Source: a virus
Virus record (IMG/VR): IMGVR_UViG_3300049811_000823
Coordinates: 1-40,541 of that record
Length of the DNA stretch: 40,541 nt
Strand: one strand, 5' to 3'
A model generated the notes under the pieces. The model saw nothing but the letters and a program-made list of their open reading frames with translations, was not told the origin of the DNA and searched no databases. A program made the translations under genes and the position numbers. Within the stretch, counting starts at the first letter, position 1. The number at the start of each line of letters is the position of its first letter. This document shows, piece after piece, positions 1-40,541 of this stretch.

Positions 1-1179
1 ATGAAGGCGCACCTCACCGAACGCTATGTGAAAGGGCTTCAGCCGAAGCAGAAAAACATCATCGTCTACGACGAGGAGGTGATCGGCTTCGGGGTCCGGA
101 TCACCAGCGGCGGAACGCGCGCGTTCATCCTGACCTATAGGATCGAGGCGCGGGAACGCCGCCTCACCATCGGGGCGTGGCCGGATTGGTCGGTCACCGC
201 CGCCCGGGAAGAGGCCAAGCGCCTCAAGCGCGAGATCGATCAGGGCCGTGATCCTATGGCCGAACGGGACGAGGCTCGGGAGTCGCCCAACGTGCGACAA
301 TTGATCGACCGCTATCTCGAAGAACACGCTGCCAAGCTCGCGAAGCGGAACCGGGACGATCAGGCGTCGATGCTGCGCAAGCTGGTCGAACCGGCCTGGG
401 GTCCGCGCAAGGCGGCGGAGATCCAGCCCGATGATGTGGATCGACTGCTGCGCCAGATCGCCGGTGGCACGCCTGGAAAACGGGGCCGCAAGCCGACGCC
501 GGTGCGGGCGAACCGTGTTGGCGAAATCCTGCGCAAGATGTTCAACCTTGCGATCCGCTGGCGCATCCGCGCCGACAATCCCGCCGCAGGCTTCGCCCGC
601 AACGCCGAAGCACCCCGGGATCGCTATCTCTCAACCGAGGAAATCGGGCGGCTGTCCGCCGCGCTCGATGCCCATCCGAACAGGCGCGCTGCCGATGCCG
701 TGCGCCTGATCCTGCTGACCGGCGCGCGGCGCGGCGAAGTGCTGAACGCGCGTTGGGACCAATTCGATCTCGACGCCGCCGTCTGGATCAAGCCCGCCGC
801 CACCACGAAGCAGCGCCGTCTGCATCGCGCGCCGATCAGCGCCTCCGCCGTCGCGCTTCTGCGCACGATCCGGCTGCGCGTGCCCGAAGATTACGAGTGG
901 GTTTTTCCGGGCGATGCCGAAGGCAAGCCGCTTCAGGACATCAAGCGGTTCTGGGAAGATGTCCGGGCGAAGGCCGAATTGCCTGCCGTCCGCATCCATG
1001 ATCTGCGCCACACCTTCGCGTCGCTGCTCGTTTCGGGAGGCATGACGCTGCCGATGATCGGCAAGCTTCTCGGCCATACGCAGGTCCAGACCACACAGCG
1101 TTATGCCCACCTGCTAGACGATCCCCTTCGCGCCGGGCTTGAACAGGTCGGAGATATGCTTCGGGCTAAGCCACATTAG
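1..1179 (+). CDS. int: Tyrosine-type phage/island integrase
   Basis: Catalyses site-specific integration and excision of the element. The N-terminal ~90 residues look like the DUF4102 arm-binding domain of P4-type integrases (VIGFGVRITSGG, then LTIGAWPDWSV). A core-binding SAM-like domain follows (~95-200), then the catalytic domain. All catalytic residues are visible: R243 in TGARRGE, H333 and R336 in HDLRH, H359 in GHTQ and Y368 in QRYAH. The 392-residue length is normal for the family. The ATG is the first base of the window, so an upstream start and the att site cannot be judged. It points into the element and converges on the large minus-strand gene after a 56-base gap. It appears intact. 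Confidence 0.95.
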   Translation: MKAHLTERYVKGLQPKQKNIIVYDEEVIGFGVRITSGGTRAFILTYRIEARERRLTIGAWPDWSVTAAREEAKRLKREIDQGRDPMAERDEARESPNVRQLIDRYLEEHAAKLAKRNRDDQASMLRKLVEPAWGPRKAAEIQPDDVDRLLRQIAGGTPGKRGRKPTPVRANRVGEILRKMFNLAIRWRIRADNPAAGFARNAEAPRDRYLSTEEIGRLSAALDAHPNRRAADAVRLILLTGARRGEVLNARWDQFDLDAAVWIKPAATTKQRRLHRAPISASAVALLRTIRLRVPEDYEWVFPGDAEGKPLQDIKRFWEDVRAKAELPAVRIHDLRHTFASLLVSGGMTLPMIGKLLGHTQVQTTQRYAHLLDDPLRAGLEQVGDMLRAKPH

Positions 1180-1235
1180 TTCAAAATGCGGGTGTTCAAG
1201 CCAAATCTATGTGCACTTGATCGCAGACGATCTGT

Positions 1236-4200
1236 TTACTCAAACCTCGTCAAGAGGCTGATACCTATAACCGTGATGTCCTCGACATGGGGATGTTTGT
1301 TTGCAATTGATATCCAGTGGGCGCGAAGCGCCTGAAGTAGTCCGTCGAAGTCGACTCGCTCCCCTGATTGAAGTTGCCATTTGCGTTCCTCGGTTCGGTT
1401 CACTAGAGCGAAGATGCCGCGCGCGGATCGATTGTCGCGCAGGTAATCGCCCGAAAGCTGGTTCTCAAGACGCTCGAACAGCTGCGGTCCTGTCCAACGT
1501 TCCGCCAACTTGAGTTCGGCCGGCACAGGCGCATCAAAACCAGCGCCGTGGAACCGCAAATCGGGGCGTTTGTCGTCGGCAAACTCCTCCTCCTGCGTAA
1601 TCGTGTATCGGCCTTGTGCCTTCTCACGTAGTTCGTGCGCAAGATAGTTGCGCATCTCAGTCTCTTCCTGAACGCGCTGAAGGACTTTCGCAACGCTGTC
1701 GTCGCCGTTCTCGAGATCGTCCTTGAGATCGAGAAGACGCATGATTGCGAGATCGGCGAGTTCCCGGTGGTTCGTCGGCGTTCGGTCTAGGTGTTCGTAG
1801 AAGCCCCTTACTTGTGCTGGCGACCAAGGTGTGAGGTCTGCATCCTGCTCAGCCTTTGACCGCGCGTGGGAAGCAAGCCATGGTCGCGATGAGGCACGCG
1901 GATGCTGGATTGCTATCTCGGCAAGGGCCACGTAGGCCTCCTTACCGGGGATCTGCTTTATCTGATTGAAGAGGGCGTTGCGGGCGTCCTGAGCATTGTC
2001 GCGCAACCCTGGCGAGTACACGCCACTGCCCGCTCGATCGATATCTTCGTCCTCGCGGATATAGAGCTGCATCAGGAGAAACAGTTTCTTCAAGTGCTTT
2101 GCCGTGGCGTACCGCTGCCGAACACCCGTTGATTCCGAGCGGTGCCCGCCCAGTATCCGTGTAACGAAGGTCATCGCGAACGCTGTCTGCACTGTGGCAT
2201 CGGTGACCGATGCAAGGTGTGTTGTGACCGCGGATATCGCGTCCTCCGGGTCTACACCGACCCAGACCGCGTACCAGGTCGCCGCAACATCGGTATCGGT
2301 GGCCTGCCGGGCCTTGAGCTTCGCGAGCGAGGCGAGATCCTCGTCGGAAACCGACGTGCTACCTTGAACGATGGCCAGCATCTTGCCGAGATTGAAGAGA
2401 TTGCGGACGTCGTCGGCGCGGAGGATCCCCAGAATGGCTGGTGCCAGTTGCTCCCACGCCCATTGTCCTGACCAACTCACGTCGCTGAGCAGATAGTGGG
2501 ACTCTTCATCCGGCTTCTCTGACAACACCTCTTGCTTGATTTCATTCAGGAGGAAATCGCCAACAATCCCGGGATAGGCCTCGAACAGTTTCGGGAACCA
2601 CGGCGGCAAGCCATTCAGTTCATGGGCAGCGTAGCAGCAGGCGATGAGCACCTCATCCTTCGATAGGTTCGACGGCCAATCGGGCGTTTCCGCCGCTTCG
2701 ATATCCAAACCCGCAAGACCAAAGATGACAGAAATCGGCGTCGAGTTGGCTGGTGCGCCTTCGGAGCGGAGCGCAGGTCGATACTTGCGCCAGTAGTTAG
2801 TAACCCCCTCACGGTAGGCTTGCGCCACCTCTTCACCGAACTCAGGAATGAGCTCGCGCCAACGGCCAACAGTCCACCTGTTTGCCCTCTCGGCCTTTTC
2901 GCGGAGGAGTTCGTGCAGATACCACTGAGCCGTCGATATGTCGGTTGGGGTTTTGAGCTGCGGCGCACGAACGAGCTCAACGTGCGAACGGATGAAATCC
3001 TTGGATTTTGCGCGATCGTCGCGTTCCTTCTTCTCCCTCGCGGCGGCGCGCTTCTGCCACTTCTTCTCTTCGCGGTCGTGCTCGCTTACGGGCGGGTTGA
3101 GAAGTTGATCAAGACGTTCTTCAAGCTCGGTGTTGCCGCGGACAAGCTCGCGAAGCTGATTCGGCCACATCGGCGGCCGATTGCCTTTCATGTAGATGTC
3201 AAACGCGAGCGTGAGTGCAACTAGCTTGTCGTCTTGCCCGGTCAAGGTGCCGATGGCGTCGGCCGCATAGCCAAAGTCATCCACCCCGAATTCCCAATGA
3301 GCTCCCAGTGTTGCGGCCTGCCAGAAGTAAGTCAGGCGACGCTCATGCTTGGTATAGTGAATGCTCTCTCGCAAGGTGCGTACGTCATACCAGAATGCCG
3401 CGCGGTTGAACTCCGGCCACGCTGGGACCAGCTTTCCGAATTCGGCCTTCACGTCGCGAAGGTCGTCGTCCCAATCCCTGATCGCCCTGAACTTGTGAAG
3501 GATGCCGAGCGTGGGCTCTTCGAGCGCTTCCGCCCGTCGTTCCCGGATCAGCCGCTCAGCGGCGACGGAGGCAGGCTTGATGAGCCACGCATTCTTTTTC
3601 GATACGTCGCAAAAGCCCCGCTCGATGAACGGGGGGTCTGCCAGCATAAGATTGAGGCCCGCAGCAAGGCTCGGCAGAAGCTCGACGGGAGCAGTTTCGA
3701 CAAATCGTGCGACAGCATCCGTCAGAGAGTCGACGGAAAAGCGTTGCTTCGGGGCTACTTTACTCAACGCATCCAGAAGCCACGCGGCTGTTTCGGGCGC
3801 CGGGCTAGACGCGGCAACGATCTCGCTGAGCCAATCGCGGTTGAGCACGGGTGCTTCGGTCAGGAAGCTCGCGCGCAAATCGTCTAGGTCCTGGGTCGTT
3901 GCAACCGCCCGGGTCGCGCGTATTGCGGCGGCACGCGTATATTGGGCCGTGCTCGGGGAGATAGCCAAGGCTTTGGCTTTATCCTTCAGCACGTCGAGGC
4001 GTCCTAGCCAGACCATCCTTATGAGAAAGCTGACGATCTCAGCGTTCGCAGCATAGGTCCTGAGATGAGCACGAATGTCTTCGGCCAGTTCCGGGCTCGC
4101 GAAGCGTTGCACAGCGGCATAATCGAGGGCGCTACGGCCGGACTTCCCGGATGCAATCTCCTTGCACACATCGGATAGAATGGCCTTGCGCGTGGTGAGT

Positions 4201-5561
4201 GGAAGCGCGCTCGGGTCGCCACCCTCGAAGAGAACTTCGGGCGCAATCCGCAGAACGCGTTCGCGGATGCGCTCGTCAAGAATGGCAAGCCAAGGGAGCA
4301 CCGGCCGCATCGTGGGCACGATGACCTCCACACCGTACTGTTCCCGAAACAGAAGAGCTTCAACTTGACGGCGTGAGGCAGATCGCTGGAGCAGGTGCGC
4401 CAGCCACTCGGCTGTTAAGAATTCGCGAACTGAGCGATGATGAAACCGGACGGTTCCATAGATGGCTTCGTCGAATATCGGCCGCGAGAGGAGCGTTTGC
4501 TGATCGCGGTCATCCCAACCGGGGAGGACCAGCTGAACGGGGATGCCTTTGTTGTTATGGGACCCGTCCGGCACCTGGATAGTTGGCTCTTTTCCCAGAA
4601 TCGATGCTGCAGCAAGCAACCTCGCTCCCTCGCGAGCACGATTCGCCGCCAGGGGCTGCGCTTCTCGATGATTCTGATCGCGTTCCTCTAGCCTGCGCTG
4701 AACACTGTTCTGCATAAGCTCGAGGCGTGTGCCGATGCGGTGTTCCTTTTTCCAAAACTCGACAAGCTCTTCGAGATCTTGCGGCCTCGTCGTGAAGGAT
4801 TCCGCATCGGCGCGTTCGATCTCCTCTAGGAAAGTTCGCGTGTCGGTCACGCCGCGCGCCCGCGCAAACGTTTCGATCTGGGACGTTGCGAGATCGTCGA
4901 GAGCGACAATTCGGAAACCCGAAGGTGCTTCTTCTTCTTTCGACTCTTCTGTTTCGAGGGCATCGAGATCGAGCAGATCGTCCAGAGAGGTTTCGGCGGA
5001 CGGATTGACCACTGTGACCTTCGTGGTCTCGGGGGCGATCGGAAGGTGACGTTCGCACAATTCCAGATCGGTCTTGGCGCGCCATGCACTTGTGCGGCCT
5101 GTCAGAACGATACGCGCTCGCGTGCTCGCAGTCTGAATGCGACGGCCAAGCTTGCGAACAGCTCGCTCAAAATCGCCGGGGTTGCGAAGCCGCGCTTCAT
5201 CGACGGAGTCCAAGAGTAGCCAGCCCTCGTCGGTGGAAGCGAGCCATTCTTTGAATTCATCGAAGGTGCCGACCTCAAACGCCTCCTCAAAATCGTCACA
5301 GATGTGTTCGAGCCGAAGGAAGAACGCCTTCCTCCCTTCGGCACGGAGTTTATTGGCGATGTGACGTATCTCCTCGGTCTTGCCTGATCCAGCCTCGGAC
5401 AAGATGATGGTCCGATAGCCTCTCAGCAGATCGTTCCATTGAAGACGGGAACCGGTGAAGAAAGCTTGGTCAAGGTCAAAAGAATCGCTCGCGCGTGCAT
5501 GCTTTGCCAGTTCGTGGAAGGTGCGCCCCAGGTGAACGAACCCATATGAAGCTGTTGACAT
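1236..5561 (-). CDS. NACHT/STAND ATPase with C-terminal PD-(D/E)xK-like nuclease, candidate defence protein
   Basis: A 1441-residue protein when started at the ATG at 5561. That start is preferred because AGAGAAGG lies just upstream; an in-frame TTG at 5636 would add 25 residues. The N-terminal NTPase shows Walker A SEAGSGKT (55-62), Walker B WLLLDSVDEAR (114-124) and a sensor-like strand IVLTGRTSAW (151-160), which resembles NACHT ATPases. About 1000 residues of helical, repeat-like sequence follow. The C-terminus (~1325-1441) has a restriction-endonuclease-like signature: Asp in RPDLRF (~1334), E-x-K in AELK (~1349-1351), then ENQLSGDYLR. Proteins of this type sense invasion and kill or degrade; here that is inference. 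GC is visibly lower than in the phage genes, and the position next to int is typical for cargo. It stands alone, without a partner gene. Confidence 0.8.
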   Translation of the reverse strand: MSTASYGFVHLGRTFHELAKHARASDSFDLDQAFFTGSRLQWNDLLRGYRTIILSEAGSGKTEEIRHIANKLRAEGRKAFFLRLEHICDDFEEAFEVGTFDEFKEWLASTDEGWLLLDSVDEARLRNPGDFERAVRKLGRRIQTASTRARIVLTGRTSAWRAKTDLELCERHLPIAPETTKVTVVNPSAETSLDDLLDLDALETEESKEEEAPSGFRIVALDDLATSQIETFARARGVTDTRTFLEEIERADAESFTTRPQDLEELVEFWKKEHRIGTRLELMQNSVQRRLEERDQNHREAQPLAANRAREGARLLAAASILGKEPTIQVPDGSHNNKGIPVQLVLPGWDDRDQQTLLSRPIFDEAIYGTVRFHHRSVREFLTAEWLAHLLQRSASRRQVEALLFREQYGVEVIVPTMRPVLPWLAILDERIRERVLRIAPEVLFEGGDPSALPLTTRKAILSDVCKEIASGKSGRSALDYAAVQRFASPELAEDIRAHLRTYAANAEIVSFLIRMVWLGRLDVLKDKAKALAISPSTAQYTRAAAIRATRAVATTQDLDDLRASFLTEAPVLNRDWLSEIVAASSPAPETAAWLLDALSKVAPKQRFSVDSLTDAVARFVETAPVELLPSLAAGLNLMLADPPFIERGFCDVSKKNAWLIKPASVAAERLIRERRAEALEEPTLGILHKFRAIRDWDDDLRDVKAEFGKLVPAWPEFNRAAFWYDVRTLRESIHYTKHERRLTYFWQAATLGAHWEFGVDDFGYAADAIGTLTGQDDKLVALTLAFDIYMKGNRPPMWPNQLRELVRGNTELEERLDQLLNPPVSEHDREEKKWQKRAAAREKKERDDRAKSKDFIRSHVELVRAPQLKTPTDISTAQWYLHELLREKAERANRWTVGRWRELIPEFGEEVAQAYREGVTNYWRKYRPALRSEGAPANSTPISVIFGLAGLDIEAAETPDWPSNLSKDEVLIACCYAAHELNGLPPWFPKLFEAYPGIVGDFLLNEIKQEVLSEKPDEESHYLLSDVSWSGQWAWEQLAPAILGILRADDVRNLFNLGKMLAIVQGSTSVSDEDLASLAKLKARQATDTDVAATWYAVWVGVDPEDAISAVTTHLASVTDATVQTAFAMTFVTRILGGHRSESTGVRQRYATAKHLKKLFLLMQLYIREDEDIDRAGSGVYSPGLRDNAQDARNALFNQIKQIPGKEAYVALAEIAIQHPRASSRPWLASHARSKAEQDADLTPWSPAQVRGFYEHLDRTPTNHRELADLAIMRLLDLKDDLENGDDSVAKVLQRVQEETEMRNYLAHELREKAQGRYTITQEEEFADDKRPDLRFHGAGFDAPVPAELKLAERWTGPQLFERLENQLSGDYLRDNRSARGIFALVNRTEERKWQLQSGERVDFDGLLQALRAHWISIANKHPHVEDITVIGISLLTRFE

Positions 5562-5663
5562 GGCCTTCTCTCGCGTGACTTCTCGAAGATTTGATAATTG
5601 ATCCTTACCCCAGTGCGCCCGAATATACCTCCACAATAGAAACGGGCGGAGTGAAGCGCGTAT
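5562..5663 (-). promoter_or_regulatory. Upstream region of the NACHT-nuclease gene
   Basis: This 102-base AT-richer gap lies between the stop of the upstream minus-strand gene and the preferred ATG of the NACHT gene. On the minus strand it holds a GGAGGT followed by TATATT, and then AGAGAAGG directly before the ATG at 5561. A promoter private to the cargo gene is likely from the gap and the base composition, but I see no -35/-10 pair with correct spacing. Confidence 0.3.
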
Positions 5664-6305
5664 TTAACAGTGTTCGGACCTGAGCTCCCTCCAAATCGCC
5701 GACACCTTCCGCCGCACTGTGCGCTCGTCGGGCGGCGGGAAATCCTCCCGGCCCGCGAACCAATCCATCATGTCGCGTACCAGCTCGCCCTGGCTAACCG
5801 GCATACCGTGATCGTGCACGCGGCGGGCGATGGCGCCGGCGAAGGCGTCCCAATCGTGCTTGGGCGGCGCGCCCGGCCCGCCTGCACGCTTCGCGGAACT
5901 GGCCGCTTTCGCGCCGTTTTCCGACGCGCCGGCGTCGAACAATCCCCAGGCGCGCTCGCAGCGCTCGAACTCTTTCCGCATGATGATTACGTCCGCAGCG
6001 GTCACGGGCACGCCGTCAACCGGACGCGCGATCCATTCCCATTCCGACTTCTTCGAGCGGCGGAAGCGACGGACCAGCGCGGGCTTGCGCGCTGCGCCGT
6101 CGCGCCGGAACAGCGTCACCACGTCCGCGCCGTCGATCTCCACGATCCCCGATGCGATCTGCTTGTCGGCCGTCTCCACGGTCGGCAGCAGCGCCGAAAG
6201 TGCGATCTCGCCGTCGATTGCCCAGCCCGCAATGTCGAGGGCGGGAATCTGCCAGCGGATCGCGGTGTCGGTGACGGTCAGGAAGGAACGGGGCGGTGCT
6301 GGCAT
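5664..6305 (-). CDS. Hypothetical phage protein of the immunity operon
   Basis: I do not recognise this 213-residue protein. The N-terminal ~120 residues have alternating beta-like stretches (IRWQIPALDIAGWAIDGEI, then GIVEIDGADVVTLFRRDG). A low-complexity Ala/Gly linker (~125-148) follows. The C-terminal ~60 residues are helical (SQGELVRDMMDWF, then DERTVRRKVSAIWREL) and could be a small DNA-binding or oligomerisation domain. It is the last gene of the minus-strand switch operon, 30 bases after the XRE gene, so co-transcription with the repressor is likely. The ribosome binding site before the ATG at 6305 is weak. The base composition matches the phage genes, so it is probably original phage DNA rather than cargo. 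Confidence 0.6.
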   Translation of the reverse strand: MPAPPRSFLTVTDTAIRWQIPALDIAGWAIDGEIALSALLPTVETADKQIASGIVEIDGADVVTLFRRDGAARKPALVRRFRRSKKSEWEWIARPVDGVPVTAADVIIMRKEFERCERAWGLFDAGASENGAKAASSAKRAGGPGAPPKHDWDAFAGAIARRVHDHGMPVSQGELVRDMMDWFAGREDFPPPDERTVRRKVSAIWRELRSEHC

Positions 6306-6335
6306 TGGTTCGAACTCGTCAGTGGTTCATGGTCA

Positions 6336-6626
6336 TCATTTGCTGTTGGAATTCCTGGTGTCGCGGCTTCGCCGGTAGAGCGTGACCACGGCCTTGATGT
6401 CGCCCCGAAGATCGGGCGGCAGACGCCCGGCCTCGCAGAACAGATCGTCGAGCTTCACCTCAAGGATGGCGGCGACACGCTCGACGAGATCGTCGCGCGG
6501 CGGGTTTTCTTGTTCACGCTCGACCCGGCTCCAATAGGCCGGCGAAACGCCCAGGCGCTCGGCGAACTCGTTCAGGCCGAAGCCCTTCTGATTTCGGTGA
6601 AAGCGGACAGTTTGACCGAAGGCCAT
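6336..6626 (-). CDS. XRE-family helix-turn-helix regulator
   Basis: A 96-residue Cro/CI-type DNA-binding protein. The HTH spans residues ~16-70: LNEFAERLGVSPAYWSRVERE is the turn and recognition helix region, followed by the typical LVERVAAILEVKLDDLF helix. It has no peptidase or dimerisation domain beyond a short basic tail. The start ATG at 6626 shares its A with the TAA of the upstream peptidase gene (TAATG), so translation is coupled. It is probably the prophage repressor or a Cro-like partner that acts on the control region at 7373-7694. In ICEBs1-like modules the repressor (ImmR) precedes the peptidase (ImmA); here the peptidase is first. Confidence 0.88.
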   Translation of the reverse strand: MAFGQTVRFHRNQKGFGLNEFAERLGVSPAYWSRVEREQENPPRDDLVERVAAILEVKLDDLFCEAGRLPPDLRGDIKAVVTLYRRSRDTRNSNSK

Positions 6627-7372
6627 TAGATCGCACTCCCGGTTTCGAAACGCCGGCCGATAAAGCCGCCCTTCGCCAACCGCACCGACATGAAGGCGGC
6701 GGTGACGCCGAAGGCTTCGGCAAGATCGTCAACGAACAGGCCCAGCGCGCCCTCGCTTGGATCAAGATCGACGAAGGGCACGGATCGGCCGTCCGGCGCA
6801 GCGCGCCAGCGGAACGGCAGATCAAGGGCGCTCGCGTGCTTCGGCAGCACGCGCGCCAGCTTGTCGGCCGGAACCAGAAACGCGCCCATGAACTCGTCAG
6901 CCCGCCATTCGACCCAATCGATCGGCGCGCCGGGCTTCGCGATGGCGGGCGCGGCCGAGGTCCGGAAGGTGCGCCGGATATTGCCGCCCATCGCCACCGG
7001 CATGTCGAAGATGGCATGCGCGAACTCGTGCGCGGCGGTTGACCGGATCACCTCCGGCTGATGAGCCAGCAGGCTGGCGTTGATGCTGATCATCACAGTG
7101 TCGGGCAGTTCGGGATCGTTCTCGCAAACGCCGAGCGCCTCGTGGCCGTTCTCATCGTGGATCGGGCGATCAAGGCCCCAGGACAGGCTGATCGGCTTGC
7201 CGTTGACCGCAAGGCGCGTGGTCCGGGCGATCAGCGCCGCCACCTCGATCGGCTTCGGCTGAATGCCGAATAGCCGGGTGCGGATATCGCTCGCGATCCG
7301 GCCGATTGTCTGGGCGCTCAAGCGATGGGGATCGCCTGCCGCCGTGCTTGCATAGGTGATGGCCAGAACCAT
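6626..7372 (-). CDS. ImmA/IrrE-type metallopeptidase
   Basis: A 248-residue zinc peptidase of the DUF955/ImmA-IrrE family. The zinc-binding motif HEFAH is at 115-119 (STAAHEFAHAIF), and the downstream acidic helix VEWRADEFMGAFLVP (~153-167) carries the third ligand. In known members (ImmA of ICEBs1, IrrE of Deinococcus) the enzyme cleaves an XRE-type repressor when DNA damage or a peptide signal is sensed. The adjacent XRE gene fits as substrate. The start ATG at 7372 is preceded on its strand by GGAGGCGG, a strong ribosome binding site. It is the first gene of the leftward operon. Its function as anti-repressor is inferred from family and neighbourhood. Confidence 0.88.
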   Translation of the reverse strand: MVLAITYASTAAGDPHRLSAQTIGRIASDIRTRLFGIQPKPIEVAALIARTTRLAVNGKPISLSWGLDRPIHDENGHEALGVCENDPELPDTVMISINASLLAHQPEVIRSTAAHEFAHAIFDMPVAMGGNIRRTFRTSAAPAIAKPGAPIDWVEWRADEFMGAFLVPADKLARVLPKHASALDLPFRWRAAPDGRSVPFVDLDPSEGALGLFVDDLAEAFGVTAAFMSVRLAKGGFIGRRFETGSAI

Positions 7373-7694
7373 CTCCGCCTCCCTTCATAACCCGATTGGT
7401 CAACAGTGAGTTCTTGATATGTTCTTTCTGTTCGCGAGTCGAGTCGATTCTTCGGCGGCGATGCTGCGAGGCTGTGGACGGGTGCGTGGGCGCGCCCTGC
7501 CGCTGCCGATGAACTGAGGCGGACGGAACCCGGCTTTAGCTCTTTCCGGCCGTGTTTACGCCCGTTTTCGGCCCGGCTTTCTGCCCGTAGCCGATTGTTT
7601 CCGCCCTGTTTGCGCCCGTTTCAACCCTGCCTGACGCCGGCCCGCCGTGGTCCCTTTGCGGTCATCGGAACCGCAAAAGCGCAGGGAAACGGGC
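7373..7694. promoter_or_regulatory. Divergent lysogeny/early control region
   Basis: This 322-base gap separates the leftward switch operon from the rightward early operon. No gene is visible. It holds GTTCTT at 7410-7415 and 7421-7426 (11 bases apart), with a related GTTC at 7430. It also holds the 14-mer family GTTT(A/G)CGCCCGTTT at 7554-7567 and 7608-7621, with a looser copy at 7597-7610, and an inverted repeat TTTGCGGT/ACCGCAAA at 7655-7677. These are good operator candidates for the XRE protein and the excisionase-like HTH protein. No confident -35/-10 pair could be assigned. Confidence 0.6.
7655..7677. repeat. Inverted repeat TTTGCGGT-7-ACCGCAAA
   Basis: A perfect 8-base inverted repeat with a 7-base spacer lies 17 bases before the ATG of the excisionase-like gene. 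It could be an operator for that HTH protein (autoregulation) or a hairpin near the 5' end of the early mRNA. Confidence 0.5.
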
Positions 7695-7952
7695 ATGGAC
7701 GATCAAGTTAACGCGCAACGAAACGGGGATGGCTCCGCCGCCCTGATGCAAGGCTGGATGGGTCGGCGCGAGGTCGCCGAAGCGCTGGGGATCTCGGCTG
7801 CAACGCTGCAACGCTGGCAAACCCGCCGGATCGGCCCCCCGCTCGTTCGGATCGGCCGCCGCGTCTTCTATCGCGCCGATGCCTTCCGCGAATGGATGAT
7901 CGCCCAGGAACGCGGGCCGGTCGTCTCGAAGCGCACGGGTTCCGCCCGATGA
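7695..7952 (+). CDS. Excisionase/AlpA-like MerR-type HTH protein
   Basis: A small DNA-binding protein of 85 residues. The winged HTH_17 signature covers almost the whole chain: MGRREVAEALGISAATLQRW (~24-43), then RIGPPLVRIGRRVFYRADAFREWM, as in AlpA/Xis-type proteins. Such proteins bend DNA for excision or activate integrase expression. The ATG at 7695 has AGGGA upstream; a longer GTG start at 7647 is possible but would include the inverted repeat in the coding sequence. It is the first gene of the rightward early operon, and its stop overlaps the next start as ATGA. Confidence 0.85.
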   Translation: MDDQVNAQRNGDGSAALMQGWMGRREVAEALGISAATLQRWQTRRIGPPLVRIGRRVFYRADAFREWMIAQERGPVVSKRTGSAR

Positions 7953-8221
7953 TCGCGCCCTTGCTTGTCGCCGAGCGGCTTGAAGCCCGCGCGCTCGCCG
8001 CCAATGCCGTCCGCTCCGCCTTCTATGAGCGTTTCGGCGAACACCCGTCCGCCGATGATCGCCTGTGGCAGATCGATCCGGTTGCCCGGCTGGAATTCGT
8101 CGGTGATGTCGAACTGAAACTCGGCGTGGCGTTTCGCGACGAGGATGTCGAATTCCTCGAAACTCCGTCCGATCTGATCGAACGCGGCGCCGAGATCCTG
8201 ATCCGTGGGGACGTGCGATGA
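7949..8221 (+). CDS. Small acyl-carrier-protein-like protein lacking the carrier serine
   Basis: A 90-residue acidic protein. The stretch EFVGDVELKLGVAFRDED followed by VEFLETPSDLIERG aligns by eye with helices II-III of acyl carrier proteins (ELVMALEEEFGIEIPDED, then TVGDLV), with matching E, V, G and DED positions. At the place of the DSL motif, whose Ser carries phosphopantetheine, this protein has DPV, so it probably cannot be charged. The fold call is tentative. The start at 7949 is chosen because it gives an ATGA overlap with the upstream stop. The stop overlaps the nuclease start in the same way, so it belongs to the early operon. Role unknown; it may be a protein-protein adaptor. Confidence 0.6.
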   Translation: MIAPLLVAERLEARALAANAVRSAFYERFGEHPSADDRLWQIDPVARLEFVGDVELKLGVAFRDEDVEFLETPSDLIERGAEILIRGDVR

Positions 8222-9003
8222 GCAACCCCTTCGAACGGCATTGCATCGGCCACCTCTCCGCCTCGTCCCTCAATCTCTGGGCGGCGGAACCAGCGCTCTG
8301 GATCATGGAACGCCTGCTCGGGCGGCGATCGCCATCGGGTATTCCCGCCGCGCGCGGCAAGGCGGTCGAGGCCGGCGTCAATATCGGCCTGCACGATCCG
8401 GCGCTTCCGGTTGAGGCCTGCATCGCGGAAGCGGAAAGCGCCTTCGATCGCGAGACCGCGCTCAATCCCGATCCGCGCCGCGATGAGGAACGCAAGAAGC
8501 TGCCGGGCTATGTGCGCGGCGCGCTCGCCGAACTCCGGCAATATGGCATGCCCGATGCCGATGGCTATCAGGGTAAGGTCGAAATCCGGCTGGACGATAT
8601 CGCCGTGCCGGTGATCGGCTTCGTCGATTGGCGGTTCTCGGCCCATGGCCTGATCGTCGATCTCAAGACCACCGAGCGCCTGCCATCGGCGATCGGCGCG
8701 AGCCACGGACGCCAGGGCGCGGTCTATGCCACCGCCCATGGCAATTTCGGGATGCGCTTCGCCTACGCCAAACCCGCTCCGGCCAAGGGCGATGGGCGGC
8801 AGGTCCAGGTTCTCGAAATGTCGGGCGATGACGTGCGCGCCCATCTGGCGGCGCTTCGGCTGATCGCCCTCTCGCTCGGGCGCTTCCTCGCCCTCTCCCA
8901 TGACGCCCGCGAGCTCGCGGGTCTCATCGTTCCGGACTTCGACAGTTTCTACTGGTCGGACCCATCCGTTCGCGCGGCTGGCCGGGATGTCTTCGGGTTC
9001 TGA
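8218..9003 (+). CDS. PD-(D/E)xK exonuclease, RecB/Cas4-like
   Basis: A 261-residue phage recombination nuclease. The core motifs are GFVDWRF (D137), LIVDLKTTE (D148 and K150, the D-x-K of the active site) and HGRQGAVYA (Q166), which is the standard RecB/Cas4-type arrangement. The N-terminus SASSLNLWAAEP is also typical of this family. It probably resects linear DNA ends for recombination or late replication. The ATG overlaps the upstream stop (ATGA). The SSB-like gene follows 43 bases later, a usual exonuclease/SSB pairing. No annealing protein (Beta, Erf or RecT type) is recognisable nearby. Confidence 0.85.
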   Translation: MSNPFERHCIGHLSASSLNLWAAEPALWIMERLLGRRSPSGIPAARGKAVEAGVNIGLHDPALPVEACIAEAESAFDRETALNPDPRRDEERKKLPGYVRGALAELRQYGMPDADGYQGKVEIRLDDIAVPVIGFVDWRFSAHGLIVDLKTTERLPSAIGASHGRQGAVYATAHGNFGMRFAYAKPAPAKGDGRQVQVLEMSGDDVRAHLAALRLIALSLGRFLALSHDARELAGLIVPDFDSFYWSDPSVRAAGRDVFGF

Positions 9004-9046
9004 ACCCGTGAACCGCTCAAGGCTCACCGCTCAAAGGAGACAAGCA

Positions 9047-9682
9047 ATGGCCCTCAATATCGGCGCGTCCGGCGCGATCCGGCCCTACGTCAAGTACAAC
9101 GCCAAGTCGGACAAGTGGTTTGTCCGCGCCGAAGGCGGCGGCGATCTGGAAATCGCTCGCCCCACCTTCCTGCTCGACCTCGCGAACATCCGCACCGGCT
9201 GGCTGCATTTCGCGGACGGGCAAGCGCCCCAACGCCTGATCGATCCGGCGCTGGACCGCACCGCGCCAAATCCCGGCGAGGGCTTCAAGCGCGGCTTCGT
9301 GGTGATGGCCTTTTCGCCGAAGTTCTTCGGCGGCGCCGTCGAGATGGCGTCGGCCTCGATCCATGTCTCGAACGCAATCCGTGATGTTTATGCGGTGTTC
9401 GAGGAACAGTCCGGGCGAACGGAGAACCGCGGCAAGGTGCCGGTGATCGCCTGCACCGGCTCGGATGCCATGAAGGACAAGTACGGCACCAACTACCGGC
9501 CGAAGCTTGAACTGACGAAGTGGGTCGATCGCCCGGCCGAGTTTCCGGACGCCTCGCCGGTCGAAGAGAGCGAAGTCTGGAAGGGCAACGCCGCCGCAAC
9601 GTCGAGGCCCGCGCCTGCCGGCCACGTGCCGCCACCCGCCGCGAAGCCTGCGCCGCAACCGGTCTACGAGACCGACTTCTGA
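9047..9682 (+). CDS. Phage single-stranded DNA-binding protein (SSB-like family)
   Basis: A 211-residue protein that I recognise as a family found beside phage recombination nucleases. Conserved-looking blocks are KYNAKSDKWFVR, GWLHFADGQAPQRL and YGTNYRPKLELTKWVDRP. The last ~45 residues are a Pro/Ala-rich linker that ends in an acidic-aromatic tip (VYETDF), like the C-terminal tail by which SSB proteins recruit partners. The OB fold itself is inferred. The ATG at 9047 has a perfect AAAGGAGA site at 9034-9040 and is preferred over a longer in-frame start inside the nuclease gene. A strong hairpin follows the stop. Confidence 0.65.
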   Translation: MALNIGASGAIRPYVKYNAKSDKWFVRAEGGGDLEIARPTFLLDLANIRTGWLHFADGQAPQRLIDPALDRTAPNPGEGFKRGFVVMAFSPKFFGGAVEMASASIHVSNAIRDVYAVFEEQSGRTENRGKVPVIACTGSDAMKDKYGTNYRPKLELTKWVDRPAEFPDASPVEESEVWKGNAAATSRPAPAGHVPPPAAKPAPQPVYETDF

Positions 9683-9687
9683 TCCTT

Positions 9688-9715
9688 CGGCGCTCCCGGA
9701 CCACCGGGAGCGCCG
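9688..9715 (+). terminator. 12-base-pair hairpin after the SSB-like gene
   Basis: CGGCGCTCCCGG pairs perfectly with CCGGGAGCGCCG around an ACCA loop, six bases after the stop codon. The following bases are pyrimidine-rich (CCCCTTCGCC) but not a true U-tract, so it may attenuate transcription or protect the mRNA 3' end rather than stop transcription fully. Confidence 0.6.
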
Positions 9716-9758
9716 CCCCTTCGCCTTTCCCTGAACCCTTCAACGCGCGGGAGCGCGA

Positions 9759-11996
9759 ATGACGACGCACGCGCCAGCAATCGAGCCCGATCGCGACGCG
9801 ATGCTCCGCCATGTCGAACTGGTGTTCGGCGGCGGCTTCGACGGTGCGCTCGATGGGCTGGTCGAACTGGCGTGGACCGATCCGGTGACCGGCTCGCTGC
9901 GCAACGCGCAACTCTTCGGCACCGATCAACTCGAAGAACTCGTTAACCGCGCCGCTGAGCTCAATCGCATCGAGCGCTGCAACGTCTATGTCGGCGCCGC
10001 GCTCCGCAAACCCGGCACCGCGCTGGCGAAGCGCACGGCTGATTCCGATTTCCATTCCGCGCCGTTTGCCTGGGCCGATATCGATCTTGATCGCGTCGAT
10101 GCCGCGGTCCGAATGACGAAGGCGGCGGGCATGCCGGCGACCATGACCGTCGTCACCGGCCGGCATCCCCACACGCGCGCTCAATTCTGGTGGCGGCTTG
10201 TGGATGCCGAACGGGATGGGGCGGCAATCAAGGCGCTTTGCTCGCAGCTCGGCCTCGCGCTTGGTGGCGATAGCACCGTTTCGAACCCCGGCCGCGTGCT
10301 CCGGCTCGGCGGATCGATCGCGTGGCCGCTCAAGCCCGGGCGGGTCGTTGAGGCCACCGAGGTCCATATACCTGAGGACGATCGCCCGCCGGCCTATTGG
10401 GCGTCGGCGCTCGAGCAGGCCTTCGCGGCTCCAGCCCCGCTCCTTCAGACGGCTCCGGCATCGTTGGAGCCATCTGCTCCACCGGATGCGCCGGCGCCTT
10501 CGAAACCGACGCCACTCGATCTGCCGATCGGCAGTTTGTCGGTCGAGGCAGCGCTGGCCGCGATCCAGCGCAACGATCACTGGCACCACAACGCCGTTCG
10601 GCTCGTCGGCAACTGGGTCGCGCGCGGATTGTCGAACGCCGAGATCCTCGCTTTCGCGCCCGCCTTGACGATCGGCAACGCACCGGACGGGCGAAGCTAC
10701 ACGCCCGAGCAGACCCGCCTTCAGCTCAACTCGATGATCACGGGCGCGCGGCGCAAGTGGAACCTGCCGAACCCAGTCGTGACGATCGAGGACAAGCTTC
10801 CGCCGCCTCCGCTCGAAATCGAATGGGAGGATGGCGCCAGCGCCGCCATGATCCCGCGCCGCCGATGGCTCGTCGGCTCCTTTGCGATCCGCGGTCACCT
10901 GACCTTGCTCGTGGCGCCGCCCGGTGCGGGCAAATCCACGCTTGGTATCGCGCTGGCAGTAGCCGGTGTAACCGGCCGCGGCGAGATCGTCGGCGAAACC
11001 GTTCACGAGACGATCAAGGCGTGGGTCTGGAACAACGAGGACGACAAGCTCGAACTGCGCCGCCGCCTGGCGGCGATCATGCAGCAATGGAACGTCGCGC
11101 CCGCTGATCTGCGTGGACGCCTCGGTCTCAACTCCGGCTCTGAGCGCCCACTCGTCATCGCCAAGGCGACCAAGGACGGCGCGGTGGTGCGCCTGCCGGA
11201 TATCGAAGCCATCATCGAACGGGTGAAGGCCGAAGGCATCGGCCTCCTGATCGTCGATCCTTTCGTCGAAACCCACGAAGTCGACGAGAACAACAACGCC
11301 CAGATCAAGGCCGTCGCCGCCATGTGGCGCGAGGTGGCCCGGCGCGGCGATTGCGCGGTCGTCGTCGTCCACCACACCGGCAAGCCGCCTTCGGCGTCGC
11401 CCGATGCCTGGACCGGCTCGCTGTCGGCCTCGCGAGGCGCCTCGTCGCTCGGCGGCGTTGCGCGGATTATGCGCACGCTCTTCGCCATGTCGCAGAGCGA
11501 CGCCGACAAGTTCGGCCTTGATGCGGAGGATCGCCGCCTGTGGGTGCGGCTCGATGATGCGAAGGCGAACCTGTCGCTCGCGTCCGGATCGGCGCGCTGG
11601 TTCAAGCGCGTCTCAATCATCATCGCCAATGGCGAGGAAGTCGGCGCGCTGGTGCCCGGCGATCCGAACGAGCGTGCGCCGCAAGCCGATCGCGCCGCCG
11701 AAATCGAAAGCGCGCTGTTCGAGGCGATCCGAGCCGCCTGGAACGCAGGCGCGCCGCTCTCCGAACAACCTCGAGCGAAGGATCGCTATGCGCCCGGGAT
11801 CGTCGGCAAGGCGCTGCGGATCGCGTCCGAAACCGTCGCGGATGTGCTGTCCCGCCTAATGGGCGGCGGCGCGATCGAGCGCACGCTCTTCGACGCCAAG
11901 ACCAAGACCTACGGCCTGCGGATCGTCCCCTTGGATGAGCGCGATCTGCGCTCCGAGCGGCGCCGAAATCATGAACCCGAGGAGGCGTTCAAATGA
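9759..11996 (+). CDS. Phage primase-helicase (primase-polymerase-like domain plus RepA-type AAA ATPase)
   Basis: A 745-residue replication protein. The N-terminal half looks like an archaeo-eukaryotic-type primase: ADIDLD (~106-111) as the metal-binding motif, VVTGRHPHTRAQFWW (~130-144), and GDSTVSNPGRVLRLGG (~169-184), whose R-V-L-R-L-G block is typical. A Pro/Ala-rich linker (~225-250) follows. The C-terminal half is a RecA-fold hexameric helicase: Walker A APPGAGKST (~385-393), Walker B GLLIVDPF (~494-501), then VVVVHHTGKP. It should open the origin and prime DNA synthesis. The stop overlaps the next small ORF (ATGA). An iteron-like repeat array lies just downstream. Confidence 0.88.
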   Translation: MTTHAPAIEPDRDAMLRHVELVFGGGFDGALDGLVELAWTDPVTGSLRNAQLFGTDQLEELVNRAAELNRIERCNVYVGAALRKPGTALAKRTADSDFHSAPFAWADIDLDRVDAAVRMTKAAGMPATMTVVTGRHPHTRAQFWWRLVDAERDGAAIKALCSQLGLALGGDSTVSNPGRVLRLGGSIAWPLKPGRVVEATEVHIPEDDRPPAYWASALEQAFAAPAPLLQTAPASLEPSAPPDAPAPSKPTPLDLPIGSLSVEAALAAIQRNDHWHHNAVRLVGNWVARGLSNAEILAFAPALTIGNAPDGRSYTPEQTRLQLNSMITGARRKWNLPNPVVTIEDKLPPPPLEIEWEDGASAAMIPRRRWLVGSFAIRGHLTLLVAPPGAGKSTLGIALAVAGVTGRGEIVGETVHETIKAWVWNNEDDKLELRRRLAAIMQQWNVAPADLRGRLGLNSGSERPLVIAKATKDGAVVRLPDIEAIIERVKAEGIGLLIVDPFVETHEVDENNNAQIKAVAAMWREVARRGDCAVVVVHHTGKPPSASPDAWTGSLSASRGASSLGGVARIMRTLFAMSQSDADKFGLDAEDRRLWVRLDDAKANLSLASGSARWFKRVSIIIANGEEVGALVPGDPNERAPQADRAAEIESALFEAIRAAWNAGAPLSEQPRAKDRYAPGIVGKALRIASETVADVLSRLMGGGAIERTLFDAKTKTYGLRIVPLDERDLRSERRRNHEPEEAFK

Positions 11997-12214
11997 CCTT
12001 GAATGAACAGCGGAGACGCGGCGGAGACATCCGCCAAGTGCTTGATTTCATTGGAGGCGGAAACGTCGCGGAGACGCGGAAACGTCCCGCTAAGCCGTTG
12101 ATTTCAAAGCGGAGACGGAAACGGAGACAGGCCGGTATCCCCTTCGGGGATACCGCGCGGGCGCGCACGCGAGGGCGTGCCGCGCCGCGCTTGCCTCGGA
12201 GGGCGCTGGCATGA
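11993..12214 (+). CDS. Small very basic ORF spanning a repeat array
   Basis: A 73-residue ORF with a high Arg content (PLISKRRRKRRQAG, then ARARTRGRAAPR). A strong AGGAGG sits at 11980-11985, and the ORF overlaps both neighbours as ATGA, so it is probably translated. Its composition, however, is dictated by DNA repeats and hairpins at 12011-12180, and the peptide has no recognisable domain. It could be a nucleic-acid-binding peptide, or translation across the region may only couple the flanking genes while the DNA itself is functional. Confidence 0.5.
   Translation: MTLNEQRRRGGDIRQVLDFIGGGNVAETRKRPAKPLISKRRRKRRQAGIPFGDTARARTRGRAAPRLPRRALA
12011..12128. repeat. Iteron-like array of CGGAGAC, candidate phage origin
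   Basis: CGGAGAC occurs five times, starting at 12011, 12022, 12069, 12110 and 12122. TTGATTTCA occurs twice (12042 and 12099, 57 bases apart), and CGGAAACGTC occurs twice (12057-12066 and 12076-12085). The array lies directly after the primase-helicase gene and is followed by two perfect hairpins. This is the arrangement expected of an initiator-bound origin, though no initiator binding is proven. Confidence 0.55.
12134..12154. repeat. Perfect 9-base hairpin GGTATCCCC-TTC-GGGGATACC
   Basis: A 9-base-pair stem with a three-base loop, right after the CGGAGAC array. There is no U-tract, and it is inside an ORF, so it is not a usual terminator. It could be a single-strand initiation site of the candidate origin or an mRNA structure that controls translation of the next gene. 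A second hairpin, GCACGC/GCGTGC, is at 12165-12180. Confidence 0.6.
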
Positions 12215-12918
12215 CGGCCGCCCTGAAGTCGATGCCCGCCGCCGATCTGGCGAAGGCCTCGCTCGATCGCCTCGATGCGGTGGCTTCGGCAATGGAACGC
12301 AAGTGGGGAATTGATCGCCTTCCGAAGCTTGTCGATGCGCCGCTGGCCGTTCGGTTTCGGTCTCAGGCCGAACGCCTCGACGAGGCGATCCGTTCGGATG
12401 TTTCGACCGCGGTCTCGGCCCAGGCCGAAGCGATGCTGCGCGCCTGGAATGCGCTCGATGCCGCAGCGCTCGCCGCCGGTTGGAAGCCGCTCGCGCCCAC
12501 GATCTGGGAAACCGTGCTGCCCGAAACCGGCGAGGTGATCGCCATCGTGCGCGATTCCGACGAGGCCCTCGCGCTGGGACACGAACGCAAGGGCGCGGTC
12601 TGGACGCTCGCCGAAGTGGCGATTGCGATCGAAGCCTTCGGCGAAACGGTGCGCGCGGCGAAAGAGGCCTTCCCCGGCGCCGAAGTCACCGCGGTTCGGC
12701 CCGCAGGCGCAACCGCCAAACTTGCGATCGGTGCTGCCGCGCCTGTCGTGGCCACAGAACGCGAAACGAAGGCCGCCCGCAAACTGCCTGCCCGAAATCG
12801 CCGAAGCCGTTCTGCGGGCTTCGCTGGGCTTTACGCGCCGCTGCTCGATCCCCGCCCCGAAATCCCTTCAACCAAGCCGCCGATCGATTGGGAACGCGGC
12901 GACGACATCCCGTTCTAG
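12211..12918 (+). CDS. Hypothetical early protein with SSB-type C-terminal tail
   Basis: I do not recognise the 235-residue body. Residues ~1-100 are helical and Ala-rich. Residues ~101-180 contain beta-like stretches (ETVLPETGEVIAIVRDSDEA). A basic, Pro-rich segment (~180-225) leads to the end IDWERGDDIPF. That tip is very close to the DDDIPF tail of bacterial SSB, which docks replication and repair enzymes. The protein may therefore join the replication complex or bind single strands. The ATG overlaps the upstream stop (ATGA) and has GGAGG 8-9 bases before it. The resolvase gene follows after 14 bases. Confidence 0.7.
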   Translation: MTAALKSMPAADLAKASLDRLDAVASAMERKWGIDRLPKLVDAPLAVRFRSQAERLDEAIRSDVSTAVSAQAEAMLRAWNALDAAALAAGWKPLAPTIWETVLPETGEVIAIVRDSDEALALGHERKGAVWTLAEVAIAIEAFGETVRAAKEAFPGAEVTAVRPAGATAKLAIGAAAPVVATERETKAARKLPARNRRSRSAGFAGLYAPLLDPRPEIPSTKPPIDWERGDDIPF

Positions 12919-12932
12919 CTCAGGAGGAACCC

Positions 12933-13466
12933 ATGCTTGCCCTCGCCCTTGCAAACCCCGCCATCCCGCCGGCGCCCGGCGTGACGCCGCCACCGTCGCG
13001 AACGATCCTCGCGCTTGATCTTGGAACCCGAACCGGATGGGCCGTGCTGCCGCGCTCGGGCCGGATTGCCTCGGGCGTGACAGAATTCCGTCCTGGCCGC
13101 TTCGAAGGCGCGGGCATGGCGTTTCTGCGCTTCGAGAAATTCCTCGCCGATCTCAACCGCGACGCTGGCCCGTTTGACGCCGTGGTGTTCGAGGAAGTCC
13201 GCGCCCATGCCGGAACGCTTGCCGCGCAGGTCTATGGCGGCTTCCTCGCCCATCTCACCGCGTGGTGCGAGCGCAAGGCCGCGCCCTATCTCGGCGTGCC
13301 CGTGACAACCATCAAGCGCCATGCCACCGGCAAGGGCAACGCGCCGAAAGAGGACGTGATCCGCGCCGTGCGGGCGCAAGGCTTCCTGCCGAAGGACGAC
13401 AACGAGGCCGATGCGCTGGCGCTTCTCGCCTGGGCCATCGCCAACGACATCGGAGGCGCACAATGA
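12933..13466 (+). CDS. RuvC-like Holliday junction resolvase
   Basis: A 177-residue RNase H-fold nuclease. Residues 25-38 (ILALDLGTRTGWAV) carry the first catalytic Asp, D29, with the typical DxGxxxTG run. VVFEEVRAH (84-92) supplies the acidic residues E87/E88, and DDNEADALALL (155-165) supplies E158 and D160 at the end, as in RuvC. It probably resolves branched replication or recombination intermediates before packaging. The ORF continues upstream in frame, but the ATG at 12933 is chosen because of the AGGAGG at 12922-12927. Its stop overlaps the next ATG (ATGA). Confidence 0.88.
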   Translation: MLALALANPAIPPAPGVTPPPSRTILALDLGTRTGWAVLPRSGRIASGVTEFRPGRFEGAGMAFLRFEKFLADLNRDAGPFDAVVFEEVRAHAGTLAAQVYGGFLAHLTAWCERKAAPYLGVPVTTIKRHATGKGNAPKEDVIRAVRAQGFLPKDDNEADALALLAWAIANDIGGAQ

Positions 13467-13891
13467 CCAAGCGCCTGTCTGGACCGCTGTCGCCGAATGA
13501 GATCGAGGACCGCTTCGAGGAGGCCGCCCGCACCCTGCGCCGCCTGCCTGACGACAAGCCGCAGGGCTATTTCAACGTGTGGCCGCCGATCGTGCGAACG
13601 ACATGGGAGATCATGGCCATGGAGCGCCAGCCCATGAAGGTCTGGGCGACGCCGCAATCCATCGACCGCATGGACGAATGCTTCGCCTGGCTGTTCTGGC
13701 TCGAACCCGACGAGGCGCGCGTGGTGTGGCTGCGCGCCGAGGGCATGCGGTGGAAGCCAATCTGCCGAAGGCTCGGCGTGAGCAGGGCGACAGCCTGGCG
13801 CTGGTGGGCGACCGCGCTGATCAAGATTAGCCATCGCCTCAAGGCCGACGACAAGGCGCGCATGCCGAAGCCGAGGAAACAGGCGTCATGA
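13463..13891 (+). CDS. DUF6362-family phage HTH protein
   Basis: A 142-residue protein that I recognise as DUF6362: LEDRFEEA-type N-terminus (IEDRFEEAARTLRRLP), VWPPIVRTTWEIMAMERQ in the middle, and a C-terminal helix-turn-helix, RAEGMRWKPICRRLGVSRATAWRWW (~100-124). The last segment resembles sigma-70 region 4-like HTHs. The molecular role is not established to my knowledge; a late-gene or operator-binding regulator is plausible because it is the last gene of the early operon and precedes a repeat-rich spacer and the late genes. GGAGG precedes the ATG, which overlaps the resolvase stop (ATGA). Confidence 0.8.
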   Translation: MTKRLSGPLSPNEIEDRFEEAARTLRRLPDDKPQGYFNVWPPIVRTTWEIMAMERQPMKVWATPQSIDRMDECFAWLFWLEPDEARVVWLRAEGMRWKPICRRLGVSRATAWRWWATALIKISHRLKADDKARMPKPRKQAS

Positions 13892-14172
13892 ACCACGCCT
13901 CCTCGCGCGCGCGTAGGGGCGACTTGAACGCGCATTCGACGACGCAGGCGCGGCCCTCGCCAGCGCTGAACAGGCGCATATCGACGCCAGTTCGTCGAAC
14001 TTCGAGCGAGACAAATTCCGAGGTTTTCGCGATATTTGTTGGCATGATCGCGAGAGGTGCAGGCATCGACACCACGATCCCCAGAGCACTCGCATTCGAA
14101 CGCACACCACGACGACAACGCGCATTCGACGCACGCATGCGGCGCGAAACTGCCGATCCCCGCCCCGATTAG
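13888..14172 (+). CDS. Doubtful small ORF in repeat-rich spacer
   Basis: A 94-residue frame that begins in an ATGA overlap with the DUF6362 stop and has a weak GAGGA upstream. The product is Arg/Ser/Thr-rich with no recognisable domain, and it spans three copies of the DNA repeat CGCATTCGA. Reading in other frames is also open. I list it because of the overlap, but it may be noncoding. Confidence 0.3.
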   Translation: MNHASSRARRGDLNAHSTTQARPSPALNRRISTPVRRTSSETNSEVFAIFVGMIARGAGIDTTIPRALAFERTPRRQRAFDARMRRETADPRPD

Positions 14173-14306
14173 GTTCTTCCCGGCCCTCAACGTATGCGGG
14201 CGGCGGCAGCGCGATCCTTTGCTAGCGGCAGGTTCGCGAACCGGGTTCGCACCCCGCCCTTGAGGTTCGCGGGTTCGCACCCCGGTTCGCATCAAACGGA
14301 GACACA
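13892..14306. promoter_or_regulatory. Repeat-rich spacer before the DNA-modification genes
   Basis: Apart from one doubtful ORF, this 415-base stretch shows no gene. It holds an exact 15-mer direct repeat, AACGCGCATTCGACG, at 13927-13941 and 14117-14131, a third CGCATTCGA at 14091-14099, and the GGTTCGC array at 14231-14290. The array sits directly before the ParB-like gene and looks like a regulatory or partition-type binding site. Confidence 0.5.
14231..14290. repeat. GGTTCGC array with palindrome
   Basis: Five GGTTCGC copies start at 14231, 14244, 14264, 14272 and 14284. The first is part of the perfect 12-base palindrome GGTTCGCGAACC (14231-14242). The 14-mer GGGTTCGCACCCCG occurs twice (14243-14256 and 14271-14284). 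The cluster ends 16 bases before the ATG of the ParB-like gene, so it is a likely operator for that operon. Confidence 0.65.
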
Positions 14307-15050
14307 ATGCTCGCCATCGAGACCCGCCCGATTGCGCGGCTGATCCCCTATGTCCGCAACGCGCGGACCCATTCGGGCGATCAGATTGCGCAGATCGCGG
14401 GCTCGATTGCCGAGTTCGGCTTCGTGAACCCGGTGCTGATCGGCGCCGATGATGTGATCATCGCCGGCCACGGCCGTGTTCTCGCCGCCGAGAAGCTTGG
14501 GCTCGCCGAGGTTCCGGTCATCGTGCTTTCGCATCTGTCGGAATCGCAGCGCCGGGCGCTGGTGATCGCCGACAACCGGATCGCGGAGAATGCGGGCTGG
14601 GATGAGGCCATGCTCAAGGCCGAAATCGCCGCCCTGCACGAAGACGCCTTTGATCTCGACCTTCTGGGCATTGCCGAAGAAGAACTCGGCCGGTTGCTCG
14701 ATGGCCTCGACGCCGAAACTGGCGGCGATGGCGCGCCGGATGGAGAGCAATCGTCCGATGCCTCAACCGAAACCGGGCGCGCGACCCTTGCCGAGCGCTT
14801 CGGCATTCCGCCCTTCTCGGTTCTCGATGCCCGCAAGGGCTGGTGGCAGGATCGCAAGCGGGCCTGGATCGATCTCGGCATCCGCTCCGAACTTGGACGC
14901 GGCGAAGGCGCGACCTATGGCGTCGCCGACGGCGTGACCGAGCCCGGCCTCAATCATTATCGCAACAAGAACAATGCGGCGCCCGGCGGCTCACCCCGCC
15001 CGCTGGATCGCGGCTGGACCGGCAAGAAGGACAAACCCGCCCATGGCTAA
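14307..15050 (+). CDS. ParB/Spo0J-like domain protein paired with a DNA methyltransferase
   Basis: A 247-residue protein. Residues ~5-95 form a ParB-like N-terminal domain: IARLIPYVRNARTHSGDQIAQIAGSIAEFG is read in two blocks, then NPVLIGADDVIIAGHGRVLAA with the G-H-G-R nucleotide/substrate motif, and VIVLSHLSESQRRAL. The C-terminal part (RFGIPPFSVLDARKGWWQDRKRAW) is the linker usually found between ParB and methyltransferase domains in phage fusion proteins. Here the two are separate frames that overlap by 8 bases. It probably targets or regulates the methyltransferase rather than plasmid partition. The start has ACGGAGA upstream. The binding site may be the GGTTCGC array just before it. Confidence 0.8.
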   Translation: MLAIETRPIARLIPYVRNARTHSGDQIAQIAGSIAEFGFVNPVLIGADDVIIAGHGRVLAAEKLGLAEVPVIVLSHLSESQRRALVIADNRIAENAGWDEAMLKAEIAALHEDAFDLDLLGIAEEELGRLLDGLDAETGGDGAPDGEQSSDASTETGRATLAERFGIPPFSVLDARKGWWQDRKRAWIDLGIRSELGRGEGATYGVADGVTEPGLNHYRNKNNAAPGGSPRPLDRGWTGKKDKPAHG

Positions 15051-15969
15051 GGGTCTCGCCCGCACCTTCGGCCAGGATCTGATGCGCGGCGAACATCAGC
15101 TCGGCGCGCCTTCGAATGGCGGCGTGCTGATGCCGTCGCACACCTCGGGCGATCCGGGCTTCTATGCGAAGAAGCGGGCTCGCGAGGCCGAGATCGGCCG
15201 CGAATTGACGACGGAGGAATTCCTCGCGGAACACTATGAGGCGTCCGATGCGCCGACCGCTTCCGGCACGTCGATCTTCGATCCGGTCTTGTGCGAAATC
15301 GCCTATCGCTGGTTCTGCCCGCAAGGCGGAACCGTGCTCGATCCCTTCGCGGGCGGCTCGGTGCGCGGCATCGTCGCCTCGCGACTGGGGCGTCGCTATG
15401 TCGGGATCGAACTTCGGCCCGAACAGGTCGAGGCGAACCGAGCGCAACTCGCCATCGCCGCCGAACCTTTGCCGGAATGGCGCGTCGGCGACGCGCGCGA
15501 TCTCGGCGCAATTGCTGCGGATGTCGCGGCGGACCTGATCTTCTCCTGCCCGCCCTATTGGAACCTCGAACGCTATTCCGACGATCCCGCCGATCTTTCG
15601 ACGCTGGACGAGGCCGCGTTCTTCGAGGCGCAGGCCGGGATCATTGCCGCCGCTGTCGCCCGGTTGAAGGATGATCGCTTCGCAGTTTGGGTCGTGGGCG
15701 ATGTTCGCGATGATCGCGGCTTCTACGTCAACCTGCCGGGCCGAACGGCCGAAGCCTTCGAGGCCGCAGGCGCTCGCTTCTACAACGAGGCGATCCTCGT
15801 GACCGCGGTCGGCTCGCTGCCGATCCGCACCGGCCGCCAGTTCACCGCCGCGCGCAAACTCGGCCGCACCCATCAAAGCGTTCTGGTCTTCGTCAAAGGC
15901 GATCCCCGGCGCGCAACCGAAGCCTGCGGTGAAGTCGAGTTCGGCGAGATCGAGGAGACGCTGTCATGA
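15043..15969 (+). CDS. Site-specific DNA methyltransferase (N4/N6 class)
   Basis: A 308-residue S-adenosylmethionine-dependent DNA methylase. TSIFDPVLCEIAYRWF is the motif-X-like helix, and VLDPFAGGSVRGIVA is motif I for SAM binding; GRRYVGIELRPEQVEANR follows it. The catalytic motif IV is FSCPPYWNLERYSDDPADLS, a CPPY variant of the D/S-PPY box that I know from this phage family. The order X-I-IV fits the gamma-type arrangement without a large target-recognition domain. It may protect phage DNA from host restriction, or prime bases for further modification. It starts 8 bases before the ParB gene ends, and its stop overlaps the PLP gene (ATGA). Confidence 0.9.
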   Translation: MAKGLARTFGQDLMRGEHQLGAPSNGGVLMPSHTSGDPGFYAKKRAREAEIGRELTTEEFLAEHYEASDAPTASGTSIFDPVLCEIAYRWFCPQGGTVLDPFAGGSVRGIVASRLGRRYVGIELRPEQVEANRAQLAIAAEPLPEWRVGDARDLGAIAADVAADLIFSCPPYWNLERYSDDPADLSTLDEAAFFEAQAGIIAAAVARLKDDRFAVWVVGDVRDDRGFYVNLPGRTAEAFEAAGARFYNEAILVTAVGSLPIRTGRQFTAARKLGRTHQSVLVFVKGDPRRATEACGEVEFGEIEETLS

Positions 15970-16670
15970 CCGCGCCCATCGTTCGCGAGCATGGCGGTGT
16001 CTGGGTCGTCCGGGACGATCTCTTTCCAGGCGGCACGAAAGCGCGGTTCATGCCGGTGCTGTTCGAAGGCGTCGAAGAAGCCGTCTACGCCAGCCCGGCT
16101 GAGGGCGGCGCGCAGACCGCACTCGCGACTGTCGCGAAGGATCTCGGCAAGCGCGCGACGATCTTCGTCGCGGCGCGGGCCAAGCTACATCCGCGAACGC
16201 TGGAAGCGGCAAGGCTCGGCGCGAAGGTGGTGCCGGTTCGGCCCGGCTACCTTTCGGTCGTGCAAGCCCGCGCCAAGGACTATGCAAAGGCGGGCGGCGC
16301 ACGGCTGGTGCCTTTCGGAGTTGATCTGCCGGAGGCGATCACGCGCCTTGCAGACGCCGCGCTCGCGACCGGGCTTGATCCCGATGAAGTCTGGTGCGCG
16401 GCAGGCTCCGGCGTGCTGGCCCGGGCGCTGGCGAAAGCATGGCCTCGTGCCCGGCGTCATGCCGTGCAGGTCGGGCGGGAACTCGCGCCCGAGGACGTGG
16501 CGAACGCCACGATCCACGTCTATCCGCGCCCATTCTCCGATGTCGCGAAAGCGATATCGCCGTTTCCGTCCGATCCGCACTATGATGCGAAGGCTTGGGA
16601 GACGATGACGGCCCGGAAGGGTCCGGGCCGCGTCGTCTTCTGGAATGTCGCTGGGCCTGCTCGGCCCTGA
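15966..16670 (+). CDS. PLP-dependent enzyme, fold type II (ACC deaminase/threonine synthase-like)
   Basis: A 234-residue protein with the marks of the tryptophan-synthase-beta fold: RDDLFPGGTKAR with probable PLP lysine K25, the substrate/Asn-type loop YASPAEGGAQTALA (~41-54), the characteristic LEAARLGAKVVPVRPGY (~78-94), and a glycine-rich phosphate loop VWCAAGSGVLARALA (~140-154). It is shorter than catabolic members (~330 residues), so it is a compact version. It overlaps the methyltransferase stop by four bases and has no amino-acid metabolism neighbours, so a role on DNA bases or nucleotides is plausible. The substrate cannot be read from the sequence. Confidence 0.75.
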   Translation: MTAPIVREHGGVWVVRDDLFPGGTKARFMPVLFEGVEEAVYASPAEGGAQTALATVAKDLGKRATIFVAARAKLHPRTLEAARLGAKVVPVRPGYLSVVQARAKDYAKAGGARLVPFGVDLPEAITRLADAALATGLDPDEVWCAAGSGVLARALAKAWPRARRHAVQVGRELAPEDVANATIHVYPRPFSDVAKAISPFPSDPHYDAKAWETMTARKGPGRVVFWNVAGPARP

Positions 16671-17144
16671 TTACGCCGCCATGCGGCGCGCCTCGATGGC
16701 GATGATCGCCAGATCGCGATAGCGCGCCATCGCCTTCGGGCTTGTCGAAACCGGGTTGATCTCGATGGCCTTGAGGCCTTCGACATCGCCCGCCTCGGCA
16801 AGCGCCACCAGCTTGGCGAGCTTCGCCCGAAACCGCGCATGTGTCGGTTTTGAGAAATCCGGCGCTGCCGGAAGCGCGCCCGCCTGCGCCTGCTCGATGA
16901 TCGCCTTTCGCTTGCCGGTCTTCGGGCAGTTCGGCCACGAAGCGGCGTTCGCTTGTGCAATCGGGTGATCGGCCAGCGCCGGATCGGTGATGCTGATCGC
17001 GGGCTCGCTTTCGGTGATCGCCCGCCAGCCGAAGCGGCCATCGGGTGTCTTGAACACTTCGAACTCGCCGGGCTTCAACCCGGCCCGCTGCGCGCCGCGC
17101 TGGGCGTTGAATTTCTTGTCGTAGGTCGTGGCTTCCGTGGTCAT
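16671..17144 (-). CDS. Hypothetical protein (KFNAQRGAQRAG type)
   Basis: A 157-residue soluble protein that I cannot assign. The N-terminal ~45 residues (TTYDKKFNAQRGAQRAG, then FEVFKTPDGRFGWRAI) look like a small beta-containing module that I associate with mobile elements of alphaproteobacteria. A linker rich in Ala/Pro follows, and the C-terminal ~60 residues are helical (RAKLAKLVALAEAGDVEGLKAI, then AMARYRDLAIIAIEARRMAA). It faces the PLP gene tail to tail with no gap, and shares a leftward unit with the next small gene. The upstream sequence on its strand contains GGAGCACGACC, a weak site. Confidence 0.6.
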   Translation of the reverse strand: MTTEATTYDKKFNAQRGAQRAGLKPGEFEVFKTPDGRFGWRAITESEPAISITDPALADHPIAQANAASWPNCPKTGKRKAIIEQAQAGALPAAPDFSKPTHARFRAKLAKLVALAEAGDVEGLKAIEINPVSTSPKAMARYRDLAIIAIEARRMAA

Positions 17145-17168
17145 GGTCGTGCTCCTTCAGCTTGGGGT

Positions 17169-17420
17169 TCAGTTCGCGGTGACGAGTGCAGAGCGGCCTT
17201 CGGCGGTGACGCCGTAGATCAGCGGCAGGCGCTTGCCGAACGGGGTCGGGTTCTCGGCGACGAGGCGCATCGCCTCGATCCGCGCATCTTCAAGGGTCGG
17301 CGCGCTCGCCCGGGCGTAGCGCCCGGTTCCGAGGAACAAGGCCACGTCGAAGCGAACGGCTTGGGCGAGGACCGCCGCATTGGCGGCGTCGGCGGGATGA
17401 ACTTTGCGGCGGCTTTTCAT
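17169..17420 (-). CDS. Small hypothetical protein
   Basis: An 83-residue protein, unrecognised. It begins with a basic segment (MKSRRKVHPADAANAAVLAQAV); the centre (ARASAPTLEDARIEAMRLVAENP) is a helix, and the end is short beta-like. The ATG at 17420 is chosen because GGAGATCGCTC precedes it; a longer frame reaches 17477. It is the first gene of the leftward pair and lies divergent from the terminase genes, with a 106-base gap. Confidence 0.55.
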   Translation of the reverse strand: MKSRRKVHPADAANAAVLAQAVRFDVALFLGTGRYARASAPTLEDARIEAMRLVAENPTPFGKRLPLIYGVTAEGRSALVTAN

Positions 17421-17526
17421 GAGCGATCTCCGTGGGTTACGGGACCGCAGACAGCCTCGACACACAAACCGGAGCAACTCCTAAGTCGCTCTAATCGCTC
17501 ATTATTTTCGATTGGGAGCGCAGCCC
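17421..17526. promoter_or_regulatory. Divergent gap before the packaging genes
   Basis: A 106-base intergenic stretch between a leftward gene pair and the rightward late operon. It is locally AT-rich around 17485-17512 (CTAATCGCTCATTATTTTCG), with TCGCTC repeated at 17486 and 17495. It is the natural place for the late promoter and perhaps for a packaging (cos) site near the small terminase gene, but I cannot define either. Confidence 0.35.
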
Positions 17527-18099
17527 ATGGGTCTGTCGCGGAGGGCTTATGCGCGCCATCGCGGCGTCTCCGACATGGCGGTTCGAAAGGCCATCGCCTC
17601 GGGCCGGATCACGGTTGAGGACGACGGCACCATCGATCCTGCGAAGGCGGATCGCGCCTGGGGATCGAGCTCCGACCCCGCGCAGGTTCGCCCCGTGGCG
17701 AAATCGCCGCCGCCGCCGCGCGGGACGCCCCGGCCGGTGCCGATGGCGGCAGTCGAAGCCGTCCGTGAAACCTTGCGCGAAAGCGGCGAGCCCGCGCCCG
17801 CCGCCGGCAACATGACCTTCGTCCAGGCGCGCACCGCCAACGAGGTGATCAAGGCGCAGGAGCGCCGCATCCGTCTTGGCAAGCTCAAGGGCGATCTCGT
17901 CGATCGCTCGCGCGCGGTCTCAACGGTCTTTGCGCTGGCCAGGCGCGAACGCGACGCCTGGGTGCAGTGGCCGGCGCGCGCCGCCGCCCTGATCGCCGCC
18001 GAACTGCAAATCGATCCTCACCGCTGCGAGCAGGTTCTCGAAGCTCATGTCCGACGCCACCTCGAAGAACTCAGCCAGATCGGCATCGAGCTCCGATGA
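17527..18099 (+). CDS. Terminase small subunit (Nu1-like)
   Basis: A 190-residue DNA-recognition subunit of the packaging motor. The N-terminal winged HTH (LSRRAYARHRGVSDMAVRKAIASGRI, read in parts; ~2-28) resembles Nu1 of lambda. A Pro-rich linker (~55-70) and a helical self-assembly region (VQARTANEVIKAQERRIRLGKLKGDLVD is the typical K-A-Q-E-x-R-I-x-L-x-K-L-K-G-x-L-V block) follow. The ATG at 17527 has GGGAG upstream and is preferred over a TTG at 17512. It overlaps the large subunit by 53 bases, as usual for translationally coupled terminase genes. Confidence 0.82.
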   Translation: MGLSRRAYARHRGVSDMAVRKAIASGRITVEDDGTIDPAKADRAWGSSSDPAQVRPVAKSPPPPRGTPRPVPMAAVEAVRETLRESGEPAPAAGNMTFVQARTANEVIKAQERRIRLGKLKGDLVDRSRAVSTVFALARRERDAWVQWPARAAALIAAELQIDPHRCEQVLEAHVRRHLEELSQIGIELR

Positions 18100-20038
18100 G
18101 GTCTTCGACGGACGCGCGGAGATCATTGCCGCCTGGAACCGCGGCCTTGCGCCCGATCCGGCGCTGACGGTCTCGGCCTGGGCGGATCGCTATCGCTTTC
18201 TGTCCTCGCGCGCCTCTTCCGAGGCGGGCCGCTATCGAACCGACCGGACGCCCTATATGCGCGGCGTCATGGATGCGCTCTCGCCCGGCAGTTCGGCCCG
18301 GCGGATCGTGTTCATGAAAGCGGCGCAGGTCGGCGCGACCGAGGCCGGCAACAACTGGATCGGCTATTGCATCCATCAGGCGCCGGGACCGTTCCTCGGC
18401 GTGCAGCCGACGACCGATCTCGCAAAGCGCCTGTCACAACAGCGCATCGAGCCGCTGATCGACGAAAGCCCTGAATTGCGGGCGCTGATCCTGCCGTCGC
18501 GCTCGCGCGATAGTGGCAACACGGTGCTCGCCAAGAAATTCGCTGGCGGGCAGCTCGTGCTGACCGGTGCCAATTCCGCCGTCGGTCTGCGCTCGATGCC
18601 CGCGCGTTATGTCTTCCTCGACGAGGTGGATGCCTATGAGGGCGATGTGGATGGCGAAGGCGATCCGGTCGCGCTCGCCATCGCCCGCACGCGCACCTTC
18701 GGCCACCGCGCCAAGGTCTTTCTCGTCTCGACGCCGACGATCAAGGGCCTGTCGCGGATCGAACGCGAGTTCGAAGCGAGCGATCAGCGCCGCTTCTTTG
18801 TCCCGTGCCCACATTGCGGTCTGGTGCAATGGCTCAAGTTCGAGCGTTTGAAGTGGACCAGCGGCGAACCGGCAAGCGCCGCCTATCACTGCGAGGGCTG
18901 CGATCAACCGATCGCTGAGCACCACAAGACGGCGATGCTGTCGGCGGGTGAATGGCGCGCCACCGCCACTCCGGCCGATCCGCATTGCGTGGGTTTCCAT
19001 ATCTCCGGGCTCTATTCGCCGGTGGGCTGGCTCGGTTGGGCCGATATAGCCCGCGAGTGGGAAGCGGCCCAGGGCGATGATGCGGCGCTCAAGGCCGCAA
19101 AGAACACGCTGCTCGGCGAGACGTGGCAGGAGCGCGGCGAAGCGCCGGACTGGCAGCGGCTTTATGAGCGGCGGGAGGACTTCGCGCCGCTGGTCCCTGG
19201 CTGCGGCCTGATCCTGACGGCCGGCGCCGACGTTCAGCACGACCGGATCGAAGTTGATATCTGGGCGTGGGGCCGAAAGCTCACCAGCGCGCTCGTCGAA
19301 CACATCGTGCTCGAAGGCGACACCTCCCGCGAGGAGGTCTGGGGAAAGCTCACCGCGCTACTCGGCCAGACCTGGCGCCATGAGAACGGCGCACGGATGC
19401 GGATCGCGCGGCTTGCGATCGACTCGGGCGATGGGCGCAACACCGCCGCCGTCTATAGCTGGGTGCGGCGCGTCGGCATCGGCCAGGCGCTCGCGATCAA
19501 GGGCGTCGATGGCTTCGACCGATCAACTCCGGTCGATGGCCCGAACTATGTCGATGTCAACGAGCATGGCCGCACGATCCGGCGCGGCGTGAAGCTATGG
19601 AAAGTGTCGGTCGCCGTCTTCAAGTCGGAGACCTATCGCTTCCTGCGGCTGGACCGCCCGACGGACGAGGAACTCGCGGCTGGCACGCCGTTTCCGGACG
19701 GTTTCGTGCATCTGCCGAAAAGCGTGACCGCCGAATGGGTAAAGCAGCTTGTCGCCGAACAGCTGGTGACGGTGCGTGACCGGCGCGGCTTCTCGAAACT
19801 CGAATGGCGGCAGATGCGCGAACGCAACGAGGCGCTCGATTGCCGGGTCTATGCCCGCGCCGCCGCGTGGCTGCTCGGGATCGACCGCTTCGACGACGCC
19901 AAGTTCGAAGCGCTGGAAGAAGAGCTTCGGGTCGCAGCCGAAGATGAAGCGCGGCCCGTCGATCAGCGCGGCCTCACGCCTACGACCGCGCCCGTGCGCC
20001 GCTCCGACTGGCTCGGGCGGCGCGACAAATGGTTCTAA
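18047..20038 (+). CDS. Terminase large subunit, GpA family
   Basis: A 663-residue packaging ATPase/nuclease. The ATPase motor has the family's deviant Walker A, FMKAAQVGATEA (~89-100), and Walker B, YVFLDEVDAYEGD (~188-200). A zinc-like cluster CPHC (~258) with CEGC (~285) lies between motor and nuclease, as in GpA proteins. The C-terminal nuclease domain starts near GADVQHDRIEVDIWAWG (~395-411), and its acidic residues include D in LAIDSGDGRNTAAVY (~463). It cuts and translocates phage DNA into proheads. The length is normal for the family (~640-690). Confidence 0.93.
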   Translation: MSDATSKNSARSASSSDEVFDGRAEIIAAWNRGLAPDPALTVSAWADRYRFLSSRASSEAGRYRTDRTPYMRGVMDALSPGSSARRIVFMKAAQVGATEAGNNWIGYCIHQAPGPFLGVQPTTDLAKRLSQQRIEPLIDESPELRALILPSRSRDSGNTVLAKKFAGGQLVLTGANSAVGLRSMPARYVFLDEVDAYEGDVDGEGDPVALAIARTRTFGHRAKVFLVSTPTIKGLSRIEREFEASDQRRFFVPCPHCGLVQWLKFERLKWTSGEPASAAYHCEGCDQPIAEHHKTAMLSAGEWRATATPADPHCVGFHISGLYSPVGWLGWADIAREWEAAQGDDAALKAAKNTLLGETWQERGEAPDWQRLYERREDFAPLVPGCGLILTAGADVQHDRIEVDIWAWGRKLTSALVEHIVLEGDTSREEVWGKLTALLGQTWRHENGARMRIARLAIDSGDGRNTAAVYSWVRRVGIGQALAIKGVDGFDRSTPVDGPNYVDVNEHGRTIRRGVKLWKVSVAVFKSETYRFLRLDRPTDEELAAGTPFPDGFVHLPKSVTAEWVKQLVAEQLVTVRDRRGFSKLEWRQMRERNEALDCRVYARAAAWLLGIDRFDDAKFEALEEELRVAAEDEARPVDQRGLTPTTAPVRRSDWLGRRDKWF

Positions 20039-20056
20039 CTTTTCGCGGGATTTCCG

Positions 20057-20266
20057 ATGCCCTGGACGCAGACCGAACTCGATGCGCTGAAGCGCGCCTT
20101 CGCGGGCGGAACGTTGCGCGTCACCTATGACGGCAAGACCGTCGAATATGGCTCGGCGGACGATCTTCTGAAGCGCATCCGCACTATCGAAACCGAGATC
20201 GCGGCCACCTCCGGCAATCCGCGCCCCATCGCGGGATTCGCAAGCTTCGGCCGGGGTGATCGGTAA
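20057..20266 (+). CDS. gpW-like head-tail connector
   Basis: A 69-residue protein that fits phage gpW/head-tail joining proteins in size and pattern: WTQTELDALKRAFAGGTLRVTYDGKTVEYGS is read as helix, beta-hairpin, then DDLLKRIRTIETEIA as a helix. It stabilises DNA-filled heads and prepares for tail attachment. It sits between terminase and portal, the standard lambda-like place, and the stop overlaps the portal start (TAATG). Confidence 0.85.
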   Translation: MPWTQTELDALKRAFAGGTLRVTYDGKTVEYGSADDLLKRIRTIETEIAATSGNPRPIAGFASFGRGDR

Positions 20267-21801
20267 TGGGCGCAAACTGGATCGATCGCGCCCTCGCCAG
20301 CGTCGCGCCGGGCGCGGCACGCAAGCGGCTTCTGGCACGCCAGGCGTTCGAGAAGCTGGCGCGCGCTTATGACGGCGCAGCGGTCGGGCACCGCACCGAT
20401 GGCTGGCGCTCGTCGTCAAGTTCCGCCGACGGCGAGATTGCTTCCGGTGCGTCGCGGTTGCGCGACCGCATGCGGGATCTGACACGCAACAATCCGCATG
20501 CGGCGAAGGCCGTGGCGGTGCTGGTGAACAACATCGTCGGCGCCGGGATCAGGCCGCGCGCGGCGACCGGAACGGATGCACTCGACAACCGGATCAATGA
20601 ACTCTGGGAGGCCTGGGCGGCAAGGTCGGATGCCGATGGCCTCGCCGATTTTCACGGGCTCACCACGCTTGCCGTGCGCGAGATGATCGAAGGCGGCGAC
20701 GTGTTCCTTCGCCGTCGTATCCGCCGCGCCGAAGACAAACTGCCGGTGCCCTTGCAGCTTCAACTGCTCGAAGCCGATCACCTCGACGACACCAAGATCG
20801 GCGCACTTCCCGACGGCGGGCGGATTGTGCGCGGCATCGAGTATGACGCTATCGGCCGACGCCGCGCCTATTGGCTGTATCCCGATCATCCCGGCGATAC
20901 CAGCGTGCCGCTGTCGCGCAGCCTCACCTCGGCGCGCGTCCCTGCGGATGGCATCGCCCATCTCTTCGAGCGCCAACGCGTGCAGAGCCGCGGCGTGCCC
21001 TGGGGCGCACCGGCCATGCGGGCGATGCGCGATCTCGATGACTGGACCAATGCCGAGCTGGTCCGCAAGAAAACCGAAGCCTGCCTTGTCGGCGTGGTGC
21101 TCGGCGCGGATGAAGCCGATCAGGGCGTGGCGCCGACCGTCGTCGATGCCGAAGGCAAGACCATCGAGCAGTTCGAGCCCGGCCTGATCGCCTATGCGCG
21201 CGGCGGCAAGGACATCAAGTTCAACCAGCCGGCCTCCACGGCTGGCGTCTCGGAATGGCTACGGGCGCAGCTGCACATCGTCGCCGCCGGCTACCGGGTC
21301 CCTTACGAGCTCCTCACCGGCGATCTGTCTCAGGTCAATTATTCGAGCCTGCGCGGCGGTCTCGTCGAATTCCGGCGCATGGTCGATGCCCTGCAATGGC
21401 AATTGGTGATCCCGGGCTTCTGTGAACCGGTCTGGCGCTGGTTCACCGAGGCGGCTTGGGTTGCGGGTTTGATCCCGAACCCGGTGGTTAGGGTCGAATG
21501 GCAACCGCCGCGCTTCGATGCCGTCGATCCCCTGAAGGATGCGCAGGCCGATCTTCTGATGCTGCGCTCGGGCACCATGACGCTCGCCCAGGCCATCGCC
21601 CGGCAAGGTTACGATCCGGCCTCGCAACTGGCCGAAATCGCCGAAATGAATGCGGCTCTCGATCGGCTGAAGATCGTGCTCGATAGCGATCCGCGCATGA
21701 TGACCAAGGCGGGAACGGCGCAGCCCGATCCGAACGATCCGGCCGCAGACGGCGCCGACAACGCGCCACCGGGCAAGCCGAAGCTCAAGCCCGGCGACTG
21801 A
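20266..21801 (+). CDS. Portal protein, lambda type
   Basis: A 511-residue lambda gpB-family portal that forms the dodecameric DNA channel. Diagnostic blocks are RDLTRNNPHAAKAVAVLVNN IVGAGI (~64-89), LLEADHLDD (~170), GVPWGAPAMRAMRDLDDWTNAELVRKK (seen in parts, ~245-270), and VPYELLTGDLSQVNYSSLRGG (in parts, ~345-365). The C-terminal 40 residues are a Pro/Asp-rich tail. It starts in a TAATG overlap with the gpW-like gene. Confidence 0.93.
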   Translation: MGANWIDRALASVAPGAARKRLLARQAFEKLARAYDGAAVGHRTDGWRSSSSSADGEIASGASRLRDRMRDLTRNNPHAAKAVAVLVNNIVGAGIRPRAATGTDALDNRINELWEAWAARSDADGLADFHGLTTLAVREMIEGGDVFLRRRIRRAEDKLPVPLQLQLLEADHLDDTKIGALPDGGRIVRGIEYDAIGRRRAYWLYPDHPGDTSVPLSRSLTSARVPADGIAHLFERQRVQSRGVPWGAPAMRAMRDLDDWTNAELVRKKTEACLVGVVLGADEADQGVAPTVVDAEGKTIEQFEPGLIAYARGGKDIKFNQPASTAGVSEWLRAQLHIVAAGYRVPYELLTGDLSQVNYSSLRGGLVEFRRMVDALQWQLVIPGFCEPVWRWFTEAAWVAGLIPNPVVRVEWQPPRFDAVDPLKDAQADLLMLRSGTMTLAQAIARQGYDPASQLAEIAEMNAALDRLKIVLDSDPRMMTKAGTAQPDPNDPAADGADNAPPGKPKLKPGD

Positions 21802-21818
21802 TCCACTTCGAGGACACC

Positions 21819-23870
21819 ATGAAACCTGCTCAACCGCCTTCGCGCGGCGCACCGCCCATGGCGAACGCGCTGCCGATGCAGACCCGGCTTGCGCCGGTCG
21901 CCTCCATCGAGGCCGAGACCAGAACCGTCGAAGTCGTCTGGACAACCGGAGCGTCCGTGCGCCGCCGTCGCTGGACCGGCTTTGATACGGCGATCGACTA
22001 CGAGGAGATCCTCGTGGTCTCGCGCGAGGCCGTCGATCTCTCGCGCCTCGATGCCGGAGCGCCAGTGCTCGACAGCCATTCGCAATGGACAACGCGCGCG
22101 ATTGTCGGCGTCGTCGAACGCGCCTGGATCGACAAGGGCGAAGGCCGCGCAAGCTTGCGCTTCCCGAAGCCGGGCGTCGATGAAGCCGCCGATCGCCTGT
22201 TCGCGCTCGTCACCGACGGGATCGTCCGCAACATCTCGGTCGGCTACCGGATCGACAAGGTTCGGGTCGAACGGCCGGAACGGGTCGGCGAACCCGAACG
22301 ATGGTTCGTCGAACGCTGGACGCCGCACGAACTGTCCTTCGTCGCTGTCGGCGCCGATCCCGGCGCCCAAGTCCGCACGGCGGACGAGGCGCCCACCTTT
22401 CCCTTTGAACTCGTCACTTCCCACACCCGAATAATGGAGACTGCCGCCATGGACGAACCTGTCCAGACCCGTGAAACCGCGCCCGAAACGCCCTCCACTC
22501 CCGCCAATGAGCGCGCCAATCCGGCGCCGCCCGATCCTCCGGTTGCCGGGCCGAATGCCGATCAGGTTCGCGCGGAGGAGCGCGAGCGTGTTGCAACGAT
22601 TCTCGGCCTGGCCGACCGCTTCCGGCTCGAACGCGCCTTTGCCGATGATCTCGTCACGCGCGGCGTCGCCATCGAGGAAGCCCGCCGCGTCATTCTCGAC
22701 AAGCTCGCCGAACGTGATGAGCGCGGCGTCGGCCATACCGCCGTCTCCTTCCCGGCGGGCGGGCTCGATGCCACCGTCACCCGGCGCGAAGCCATCACCG
22801 AGGCGATTGCCCATCGCCTCGCCCCGACGGCGAATGCTCTGCCGGATCGCGCCCGGGAATATCGCGGCATGTCGCTGGTCGAAATCGCCCGCGAGACCCT
22901 GCAACAGGTCGGTGTCCGCACCCGCGGCATGACCGCAACCGAGGTAGTGCAGCTCGCGCTCCGCAATGCCGGGCCGCACGGCACCAGCGATTTCCCGCTG
23001 ATCCTCGCCAATGTCGCGGGCAAGCGGCTGCGGCAAGCCTACCAGACGGCGCCGCGCACCTTCGAACGCTGGACGCGCGGCATCACCACCACCGACTTCA
23101 AGCCGCTGTTCCCGACCCAGATCGGCAACTTTCCCGGCCTGCTGCCGGTGATGGAAGGCGCAGAGTTCAGCTATGGCACCATCGCCGAGAGCCGGGAAAC
23201 CTATCGTCTCGCCACCTTCGGCCGCATCGTTGCGCTCACCCGGCAGGCGATCGTCAACGACGATCTGCGCGCCTTCGACCGGGCGCTCGGCACGGCGGGC
23301 ATGAAGGCCTCGGATCTCGAAAGCGGCCTCGTCTACAACGAGATTCTCGCCAACCCGCTTCTGGCCGACGGCGTCGCCTTGTTCTCGGCGGCGGCGGGCC
23401 GCACCAACCAGGGCACGGCGGCGGCGATCACCGAAGCCTCGCTCACGCAGGCGATCGAACTGATGACGCAGCAGCGCGAGATGACGCCGGCCGGCGTCAC
23501 CGGCGATCAGATCATCAACAACTACCCGCGCTATATTCTGGTGGCGCCGGGCACGCGAGCCATCGAAGCGCGCAAGATCATCGCCCAGACGACACCGGCG
23601 CAGGCATCACAGGTCAACCCCTACGCCAACGCCTTCGATGTGATCGAGGAGCCGCGCCTCTTCAACACCGCGGGTCCGCAGCGCTGGTGGCTGGCGGCTG
23701 ATCCCGCGACCATCGACACGATCGAGTATTGTCGCCTCGAAGGCCAGTCCGAGCCCTTCCTCGACCAGCGCGTCGGGTTCGAGGTCGATGGCGTGGAGTT
23801 CAAGATCAGGCACGACTTCGCGGCCAAGGCGATCGACTTCCGCGGCCTGTTCTTCAACGCCGGCGTCTGA
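21819..23870 (+). CDS. Prohead protease / scaffold / major capsid fusion protein
   Basis: A 683-residue polyprotein. Residues ~1-200 are an S78-type HK97 prohead protease: H87 in VLDSHSQ and S140 in RNISVGYRID are the catalytic residues. Residues ~206-330 are a Pro/Glu-rich scaffold linker with helices. Residues ~370-683 are an HK97-fold major capsid protein (TEVVQLALRN, then DFKPLFPTQIGNFPG, ending in FKIRHDFAAKAIDFRG). Self-cleavage should release mature capsid subunits. An internal in-frame ATG at 22449 (M211) has a GGAGA 8 bases upstream and may give a protease-free form. The first start has GAGGA upstream. Confidence 0.9.
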   Translation: MKPAQPPSRGAPPMANALPMQTRLAPVASIEAETRTVEVVWTTGASVRRRRWTGFDTAIDYEEILVVSREAVDLSRLDAGAPVLDSHSQWTTRAIVGVVERAWIDKGEGRASLRFPKPGVDEAADRLFALVTDGIVRNISVGYRIDKVRVERPERVGEPERWFVERWTPHELSFVAVGADPGAQVRTADEAPTFPFELVTSHTRIMETAAMDEPVQTRETAPETPSTPANERANPAPPDPPVAGPNADQVRAEERERVATILGLADRFRLERAFADDLVTRGVAIEEARRVILDKLAERDERGVGHTAVSFPAGGLDATVTRREAITEAIAHRLAPTANALPDRAREYRGMSLVEIARETLQQVGVRTRGMTATEVVQLALRNAGPHGTSDFPLILANVAGKRLRQAYQTAPRTFERWTRGITTTDFKPLFPTQIGNFPGLLPVMEGAEFSYGTIAESRETYRLATFGRIVALTRQAIVNDDLRAFDRALGTAGMKASDLESGLVYNEILANPLLADGVALFSAAAGRTNQGTAAAITEASLTQAIELMTQQREMTPAGVTGDQIINNYPRYILVAPGTRAIEARKIIAQTTPAQASQVNPYANAFDVIEEPRLFNTAGPQRWWLAADPATIDTIEYCRLEGQSEPFLDQRVGFEVDGVEFKIRHDFAAKAIDFRGLFFNAGV

Positions 23871-23911
23871 CGGCGGCGCGACCTTAACCCGAATTCAAGG
23901 AGACCCATCCC

Positions 23912-24262
23912 ATGCGGAACTTCATCCAGGCGGGCAACACCGTGGTGGTGCCCGCACCCTATGCGCTCACGTCCGGCCAGGGCGCCAAGGTTGGCCAACT
24001 GTTCGGCATTGCGACCAATGACGCGGCGCTCGCCGCCGATGTCGCGCTCGATCTCACCGGCGTGTTCGAGCTCACCAAGATCGGCTCGCAGGCCTGGACG
24101 GTCGGCGCGCTCGTCTATTGGGACGACGCCAACAGGCGGTGCACGACTGTTGCTACCGCGAACCTGCTGATCGGCGTGGCAGCGGCGGCGGTCGCAGGCG
24201 GCGCGGGCAACACCACCGGCCGCGTTCGGCTGAATTCCTCCTTCCGGGCGAACGATCCGTGA
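23912..24262 (+). CDS. DUF2190 capsid decoration protein
   Basis: A 116-residue beta-rich protein of the DUF2190 (capsid cement) family: RNFIQAGNTVVVPAPYALTSG, then AKVGQLFGIATNDAA and WTVGALVYWDDANRR are the family blocks. It binds the outer head surface and stabilises it, like lambda gpD. It has AAGGAGA before the ATG, directly after the capsid gene. Its stop overlaps the next start (TGATG). Confidence 0.9.
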   Translation: MRNFIQAGNTVVVPAPYALTSGQGAKVGQLFGIATNDAALAADVALDLTGVFELTKIGSQAWTVGALVYWDDANRRCTTVATANLLIGVAAAAVAGGAGNTTGRVRLNSSFRANDP

Positions 24263-24576
24263 TGGACGCTTTCGCTACGGCCATCGATGCGCTCTTCGCC
24301 GATCCGAATATCGGCGAGGACGCGCTGTGGAAGGCGGGCGGCGTGGGCGCGGGCGTCGCTGTCCGCATTATCCGCAAATCGCCCGACCGTATGGCCGAGT
24401 TCGGCGAGAGCCGCGCCGTGTTGCCGACCGTCGGCATCGACATCCGCCGCTCGCAGGCCGCAACGATCACCGAGGGCGATCTGATCGTGATCGGCGCCGA
24501 GACTTATCGGATCATCGGCGAACCGATGGGCGACGCGCTCGGCCTCGTGTCGGCCAGTGAAGCCGTGAAAGTTTGA
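24262..24576 (+). CDS. Head-tail joining protein, lambda gpFII-like
   Basis: A 104-residue protein with the usual features of head-tail attachment proteins: an N-terminal helix (MDAFATAIDALFADPNIG), then a beta barrel (VAVRIIRKSPDRM, then ATITEGDLIVIGAETYRIIGEP). It joins the completed head and tail. The ATG at 24262 is preferred over upstream frames because it overlaps the decoration gene stop as TGATG. Placement after DUF2190 is standard for this late cassette. Confidence 0.75.
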   Translation: MDAFATAIDALFADPNIGEDALWKAGGVGAGVAVRIIRKSPDRMAEFGESRAVLPTVGIDIRRSQAATITEGDLIVIGAETYRIIGEPMGDALGLVSASEAVKV

Positions 24577-24579
24577 TCC

Positions 24580-25212
24580 GTGCGCTTCACCATCCAGCGG
24601 CCCGATTTCGGCAAGGCACTTGCCGAGACCGAGAAGGATATCGAACGCGCCGTCACATCCGGCATGCGCGACGCTGCTGATGGCCTGAAGCAGGATCTCC
24701 GCGAAGATGTCGTCGCGGCGGGCTTGGGTGAACGGCTGTCCCGCACATGGCGGGGAAAGACCTTCCCCGAGGTGGGCGAGAGTGCCGAAGCCGCGGCCTA
24801 TGTGTGGTCGCGGGCGCCGAAGATCGTTGATGCCTTTGACCGTGGCGTGGTGATCCGCTCGGCGCGCGGGCTGTTCCTGGCGATCCCGACCGCTGCCGCC
24901 GGCAAGAGCGGACGGAGCGCTGCGGGCTCGCGCGAGAAGATCACGCCGGAAGGCTGGCATCGGCGAACCGGCCTGAAGCTGCGGTTCGTTTATCGCCGCG
25001 GCCGTCCTTCGCTGCTGGTCGCGGATGATGCCCGGATCACCACGCGTGGGCTGGCCGCCCGCAATCGCCGGAAATCAGGCCAAGCCAGCGTCATCGTTTT
25101 CATTCTGGTTCCGCAGGTCGCGCTGAAGAAACGGCTCGATGTCGAGAGCGCCGCCAAGCGGCAAGCCGCACGCGTGCCCTCGCTGATCGCGCGGCACTGG
25201 CCGCAATCCTGA
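24580..25212 (+). CDS. DUF6441 phage structural protein
   Basis: A 210-residue protein that I recognise as DUF6441, usually encoded between the head-tail joiner and tail terminator. Blocks are IERAVTSGMRDAADGLKQDLR, a central FDRGVVIRSARGLFLAIPT, and WHRRTGLKLRFVYRRGRPSLLV. The start is a GTG at 24580, three bases after the upstream stop. Its exact role in the neck or tail is not known to me; by position it may resemble the minor tail protein gpZ of lambda. Confidence 0.72.
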   Translation: MRFTIQRPDFGKALAETEKDIERAVTSGMRDAADGLKQDLREDVVAAGLGERLSRTWRGKTFPEVGESAEAAAYVWSRAPKIVDAFDRGVVIRSARGLFLAIPTAAAGKSGRSAAGSREKITPEGWHRRTGLKLRFVYRRGRPSLLVADDARITTRGLAARNRRKSGQASVIVFILVPQVALKKRLDVESAAKRQAARVPSLIARHWPQS

Positions 25213-25226
25213 AGGCTTGGTCCACC

Positions 25227-25661
25227 ATGGCTTCGAAACGCGAAATCGTCCTTGCGGCGGTGAAGGCGCTTGTCGCCGCCGCCCTGCCGGGCGCGGAGGT
25301 GAAGCGCAACCTGGCCAAGGCCGAGCGCATTCCGCCCGGCGGGCTGGTTGTGATCCGTGATGGCGATCCGGGCGAGCCCGAAATCAGCCTCTCGCCGCTG
25401 ACCTATCTCTATTCGCACCGCATCCCGCTTGAGATCGCCGCCTACGAGAGCGCCACCCTCACTCGCGAGCAGGTGCTGGACGCCATGCTAGGGGCGATCG
25501 GCGCGGCGGTCATGGCGAACAGGACGCTCGGCGGGCTCTGCGATTGGATCGAGGCCGAAGCGCCGGTGACGGACGATCTTGAAGCACTCGGCGCCTTACC
25601 CGGACGCTTTGCCGATCTCGCGATCCTCGCCGTCTATGCGACGACCGATCCTTTGAACTGA
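25227..25661 (+). CDS. Tail terminator-like protein
   Basis: A 144-residue protein at the place of lambda gpU. The pattern of an N-terminal helix (KREIVLAAVKALVAAALPGAEV), beta strands (GGLVVIRDGDP) and a central helix (TREQVLDAMLGAIGAAV) is that of tail terminators, which cap the tail tube and dock to the head. Homologues are often mislabelled acyl-CoA transferase; I see no active site for that. The ribosome binding site before the ATG is weak. Confidence 0.65.
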   Translation: MASKREIVLAAVKALVAAALPGAEVKRNLAKAERIPPGGLVVIRDGDPGEPEISLSPLTYLYSHRIPLEIAAYESATLTREQVLDAMLGAIGAAVMANRTLGGLCDWIEAEAPVTDDLEALGALPGRFADLAILAVYATTDPLN

Positions 25662-25723
25662 TCGACGGCCCTTCGACTGCGCTCGGGCCTTTGCAACTGA
25701 CCAACAACGACAGGAGTATTCCC

Positions 25724-26995
25724 ATGGCACGCGCACGCGGCGCCAACGCCGTCATGGCTGCGGTGTTTGAAGCCACCTACGGCGTCACGCCCGGCACCGG
25801 CTTTCGCAAGCTGCCCTTCGTCTCGGCGAACCTCGGCGAGGAGCAATCCCTGATCGAGAGCGATCTGCTCGGCTATGGCCGCGATCCGCTGACGCCGGCC
25901 TATGACGTGGTGTCGAACGAAAGCGACATCGTCGTGCCGATGGACCACCGCAACATCGGCTTCTGGCTGAAGGCGCTGTTCGGCAACCCGACGACCGCCG
26001 CGTCGGTGGCGGCCAAGGGCTCGATCCTGTTCTCCGCCCAGCCGGCGGCGAACGCAACGATCACAATCGCCGGAACCGCCTTCACCTTCGTCTCCGCCGC
26101 GCCGACCGGTAACCAGATCCAGATCGGTGCCAATCTCGGCGCTACGCTGACCAATGCCGTGACCGCCCTCAACGCCAGCGTCGTGCCAGCCGTCGCGGCG
26201 GCGACCTATGCCCAGACCGGCGGCAACACGCTGACGATCACGCATGATACGCTCGGCCTTGGCGGCAACAGCTTCACGATCGCCGCGTCCACCACGCCTG
26301 CCTCGAATGGCACGGTCTCGGGCGCGACACTCGCTGGCGGGGCGAACGGCCACACCTTCGTCTCCGGCACGCAGAACCTGCCGTCGATGTCGATCGAGGT
26401 TGGCCTTCCCGACGTGCCGTTCTTCGGGATGAACTATGGCGCGCGGGCGAACAGCCTTTCGATCCAGGCGCAGCGTTCCGGGCTTCTCTCCGCAACCGTC
26501 AACGTGATCGCGCAAGGCGAGGCAACGGCAGTCACCACCGGTGCCGGCACGCCGACCGCACTCGATGTGGAGCGCTTCAGCCAGTTCCAGGGATCGATCA
26601 CCCGTAACGGCGCTGTGCTCGGCAACATCGTCTCGGCGGAACTGATGTATTCGAACAACCTCGAAAAGATCGAGGTCATCCGATCCGACGGGCGCATCGC
26701 CGATATCGATCCGGGCATCGTCAAATGTTCCGGCAATCTCAATGCGCGGTTTCAGGATACGGTCATGCTCGATCAGGCGACCGCGCGCACGCCATGCGAG
26801 ATCGCCTTCGGCTGGACCATAGACGCCAGCCGGTCGCTGCTCTTCACCGCGCATCGCGTGTTCCTGCCACGCGGCAACCGGCAAATTCAGGGACCGGGCG
26901 GCATCCAGATGCCCTTTGCCTGGCAGGCCGCGCTCGATCCCGTGCTGAACAAGACCTGCACCGTCGTTCTGACCAACGACGTGGCCTCCTACTGA
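25724..26995 (+). CDS. Major tail tube protein with inserted surface domain
   Basis: A 423-residue tail tube protein of the Phage_tube_2 type. The N-terminal third (MAAVFEATYGVTPGTGFRKL, then ESDIVVPMDHRNIGFWLKALFG) and the C-terminal half (SIEVGLPDVPFFGMNYGARA, then LEKIEVIRSDGRIADIDPGI) form the tube fold. Residues ~108-207 (ATITIAGTAFTFVSAAPTGN, then GGNTLTITHDTLGLGGNSFT) are a Thr/Ala/Gly-rich insertion that resembles surface-exposed Ig-like or adhesin domains. The ATG at 25724 has AGGAG seven bases upstream and is preferred over a start at 25691. Confidence 0.85.
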   Translation: MARARGANAVMAAVFEATYGVTPGTGFRKLPFVSANLGEEQSLIESDLLGYGRDPLTPAYDVVSNESDIVVPMDHRNIGFWLKALFGNPTTAASVAAKGSILFSAQPAANATITIAGTAFTFVSAAPTGNQIQIGANLGATLTNAVTALNASVVPAVAAATYAQTGGNTLTITHDTLGLGGNSFTIAASTTPASNGTVSGATLAGGANGHTFVSGTQNLPSMSIEVGLPDVPFFGMNYGARANSLSIQAQRSGLLSATVNVIAQGEATAVTTGAGTPTALDVERFSQFQGSITRNGAVLGNIVSAELMYSNNLEKIEVIRSDGRIADIDPGIVKCSGNLNARFQDTVMLDQATARTPCEIAFGWTIDASRSLLFTAHRVFLPRGNRQIQGPGGIQMPFAWQAALDPVLNKTCTVVLTNDVASY

Positions 26996-27038
26996 TCCTC
27001 CCTTTTCCGCAACCCGCCACCCAGACCAAGGAGCCGCC

Positions 27039-27395
27039 ATGCTCAAGCTCGAACCCGTGTCCGCCGAACCCTTTTGGCTCGATGTGCTGCCCGGCGTGCG
27101 CATCCAGTTCCGCCCCGTCTCTGTCGCCGCAATGCTGATCGCGCGCGGCGCTGCGGGCGAAGCGCTGAAGGCTGGCAGCGAGCAGGCCACGATCGAGGCA
27201 GGCGCGGCTTTCACCCGCGCGCTCGCCCATACCGGCATCGTCGCCTGGGAGGGGATCGGCGATGCCAAGGGCAAGCCGATCGATCCCGACAGGCAAGCCA
27301 TCGAGCAGTTGCTCGAACTCTGGCCCGCCTTCGACGCCATCGACCGCCTCTATGTCGGCCCGGCCCTGACGAGGCTTGACGAAAAAAACGTCTGA
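27039..27395 (+). CDS. Tail assembly chaperone, unshifted product (gpG-like)
   Basis: A 118-residue protein between tail tube and tape measure. The N-terminus (AEPFWLDVLPGVRIQFRPVSVAAM, read in parts) is a small beta domain; the rest is helical and acidic (ATIEAGAAFTRALAHTGIVAWEG, in parts). It has AGGAG before the ATG. Its last codons are GAA AAA AAC GTC TGA, which contain a -1 slippery heptamer. Such chaperones coat the tape measure during tail assembly. The overlap and spacing fit the lambda G/GT arrangement. Confidence 0.8.
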   Translation: MLKLEPVSAEPFWLDVLPGVRIQFRPVSVAAMLIARGAAGEALKAGSEQATIEAGAAFTRALAHTGIVAWEGIGDAKGKPIDPDRQAIEQLLELWPAFDAIDRLYVGPALTRLDEKNV

Positions 27396-27703
27396 TCGCC
27401 CTCGCCGAATGGCACTTCGACGGCGGCGAAAGCTATTGCGCCGCCTGTCCTTCGCGCTGTGCGGGCTGTCCCTATGATGAGCACGAGCCCGAGACTTCCG
27501 AAGGCATGCTGGCCTGGGCGGTGATCCGCCGTTCGGCCGGGCAGGTTCGGGCGGTCATGGGCGGCGTCTACGCGCTCGATTTCGGGGCGATCCTGATGCT
27601 CGCCCACGCCATGGGCGCGCTCAACCCGCTTCTCGTCGATGTCCTGCCCGAGATCGAACCCATCGTCGTCAACGCCTATCGCCGGAACGCTGATCCATCA
27701 TGA
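27039..27703 (+). CDS. Tail assembly chaperone, predicted -1 frameshift product (gpGT-like)
   Basis: Predicted 221-residue fusion, joined as 27039-27389 then 27389-27703. Slippage on A AAA AAC (27383-27389) moves ribosomes into the -1 frame, which is open for 104 codons and ends in an ATGA overlap with the tape measure start. The extension begins RLIALAEWHFDGGESY, then has a C-x2-C-x3-C-x2-C cluster (codons 27437-27469), and then a helical end (GMLAWAVIRRSAGQVRAVMGG, in parts). That open frame has no good start codon before 27506, which supports expression by frameshift. The cluster may bind zinc. Confidence 0.75.
27383..27389 (+). promoter_or_regulatory. Slippery heptamer A AAA AAC for -1 frameshift
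   Basis: The heptamer is in the correct phase relative to the chaperone frame (GAA AAA AAC), four bases before the TGA stop. Weak stem candidates follow: CGCCG/CGGCG (27403-27425) and GGCGGCG/CGCCGCC (27422-27445). It sits exactly where tail chaperone frameshifts occur in siphophages. Confidence 0.75.
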
Positions 27704-30700
27704 GCGCCACGAATGTCTCCATCCGCCTCGGCGTCGAGGGGAAGGCGGAGATCAAGCGCGCCTTCGAGGAGGTCGGGCAGTCCGGGCAAGCGGCTTTCGG
27801 CTCGGTCGAAAAGGCGATGGACCGATCCGGCGCCGCAACCGACCGCGAGGTCGCGCGGCTGAAGCGTCTGGCGGAAGCCGCGCGCATGGCAGGCGAAGCC
27901 GACGCCTCGCAGAAGCGGTTCAATACCGTTCTGAACGTTGACCGCCCGATCCCGAAGTCCGCTCGCGACTCCGCCGGTGTCTTCGAGGAAGCGGCGCGGG
28001 AGGCGGAAAGCTTCGCGGCACGGGCCAATGCGCTGCGCGCTGCGATCGATCCGCTCGGCGCCGCGCAGGCCCGCCTGAACCAGGAACTCGCCGAATACGC
28101 CACGCTCGCCAAGCGCGGCGCGATCACCTCGGCCGAACACACAGCGGCGCAGGCGCTGGCGAAGCAGCGCTTCGACCAGACATCGCAGGCGATCAAGGGT
28201 GTGGGAGGTGCGACCGGCCTCACCCGCAACCAGCTTCTGACGCTGCAATACACGTTCAACGACGTGGTGGCGTCGATGTCGACTGGCATGTCGCCGATGA
28301 CCATCCTCATGCAACAGGGCGGTCAGGTGACGCAGGCCTTCGGCGGCTTGCGCGGAACGCTCGCCGCTTTCGGTTCGGCGCTCGGCGTTGTCGGCGGGAT
28401 CGTTGCCGGCGTCGCCGTCGCGGCCGTCGGCCTGACTGCGGCGTGGGTGGCGAACGACGCTTCGACGCGCGCCGTCACCACCGCACTGATGGGCGCGGGC
28501 CGGGCCTCGGGCGCGGCCGCCGCCGAGCTTGAGCGGGTCGCCCATAGTGCCGCCGAGACCGGCAAGATCTCGGTCACGGCGGCCCGCGAAATGGAAGTCG
28601 CCTTCCTGCGCACCGGCAAGGTCGGCGCGGAGGAAATGGGCCGCGCCGTCGGCATCGCTCGCAACTTCGCCGTCACGATGGGCGTCGAAACCAAGGCCGG
28701 GGCCGAGCAGCTCGCCACCGCCCTGGCCGATCCGGTGCGTGGCGCCGATGAACTGAATGCGCGGCTTGCCTTCCTCGACGACCGGACACGGCAATATATC
28801 CGCACGCTGGTTGACCAGAACAATCGCACCGAGGCGCAGCGGGTTCTTCTGAACGCACTCGTCCCGGCGCTGGCCGATGCCGAACAGGCGACCAACGCCT
28901 TCGGGCGCGCCTGGAACTATGTGGCCCGCCAGGCCTCCAACGCCTTTGACGCCATCGGCAAGGCGGTGGATCGCGCGGTCGATGGCCGCAATCCGTCCGA
29001 AGAACTCGATCTTCTGAAATGGCAGCGGGATCGCCTGCGCGAGAATATCCGCGGCAATGTCGTGCCGCTGATGCTGCCGCAGGTCGAGCGCCGGATCGCT
29101 GAGATCGAAGCCCAGCTTGCCGACCAGCAGCGCCGCGCCGCGCAGCTTGCGGCTGAAGCCCGGGCAAATGAGCTCTCGGTTCGAGCCGGGGAAACCGCCC
29201 GCGACATCATCCCCGGTGCGCGCGATCTGGAACGCCTGCGCCGCGAACAGGCGACCTTGCGCGCGGCGCTCGATGATCCGCTGACGCGCTCGAAGCTCAA
29301 CGATGTCGCGGAAGTAGAAGCCGCCTATCGGCGCGTGACAGCCGAGCTGGTGCGCTTCCGCCCCGCGGTCGATGCGGCGACGCAGGCCGTCGTCTCGCAA
29401 TCGTCCGTCACAGAGGTGTCGATCCGTGCGACGCTGGCGCTGGCGAACGCCTATCTCGAAAGCGCCTCGGCGGCCGAGCGCGCGGAAGCCCGCAAGACCG
29501 GCCTGATCGAACAGGCGCGCGAAGGCATCGATGCTGAAGCCCGTGCGCGCCAGGCGCTCCGCGAGCGGATCGCCGAGCAGGCCGCAACCGCCGCAAGGCA
29601 GGTCGCCGATCTGACGGCGGAAGCCTCCGCCCAGAAGCGCGTCAACGATGCGGTCGCAGCCGGCTCGCTGGCTTCGGCGAAGGCCCAACAGGTGATGCAG
29701 GTCGAGCAAGCGCTTCGCCCGCTTCTAACGGCGCAGGCGCTGGCCGAAGGCGAAGCGAAGGAAACTCTCACCCGCATCATCGAGCGGATGCGCGAAGCCT
29801 ATGGGCGGCTCTTCGCCGAACAGGAGCGCGCGCAAACCCTATCCGCCAACGAGGATCGCCGCCGCGAGATTGAATTGCTGTCGCGGCAGGTAGCGCTGAT
29901 TAATGCGACCGTCGCAGCGCGCGGCGACGCGCTCGCGGTGATGCGGGCCGAACAGGAGCTTCGCCGCCGCGGTGTCGATCTCGCGAGCGAGGAAGCCCGC
30001 GCCTATATCGAGTCTGCCCGCCAGATCGAAGGCCTGAACCGGACGCTGCGCGGGCAAGAACAGCTTCGCGATCAGCGCGACGAGATCACCCTGCTGGAAC
30101 GGCAGGTCGCCCTTGTCGGCGCGTCCGTCGCCAAGCGCGCGGAAGAACTGGCAACCCTTCGCGCCATCCAGCAATTGCGCCAGCGCGGGATCGATGCGGC
30201 AAGCCCGGAAGGCCAATCCGCCATCGGCAATGCCCGGCGGATCGACGAGCTCAATCGCCAGCTTGCCGGCCGCGAAGCGGTCGAGAACCAGAAGGACGAG
30301 ATCAATCTTCTGCAACGCCAGATCGGGCTGATCGGCCAGAGCGCGTCAGAACGCTCGGTCATCATCGCCCAGCTGCGCGCCGAGCAGGGCTTGCGCTCAC
30401 GCGGGATCGATCTTGCGAGCGAGGAAGGCCGCGCCATCGTCGAGAATGCCGGCAAGATCGAACGCCTGACGCAAGAGCTTCAGCGGCAGGACGCCGCCTA
30501 TCGCGCCATCGAAACCGCCGTCGGCTCCGCGCTCGATCGCTTCGCCGATGTGCTCGCGCAAGGCAAACTCGACTGGAAATCATGGGCGGATGCCGGACGC
30601 CTCGCGCTTCAGGATCTGAACCGCGAGATGATCAAGCTCGCGCTGCTCAATCCCCTGAAGAACCTGTTGTTCGGTTCCAACCTTCCGACCTTCGGCCAAG

Positions 30701-31047
30701 GCAGCGGCATCCTCGGCAGCATCTTCTCGCGGCTGTTCCATGACGGCGGGCCGGTCGGTGCGGGCGGTATCGGCCGCATGGTTCCGCTCCACGTGTTTGC
30801 AGGTGCACCGCGCTTTCACGACGGCGCCTATCTCAAGCCGGACGAGGTGCCGGCGATCCTGCAACGCGGCGAGCGCGTGCTGAACCGGAAGGAAGCGCGC
30901 GCCTACGAGCGCGGCGATCCTCGATCCAGCGGCGCGGTCGTCAACGTGACGATTCAGACGCCGAACCCGACCGCCTTCGACGCCAGCCGCACCCAGATCG
31001 CGGCAGGGCTCGCCCGCGCCGTTCGCTCCGGCATGCGAGGGATGTGA
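27700..31047 (+). CDS. Tail length tape measure protein
   Basis: A 1115-residue, mostly helical protein that sets tail length and is ejected with DNA. The N-terminus (VSIRLGVEGKAEIKRAFEEV) and the central hydrophobic stretch (GSALGVVGGIVAGVAVAAVGLTAAWV, in parts, ~227-252) are typical of tape measures. Residues ~722-930 hold three tandem 72-residue repeats that begin DEI(N/T)LL-RQ and contain LR-RGIDLASEEGR. The C-terminus (IFSRLFHDGGPVG, then RFHDGAYLKPDEVPAILQRGERV, in parts) is the common end of lambda-type tape measures. The ATG overlaps the chaperone fusion stop. Confidence 0.92.
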   Translation: MSATNVSIRLGVEGKAEIKRAFEEVGQSGQAAFGSVEKAMDRSGAATDREVARLKRLAEAARMAGEADASQKRFNTVLNVDRPIPKSARDSAGVFEEAAREAESFAARANALRAAIDPLGAAQARLNQELAEYATLAKRGAITSAEHTAAQALAKQRFDQTSQAIKGVGGATGLTRNQLLTLQYTFNDVVASMSTGMSPMTILMQQGGQVTQAFGGLRGTLAAFGSALGVVGGIVAGVAVAAVGLTAAWVANDASTRAVTTALMGAGRASGAAAAELERVAHSAAETGKISVTAAREMEVAFLRTGKVGAEEMGRAVGIARNFAVTMGVETKAGAEQLATALADPVRGADELNARLAFLDDRTRQYIRTLVDQNNRTEAQRVLLNALVPALADAEQATNAFGRAWNYVARQASNAFDAIGKAVDRAVDGRNPSEELDLLKWQRDRLRENIRGNVVPLMLPQVERRIAEIEAQLADQQRRAAQLAAEARANELSVRAGETARDIIPGARDLERLRREQATLRAALDDPLTRSKLNDVAEVEAAYRRVTAELVRFRPAVDAATQAVVSQSSVTEVSIRATLALANAYLESASAAERAEARKTGLIEQAREGIDAEARARQALRERIAEQAATAARQVADLTAEASAQKRVNDAVAAGSLASAKAQQVMQVEQALRPLLTAQALAEGEAKETLTRIIERMREAYGRLFAEQERAQTLSANEDRRREIELLSRQVALINATVAARGDALAVMRAEQELRRRGVDLASEEARAYIESARQIEGLNRTLRGQEQLRDQRDEITLLERQVALVGASVAKRAEELATLRAIQQLRQRGIDAASPEGQSAIGNARRIDELNRQLAGREAVENQKDEINLLQRQIGLIGQSASERSVIIAQLRAEQGLRSRGIDLASEEGRAIVENAGKIERLTQELQRQDAAYRAIETAVGSALDRFADVLAQGKLDWKSWADAGRLALQDLNREMIKLALLNPLKNLLFGSNLPTFGQGSGILGSIFSRLFHDGGPVGAGGIGRMVPLHVFAGAPRFHDGAYLKPDEVPAILQRGERVLNRKEARAYERGDPRSSGAVVNVTIQTPNPTAFDASRTQIAAGLARAVRSGMRGM

Positions 31048-31078
31048 ACTTAAAAGGTCGGTGGCGCTTGTCGCGCTG

Positions 31079-31417
31079 TTAGGTCGATACCGGCGAATAC
31101 ACTGTGTTGAGCGGAGGCAGAACGCCTTCGTGCTGAATATGGATATTCATCCAAGTTCGCTCAATTTTCTGGATTTCCAAGCATTCGAACCAGTAGAAAT
31201 AGGTCGCACGCCCTATAGTTGTTGGTGCCGTCTTTTCGTCACTGTCCAAGTGATTGTTCATCCTGCTACGCAGGTTTCTCGCCAATCCAACATAAAGTAC
31301 ATCATTTGCGAATGTGGTCAGGACATAGCAGCCAGACTTCTCCGGTACGAACCTCTCGCGGTTGCGCTTGAAGGTCTCATGCTTCATCGGCTGCGGGATC
31401 AACACATCGAGCTTCAC
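31079..31417 (-). CDS. GIY-YIG nuclease of the low-GC cassette
   Basis: A 112-residue single-domain nuclease. The GIY-YIG motifs are GCYVLTTFANDVLYVG (29-44, G-C-Y and L-Y-V-G variants), the catalytic Arg in NLRSRMNNHL (R52), the metal-binding Glu in IQKIERTWM (E86) and the Asn in PPLNT (N104). It is close to minimal GIY-YIG domains in size, so DNA targeting must come from a partner. Its ATG overlaps the stop of the DGQHR gene (ATGA), which implies joint function. It ends 31 bases from the tape measure stop. Base composition is clearly lower in GC than the phage genes. A role in defence against other phages or in anti-host activity is inference. Confidence 0.85.
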   Translation of the reverse strand: MKLDVLIPQPMKHETFKRNRERFVPEKSGCYVLTTFANDVLYVGLARNLRSRMNNHLDSDEKTAPTTIGRATYFYWFECLEIQKIERTWMNIHIQHEGVLPPLNTVYSPVST

Positions 31418-32541
31418 AGTTCGATATCTCCAGTCATCGAAACCTTGTGCAGTGCCTTTGAAAGCTCCTGCGAAACGACGTTAATGGCACCTGCATTCAA
31501 GAAGCTCGCGTTGCTGCCCTTGGCCCACCATTCGGGATGGCCAACGCCTGCATAGTCACCTTCGACGTTCTCAAAGCAGCTGGCCAAGAGCTTCTTCATG
31601 GTGCCAACTTTGAAATCTCCACGGTCTTGGAGCTTCGTAAAAAACGGGATCGAAAATTTGCAAAAAAGTTCTACCCCATTGTATTTATACAAAACTGACG
31701 CATTTCCATCATCGAGTAATTCTGTAACCGCCTTCCAGTAATTCAGAAAAATCTTCTTTTCTTTATCGAAATCTTTGACAATCGTGAGTGGATTATTCGC
31801 CGTCAGGATGTATTTAACGACCGCCTTAACAAATGACTTTTGATTGATCGTCGTGCCATCCGAGTCGTCGTTCGCCATGAGGATTTTTCCCTTCCACGGC
31901 GAGTCGGATGTTTCGTTCAAATAGATTACGTATTTGAGGGCTTTGTCGACCTCGCCTTTCTCGACCGTATTTAGAATCCATTTGGGCAGGCTCGGCATAT
32001 CTTCCACATCGAGCGCGTCGGTCAATCTCGCGATGATTCTCTGTGCCACCGATTGATCGACGCTCTTTTGCGTCGTGTTGACGATCAGGAAATGGCACAT
32101 CTGAGCGATGTGAGGCAGATTGATCGCGACGTTGACTGGTACTTCGAAGTCAAGAACCCGTGGGTCCTTCTGAGCAGCCAATTTCAAGCCTTCGAGCCGA
32201 TGCTGCCCATCCACGACGCTGAACGGTCCGACCAGCTTTGTGTCGATCTCAATCGTATGATCTTGTTCGTTGAAGGGGATCGACTTATCGGTTGCAAGAA
32301 GCACTGATGTCGGAAGAAAAGCGTCGCTTCTATCTTGGCCCTTCAAAATGTAATCGGCCAGCTTCTTTGCACGCGCTGTGTTTAGGAGCCTCTGATATCC
32401 TTTGTCATCCTTGTTGTCGGGATCAAGTGTCTCGACATTGTAGAAATTATCTGATGCAAGATCACGAACTCGTATCGAAGTAGCAAACAAGACGAGATCA
32501 CCCTGTTTCACGCGGGCAGCTGGTATCACAATCTTCGTCAT
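31414..32541 (-). CDS. DGQHR-domain protein (DndB/ParB-superfamily type)
   Basis: A 375-residue protein with the hallmark SVVDGQHRLEGLK (DGQHR at 111-115), preceded by a RAKKLADYILKG helix and LPTSVLLAT, the usual blocks of DGQHR proteins. This family includes DndB, which regulates phosphorothioate DNA modification, and proteins of the 7-deazaguanine DNA system; the fold is related to ParB/sulfiredoxin. The C-terminal ~220 residues (FVKAVVKYILTANNPL, then MKKLLASCFENVEG) are helical and not recognised. AGGAAAG lies just before the ATG at 32541. It is the first gene of the two-gene leftward cassette in the tail operon. GC is near half, far below the flanks, which signals transfer. Confidence 0.82.
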   Translation of the reverse strand: MTKIVIPAARVKQGDLVLFATSIRVRDLASDNFYNVETLDPDNKDDKGYQRLLNTARAKKLADYILKGQDRSDAFLPTSVLLATDKSIPFNEQDHTIEIDTKLVGPFSVVDGQHRLEGLKLAAQKDPRVLDFEVPVNVAINLPHIAQMCHFLIVNTTQKSVDQSVAQRIIARLTDALDVEDMPSLPKWILNTVEKGEVDKALKYVIYLNETSDSPWKGKILMANDDSDGTTINQKSFVKAVVKYILTANNPLTIVKDFDKEKKIFLNYWKAVTELLDDGNASVLYKYNGVELFCKFSIPFFTKLQDRGDFKVGTMKKLLASCFENVEGDYAGVGHPEWWAKGSNASFLNAGAINVVSQELSKALHKVSMTGDIEL

Positions 32542-32649
32542 GTCTTTCCTGCCCTTTTCCTTTGCTGCACTCCCGCTTGAACCTTCCGCCGATTCAAAAG
32601 CCGCGCGTTCGGCCAGAATAGATCACGAACGTTGGAATGAGAAGTGATG

Positions 32650-32674
32650 GGAGGAGGCCAAAGAGGCCTCCTCC
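32650..32674. terminator. Perfect 10-base-pair hairpin GGAGGAGGCC-AAAGA-GGCCTCCTCC
   Basis: A strong symmetric hairpin upstream of the DGQHR gene and before the next tail gene. It has no U-tract on either side, so it might be a bidirectional terminator, an RNA processing site or a stabilising structure. It is the best boundary mark of the inserted cassette. Confidence 0.5.
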
Positions 32675-32700
32675 TAATCGCTTCGCGTCACCAAACAACG

Positions 32701-32723
32701 GCCACCCGCGCGCTACGGGTGGC
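32701..32723. repeat. Hairpin GCCACCCG-7-CGGGTGGC
   Basis: A perfect 8-base-pair stem with a 7-base loop, 23 bases before the ATG of the DUF2460 gene. It may terminate or process late mRNA, or restrict entry to the gene start. Confidence 0.5.
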
Positions 32724-32746
32724 TCAGTCTTGGACCCACATCCGTC

Positions 32747-33337
32747 ATGCCGCAACCGTTTCTCGATATCGCCTTCCCCGGTTCGGTGGGGCGCGGCGCC
32801 ACCGGCGGGCCGGGGTTTTCGACCCAGATCGTCACACTCGCCTCGGGCGCCGAGCAGCGCAACGTCAACTGGTCGCAAGCCCGGGGCCGCTGGAACATCT
32901 CGACCGGCATCCGAAGCCGCGCCGACATGGCGGCGGTGATCGCGCATTTCCATGTCGTGAAAGGCCGGGCCTATTCGTTCCGCTTCAAGGACTGGAACGA
33001 TTTCGACGCTGCCGATCAGGCGATGGTGCAGATCACGCCGACCGTCTGGCAGATCGTCAAACGCTATAACCGCTCGGGCTATGAGCACGTCCGCACGATC
33101 ACCAAGCCGGTTGCCGGATCGGTGGCGGTGAAAGTTGCCGGAAGCCCGGTTACGCCCGCCTCAATCGATACGCAGACGGGCCGGATCACCTTCGCCTCCG
33201 CGCCGGGATCAGCGCCGACGGCCACTTTCCAGTTCGATATTCCCGTCCGCTTCGACACCGACAGCCTGCCGGTTCAAGCGAACGCCTGGGACTTGCAGAT
33301 CGTCAACAACATCGACCTCGTGGAAGTCCTCGAATGA
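32747..33337 (+). CDS. DUF2460 distal tail protein (GTA gp12-like)
   Basis: A 196-residue baseplate protein. Family blocks: FSTQIVTLASGAEQRNVNWS (29-48), RWNISTGIRSRADMAAVIAHF (in parts) and GRAYSFRFKDWNDFDA. In the R. capsulatus GTA the homologue is the distal tail protein that links tube and hub. No clear ribosome binding site is seen before the ATG; expression may depend on the long late mRNA or on a start further upstream. The stop overlaps the next gene (ATGA). The inserted cassette separates it from the tape measure gene. Confidence 0.92.
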   Translation: MPQPFLDIAFPGSVGRGATGGPGFSTQIVTLASGAEQRNVNWSQARGRWNISTGIRSRADMAAVIAHFHVVKGRAYSFRFKDWNDFDAADQAMVQITPTVWQIVKRYNRSGYEHVRTITKPVAGSVAVKVAGSPVTPASIDTQTGRITFASAPGSAPTATFQFDIPVRFDTDSLPVQANAWDLQIVNNIDLVEVLE

Positions 33338-34221
33338 AAACCCTCCCTCCCGCGCTCGCAACCCACGTTGCGGGCGGGCTCACGACGCTGTGCCGCTGCT
33401 GGCGGGTGGATCGCCGCGACGGCGCGGTGATGGGCTTTACCGATTTCGACCGCGATCTCGTCTTCGATGCCGTCACCTACAAGGCGGCCTCGGGCTTCAC
33501 CGCGACCGCGATTGAGGGCCAGCTCGGGCTCGCCGTCTCGAACCTCGATGTGCAAGGCGCGCTGTCGTCTGACGCGCTCACCGAGGACGATCTGCACGGC
33601 GGGCGCTACGATGATGCCGCCGTCACGATCTATCTGGTCAATTGGGCAGACGTGGCCCAGCGCGTTATCCTGAGGGCCGGCAATCTCGGGCAGGTCTCGC
33701 GCGGCAAACTCGCCTTCTCCGCCGAATTGCGCGGCCTTGCCGCCAAGCTCGATCAACCTGCAGGCCGCATCTTCCAGCGCTCCTGCGCCTGGGACTTGGG
33801 CGACCCGCGTTGCGGGATCGATCTTAACGCGACCGGGCGCAACGGCACTGGCGCAGTGACGCAGGTTCTGGATGCTTTCGAATTCCTCGCCTCCGGCCTT
33901 TCCGGCGTCGCGTCCGGCGTGCTCACGCGCGGCAAACTGGTCTGGACCTCCGGCGTGAACAACGGCCTGGCGGTCGAGATCAAGGCGCATTCCTCCAGCG
34001 CCGGGGTTTCGCGGATCGCCATCGCCTTGCCGATGGGCGCGCCGGTCGCGGTCGGCGACACGTTCGGCGCCACGGCCGGCTGCGACCGCACCTTCGCCAC
34101 CTGCCGGGATCGCTTCGCCAACACGGTGAACTTCGGCGGCTTCCCGCACATGCCAGGCACCGACTTCGCGATGTCCTATCCGAACCAGGGCGCCGGAAAC
34201 GACGGCGGCAAGATCACATGA
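33334..34221 (+). CDS. DUF2163 hub protein (GTA gp13-like)
   Basis: A 295-residue tail hub protein. The N-terminal domain has CRCWRVDRRDGAVMGFTDFD (in parts) and YKAASGFTATAIE. Cysteines in SCAWDLGDPRCGIDL (~150) and GCDRTFATCRDRFANTVNFGGFPHMPG (in parts, ~249-275) form the typical four-Cys set of this family, which binds iron-sulfur in the GTA homologue as I recall. It connects distal tail to the fibre-bearing megatron. It overlaps both neighbours with ATGA. Confidence 0.92.
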   Translation: MKTLPPALATHVAGGLTTLCRCWRVDRRDGAVMGFTDFDRDLVFDAVTYKAASGFTATAIEGQLGLAVSNLDVQGALSSDALTEDDLHGGRYDDAAVTIYLVNWADVAQRVILRAGNLGQVSRGKLAFSAELRGLAAKLDQPAGRIFQRSCAWDLGDPRCGIDLNATGRNGTGAVTQVLDAFEFLASGLSGVASGVLTRGKLVWTSGVNNGLAVEIKAHSSSAGVSRIAIALPMGAPVAVGDTFGATAGCDRTFATCRDRFANTVNFGGFPHMPGTDFAMSYPNQGAGNDGGKIT

Positions 34222-34646
34222 CGATCCGCGACAAGATCATCGCCGAGGCGCGCTCGTGGATCGGTACGGCTTATCACCATCAGGCGGCGCTCAAGGGCGT
34301 CGGCTGCGACTGCCTCGGCCTCGTGCGCGGGGTCTGGCGGGCGGTCTATGGCGCCGATCCCGAACACCCGCCCGCCTATTCGCGCGATTGGGCCGAGACG
34401 CTGCGTGAAGAGACGCTAGCCGATGCCGCCAGCCGCCACATGATCCCACTGGCGCTCAATGCCATTGAGCCCGGCGATCTCCTGCTCTTCGCCGTCAACG
34501 ACAACGCGCCCGCCAAGCATTGCGCGATCCTCGTCGCGCCTGATCGCATGATCCACGCCATCGAGTCCCACCCGGTGGCGGAGGTCTCGCTCGTGCCGTG
34601 GTGGCGCAATCGCCTGCGCTTCGCTTTCCGCTTTCCCGAGAACTGA
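34218..34646 (+). CDS. NlpC/P60 tail peptidase (GTA gp14-like)
   Basis: A 142-residue cell-wall peptidase. The catalytic Cys is C32 in VGCDCLGLVRG, and the His is H101 in AKHCAILVAP; both fit NlpC/P60. It sits inside the tail tip and opens peptidoglycan during DNA entry. TIGR02219-type phage cell-wall peptidases have this length. Its start overlaps the DUF2163 stop (ATGA), and the megatron gene follows after six bases. Confidence 0.92.
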   Translation: MTIRDKIIAEARSWIGTAYHHQAALKGVGCDCLGLVRGVWRAVYGADPEHPPAYSRDWAETLREETLADAASRHMIPLALNAIEPGDLLLFAVNDNAPAKHCAILVAPDRMIHAIESHPVAEVSLVPWWRNRLRFAFRFPEN

Positions 34647-34652
34647 TCCGCT

Positions 34653-37600
34653 ATGGCCGTTCTGCTCCTCACCGCCGCAGCCTCCGCGCTGACGGCGGGC
34701 GCCTCGGCGTTTGTCCAGATCGCGGCGGCGGCAGCGGCGACCGCTGTCGGCAGCTTCATCGACAACCGGCTGTTCGGGCCGTCGATGGGCAACACGACGC
34801 AGGAAGGGCCGCGCCTTGACAGCTTGCAGGTTCAGGCTTCGACGGAAGGCGCGGCGATCCCCGAAATCGCCGGGCGGGTGCGGATCGCGGGCCAGATCAT
34901 TTGGGCGACCAAGTTCAAGGAAGTGGCGACCACGACCACGCAACGCTCTGGCGGCGGAAAAGGCGGCGGTGGCGGCGGCGGATCGGTCACGTCAACGACC
35001 TATTCCTATTTCGCGAACTTCGCGGTCGGTCTCTGCGAAGGGCCGATCGACCGGATCGGCCGCATCTGGGCCGATGGCAAGCCGCTTTCGCTCGCGGGCA
35101 TCACCATGCGGGTTTATCGCGGCACCACGAGCCAGTCGCCCGATCCGCTGATCGAAGGCGTCGAAGGTTCGGGCAACGCGCCCGCCTATCGCGGCACCGC
35201 CTATGTCGTCTTCGACAATCTCGCGCTCGAAAAGTTCGGGAACCGCCTGCCGCAGCTGACCTTCGAGGTGTTCCGGCGCGTGTCGTCCACAACGGGCGAC
35301 AGCCTTGAGACCATCGTACGCGCCGTGACTATGATCCCGGGCGCGGGCGAGCGCGCCTATGACACCAAGGTCCAAAAGCGCGATCTCGGCGGCGGTTCCA
35401 CCACGCCCGAGAACGACAGCGCCGGGCGCTCGACTTCGGACTGGTCGGTCGCGCTCGATGATCTGAAGGCCTCGTTGCCGAACGTCGATACCGTGTTTCT
35501 CGTGGTGGGCTGGTTCGGCGACGATCTGCGCTGCGGATCGTGCACGATCCGCCCGAAGGTCGAAGTCGCCAACAAGGTGACGACGCCCGATGCCTGGATG
35601 GTGCACGGCGTCGCCCGCTCCGGCGCGCTCGTGATGTCCCTGAATGCGGGCAAACCCGCCTATGGTGGCACGCCGTCGGACGATACCGTCGTTCGCGCTA
35701 TCCGCGATCTGAAAGCCCGCGGCTATGCCGTCGTCTTCTATCCCTTCGTCTTCATGGACGTGCCCGCCGGCAATGCACTGCCGAACCCGTATGGCGGGAC
35801 CGGCCAGCCTGCGCACCCGTGGCGTGGGCGGATCACCTGCCACCCGGCTGCCGGCCAGCCCGGCACGGTGGACAAGACCGCGACGGCAGGAACGCAGGTC
35901 GCGGCCTTCTTCGGCGCATGCCTCGCGTCACATGTCTCGGTGTCGGTCAACGCCAGCACCGATGCGGTGACGACCAGCTATTCCGGCCCGGCCGAATGGG
36001 GCCTGCGCCGGTTCATCCTGCACTACGCCAAGCTCTGCGCGGCAGTGAACGCGATCGATGCCGGAACCATCGACGCCTTCCTGATCGGATCGGAATTCCG
36101 CGCGCTCTGCTCGGTGCGCGACAGCGCCACGAACTTTCCGGCCGTCGCGCGGCTGAAGGCGCTCGCCGCCGATGTGAAGGGCATTCTCGGCGGTGGGGTG
36201 AAGGTGAGCTACGCCGCCGACTGGTCGGACTACAACGGCTATCGGCCTGCCGATGGTTCAAACGATGTCTTCTTCCATCTCGATCCGCTCTGGGCCGACA
36301 GCAACATCGATTTCGTCGGCATCGACTGGTACGCGCCGCTCGCCGATTGGCGCGACGGCACCGGCCATCTCGACCGGATCGCGGGTGCGCCCTCGATCTA
36401 TGATCGCGCCTATCTGCAATCGAATATCGAAGGCGGCGAGTTCTTCAGCTGGTTCTATGCCAGCGACACCGCCCGCAGTAACCAGACTCGCACCACCATC
36501 ACCGACGGCGCCTATGGCAAGCCTTGGGTGTTCCGTTCTAAGGATCTGCGGAACTGGTGGCTGAACCGGCATTACGACCGGCCGGGTGGCGTCGAAAGCG
36601 GATCGCCAACGGCGTGGCTGGCGCAGATGAAGCCGATCTGGTTCTGCGAGCTCGGCGTGCCCTCGGCAGACAAGGGCGCGAACCAGCCCAATGTCTTCTA
36701 TGATCCGAAATCATCCGAGAGCTTCCTGCCCTACTTCTCGAAGGGCACGCGCGACGATCTGATCCAACGCCGCGCGCTCGAAGCGGTTCTCGCCTATTGG
36801 GCGCCTTCAGGTGCCAACAACCCGGTTTCTGGCGTCTATAGCGGCCGGATGATCGAGGCCTTCGGCATCTGGACATGGGACGCACGGCCCTATCCCGCCT
36901 GGCCGGGCCGCGCCGATCTCTGGTCGGACGGCGATCTCTATCCGCTCGGCCATTGGCTCAACGGCAAAGTCGGCCTTGCCGATCTGGCGGCGCTCGTTGC
37001 CGAACGCTGCCGGCGCGTCGGATTCACGGCCTACGATGTGTCGGCACTGGTCGGCGTCGTCACGGGATATCTGCGCGACCGGCCCATGAGCCCGCGCGCC
37101 GAGATTGAAGCGCTGGCGTCCGCCTATTCTTTCGATGCGGTCGAAACCGACGGCGTGATCCGCTTCGTGCCGCGCGGTCGGCCCTCGGTCGCGACGCTCA
37201 CCTTGCCCGAACTCGCCGTGCCCGATCAGGGCGAAGAGATCACGCTGACGCGCGGCCAGGAAACCGAACTGCCGAACGAGGTGGCGGTCGGCTTCACCGA
37301 TGCGGTGGACGAATACAAATCCGGCGCTGTCTCGGCGACGCGGCTTGCCGGCTATTCCGAGCGCAAGAGCGATCTGCGGCTCGCGCTGGTGATGGATCAG
37401 GTTCAGGCGCAATCGATCGCCGATCGCGCGCTGGTGGAAGCGTGGGTTGCGCGCGAGACCGCGCAACTGGCCCTGCCGCCCTCGCGCATCGCGCTCGATC
37501 CGGGCGACGTGATCGATCTCGTGATCAACGGTAGGTCGCGATCCTTCCGGCTGACGCGCGTGCTCGACAAGGGCGCGCGCGAAGCCGAAGCGGTGCGCGC

Positions 37601-38603
37601 CGAAGCGGCGATCTATGCGCCGCCTCTAAACGGCATCGCGCCGCCGACGCTCACGCCGCCGCCGATCTATGGCGCAGCGGTCTTGCGGCTGATGGATTTG
37701 CCGCTGCTGCGGGATGCCGACGACGGCTTCTCACCTTATGCTGCCGCGTCCGCCTCGCCCTGGGGCGGCGTCGTGGTGATGGACAGCGCCACTGGCTCGG
37801 ATTTCGTGCTCGACACGACGCTCGCGGTGCGGGCCACCCTCGGCGAAACCATCCAGCCGCTTCCCGCCGGGCCGACAGAGTATTGGGATGAAGGCTCTGT
37901 CCTCGAGGTGAAGCTCTATGCCGGGGAACTGGCGAGCGCGACGCCCGACACGATCCTGAGCGGCGGCACGAACAGTCTCGCCCTCGGCACGCCCGACGGG
38001 GATTGGGAGATTGTCCAGTTCGCCGATGCGGTGCTGACGGGATCGCAGACCTATCGGCTCACCAAGCTGCTGCGCGGACGCCTCGGCACCGAGCATGCCA
38101 TCCGCTCGCCGCTGGCCCTCGGCGCGCCGGTCGTTCTGTTGAACGAGGCAGTCGCCAAGATCGACGGCAAGCCCGCCGAACGCCTCGCCGCCCGCTTCTA
38201 TCGCTGGGGTCCACAGGCGCTCGATATCTCCGATCCCGCCTGGCAACAGACGACCTTCGCCACGAAGGCCGTCGGCCGCATGCCGTGGTCGCCGGTTCAG
38301 ATCGCGGGCGCGCGCAATGGCGGCGGCGATCTCACCGTCACATGGGTTCGGCGCACCCGCTTCGGCGGTGTCTGGGCCGATGGCGTCGATGTTCCGCTCA
38401 ACGAGGAAAGCGAGCGCTACGAAGTCGATGTGATGAACGGCGCCAATACCGTCCGAACTATCGCCGCGACCACGCCGACCGCCGGCTATTCCGCCGCCCA
38501 GCAGGTGGCGGATTTCGGATCGGCGCAAAGCTCGGTCTCGGTTCGCGTCTACCAGCTCTCCGCCTCTGTCGGGCGCGGCTGGCCGGGCGCCGCCATCATC
38601 TGA
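34653..38603 (+). CDS. GTA gp15-like tail tip 'megatron' with TIM-barrel and tail-hub domains
   Basis: A 1316-residue baseplate protein. An Ala-rich hydrophobic N-terminus (MAVLLLTAAASALTAGAS) and a Gly-rich loop (GGGKGGGGGGGS, ~104-115) are followed by hub sequence. Residues ~430-740 form the GTA TIM-barrel-like glycoside hydrolase domain (GTIDAFLIGSEFRAL, NIDFVGIDWYAPLADW, PIWFCELGVPSADKGANQPN with a conserved Glu). DLYPLGHWLNGK (~760) precedes a Phage-tail_3-type hub (~790-1000). The C-terminal ~300 residues carry beta domains for receptor or fibre binding. Length matches GTA gp15 (~1300). Confidence 0.92.
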   Translation: MAVLLLTAAASALTAGASAFVQIAAAAAATAVGSFIDNRLFGPSMGNTTQEGPRLDSLQVQASTEGAAIPEIAGRVRIAGQIIWATKFKEVATTTTQRSGGGKGGGGGGGSVTSTTYSYFANFAVGLCEGPIDRIGRIWADGKPLSLAGITMRVYRGTTSQSPDPLIEGVEGSGNAPAYRGTAYVVFDNLALEKFGNRLPQLTFEVFRRVSSTTGDSLETIVRAVTMIPGAGERAYDTKVQKRDLGGGSTTPENDSAGRSTSDWSVALDDLKASLPNVDTVFLVVGWFGDDLRCGSCTIRPKVEVANKVTTPDAWMVHGVARSGALVMSLNAGKPAYGGTPSDDTVVRAIRDLKARGYAVVFYPFVFMDVPAGNALPNPYGGTGQPAHPWRGRITCHPAAGQPGTVDKTATAGTQVAAFFGACLASHVSVSVNASTDAVTTSYSGPAEWGLRRFILHYAKLCAAVNAIDAGTIDAFLIGSEFRALCSVRDSATNFPAVARLKALAADVKGILGGGVKVSYAADWSDYNGYRPADGSNDVFFHLDPLWADSNIDFVGIDWYAPLADWRDGTGHLDRIAGAPSIYDRAYLQSNIEGGEFFSWFYASDTARSNQTRTTITDGAYGKPWVFRSKDLRNWWLNRHYDRPGGVESGSPTAWLAQMKPIWFCELGVPSADKGANQPNVFYDPKSSESFLPYFSKGTRDDLIQRRALEAVLAYWAPSGANNPVSGVYSGRMIEAFGIWTWDARPYPAWPGRADLWSDGDLYPLGHWLNGKVGLADLAALVAERCRRVGFTAYDVSALVGVVTGYLRDRPMSPRAEIEALASAYSFDAVETDGVIRFVPRGRPSVATLTLPELAVPDQGEEITLTRGQETELPNEVAVGFTDAVDEYKSGAVSATRLAGYSERKSDLRLALVMDQVQAQSIADRALVEAWVARETAQLALPPSRIALDPGDVIDLVINGRSRSFRLTRVLDKGAREAEAVRAEAAIYAPPLNGIAPPTLTPPPIYGAAVLRLMDLPLLRDADDGFSPYAAASASPWGGVVVMDSATGSDFVLDTTLAVRATLGETIQPLPAGPTEYWDEGSVLEVKLYAGELASATPDTILSGGTNSLALGTPDGDWEIVQFADAVLTGSQTYRLTKLLRGRLGTEHAIRSPLALGAPVVLLNEAVAKIDGKPAERLAARFYRWGPQALDISDPAWQQTTFATKAVGRMPWSPVQIAGARNGGGDLTVTWVRRTRFGGVWADGVDVPLNEESERYEVDVMNGANTVRTIAATTPTAGYSAAQQVADFGSAQSSVSVRVYQLSASVGRGWPGAAII

Positions 38604-38615
38604 GGGAAGACAAAA

Positions 38616-39314
38616 ATGCCGACGCCGAATCTTGGCCTGCCCACGCTCGCGCAAGGGCAGGCGCAGAAGGAGATTGCCCATAACGAGGCGCTGCTGCGCC
38701 TGGATGCGCTGGTGCAGACCAGCGTCAAGAGCCGGGCGCTGGCGACGCCGCCGGGAAGCCCGGCCAATGGCGACCGCTGGATCGTTCCCTCGGGCGCAAC
38801 CGGCGTCTGGGCAGGCCAGACCGACAAGATCGCCTTCTGGCGCGAGGGCGCATGGGCATTCTTCGTGCCCGTCGTCGGTTGGCGTGTCCATGTCGAGGAC
38901 GAGCGCCTCACCGTCGTCTGGACCGATGGCGCCTGGCGCGACCGGATCGTCGGCACCGCCAATGGCGGCGCGATCCGGCTCGTGGCGCTTGAGCAAGAAC
39001 TGACGCTCACCGGCGCCTTCGTCGATGCCACGACCGCCGTGATCGCCGACCGCATGATCGTGCTGGCGGTCGCCTCGCGAACCACGCAGGCGATCACCGG
39101 CGCGACCTCCTACGGCGTCGGTGTGGCCGGCAATACCAGCCAGTTCGGCGGTTCGCTCGGCATCACGCTTGGCTCGAACAACATTGGCGTGATCGGCCCG
39201 ACCGCCTTCTACGCCAACACGCCGATCCGCGTCACCGCGGCGGGCGGCAACTTCACCGGCGGCAAGGTGCGCGTCGTGCTCTACGCGCTCGCCTTCGCCG
39301 CGCCCTCGTCCTGA
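38616..39314 (+). CDS. DUF2793 tail fibre-type protein
   Basis: A 232-residue protein whose first ~130 residues match DUF2793: TPNLGLPTLAQGQAQKEIAHNEAL is read in parts, then PGSPANGDRWIVPSGATGVWAGQ and AFWREGAWAFFVPVVGW. The C-terminal ~100 residues (GATSYGVGVAGNTSQFGGSLGI) are Gly-rich and beta-like, as in receptor-binding heads. It probably contacts the host surface. GAGGGAAG lies before the ATG. Confidence 0.9.
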   Translation: MPTPNLGLPTLAQGQAQKEIAHNEALLRLDALVQTSVKSRALATPPGSPANGDRWIVPSGATGVWAGQTDKIAFWREGAWAFFVPVVGWRVHVEDERLTVVWTDGAWRDRIVGTANGGAIRLVALEQELTLTGAFVDATTAVIADRMIVLAVASRTTQAITGATSYGVGVAGNTSQFGGSLGITLGSNNIGVIGPTAFYANTPIRVTAAGGNFTGGKVRVVLYALAFAAPSS

Positions 39315-39338
39315 TCCACTCCAAAGAAGGAATTTCCG

Positions 39339-39671
39339 ATGTCCGCCGCCCCGATCTCGGTCGGCGCCGACACGCTCACGCTCACGTGGGTCGTTGTCGG
39401 CAGCCTGATCCTCGAACTTCTCGTCCTGATCGTCTTCCTGGTCCGCGTGGCGTGGTGGCTGTCACAGCGTTTCACGCAGATTGACGCCACGCTTGCCGCC
39501 AACGCGAACGAGATCGGCGCGATCAAGATCGATGTCTCGAACGACATCGCCGGGCGCAGGGTCGTCGCCGAAGCTCGCACCGACATCGCCCAGATCAAGG
39601 CGACGCTCGCGGAGTTCCGCGACCGCATCGACCGCCTGGAAAGCCACGAGGACGGGCGCAAGCACGCCTGA
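39339..39671 (+). CDS. Membrane protein with C-terminal coiled coil (lysis cassette)
   Basis: A 110-residue protein with one strong transmembrane segment near residues 13-38 (TWVVVGSLILELLVLIVFLV, then RVAWWL) and a long heptad-like helix after it (QIDATLAANANEIGAIKIDV, then IAQIKATLAEFRDRIDRLES). It precedes the endolysin and a second small membrane protein. It may be an inner-membrane spanin or a holin accessory; no specific family could be assigned. GAAGGA lies 7 bases before the ATG. Confidence 0.65.
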   Translation: MSAAPISVGADTLTLTWVVVGSLILELLVLIVFLVRVAWWLSQRFTQIDATLAANANEIGAIKIDVSNDIAGRRVVAEARTDIAQIKATLAEFRDRIDRLESHEDGRKHA

Positions 39672-39706
39672 TCCGCCGCCATCAACCCCAACCGCAACCC
39701 GACGCT

Positions 39707-39729
39707 AAGCCCGCCCCTCCGGCGGGCTT
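39707..39729 (+). terminator. Hairpin AAGCCCGCC-CCTCC-GGCGGGCTT
   Basis: A perfect 9-base-pair stem with a five-base loop, followed by CGTCGTTTC, between the membrane protein and the endolysin gene. This is the classic shape of a high-GC intrinsic terminator with a poor U-tract, so read-through to the endolysin is likely. Confidence 0.65.
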
Positions 39730-39749
39730 CGTCGTTTCTGGAGGTCGCA

Positions 39750-40319
39750 ATGCTGCCTGCCCAATACCGATGGCTCGAAGCCGAGCCCGGCCCGCGCATG
39801 ATCGCCGAGGCGCTGAAGGAATACGGCACGCTCGAAGCGCCCGGCGACGCCGACAATCCGAAGATCGTCGGCTGGCAAGCGGAACTCGAAGCCGCCGGTC
39901 TCGGCCGCGCCTACGCCGGCGTCTATCGCCACGACGCGATCCCGTGGTGCGGCCTGTTCATGGCCATCGTCGCCCACCGCGCCAACATCGAACGCCGCTC
40001 CGAACGCAATCCGCCGCGCCTCTATCTCGCGGCTCTGGAATGGGCGTCTTTCGGCGTCTCGGTTCCCAAGGGCGCGGCAGCGCTTGGTGACGTGCTCGTC
40101 TTCAAGCGCAAGGGTGGCGGGCATGTCGGCCTCTATGTCGGCCACGACGCCAGCGCCTTCCACGTTCTCGGCGGCAATCAATCCGATCGCGTGACGATCT
40201 CCAGGCTGTCGAAGCAGCGCCTCGTGGCGGTGCGGCGCCCGGCCTATCGCGCCCAGCCCGCCAACGTTCGACCCATCGCCCTCGCCGCGAGCGGAAGCCT
40301 CTCCGTCAACGAGGCCTGA
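39750..40319 (+). CDS. TIGR02594-family peptidoglycan hydrolase (endolysin)
   Basis: A 189-residue enzyme of the TIGR02594 group (NlpC/P60/CHAP-like). The catalytic Cys is C67 in IPWCGLFMA, and the His is H125 in GGGHVGLYVG; GDVLVFKRK and VLGGNQSDRVTI are family blocks. It cleaves peptidoglycan at lysis. It has no signal peptide, so a holin should release it. GGAGG precedes the ATG. The C-terminal ~35 residues (PANVRPIALAASG) are a low-complexity tail. Confidence 0.9.
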   Translation: MLPAQYRWLEAEPGPRMIAEALKEYGTLEAPGDADNPKIVGWQAELEAAGLGRAYAGVYRHDAIPWCGLFMAIVAHRANIERRSERNPPRLYLAALEWASFGVSVPKGAAALGDVLVFKRKGGGHVGLYVGHDASAFHVLGGNQSDRVTISRLSKQRLVAVRRPAYRAQPANVRPIALAASGSLSVNEA

Positions 40320-40343
40320 TCCACTACAACCAAGGAGATATCC

Positions 40344-40541
40344 ATGAACGCCGTTTTTCAGTTCGGTGCGGGCTACCGCACCTACATCATCGCCGCCGTG
40401 CTCGTGCTTGTCGTCGCCGTCGAGAAAGGCCTCGGGATCGACGTTCCCGGCGTCGATGTCGGGTCCGACTGGCTCACCCATGTCCTCGCCGCGCTCGGCC
40501 TCGGCACCCTGCGTGCCGGGATCACCGGGGCGAACAAGTGA
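40344..40541 (+). CDS. Small holin-like membrane protein
   Basis: A 65-residue protein with one clear membrane segment (YIIAAVLVLVVAVEKGLGI, ~13-31) and a second, weaker hydrophobic helix (WLTHVLAALGLGTLRAGI, ~42-59). Size, topology and position right after the endolysin suggest a holin. AAGGAGA precedes the ATG. It ends on the last base of the window, so nothing can be said about what follows. Confidence 0.65.
   Translation: MNAVFQFGAGYRTYIIAAVLVLVVAVEKGLGIDVPGVDVGSDWLTHVLAALGLGTLRAGITGANK

Follow-up and report, generated by a model that had tools for sequence, protein, structure and literature searches.

A conserved and mobile DGQHR and GIY-YIG gene pair, most probably defence cargo, in the tail-gene operon of a temperate phage

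The window, a stretch of 40,541 nucleotides of viral DNA that makes up the IMG/VR virus record IMGVR_UViG_3300049811_000823, opens with a tyrosine integrase gene (positions 1-1179), from which we take it to be a temperate phage. Two leftward genes lie between its tail tape-measure gene and the gene for a DUF2460 tail protein, oriented opposite to the tail-gene operon, and their coordinates, strand and lengths in the sequence are exactly those given in the preliminary description:

27700 to 31047, plus strand: tail tape-measure protein, left flank (PF06791, TMP_2, 1.4e-42)
31048 to 32746, no strand: inserted segment, net ~1.7 kb, from the tape-measure TGA to the DUF2460 ATG; the junction is empty in relatives
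31079 to 31417, minus strand: GIY-YIG nuclease, 112 aa (PF01541, 7.4e-7, above cut-off)
31414 to 31417, minus strand: overlap GTGA, 4 nt, formed by the start codon of GIY-YIG and the stop codon of DGQHR
31414 to 32541, minus strand: DGQHR-domain protein, 375 aa (TIGR03187, 5.5e-33; Pfam DndB, 5.6e-15)
32542 to 32746, minus strand: 5' region of the cassette, 205 nt, presumed leftward promoter
32747 to 33337, plus strand: DUF2460 tail protein, right flank (PF09343, 2.4e-58)

The pair had been described as of low GC content and as separating tape measure from DUF2460, which holds good: its GC is 46-52% against ~66% around it, and both flanking genes have Pfam matches. The overlap had been given as ATGA, the form found in most relatives; in the window it reads GTGA, because the GIY-YIG gene begins with GTG. 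The 4-nt overlap makes translational coupling of the two genes likely. In the 5' region, an AGGA ribosome site stands immediately ahead of position 32541, hairpins are present at 32650-32674 and 32701-32723, and there is one terminator-like match; a scan of this region found no sigma-70 consensus promoter.

A scan with the DUF2460 protein of the window recovered 44 related contigs, in most of which the tape-measure and DUF2460 genes are 0-7 nt apart; the two genes are thus normally adjacent, as had been claimed. In the phages whose flanking proteins are ~96% identical to those of the window (L045, L047, L048 and L050-L053), they share an uninterrupted TGATG stop/start overlap, and it is exactly at this TGATG junction that the insert of ~1.7 kb sits. 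One further phage with ~96% identity in the flanking proteins (L049) carries a different leftward gene at the same junction (2920-3327, minus strand), encoding a protein of 135 aa with sub-threshold similarity to RAMA and DUF4357. In a more distant phage (L074), a leftward ORF of 131 aa with no family match (6543-6938, minus strand) was observed there as well. Because the insert and the genes of these two phages all occupy one junction, we regard it as a cargo (moron) site that is occupied in a minority of these phages. Another related phage (L021), whose methylase and PLP-enzyme genes are 80% and 70% identical to those of the window, has a DGQHR gene of the same kind at another place, after the PLP gene and where the contig ends, which indicates a second, independent acquisition.

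Two other regions of the window may be mentioned here. Beside the integrase, positions 1236-5636 (minus strand) encode a protein of 1466 aa that matches the NACHT antiphage protein HyoA (NF058534, 1718 bits, cut-off 1200), a known defence gene and the second one in this phage if the pair is counted. A DNA methylase gene lies at 14974-15969 (plus strand; N6_N4_Mtase, 5.9e-14), with a ParB_N-like gene adjoining at 14307-15050; this methylase could be relevant to protection of the phage's own DNA.

The first protein of the pair belongs to the DGQHR family TIGR03187, which it matches with 114.9 bits (cut-off 58.85, E 5.5e-33); it also matches Pfam DndB with 55.7 bits (cut-off 29.1). The translation has the DGQHR motif at residues 111-115, as claimed previously, and this motif, Q50-R51 and F151xxxN155 are invariant in the 12 sequences aligned. 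The scores against the more specific models were below their cut-offs: 22.7 bits for the DndB equivalog (TIGR03233, 328), 47.8 bits for the DpdB equivalog (NF041060, 300) and 15.4 bits for the GmrSD_N domain (DUF262, 33.2). AlphaFold2, which was given smaller alignments with the plasmid sequences left out, produced a poor model (pLDDT 66.8), with which Foldseek returned matches to ParB/Spo0J and SspE, none of them significant; a PDB profile search with the protein found nothing. We propose that this protein is a sensor/NTPase of the DndB/DpdB-like kind (ParB/Srx superfamily), taking its fold and NTP binding from its family membership. In frame, the DGQHR protein is fused to N-terminal extensions that differ by locus: on the Rhizobiaceae plasmids it is DUF5655-like, just under cut-off (in L011, with related extensions in L009, L010 and L012), and that of L005 (7590-8000, 137 aa) is of another kind and has no match. 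Such variable extensions would be in keeping with sensing or docking parts that can be exchanged.

The second protein scores 29.8 bits against Pfam GIY-YIG (cut-off 22.6). Its eponymous motifs are G29-C-Y31 and Y42-V-G44, and G29, Y31, Y42, G44, R52, H56, E86 and N104 are invariant among its GIY-YIG relatives. The residue set previously called complete is therefore present at the catalytic positions, and the Pfam score together with the catalytic Y, Y, R, H, E and N places the protein in the GIY-YIG superfamily. It consists of a single catalytic domain with no added DNA-binding domain, and its AlphaFold2 model (pLDDT 82.9) matches the N-terminal GIY-YIG domain of UvrC (Foldseek E 1.6e-4). Its score for the homing-nuclease family TIGR01453 was 27.6 bits, below the cut-off of 56.05.

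Relatives of the pair were gathered from genome contigs, plasmids and viral contigs; for loci from the genome-contig search, the flanks inspected extended over only ~1 kb. A lack of recurrent linkage between the two families had been named beforehand as one outcome that would refute the proposal, but linkage was found in all full-length relatives of the subfamily: the GIY-YIG gene is directly downstream of the DGQHR gene in 14/14, comprising 12/12 first-found relatives (at least 47% identity) and also L019 and L020. The genes overlap by 4 nt (ATGA or GTGA) in 11 other loci and are separated by 3-10 nt in L008, L019 and L020. In hmmsearch, every DGQHR protein above 270 bits has an adjacent GIY-YIG gene, except that of L021, which is cut at the contig end, whereas those below 90 bits (twenty-odd distant loci) never have such a neighbour. 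A gene order that recurs in every full-length relative found is far beyond chance. Carriers belong to the Alphaproteobacteria, Betaproteobacteria and Bacteroidota or are viral contigs, with copies on plasmids, phages and chromosomes; they include alphaproteobacteria, Cupriavidus (beta) and the flavobacterium Aequorivita (46-47% and 35% identity). Among viral contigs, neither the single DGQHR protein nor the GIY-YIG alignment recovered any relatives; the DGQHR alignment recovered three. About 660 genomes from the families of three carriers contained no carriers beyond those already known; the pair is thus rare, and the evidence for its linkage comes from 15 loci.

Some of the distant DGQHR genes are followed by a gene for a different partner of ~300 aa (L014:5974-7953, L015:6001-7871, L016:5884-7813, L018:5740-7791 and L043:374-2352), in the filamentous phage PfAC19, Providencia, Leptospira and Burkholderia plasmids, and one further genome. 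The partner, which forms one or two related families, gave no notable match in Pfam, NCBIfam or PADLOC, and its YYAxFF and RNxWNY motifs look HEPN-like by eye. This arrangement is possibly a second DGQHR two-gene module.

Three Rhizobium plasmids carry the GIY-YIG gene without a DGQHR gene, and these copies are decayed deletion remnants of the Sinorhizobium locus:

L089, 4902 to 5267: orphan GIY-YIG gene, 5'-truncated, with R52 and G29 changed
L090, 4836 to 5270: orphan GIY-YIG gene, 5'-truncated and split between frames
L091, 4902 to 5192: orphan GIY-YIG gene, 5'-truncated and further truncated

Their state is consistent with a nuclease that serves no purpose without its DGQHR partner, although general decay would look alike.

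Both genes are under purifying selection, with dN/dS values of 0.015-0.026 for DGQHR and 0.06-0.19 for GIY-YIG and mean identities of 63% and 49%, respectively. The distance matrices of the two proteins correlate (r = 0.95), which is what genes moving as a unit should show. The window and L002 share nucleotide homology over the two ORFs alone, and the GC content is below that of the flanks in 15/15 loci. These results show that the two genes are a conserved unit that moves between replicons. Several copies are found beside restriction-modification genes: L008 is directly upstream of genes for a type III methyltransferase (2e-165), a ResIII helicase and a Ppl-like protein (2.5e-87), and L006 adjoins type I HsdR, HsdS and HsdM. 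L010 lies between genes annotated as UvrD-type helicases, and L019 and L020 are near a Dam-type methylase and a second DGQHR protein, of 774 aa. Several copies have ordinary chromosomal or plasmid surroundings outside defence islands (for example, L002 and L005, the latter between pyrimidine-synthesis genes and ubiD, as identified by eye). The two-gene unit claimed in the preliminary description is thus real, being mobile, kept together across several bacterial groups, and present in phages and beside restriction-modification genes. As for the 774-aa protein (L019:9397-12573 and L020:7997-11202, both minus strand), it combines a DpdB-like DGQHR domain with an N-terminal PD-(D/E)XK match (3.5e-5), and together with the adjoining Dam-type methylase it is perhaps an unusual restriction-modification pair.

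GmrS has a DGQQR domain to which the DGQHR domain is related (PMC4619093), and in GmrSD, BrxU and SspE such a domain acts as an NTPase that controls a nuclease (PMC10952713). The type IV restriction systems GmrSD and BrxU, which consist of one or two genes and are known from both defence islands and mobile elements, resemble the pair in coupling a nuclease to a domain of ParB/Srx type that has a DGQ(Q/H)R motif (PMC4619093, PMC10952713). However, the sensor of the pair is TIGR03187/DndB-like and lies under the GmrSD_N cut-off, and the nuclease of GmrSD is of the DUF1524/HNH type, whereas the partner here is GIY-YIG. In SspE, the effector of SspABCD-SspE, a DGQQR NTPase domain likewise gates a nuclease domain (PMC10952713), but SspE is a single chain with an HNH-type nuclease that works with the Ssp phosphorothioation genes, whereas the pair makes two chains and dndC was not found in the host genomes searched. 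DndB and DpdB share the DGQHR domain itself and are the best family matches of the sensor, but the pair is outside both equivalogs, was found without dndC or DpdA, and has a nuclease partner instead. GIY-YIG domains occur in an anti-phage setting in PD-T4-3 and PD-lambda-1 (PMC10952713), for which no DGQHR partner is described there. Nucleases of the same superfamily (URI) are found at the edges of Dnd loci, near DndB-encoding systems, and have been proposed as back-up suicide effectors (PMC10853773); in contrast, the pair is stand-alone, without dndC, and its nuclease is directly coupled to the DGQHR gene. The pair therefore falls outside each named system tested. PADLOC 2023 has no model for it, and PADLOC and NCBIfam gave only weak DpdB/DndB matches and sub-threshold GIY-YIG matches. 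In the literature searched, DGQHR and GIY-YIG appeared together only in PMC4619093, where this pair is not described. The earlier statement that no characterised two-gene system of this kind is known agrees with the libraries and papers searched.

We therefore have a two-gene module that is real, conserved and apparently undescribed and that is most probably defence cargo. The reading we favour, with somewhat better than balanced confidence, is that the insert is a mobile anti-phage (counter-invader) module carried by a temperate phage and made up of a DGQHR sensor and a GIY-YIG nuclease. By analogy, it may work like GmrSD, BrxU or SspE, from which it differs in both sensor family and nuclease. 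The DGQHR protein would sense, and the GIY-YIG protein, too small for a DNA-binding domain of its own, would cut. In this mechanism, the DGQHR protein, as a member of the ParB/Srx-like DndB/DpdB/GmrS superfamily, would bind NTP, sense some feature of either the infected cell or the DNA that invades it, and recruit or license the small nuclease, which would cut DNA, possibly that of the invader and possibly also that of the host; the pair would thereby shield the lysogen from other phages. The preliminary description had the DGQHR protein reading a target that the nuclease cuts; of this, the division into sensor and nuclease has the support of analogy with GmrSD and SspE, whereas superinfection exclusion and modification-dependent restriction, also proposed there, are conjectural.

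Among the alternatives, a toxin-antitoxin or addiction function is unlikely. The DGQHR protein would restrain a toxic GIY-YIG nuclease (through binding, NTP depletion or autoregulation of the kind reported for DndB), mainly stabilizing the prophage or plasmid, with any effect on phages as secondary abortive infection. The overlap of the two genes and their presence on prophages and plasmids would fit this arrangement, as would a first gene of regulator size followed by a small nuclease and the decayed orphan nucleases without the DGQHR gene; DndB has been described as a negative regulator modulated by ATP (PMC10853773). However, conservation is much stronger in the DGQHR protein than in the nuclease (dN/dS 0.02), unlike a typical antitoxin, and the contexts include restriction-modification loci rather than maintenance regions only.

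GIY-YIG domains also occur in free-standing intergenic homing nucleases, and the precise insertion between two phage genes, with an empty allele in close relatives, brings to mind a selfish element in which the DGQHR protein would be a separate DNA-targeting subunit that aids its spread. We consider this improbable. Homing requires a cognate site, whereas copies of the pair are at unrelated sites, and other, unrelated leftward genes occupy the same junction in L049 and L074; the low score for the homing-nuclease family and the purifying selection on both genes over a long divergence also argue against it.

The preliminary description had also linked the pair to phosphorothioate or 7-deazaguanine chemistry. 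That it is an outlying part of a Dnd or Dpd system, with its own cell's modified DNA as target, is suggested by the kinship of the DGQHR protein to DndB and DpdB and by the URI nucleases at Dnd-locus edges (PMC10853773). In the 7 host genomes and 3 virus records that were searched, all of which have the pair, however, neither dndC nor DpdA reached its cut-off, and the DndB and DpdB scores are far under the equivalog cut-offs; membership in cis is largely refuted, and we regard this explanation as very unlikely. The pair may still sense the modified DNA of an incoming phage. Finally, a phage function in the lytic cycle, such as DNA processing or host-DNA degradation, would suit a location inside the late operon but is the least plausible of all, given the opposite strand, the foreign GC content, the absence of the pair from nearly all related phages found and its presence on plasmids and chromosomes with no phage genes nearby.

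Returning to the defence reading, we tentatively suggest, while granting that a different outcome would not surprise us, that the pair is a self-contained, undescribed defence system of two genes, whose DGQHR sensor, of the DndB superfamily, licenses a minimal GIY-YIG nuclease without DNA-modification genes, and that it belongs as one branch to a larger family of DGQHR proteins with effectors, which would include the ~300-aa partner of L014, L015, L016 and L018 and the PD-(D/E)XK-like fusion of L019 and L020. DndB and other DGQHR proteins are widespread, and the role of DndB as regulator, NTPase or effector is disputed (PMC10853773). A DGQHR protein that is tied to one nuclease and to no modification genes offers a minimal system for testing how such proteins sense and act. 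If the pair is a defence system, it would extend the design that joins a sensor-NTPase to a nuclease, with both the sensor family and the nuclease being new, and would mark the junction between tape measure and DUF2460 in these prophages as a cargo site.
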